Assembly: GCA_025455205.1 (NCBI GenBank)
Contig: JALOMZ010000043.1
Location: forward strand, 1 to 9,025
Source: Chitinophagaceae bacterium
GTDB taxonomy: Bacteria > Bacteroidota > Bacteroidia > Chitinophagales > Chitinophagaceae
Direction of reading: 5' to 3'
Length of the DNA stretch: 9,025 nucleotides
Both the position numbers and the translations under genes were made by a program. Positions 1 to 9,025 of this stretch are shown piece by piece. Under the pieces are notes generated by a model. That model saw nothing but the letters and a program-made list of their open reading frames with translations. It did no database searches and was not told where the DNA came from. Position 1 is the stretch's first letter, and each line of letters begins with the position of its first letter.

Positions 1-982
1 TAGGACTGCCTTCAGCCGTACTCAGTCCGCCATTATCTGAAGTGAAAATAACCAGCGTGTTGTCCGACAGCTGTAGTTCATCCAGTTTCCTCAGTCTCCG
101 TCCTACATTGCTGTCCATGTTTTCTACCATCGCGGCATATACAGGATTGTCCTGCAGCACACGCCGCTTCCAGCCCTCTTCCGCCTGCATCCAGGGTTCA
201 TCCTTCACCATGCGGCTTTGCCCGGATGGCAGCATGCCCTTCCGCTTTTCCTCATATTTCCGGATGAGTGCTGCCGGCGCCTGCAGCGGATTGTGCACGG
301 CATACAGCGAGTGCACCATCAGGAAGGGCCGTTGGCCAATGGTATCCAGGAAGCCGAGGCATTCGCTGGTGAGCCGGTCGGTAAGGTATTCACCCGGCGG
401 GCCATCGGCAAGCCGGGGGTTTTGGTAAGGCGTAAAAAAGCCACCGGTGGTATCATTCTTCCTGCCGGTGGGACTGCCCTTGCTCCAGCCGCCTTTGTTC
501 GTTTGGAACCCCTGGTTTTCAGGCCAAAATCTTTCTTCTTCACCCAGGTGCCACTTCCCGGCGAAAAAAGTGGTGTATCCGTTGTTACGCACCTGCTCGG
601 CCAGGGTATTTTCTTCCAGTGCCAGTTGATAGGCGGTGGCACTGCCAACCATTTTCTCATAGGCCCGGGCTTTGCCGTTTGCCTGCCTGCCCGGTATCCA
701 GTCGGTGACACCTGTTTTCACCGGGTACTTGCCGGTCATAAGGCTGGCCCGGGTGGGGCTGCATACCGGGCTGTTTGCGTAGGCTTGCGTGAAGCGAACC
801 CCCGCCCTTGCCAATGCATCCAGGTTGGGCGTTTCATAGAAGGTGCTGCCATAGCAGGACAGGTCTGCCCACCCCAGGTCATCGGCAATAATGATGAGCA
901 CATTGGGCCTTTCAGGCGTTGGCTGCGCCTTTGCCAAAGCGCACCACACAAACAAGCACCCTATCAGGACCAAGTGTTTCAT
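1..982 (-). CDS. S1-family sulfatase, exported (3' end beyond window)
   Basis: Formylglycine-dependent sulfatase that hydrolyses sulfate esters, probably in the periplasm. Reading from the ATG at 980-982, 327 codons stay open to the window edge, so the C-terminal part (probably over 100 residues) is missing. Residues 1-19 form a signal peptide ending A-K-A before Gln20. Visible motifs are the metal-binding Asp34-Asp35 in IIADDLGWAD, the sulfatase signature VCSPTRASLMTGKYP with Cys74 as the residue to be oxidised to formylglycine, GKWHLG (Lys143, His145), HSLYAVH (His224, His230) and FTSDNGG (Asp316, Asn317). All expected active-site residues up to that point are present. It lies 98 bp downstream of the GH16 gene on the same strand, probably co-transcribed. 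A Cys-type enzyme needs an anaerobic maturase (anSME) or FGE encoded elsewhere. The sulfatase family is certain; the S1 subfamily and the sugar position attacked are not assigned. Confidence 0.95.
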   Translation of the reverse strand, partial: MKHLVLIGCLFVWCALAKAQPTPERPNVLIIIADDLGWADLSCYGSTFYETPNLDALARAGVRFTQAYANSPVCSPTRASLMTGKYPVKTGVTDWIPGRQANGKARAYEKMVGSATAYQLALEENTLAEQVRNNGYTTFFAGKWHLGEEERFWPENQGFQTNKGGWSKGSPTGRKNDTTGGFFTPYQNPRLADGPPGEYLTDRLTSECLGFLDTIGQRPFLMVHSLYAVHNPLQAPAALIRKYEEKRKGMLPSGQSRMVKDEPWMQAEEGWKRRVLQDNPVYAAMVENMDSNVGRRLRKLDELQLSDNTLVIFTSDNGGLSTAEGSP

Positions 983-1080
983 ACCGGATTTGTTTCTTAG
1001 TATTTACATCTTTTATTGGCAACAGGTATTACATTTCTGAATGTGTATCTTTTGCATGGCTCTTTGAGCACACTCCTTCC
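983..1080 (-). other. GH16-sulfatase intergenic spacer with small hairpins
   Basis: A 98-bp spacer, visibly more AT-rich than the flanking genes. It holds a perfect 5-bp inverted repeat, ACATT at 1031-1035 and AATGT at 1040-1044 with a 4-base loop, and a short GCTC/GAGC stem at 1059-1069 just after the GH16 stop. Neither has a U tract typical of an intrinsic terminator. They could be RNA-processing or stability elements within a GH16-sulfatase transcript. No TAnnTTTG -7 box was found for a separate sulfatase promoter. Confidence 0.3.
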
Positions 1081-1929
1081 TCAGAGCTTCCCTTTCTGGT
1101 ACAATCGCACATAATCGATCAGGTAGCTGGAAGGTAGCACGGTTTGTTGCAGGCTGCCGCCGCGGTTGCCCCCCATAGCCAGGTTCAGCAGCAGGTAGTG
1201 TGGCTGGTGAAAGGGATTTCTGCCATCAGTCTTATTGGCGATGTTCCGGATATCCATGCTGTTCAGCAGCATGCCGTCCACTTTCACCACCAGGCTGTCT
1301 TCATCCCAGTCAAGCGTCCAGGTATGGAACTCATTAGCCCAGGCAGTTCCGCCGAGCGAATCCAGGCGGTGAAAAGAACCATCCCATATGGCTTTGAATT
1401 TTCCGGTGTCGGCATAGGCGAAATTGGCCAGGATGCCGTTGTTGTAGTATTCCATGACGTCTATCTCGCCATTCGATGGCCACTGTCCGGCCACGCCCAC
1501 CGTCCAGATAGCGGGCCACAAGCCTGTTTGGGCATCAATCTTTGCCCGCACTTCCAGCCTGCCATATTGAAAGGCATGCTCCGGGCGCATGGCCACGCTG
1601 GAAGAAGTATACTCTATGGAGGCTCTCCGGGATTTCCAATTACGGCTGCCGGCCTGGTAGCCAGGATTGGGTTTGGTTTCCCGCCGGCCGCTGATCACCA
1701 GATACCCTCCGCTGCAGGTGGCATTGTCGGCCTGGTACCATTGCGCCTCTTCATTGCGCACAAAGCCCTGCTCAAAACGCCACCTGGCAGGATCGGGCGG
1801 GCCGTCCTGGCTGAACTCATCCGACCACACCAACTGGTAGCCCTTATGGGTTGTGTCCTGCGCGTAAGCGCGCTGCATATTACCGGCAAGCAGGCAAATC
1901 AACAGGGCAGGAAATATGGTACCATTCAT
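1081..1929 (-). CDS. GH16 glycoside hydrolase (endo-beta-glycanase)
   Basis: Secreted endo-acting retaining glycanase of family GH16. The preferred start is ATG at 1927-1929, giving 282 residues. A TTG two codons upstream (1933-1935) is possible but adds nothing to the signal peptide. Residues 1-23 are a signal peptide ending A-Y-A before Gln24. The fold begins at LVWSDEF (33-39). The catalytic motif is GEIDVME, with Glu155 as nucleophile, Asp157 assisting and Glu160 as acid/base. This is the ExDxxE form with a beta-bulge, as in laminarinases, agarases and carrageenases, not the ExDxE lichenase form. LWPAIW (138-142) precedes it, and DYVRLYQ near the C-terminus is typical of the family. There is no accessory carbohydrate-binding domain. 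The subfamily and substrate (beta-1,3-glucan or a galactan) are not settled by sequence reading. The flanking sulfatases favour a sulfated substrate, by inference. It is probably the first gene of a minus-strand unit with the sulfatase downstream. Confidence 0.93.
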   Translation of the reverse strand: MNGTIFPALLICLLAGNMQRAYAQDTTHKGYQLVWSDEFSQDGPPDPARWRFEQGFVRNEEAQWYQADNATCSGGYLVISGRRETKPNPGYQAGSRNWKSRRASIEYTSSSVAMRPEHAFQYGRLEVRAKIDAQTGLWPAIWTVGVAGQWPSNGEIDVMEYYNNGILANFAYADTGKFKAIWDGSFHRLDSLGGTAWANEFHTWTLDWDEDSLVVKVDGMLLNSMDIRNIANKTDGRNPFHQPHYLLLNLAMGGNRGGSLQQTVLPSSYLIDYVRLYQKGKL

Positions 1930-1967
1930 AGGCAATCAATGCAATACCTGACGAAAATAGGCAGCTC

Positions 1968-1993
1968 CCATTCGCTGCAGGGGGGACGAATGG
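1968..1993. repeat. 7-bp inverted repeat upstream of GH16
   Basis: CCATTCG at 1968-1974 and CGAATGG at 1987-1993 are perfect reverse complements separated by 12 bases that include the G6 run. The arms overlap the candidate operator and lie 39-64 bp before the GH16 start. It could be part of a protein-binding site or a hairpin in the 5' leader if transcription starts upstream of it. Confidence 0.4.
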
Positions 1994-2023
1994 TTCAGGT
2001 ACAGGGGCAAATCCGCCAATACT
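1980..2023 (-). promoter_or_regulatory. Candidate HTCS-type operator upstream of GH16
   Basis: Read on the minus strand, this segment contains AGTATTGGC (2023 to 2015), ATTTGCCCCT (2012 to 2003) and CTGAACCATTCGTCC (1998 to 1984), ending in a C6 run at 1985-1980. It lies about 50 bp before the GH16 ATG. It aligns with plus-strand 2864-2907 upstream of the second sulfatase with about 33 matches in 43 columns and one gap. AGTATTGGC also recurs exactly at 8753-8761 upstream of the SusC-like gene. ATTTGCCCC and ATTCGTCCC start exactly 21 bp apart. The alignment is seen directly; the operator role is inference. Confidence 0.45.
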
Positions 2024-2042
2024 TGCCGGCACCGCAGGATGT

Positions 2043-2270
2043 ACACAGAGGTACTCTCACTGGACCATGATCCGCGACGCACAGGTAAAAGTGGGCAGCT
2101 CAAATCCCCGTTTTGCCTGGATAAATACCGATGACCTGAATGATGGCTATGACCGGAGCGGTAAAGCCATCAGCAATGACCTGCACATGTCGGCCGCAGG
2201 GTACATAATCATGGGCAAACGCTTTGCCCGGGAGGCGGTGCGTCTCATCAATGGCAACCTGTTGCAATAA
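2043..2270 (+). pseudogene. C-terminal remnant of SASA/SGNH carbohydrate esterase
   Basis: About 75 codons that read as the end of a carbohydrate acetylesterase of the SASA (sialate O-acetylesterase-like) type. Recognisable segments are WTMIRDAQVKV, AWINTDDLND, then NDLHMSAAGY and MGKRFAREA before the TAA stop at 2268-2270. In this SGNH-fold family the DLH stretch carries the catalytic His near the C-terminus. The N-terminal part with the GDS-like nucleophile block, the Gly and Asn blocks and the signal peptide is absent. The first ATG (2067) would give 67 residues with no signal and no nucleophile. Family-like sequence begins near YSHW (about 2052). Left of about 2023 the sequence instead belongs to the upstream region of the divergent GH16 gene, so the deletion breakpoint lies between these points. 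Full-length relatives would have removed acetyl groups from the same glycan. Family assignment is from motif recall, not a search. Confidence 0.65.
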
Positions 2271-2395
2271 GACAGGGGCTGATTGCTGCAAATAGTGTTG
2301 CCTGTGCAACGCCGGCAAGCATTGCCAGAGGCGCCTCACCCTACCTCATTTTCCTAACACGGGGTTAGCCAAAGGCGGGGACAACCGATAGGATT
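2271..2395. terminator. Gene-free spacer with three adjacent inverted repeats
   Basis: This 125-bp spacer between two converging reading frames has no supportable gene. It contains GTTGC-CTGT-GCAAC at 2297-2310, GGCAA-GCA-TTGCC at 2314-2326 and the perfect palindrome GAGGCGCCTC at 2328-2337, one after another. TTGCC at 2298-2302 could also pair with GGCAA at 2314-2318, so the first two stems are alternatives. There is no T tract. The convergent layout makes a bidirectional transcription barrier the simplest explanation, but that is inference. Confidence 0.35.
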
Positions 2396-2755
2396 TCAAG
2401 GGTATTGAACGTAAACACCTTTGGAGTGGAACCAGGTCCGGCGTGCCGGCAATGTCTTCTCTGTTTCCGGCTGCCAGTCTTTAGGATGACTGAACCCACC
2501 GGGTTGCAGGCCGGCCTGGAAGGCGGCGGCGTCAAAGGGGGAAGCATTCTCAAGCAGGTGGGTGGCAATTTTTTCATACATGCGCCCCGCATCCTGCAAG
2601 GGCAAACGACTGGATGCTGCCGGGAGGGCCTCATTGTCTTTATTCATCAGCAGTTCATCCTCGGGGATGCTTTGTTGGTCCCCCAGGCTCCCGGCAAATA
2701 CTGCCAGCAGCATCGGCACCATCATTTTCCTGATTCGAATAGCATGTTTTCTCAT
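2396..2755 (-). CDS. Small putative exported protein, unknown function
   Basis: A 119-residue reading frame starting at ATG 2753-2755. The N-terminus has a basic stretch (MRKHAIRIRK) followed by a hydrophobic run (MMVPMLLAVFAG), which looks like a signal peptide or anchor, with no clear lipobox. The rest is polar and includes a probable helix around RMYEKIATHLLEN and a C-terminal stretch rich in aromatic residues ending in VYVQYP. No family is recognised. Codon use is GC-rich at third positions like the neighbours, and the start follows a long divergent intergenic region carrying a shared candidate operator, both of which favour a real gene. It could also be the 5' remnant of a longer decayed gene, as the nearby esterase remnant shows this area has lost sequence. 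Opposite-strand frames here are shorter or lack a signal-like N-terminus. Confidence 0.5.
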   Translation of the reverse strand: MRKHAIRIRKMMVPMLLAVFAGSLGDQQSIPEDELLMNKDNEALPAASSRLPLQDAGRMYEKIATHLLENASPFDAAAFQAGLQPGGFSHPKDWQPETEKTLPARRTWFHSKGVYVQYP

Positions 2756-2821
2756 ATAGCAGCTACTATCAAATACGTTTGACCAGGCAATTTAGTGTAC
2801 CGCTCTCCCTTGCAGTGGGTA

Positions 2822-2856
2822 CAAAGCGGGCGTTCGGCGTGTCAAAATGGTCTGAA
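2822..2856 (-). promoter_or_regulatory. Candidate HTCS-type operator upstream of the small gene
   Basis: On the minus strand, TTCAGACCATTTTGAC spans 2856 to 2841. Its last ten bases, CCATTTTGAC, are identical to plus-strand 8722-8731 before the SusC-like gene. A second TTTG (2825 to 2822) starts exactly 21 bp after the TTTG of the first block, the same spacing as at 8726/8747, and CCC also falls in register just before it. The nearest edge lies about 66 bp upstream of the small gene's ATG. The match is seen; the function is inferred. Confidence 0.4.
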
Positions 2857-2863
2857 TGCACCC

Positions 2864-2907
2864 GCATTCGGGCATTAGCCCCTCTATCTTGAATGATTTG
2901 TCCCCCC
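2864..2907 (+). promoter_or_regulatory. Candidate HTCS-type operator upstream of second sulfatase
   Basis: This segment includes GCATTCGGGCATTAGCCCCT (2864-2883) and TTGAATGATTTGTCC (2889-2903), ending in a C6 run (2902-2907). The first block matches the corresponding GH16 upstream block at 15 of 20 ungapped positions, and ATT-GTCCCCCC matches at 11 of 12. The element ends about 104 bp before the sulfatase ATG. TATCTTGA at 2885-2892 is a poor relative of the -7 box, so part of the conservation could be promoter rather than operator. Confidence 0.45.
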
Positions 2908-3011
2908 GGCTGACGAAATCAACCCACAACATCAGAGGGAAGCTCGATACTTTGCCTGCACCCAGGCCCGCCTTTTGCAGGCCCCGGATCACGATAGCAG
3001 AAAAACAACAT

Positions 3012-4592
3012 ATGAAAAAACGCCAAGCACGTTTCCCAGGCAAGCCAATGATGCCCCAAGTATTCAGGACCCGTTTCGGAGCCGGTCTGCTTTTATCCCT
3101 TTCGGTCCTGCTGCAGGCCTGCCAACCGCAGGAGCAAAAGCCCGCTAAGCCCAACATCGTCATTTTCTATGTGGACGACCTGGGCTATGGTGACCTGGGA
3201 TGCTATGGAGGCGAGACGGTGCAAACCCCATTTCTCGATAGCCTGGGTAAGGCGGGAATCATTTTTACCGATGCCCACAGCGTAGCGGCCACCTGTACAC
3301 CCTCCCGCTATTCCCTGCTTACCGGCGAGCATGCCTTCCGGAACAAAGCCGAGATATTGCCAGGCGACGCCCCCCTGCTTATTCCGGAAGACAAACCCAC
3401 CCTGCCAGCCATGCTCAAGCGGGCGGGTTACACCACTGCGGTGGTAGGCAAATGGCATTTGGGATTGGGCAATGGCAATGTTGACTGGAACGGCATCGTA
3501 AAACCAGGCCCCCTCGAAATTGGATTCGACTACAGCTTCCTGCTGCCTGCCACCGGCGACCGCGTACCCACGGTTTACCTGGAAAACCACGAGGTAGTGA
3601 ATGCAAGCAAGGATGATCCCATTATGGTAAGCTACAGCCAGAAACTGAGTGGCTACCCCAACGGGTTGGACAGCCCGCAGCTGCTGCGCCAGAAGGCCGA
3701 TACCCAGCACTCCAACACCATTGTCAACGGTATCAGCCGCATCGGGTACATGTCCGGCGGCCGGAAAGCCTTGTGGAGAGATGAAGATTTCCCAGAAGTT
3801 TTTTCCGGCAAAGCCAATGATTTTATTACGAAAAATCAGGATAAGCCCTTCTTCCTGTTCTTCGCCTTCCACGATATTCATGTTCCCCGGGTACCCAATG
3901 AAATGTTCGCAGGCAAATCGCCCCTTGGCCCGCGGGGGGATGCCATTGCGCAAATGGACTGGACTACCCGCCAGGTGGTGGAACACCTTAAAAAGCTGAA
4001 CCTCCTGGAAAACACCCTCATCATTTTCACGAGCGACAACGGACCGGTACTGAATGATGGATATGATGATATGGCAGACAAACTCATTGGTTCGCACAAG
4101 CCGGCAGGCCCCTTCCGCGGCGGAAAGTACAGTGCCTTTGAAGCCGGCACCCGGGTGCCCTTCCTGGTGGCCTGGCCCGGAACCATTAAGCCGGGTACTT
4201 CCCAGGCCCTGATCAGTCAGCTGGACCTCTATCGCTCGCTGGCTGCGCTGGCAGGTGTGCCCCTAACGGGCAATGAGGCCATGGACAGCGAAGACCACCA
4301 CGAGGCCTTGCTGGGCAAAAAGCCGGATGCCCGCGAATGGATGCTGGAAGAATCTTATACGATGTCGGCCCGGCAGGGATCCTGGAAATACATAGCTCCC
4401 ATCCCGGAAAGCAAAAAAGTACCTTCCTTTATGGCCAATAAGGGCGTGGAAAGCGGCCTGGGCAGGGCTCACCAGTTGTATGACCTGTCTAAGGATCCGG
4501 GAGAACAGAAGAACCTGGCCGACAGCCTGCCCGACATGGTGCAGCGTATGCAACAATATATAGAACGCATTGTCAATAAAGGGAGTAAATAA
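3012..4592 (+). CDS. S1-family sulfatase, predicted lipoprotein
   Basis: A complete formylglycine-dependent sulfatase of 526 residues. I chose ATG 3012, preceded by an A-rich stretch. A longer in-frame start at 2856 would translate the conserved upstream element and bury the signal sequence. Residues 20-36 are hydrophobic, ending L-L-Q-A before Cys37, so a lipoprotein attached to a membrane facing the periplasm or cell surface is likely. Active-site residues: Asp55-Asp56 (VDDLGYGD), Cys95 in ATCTPSRYSLLTGEH (formylglycine), Lys147 and His149 (GKWHLG), His287 and His290 (FHDIH), Asp342-Asn343 (FTSDNGP) and Lys372 in GGKYSAFEAGTR. HQLYDLSKDPGEQKNL near residue 487 is the usual C-terminal sulfatase block. 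The middle stretch NGISRIGYMSGG reminds me of the S1_15 group, which acts on 6-O-sulfated galactose or GalNAc, but that is recall and weak. It precedes the HTCS gene by 54 bp on the same strand, probably in one operon. It differs clearly from the sulfatase at the window start, so the two probably remove different sulfates. Confidence 0.95.
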   Translation: MKKRQARFPGKPMMPQVFRTRFGAGLLLSLSVLLQACQPQEQKPAKPNIVIFYVDDLGYGDLGCYGGETVQTPFLDSLGKAGIIFTDAHSVAATCTPSRYSLLTGEHAFRNKAEILPGDAPLLIPEDKPTLPAMLKRAGYTTAVVGKWHLGLGNGNVDWNGIVKPGPLEIGFDYSFLLPATGDRVPTVYLENHEVVNASKDDPIMVSYSQKLSGYPNGLDSPQLLRQKADTQHSNTIVNGISRIGYMSGGRKALWRDEDFPEVFSGKANDFITKNQDKPFFLFFAFHDIHVPRVPNEMFAGKSPLGPRGDAIAQMDWTTRQVVEHLKKLNLLENTLIIFTSDNGPVLNDGYDDMADKLIGSHKPAGPFRGGKYSAFEAGTRVPFLVAWPGTIKPGTSQALISQLDLYRSLAALAGVPLTGNEAMDSEDHHEALLGKKPDAREWMLEESYTMSARQGSWKYIAPIPESKKVPSFMANKGVESGLGRAHQLYDLSKDPGEQKNLADSLPDMVQRMQQYIERIVNKGSK

Positions 4593-4646
4593 TGGCCAGG
4601 GCCCAATGCCCGTGGCGGGCGACCTGCCCGTAAGATTTGTTTGCCT
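4593..4646 (+). other. Sulfatase-HTCS spacer with overlapping GC hairpins
   Basis: A 54-bp spacer. GCCCG (4608-4612) pairs with CGGGC (4616-4620), and the same CGGGC can instead pair with GCCCG at 4626-4630, so two hairpins exclude each other. TAAGATTTG follows (from 4631), one base longer than a TAnnTTTG -7 box. This may weaken or reset transcription between the enzyme and its regulator, giving the regulator its own basal promoter. Both points are inference. Confidence 0.3.
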
Positions 4647-7600
4647 GTGAAAAAAACAACCGGACACATATCGTCCCTGTTGCGCATGCTTTGCTGCTTG
4701 CCCATTGCCCTGTGGCTCTTTCCTGCCCGGGTTTGCGCACAAGAAGAGTTTTCGATAGACGTGCTGGATGTGCGCAAGGGATTGCTCAGCAACTTCGTCA
4801 CCAAAACCATCAGCGACGACAAGCAGTTCCGGTATTTTGCCACCGAAGCCGGCATCTCCCGCTACGATGGCTATAGATTCAGGCATTACCGCCCTTCGCC
4901 CAATAGCCCGGGGTTGGTGAATGAGAACATTGAAACCCTGCTGACCGCAAAAGAGGGGCATGTATGGATTGGCACCAAAACAGGAGGCCTCAGCCGCCTG
5001 GATGTGAAGACACAGCAGCTGGAAAACTGGAATGATGTATTCAGCAGCATTTCCAGCAAGCCCCTGCGCATTGTATCGCTGGCAGAAGACCTCAAAGGAA
5101 ATGTATGGGTGGGTTCCTGGAATATGGGATGCTTTAAGGTGGACCCGAAGCAGCGCAAGGTGGTAGAACATTTTCCGTCCACCAGGCCCATCTACAGCCT
5201 GCTGAGCGACACCCGGGGCACAGTTTGGTACACCGATGGCACCACTCTCTGCACGTATAAGAATGAAGATGGTTCACTCCAACGGTTCACGCAGCCATTC
5301 AATCTGTACCAGCTGGCGGAGGATACCGCCCGTAAACGCGTGTGGATGGTGGGCAATATCGGCGCCAACGATGTGCGGCTGGCCTACTATGACCAGATGC
5401 AGGGACAGGTGACAGAAGTACCCACCCGGCTGCAAGCCCGCTTTGTTTCCTCCCTGGCCATCGACCAGAAGATGCGCGTATGGCTGGGCAGTTGGGGCGA
5501 CGGTCTGTATGTAAGCGATCCGGCCGTGAGCAGTTTCCACAAAGTAAACACCACCGGATTCAATGGCCCCGTGCGTAATACCAACCACGACGCCATCACA
5601 AACATTTATATCGACAAGCACGGCATTGCATGGTTGTGTACCGCGTATGGCGGCGTACTGGTACTCTATCCCAACAAGGGATTCCGAAACCTCAGCCATC
5701 CGCAGGTGGCCAAAGCGCAGGATAATAACATTATCTCTATCGGCAACGGCAACAACAACAGTTTGCTGTTGGGAAGCATATCGAGCGGACTGTCTGAAGT
5801 TGCCGACCTGCAGCAACCCGCCTTCAGGAACATGGGTAATATCCCGCCGGTGCGCATCAACCAGATCTATGCCAGAAATGGCAGGCAGTTTCTGGCTACC
5901 AATGAAGGCTTCTATGTTTTCCAACAGGGATGGAACAGCCAGCCGGCGCGCTATCTCCGCCAGGAAAAGGTCACGGCCATTTTACTGAGCGGCACCAATG
6001 ATTTGTGGGTGGGCACACAGCAGCATGGCCTCAAGAAAATGACGCTGGGTGCGGCACCCGATACGGGACAAATCACCAGCTTCGGCGAATTTGCCCCTGC
6101 TCCCTACCAGATCGAAAACGACCGGATCAACAAACTGGTGGAAGACGCGGGGGGCAGGCTTTGGGTAGCCACGCATGCGGGCATCAACCTGTGGGACCCC
6201 GGCAAGAAACAGTTCCGGTCACACCGGGAATTGGTTGGCGAGAAAATGCCCCGCATCATCATCCATGATATGCTGGTCAGCAGCAACCATATGTACCTGG
6301 CCACCCCCAATGGACTTTACAAATTTGCCATCACCCGTGGCAAGCAAAACTCTCCGGTGCTGGAATTGGTGAAGCACTACAGCGAAGGAGAAGAACTGGT
6401 TAACCAGTTTGTGTGCGCGCTGCAGGAAGACCGCAATGGCAACATATGGTTCTCCACTACCACAGGCATTGCCCGGCTCAACGGCCATACCGGCCTGCTG
6501 CATCATTTTGGCAAGCAGGACGGCGTGCAAACCAATGCCTTCTATATCAATTCTTCTTACCGCGATACCCAGGGGCTGCTCTACTTTGGCGGCGACAACG
6601 GTCTGTTGTACTTTAACCCGGAGGCTGTAAGCACACAGTACGAGAAGCCCTCCATTGTGATGACGGGGCTGTTCATCAACAACCAACCGGTGGAAGCAGA
6701 TGCGGTGGCATCAAAGAACCAGATACTTCCGCAGGCCATTCAATACCTCGATGACATCCGGCTGGGCTATGACAATAATGATATCGCCATTCAATTTGCC
6801 GCCAACGATTTCCTCGGCACAGAGAACATCCGGTATGCATACAAACTTTCGCCCCAGGATAAAGAATGGATTTCACTCCGCGACAAAAATGAAGTGTCCC
6901 TCACCGGTCTGAAGCCGGGCAAATACCGACTGGCCATAAGGGCCAACCGGAACAACCAGGGCTGGGGTAATCCCACCGAAATAGAACTGCGTATTGCCTA
7001 TCCCCCATGGCTGGCCTGGTATGCCTGGGTGGTTTATGCACTGCTGGGTGCTGCCATCCTGGCAACCATCCGGAGGATCAGGCTGCGCCAGCAGAAATTG
7101 AAGGAGGAACTGCAGCGGGTGCAATTTGAAAAAGAAAAGGAACACGAGATCAATGAAGCCAAGATCAACTTCTTCACCAATATCTCGCATGAGTTCAGGA
7201 CACCACTTACCCTGATACTCAGTCCCTGTACAGAATTGCTGGCCGATGACCACCTGACTGCCGCAAACAAGCATAAAATTTCCCTGGTGAAGTCGAATGC
7301 GCAGAAACTGCTTCGGCTGGTAAACCAACTGCTCGACTTCCGGAAATCAGAACACGGACTGCTGACCCTGCGCACCCATAAGGAAGATATCCGCAAAATG
7401 GTGCAGTTGCTGGTGAATGATTTTGCGCCGGCAGCCAATGCCAAGAAGATTGAACTGTCGTTCAACGCCGAACCTGGCGACATCAACGCTGATGTGGACA
7501 AGGCCCAGCTGGAGATGGCCATTAATAACCTGTTGAGCAATGCCATCAAGTTTACCCCTGCCGGCGGACGGGTGAGTGTCAAACTGAATGCACAACCCAA

Positions 7601-8720
7601 CGCCCTCAGCCTGCAGGTAAGCGACAGCGGAATTGGCATTGCACCGGAGCACCTCGACAGGATATTCAACCGCTTCTATCAGGTGCCCGGCACCAACGGA
7701 CAGGGCGGCGGCAGCGGCATCGGTCTGGCTTTTGCCAAAAACATCATAGAACTGCACCATGGCAGTATAGGCGTGCAAAGCACCCCCGGAAAAGGTACCA
7801 GCTTCACCATACAACTGCCCCTGCAACAGGCGGCAGACAAACTCAGGGAACCGGACCTGGCCGACGATGGACAGGAATATGAAGCAGCAGACCTGGCCGG
7901 TACCCAGCCCCCGCAGGAAGGCCAGTCCAAAAGCGCCAAAAAACAGGTAGTGCTGGTAGTGGACGACAATGCCGATATCCGGCAATACCTGGCCGGCCTG
8001 TTGCAGGAAGAGTATGAAGTGCTGGAGGCTGAAGACGGATCTGTAGGTCACAAAATAGCCGTGGAAGCGATGCCTGATCTGGTGATCAGCGATGTGATGA
8101 TGCCTCAGATGAATGGTATTGACCTCTGCGCAGCACTCAAGCAGAATATGGCCACCTCCCACATCCCCATTATCCTGCTCACCGCCCGGGCCTCCGAAGC
8201 CTATGAACTGCAGGGTCTGCAAACCGGCGCCGACGATTATATCGCCAAACCTTTCAATCCGCTCATTGTACAGATGCGTGTTCGCAATATGCTGGAAAAC
8301 CGGGCCAAACTGAAGGCCCACTACCTGAAAAAGGTTCGGTTTGAACCCGAAACGTCACCCGGTGAAAAGCCCGACAACCTCGATGATATTTTCCTGAACA
8401 ACGCTATAGAACTCGTAAACAGCAACCTGCAGAACGAAAACCTCGGCATCGAGATGATGGTAGACCAGCTGTTCATGAGCCAGAGCACCCTGTTCAGAAA
8501 AATAAAATCCCTAACCGGCCTATCCATCACGGGTTTCATCCGGGCCCTGCGTATTAAGAAGGCGGCCCAACTGATCCTGGAAACCAATATGAAAATGACC
8601 GACGTGGCCTATGAGGTAGGCTTCAACGATTACAAGTACTTCAAAAAATCATTTCAGCAGCAGTTTGGCTGCCTGCCCTCGGAATACCGCGAAAAGCAAT
8701 CGCAAAACCTTCAGGGTTGA
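4647..8720 (+). CDS. Hybrid two-component system regulator (HTCS)
   Basis: A 1357-residue one-protein sensor and transcription regulator. GTG 4647 is the preferred start, giving MKKTTG and a signal peptide ending V-C-A before Gln32. TTG 4641 adds two residues; ATG 4686 would remove the positive charges. Residues 33 to about 665 are a periplasmic propeller with about 14 Reg_prop-like repeats (e.g. HVWIGTKTGGLSRLD, RVWLGSWGDGLYVSD, RLWVATHAGINLWD). A Y_Y_Y domain covers about 720-785 and a membrane helix 788-808. The histidine kinase has its H-box at NISHEFRTPLT (His848), N-box at 960-970 (NNLLSNAIKFT), DSGIGI (Asp993) and GGGSGIGL (1020-1027). The receiver domain (about 1100-1216) has Asp1106-Asp1107, phospho-acceptor Asp1149 and Lys1201. 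An AraC-type HTH domain spans about 1247-1352. No key residue is missing. Such regulators bind an oligosaccharide of the target glycan and activate the PUL. Position between a sulfatase and a SusC-like gene fits control of this locus. Confidence 0.97.
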   Translation: MKKTTGHISSLLRMLCCLPIALWLFPARVCAQEEFSIDVLDVRKGLLSNFVTKTISDDKQFRYFATEAGISRYDGYRFRHYRPSPNSPGLVNENIETLLTAKEGHVWIGTKTGGLSRLDVKTQQLENWNDVFSSISSKPLRIVSLAEDLKGNVWVGSWNMGCFKVDPKQRKVVEHFPSTRPIYSLLSDTRGTVWYTDGTTLCTYKNEDGSLQRFTQPFNLYQLAEDTARKRVWMVGNIGANDVRLAYYDQMQGQVTEVPTRLQARFVSSLAIDQKMRVWLGSWGDGLYVSDPAVSSFHKVNTTGFNGPVRNTNHDAITNIYIDKHGIAWLCTAYGGVLVLYPNKGFRNLSHPQVAKAQDNNIISIGNGNNNSLLLGSISSGLSEVADLQQPAFRNMGNIPPVRINQIYARNGRQFLATNEGFYVFQQGWNSQPARYLRQEKVTAILLSGTNDLWVGTQQHGLKKMTLGAAPDTGQITSFGEFAPAPYQIENDRINKLVEDAGGRLWVATHAGINLWDPGKKQFRSHRELVGEKMPRIIIHDMLVSSNHMYLATPNGLYKFAITRGKQNSPVLELVKHYSEGEELVNQFVCALQEDRNGNIWFSTTTGIARLNGHTGLLHHFGKQDGVQTNAFYINSSYRDTQGLLYFGGDNGLLYFNPEAVSTQYEKPSIVMTGLFINNQPVEADAVASKNQILPQAIQYLDDIRLGYDNNDIAIQFAANDFLGTENIRYAYKLSPQDKEWISLRDKNEVSLTGLKPGKYRLAIRANRNNQGWGNPTEIELRIAYPPWLAWYAWVVYALLGAAILATIRRIRLRQQKLKEELQRVQFEKEKEHEINEAKINFFTNISHEFRTPLTLILSPCTELLADDHLTAANKHKISLVKSNAQKLLRLVNQLLDFRKSEHGLLTLRTHKEDIRKMVQLLVNDFAPAANAKKIELSFNAEPGDINADVDKAQLEMAINNLLSNAIKFTPAGGRVSVKLNAQPNALSLQVSDSGIGIAPEHLDRIFNRFYQVPGTNGQGGGSGIGLAFAKNIIELHHGSIGVQSTPGKGTSFTIQLPLQQAADKLREPDLADDGQEYEAADLAGTQPPQEGQSKSAKKQVVLVVDDNADIRQYLAGLLQEEYEVLEAEDGSVGHKIAVEAMPDLVISDVMMPQMNGIDLCAALKQNMATSHIPIILLTARASEAYELQGLQTGADDYIAKPFNPLIVQMRVRNMLENRAKLKAHYLKKVRFEPETSPGEKPDNLDDIFLNNAIELVNSNLQNENLGIEMMVDQLFMSQSTLFRKIKSLTGLSITGFIRALRIKKAAQLILETNMKMTDVAYEVGFNDYKYFKKSFQQQFGCLPSEYREKQSQNLQG

Positions 8721-8807
8721 TCCATTTTGACCGAATCCCCCCCCTGTTTGACAGTATTGGCCCCGTGTTACCCTTCCGGATTGCCCAATTTTGAAAGAGG
8801 AATAGCG
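8717..8807 (+). promoter_or_regulatory. Candidate operator array upstream of the SusC-like gene
   Basis: The spacer between the HTCS stop (8718-8720) and the next start (8851) contains TTGATCCATTTTGACC (8717-8732), a C8 run (8737-8744), TGTTTGAC (8745-8752), AGTATTGGCCCC (8753-8764), TGTTACCC (8766-8773) and ATTTTGA (8788-8794). TTTGAC recurs exactly 21 bp apart (8726 and 8747). TGTT recurs 21 bp apart (8745 and 8766), and a looser fourth TTTGA lies at 8790. CCATTTTGAC matches the minus-strand site at 2850-2841, and AGTATTGGC matches the GH16 upstream site. Direct repeats on one helix face at about two turns suit AraC-type DNA binding. CAATTTTG (8786-8793) is one base from a -7 box. Operator function is inference. 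Confidence 0.5.
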
Positions 8808-8850
8808 CACAACGCGCATTCAATTTCATCAACTAAAACGTAGCTTGTTT

Positions 8851-9025
8851 ATGAAGGGTACATTTTTAAGGAAAAGTGGAGCCATTGCCTTCGCTTTTTT
8901 ATGCCTGACCATGTTTGCCCAGGCGCAGAATCAGGATGTACGCATTACCGGCACCATCCTGCTGGCCGGCGACAATAAGCCTGCTGAATCAGCAACCATC
9001 CAAATCCTGCCCGGAAACCGAAGCG
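8851..9025 (+). CDS. Exported protein start, probable SusC/TonB-dependent receptor
   Basis: Only the first 58 codons are in the window, running open past its end. The ATG at 8851 begins a clear signal peptide with a basic MKGTFLRK start, a hydrophobic core around AIAFAFLCLTMF and an A-Q-A cleavage site near residue 25. The mature start, QDVRITGTILLAGDNKPAESATIQI, resembles the CarboxypepD_reg-like (carboxypeptidase D regulatory) beta-sandwich that opens SusC-type and other TonB-dependent outer-membrane receptors in Bacteroidota. Downstream placement after an HTCS is the usual SusC position. The sequence is not the canonical VTGTVTD form, so a non-SusC TonB protein or another exported protein with this domain remains possible. 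It carries the candidate operator array in its upstream region. Confidence 0.6.
   Translation, partial: MKGTFLRKSGAIAFAFLCLTMFAQAQNQDVRITGTILLAGDNKPAESATIQILPGNRS

Follow-up and report, generated by a model that had tools for sequence, protein, structure and literature searches.

In Bacteroides thetaiotaomicron, predicted HTCS operators take the form of direct repeats, spaced 21 bp apart on average (passages of Ravcheev et al. 2013, PMC3878776). The operator of HTCS_Man comprises two 16-bp sites and a 5-bp spacer; in the same passages, the repeats are read as sites for dimers whose monomers sit two turns apart along one side of the DNA.

The window examined here is a 9,025-bp stretch of Chitinophagaceae bacterium DNA (assembly GCA_025455205.1, contig JALOMZ010000043.1). 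It encodes a complete HTCS (sensor, kinase, receiver and AraC HTH by Pfam) beside candidate operator sites. These are tandem repeats of 21-22 bp, located 21-23 bp before a TAnnTTTG-like box; very probably they are binding sites at which the AraC domain of the adjacent HTCS would activate transcription. The type of site is already known from predicted HTCS operators of gut Bacteroides, and the window is a new example. Like the B. thetaiotaomicron operators described in passages of PMC3878776, the sites are direct repeats whose two copies are separated by about two helix turns, lie before susC-like and enzyme genes of an HTCS-encoding locus, and are kept between orthologous loci. They differ in the constant distance to a -7 box, which was not found stated in those passages of PMC3878776. 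They also come from another family, have a C-rich half-site, ATTnGyCCC (the comparison is one of arrangement, not of half-site letters), and include three half-sites at one promoter.

AraC-type class II activator sites (e.g. araI2 of E. coli) are tandem direct half-sites about 21 bp apart, of which the proximal one abuts the -33/-35 region. In the window, the proximal half-site likewise adjoins the -33/-35 region, and its distance from the -7/-10 box is constant. The two systems differ in the regulator, a membrane-bound HTCS here and a soluble sugar-binding AraC protein there, and in the box, a Bacteroidota -7 box here and a -10 box there. SusR-type operators are also direct repeats before glycan genes, but the centre distance required for them is 67 or 77 bp according to passages of PMC3878776; this distance is 21-22 bp here, and a SusR-type operator was rejected.

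A literature search of titles and abstract starts returned no description of an HTCS operator in Chitinophagaceae; the same search, with passages included, returned none of a fixed distance from an HTCS site to the -7 box. The constant -7 box distance, common to sites near HTCS genes and near stand-alone AraC genes, may be new.

The sulfatase/GH16 locus

The window is part of a 2.36 Mb assembly that is 61.67% complete (about 40% of the genome is missing). On the minus strand it carries a GH16 glycoside hydrolase gene (1081-1935) and the sulfatase gene S1 (2-982), which is cut by the contig end. On the plus strand are the second sulfatase gene, S2 (3012-4592), the HTCS gene (4647-8720) and the start of a susC-like gene (8851-9025), also cut by the contig end. 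GH16, both sulfatases and the HTCS are identified by Pfam matches; those of the HTCS cover a propeller sensor, Y_Y_Y, HisKA, HATPase, receiver and AraC-type HTH (residues 1273-1349, about 8463-8693). The 58-residue susC-like stub has no Pfam match; the gene is named by synteny with two orthologous loci, in which the susC-like genes were named by eye.

From orientation and short gaps, GH16-S1 and S2-HTCS are predicted to be co-transcribed units, with GH16 and S2 as the respective first genes. The likely start of S2 is ATG 3012, which precedes a lipoprotein-like signal (read by eye). Given this start, both copies of the element discussed below lie outside likely genes, as the first-pass annotation of this DNA had stated. 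An alternative in-frame start, ATG 2856, would place the 2864-2907 copy within an N-terminal extension of S2.

Tandem half-sites before GH16, S2 and susC

The first-pass annotation had paired 2864-2907 (plus strand) with 1980-2022 (minus strand), counting about 33 matches in 43 columns with one gap. The present alignment has 32 identities in 42 columns and one single-base gap, and thus agrees closely. Its local alignment score is 24, compared with a mean of 11.9 and a maximum of 18 for shuffled sequence; none of 300 dinucleotide-shuffled pairs reaches 24, which bears out the view that unrelated intergenic DNA would align less well. Fifteen region pairs were compared in all, and one other beats all shuffles: the S2 upstream region against its own reverse complement. 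This was rejected as a second similarity since it is a trivial self-overlap. The 2.36 Mb assembly has exactly two occurrences of the core of the element, TGAANNATTNGTCCCC, namely those in the GH16 and S2 copies.

The similarity reflects a half-site, ATTnGyCCC, which is directly repeated with 0 mismatches at 21 bp before GH16 and at 22 bp before S2; with the upstream box, the unit is approximately yTGAnnnATTnGyCCC. The shared blocks named in the first-pass annotation are real as similarity, but two of them are copies of one half-site. Before GH16, the candidate tandem operator extends over 1980-2021 (minus strand), with half-site 1 at 2004-2012 and half-site 2 at 1983-1991. Before S2, the reported element at 2864-2907 (plus strand) has half-sites at 2874-2882 (1) and 2896-2904 (2) and is the distal part of a three-half-site array. 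Half-site 3 (AATCAACCC, 2917-2925) is weaker, with 5 of 8 specified positions; together with half-site 2 it forms a candidate promoter-proximal operator at 2889-2926. The GH16 copy is a proximal pair; the 2864-2907 copy corresponds to half-sites 1 and 2 of the array, in which the proximal pair is 2 and 3.

A two-box matrix was trained on the reported GH16 and S2 sites alone and run over the upstream regions. It finds a third candidate tandem operator, overlooked in the first-pass annotation, before the susC-like gene (8726-8767, plus strand; half-sites 8735-8743 and 8756-8764). This copy, in which TTGAC is repeated at 21 bp, scores 26.7, and none of 300 shuffles is as good; the susC promoter also takes third place in a two-strand scan of the whole window. 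No site is found with this matrix upstream of S1 (269 of 300 shuffles as good) or in the 54-bp S2-HTCS gap (292 of 300), and no tandem site upstream of the small ORF at 2396-2755 (108 of 300). Sites before GH16, S2 and susC, with none before S1 or the HTCS gene, amount to one site per likely transcription unit.

Conservation at orthologous loci

Two orthologous loci were found among the HTCS matches, and conservation rests on these two: L020 of Flavihumibacter sp. UBA7668 (HTCS 59% identical) and L021 of MAG PH2015_14S_48_7 (62%), whose site coordinates are those of G344 C214 (L099). The order S2-HTCS-susC-susD is kept in both, and L021 also has GH16 and S1 (translations, read by eye). The motif, which the first-pass annotation had expected to be conserved if it were functional, is present in both. 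At all three loci, the direct repeats have a period of 21 or 22 bp.

In two-strand scans with the window-trained matrix, the promoters of S2 (rank 1) and susC (rank 2) come out best in L020 (23.9 kb), as do those of susC (rank 1) and GH16 (rank 2) in L021 (19.5 kb). The top places in the whole-locus scans of the window, L020 and L021 are all correctly oriented. In a held-out test, each locus was ranked with a matrix trained on 4 to 6 sites from the remaining two loci. Ranks 1-3 in the window are then GH16, S2 (2896, spacing 21 bp) and susC; ranks 1-2 in L020 are susC and S2; in L021, GH16 has rank 1, susC rank 3 (beaten by one unrelated position besides GH16) and S2 rank 7. Overall, 6 of 7 sites rank 1-3 in their locus.

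In L021, the site before S2 is degenerate (32 of 300 shuffles do as well). A model built without it places it directly below the seven training sites (11.8 bits, E 0.019). The pair that begins at 2896 before S2 in the window is present in L020 (8314), and L021 keeps its first half-site. In L020, a weaker site precedes the divergent GH gene (Glyco_hydro_cc) at 8238-8268 (minus strand; 7 of 300 shuffles do as well); the -7-like box that follows at 22 bp has 4 of 6 positions.

In the DNA-binding domain, the orthologous HTCSs share 76-81% identity with the window HTCS. The HTH stretches FMSQSTL[FY]RKIKSLTG and GFNDYKYFKKSFQQQFG are identical in the three proteins save for one F/Y difference.

Distance to the -7-like box

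The -7 consensus of Bacteroidota sigma-A is TAnnTTTG, with TTTG near -33 (passages of PMC7366714); the box is placed at -12 to -5 (passages of PMC9723704). The -33 element is poorly defined, and in Flavobacterium johnsoniae it could not be identified (work cited in passages of PMC7366714).

All three candidate promoters of the window have a -7-like box downstream of the proximal pair. Before GH16, TATTTTCG (1952-1959, minus strand) lies 23 bp after half-site 2 and has 5 of 6 TAnnTTTG positions. Before S2, TACTTTGC (2948-2955, plus strand) lies 22 bp after half-site 3 and has 4 of 6. Before susC, CAATTTTG (8786-8793, plus strand) lies 21 bp after half-site 2 and has 5 of 6. Like all -7 boxes in this analysis, these are sequence matches and not mapped promoters.

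Across the window, L020 and L021, a -7-like box is found 21-23 bp past the second half-site in 8 of 8 promoters. Four boxes have 5 of 6 positions and four have 4 of 6, giving 36 of 48; none of 2000 shuffle sets reaches this score at any offset, although the test is not blind, as the register at S2 and the inclusion of the L021 S2 site were chosen after the distances had been seen by eye. The 3-bp offset windows that start outside 19-22 score at most 23, compared with 36. The position of the box and a distance of 21-24 bp mean that the proximal half-site ends about where a -33 element would begin.

The two stretches paired in the first-pass annotation are not equivalent in this respect; their registers relative to the -7-like box differ. 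Before S2, only the pair at 2896-2926 has the box distance, which suggests that the working pair would be half-sites 2 and 3 (2896-2926) rather than the reported 2864-2907.

The S2 boxes of the window (TACTTTGC) and of L020 (TAAATTGC, 22 bp past the second half-site) fit TAnnTTGY better than TAnnTTTG; the window box fits it exactly. TAnnTTGY is the SM5 motif of Flavobacterium psychrophilum (passages of PMC9723704). The S2 unit might use another sigma factor.

Genome and family scans

A 42-position sequence model, R1, was built from seven sites. In the window's genome it reports 3 places at E<=10, all in the window (150 of 217 first-look candidates scored). R1 contains the three window sites, so that their own scores (29.2 bits for GH16 and 26.8 bits for susC) are circular and it is the absence of other places that counts. 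The first-pass annotation had named occurrence before many unrelated genes as an outcome that would speak against the motif; no site is reported elsewhere in this 62% complete genome. In G344, where 150 of 390 candidates were scored, R1 reports the genome's own two sites and one weak place of 15.2 bits, whose locus includes an ABC-transporter-like frame.

The R1 scan was extended to 394 family genomes, with at most 16 candidates scored per genome. Beyond the window's genome and G344, it gives 4 weak matches (L150-L153, E 0.002-0.018), compared with about eight expected by chance at the same cut-off. One of them, L152, precedes a susC-like gene; an HTCS lies about 5 kb beyond.

The same 394 genomes were searched for ATTTGYCCC pairs at spacings from 11 to 41 bp; this pattern does not match the window's own sites, where the fourth base varies. 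There are 24 pairs, compared with 22 in a reversed control, hence no overall excess. The spacings are 11 bp (four pairs), 15 (one), 16 (three), 18 (four), 21 (three), 22 (three), 25, 35, 38 and 39 (one each) and 41 (two). A spacing of 21 or 22 bp, that is 2 of 31 possible spacings, accounts for 6 of the 24 pairs and stands out, as does the gene context, which was examined at 20 of the 24 loci. An earlier family pattern, in which the half-site had one extra C, missed the window sites and found L007-L009, which ATTTGYCCC also finds.

Twenty family loci with homologues of S2 were taken for comparison; two are the window and the G344 locus. None of the 18 others (4.4-4.5 kb each) reaches the window scores of 36.6, 36.6 and 26.7 with the window-trained matrix. 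Three of them, L134, L128 and L133, score 18.5-21.2, on a level with the L020 and L021 sites (19.4-19.8); raw matrix scores are not decisive by themselves. The site-like sequence of L133 (3135-3165, minus strand; 21.2, or 9.3 bits with R1) is immediately downstream of the sulfatase homologue and directed back towards it.

Sites near other HTCS and AraC genes

Several of the pairs found in the family are located near regulator genes. The L110 and L112 sites are about 260 bp past HTCS genes, and the L108 site is about 3 kb from an AraC-type match. The L102 and L114 sites reach into the 3' ends of stand-alone AraC genes (HTH_18 matches), so that the first half-site is partly coding.

In both L102 and L114, which belong to two family genomes, ATTTGTCCC is repeated at 21 bp (1501-1530 in each) at the junction of the stand-alone AraC-type gene and an SDR oxidoreductase-like gene (by eye). 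A -7-like box follows 22 bp on, with 6 of 6 and 5 of 6 positions respectively.

The box distance was also determined at six further sites that have an AraC-type match in the same locus and were not picked by box distance; these comprise five of the six 21/22-bp pattern matches and one of the four weak R1 matches. The box is at 22-24 bp in 6 of 6, with 31 of 36 positions, a score reached by 0 of 2000 shuffles. When the four dropped sites (L118, L150, L151 and L153) are included, the box is at 22-24 bp in 8 of 10. L150 and L153 have it at 23-24 bp, with 5 of 6 and 6 of 6 positions; there is no box at L118, and L151 has 4 of 6 positions only, at 25 bp.

A sequence-free check for 21-bp repeats was made on 18 susC upstream regions; for one of them (L155), no HTCS was found. 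The highest value is that of lag 21 (z 3.9), compared with z 2.5 for lag 18. Without the four loci already used, lag 21 (z 2.5) and lag 18 (z 2.4) do not separate; 2 of the 5 strong lag-21 cases are loci already used.

Probable regulator and proposed mechanism

Three genes (GH16, S2 and the susC-like gene) carry the same paired tag, and the locus's own sugar-sensing regulator is its likely, if putative, binder. The first-pass annotation had proposed either an HTCS binding site or a promoter common to the locus; the former option is favoured, with the fixed distance to a promoter-like box in addition.

It is improbable that the sites belong instead to another AraC-type regulator encoded elsewhere. 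The ATTTGTCCC pairs at 21 bp, found at the stand-alone AraC/SDR junctions of two family genomes, do mean that the half-site is not peculiar to HTCSs. However, the only sites reported in the window's genome fall in the HTCS-encoding locus, and sites recur at both orthologous loci beside orthologous HTCSs with near-identical HTH stretches.

There is very little chance that the element is a stronger form of the ordinary Bacteroidota sigma-A promoter (-33/-7) that works without a dedicated activator. Such a promoter would account for a -7-like box at a fixed distance past the site, but two half-sites 21 bp apart extend well past the -33 element; in addition, the motif was found at only one locus of the 62% complete genome, unlike what a housekeeping promoter would show.

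Slimmer still is the prospect of a recent duplication, in which the GH16 and S2 copies would derive from one promoter segment and have no common regulator. These two copies are the most alike, and their alignment runs a few bases past the repeat. Against this, the spacing is 21 bp in one and 22 bp in the other, their registers to the -7 box differ, and the skeleton is retained in the diverged susC copy and in the copies of two other species.

It is scarcely credible that the element belongs to a leader RNA or some other RNA structure: it does lie about 50-150 bp before start codons, but upstream of the -7-like boxes and hence not transcribed from them, and an Rfam search of the window at gathering score gives 0 matches.

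With the adjacent HTCS as activator, each of the two receiver-AraC heads of one phosphorylated dimer would bind one half-site, both on one face of the DNA. With a box start at -12, the half-site centres would be near -39 and -60. The downstream head would then lie just upstream of the -33 region, where it could contact sigma or RNA polymerase and so replace a good -33 element. One site would serve each unit: GH16-S1, S2-HTCS, and susC onward. The S2 site would also give positive autoregulation of the HTCS, since the scan of the 54-bp gap ahead of the HTCS gene finds no site there. An S/CHIP-DK contact motif has been reported (passages of PMC11253607); its SHIP part is present in the receiver sequence of the window HTCS.

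The likely regulator, operator and promoters can thus be assigned to a sulfatase/GH16 locus from sequence alone, in an organism known only by an incomplete assembly. The rule of a 21-bp tandem repeat ending 21-24 bp before a -7 box is testable and could be used to seek HTCS-controlled promoters outside Bacteroides. An activator half-site in the -33 place is also one way to account in part for the poorly defined -33 element. Tentatively, the arrangement may be a general promoter grammar of Bacteroidota AraC and HTCS regulators: a half-site, 21-22 bp, a half-site, 21-24 bp, and TAnnTTTG, with the proximal half-site replacing the -33 element. It would be common to membrane-bound HTCSs and soluble AraC proteins; if true, activated promoters and the regulator that owns them could be read from DNA.

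Other observations

Two small frames lie between the GH16 and S2 genes. The 119-residue ORF at 2396-2755 (minus strand) has no Pfam or NCBIfam match. Between GH16 and this ORF, 2071-2271 (plus strand) is an open frame of about 67-73 residues that is protein-like, with the C-terminal sequence NDLHMSAAGYIIMGKRFAREAVRLINGNLLQ. It has no match above the Pfam cut-off and none in NCBIfam; the only matches are weak ones to PDB chains named Cake (E 0.0094). The frame presumably resembles the end of an SGNH-type esterase and is perhaps the remnant of a longer gene.

Repeats of ATTTGTCCC at 11 bp, or one helix turn, are found in four cases in three genomes (L113, L115, L116 and L120). In L115 and L120, the repeat is located between an ORF ending in CIGK, presumably MnmE-like, and a small cysteine-rich ORF; this place is perhaps the edge of an integrated element.
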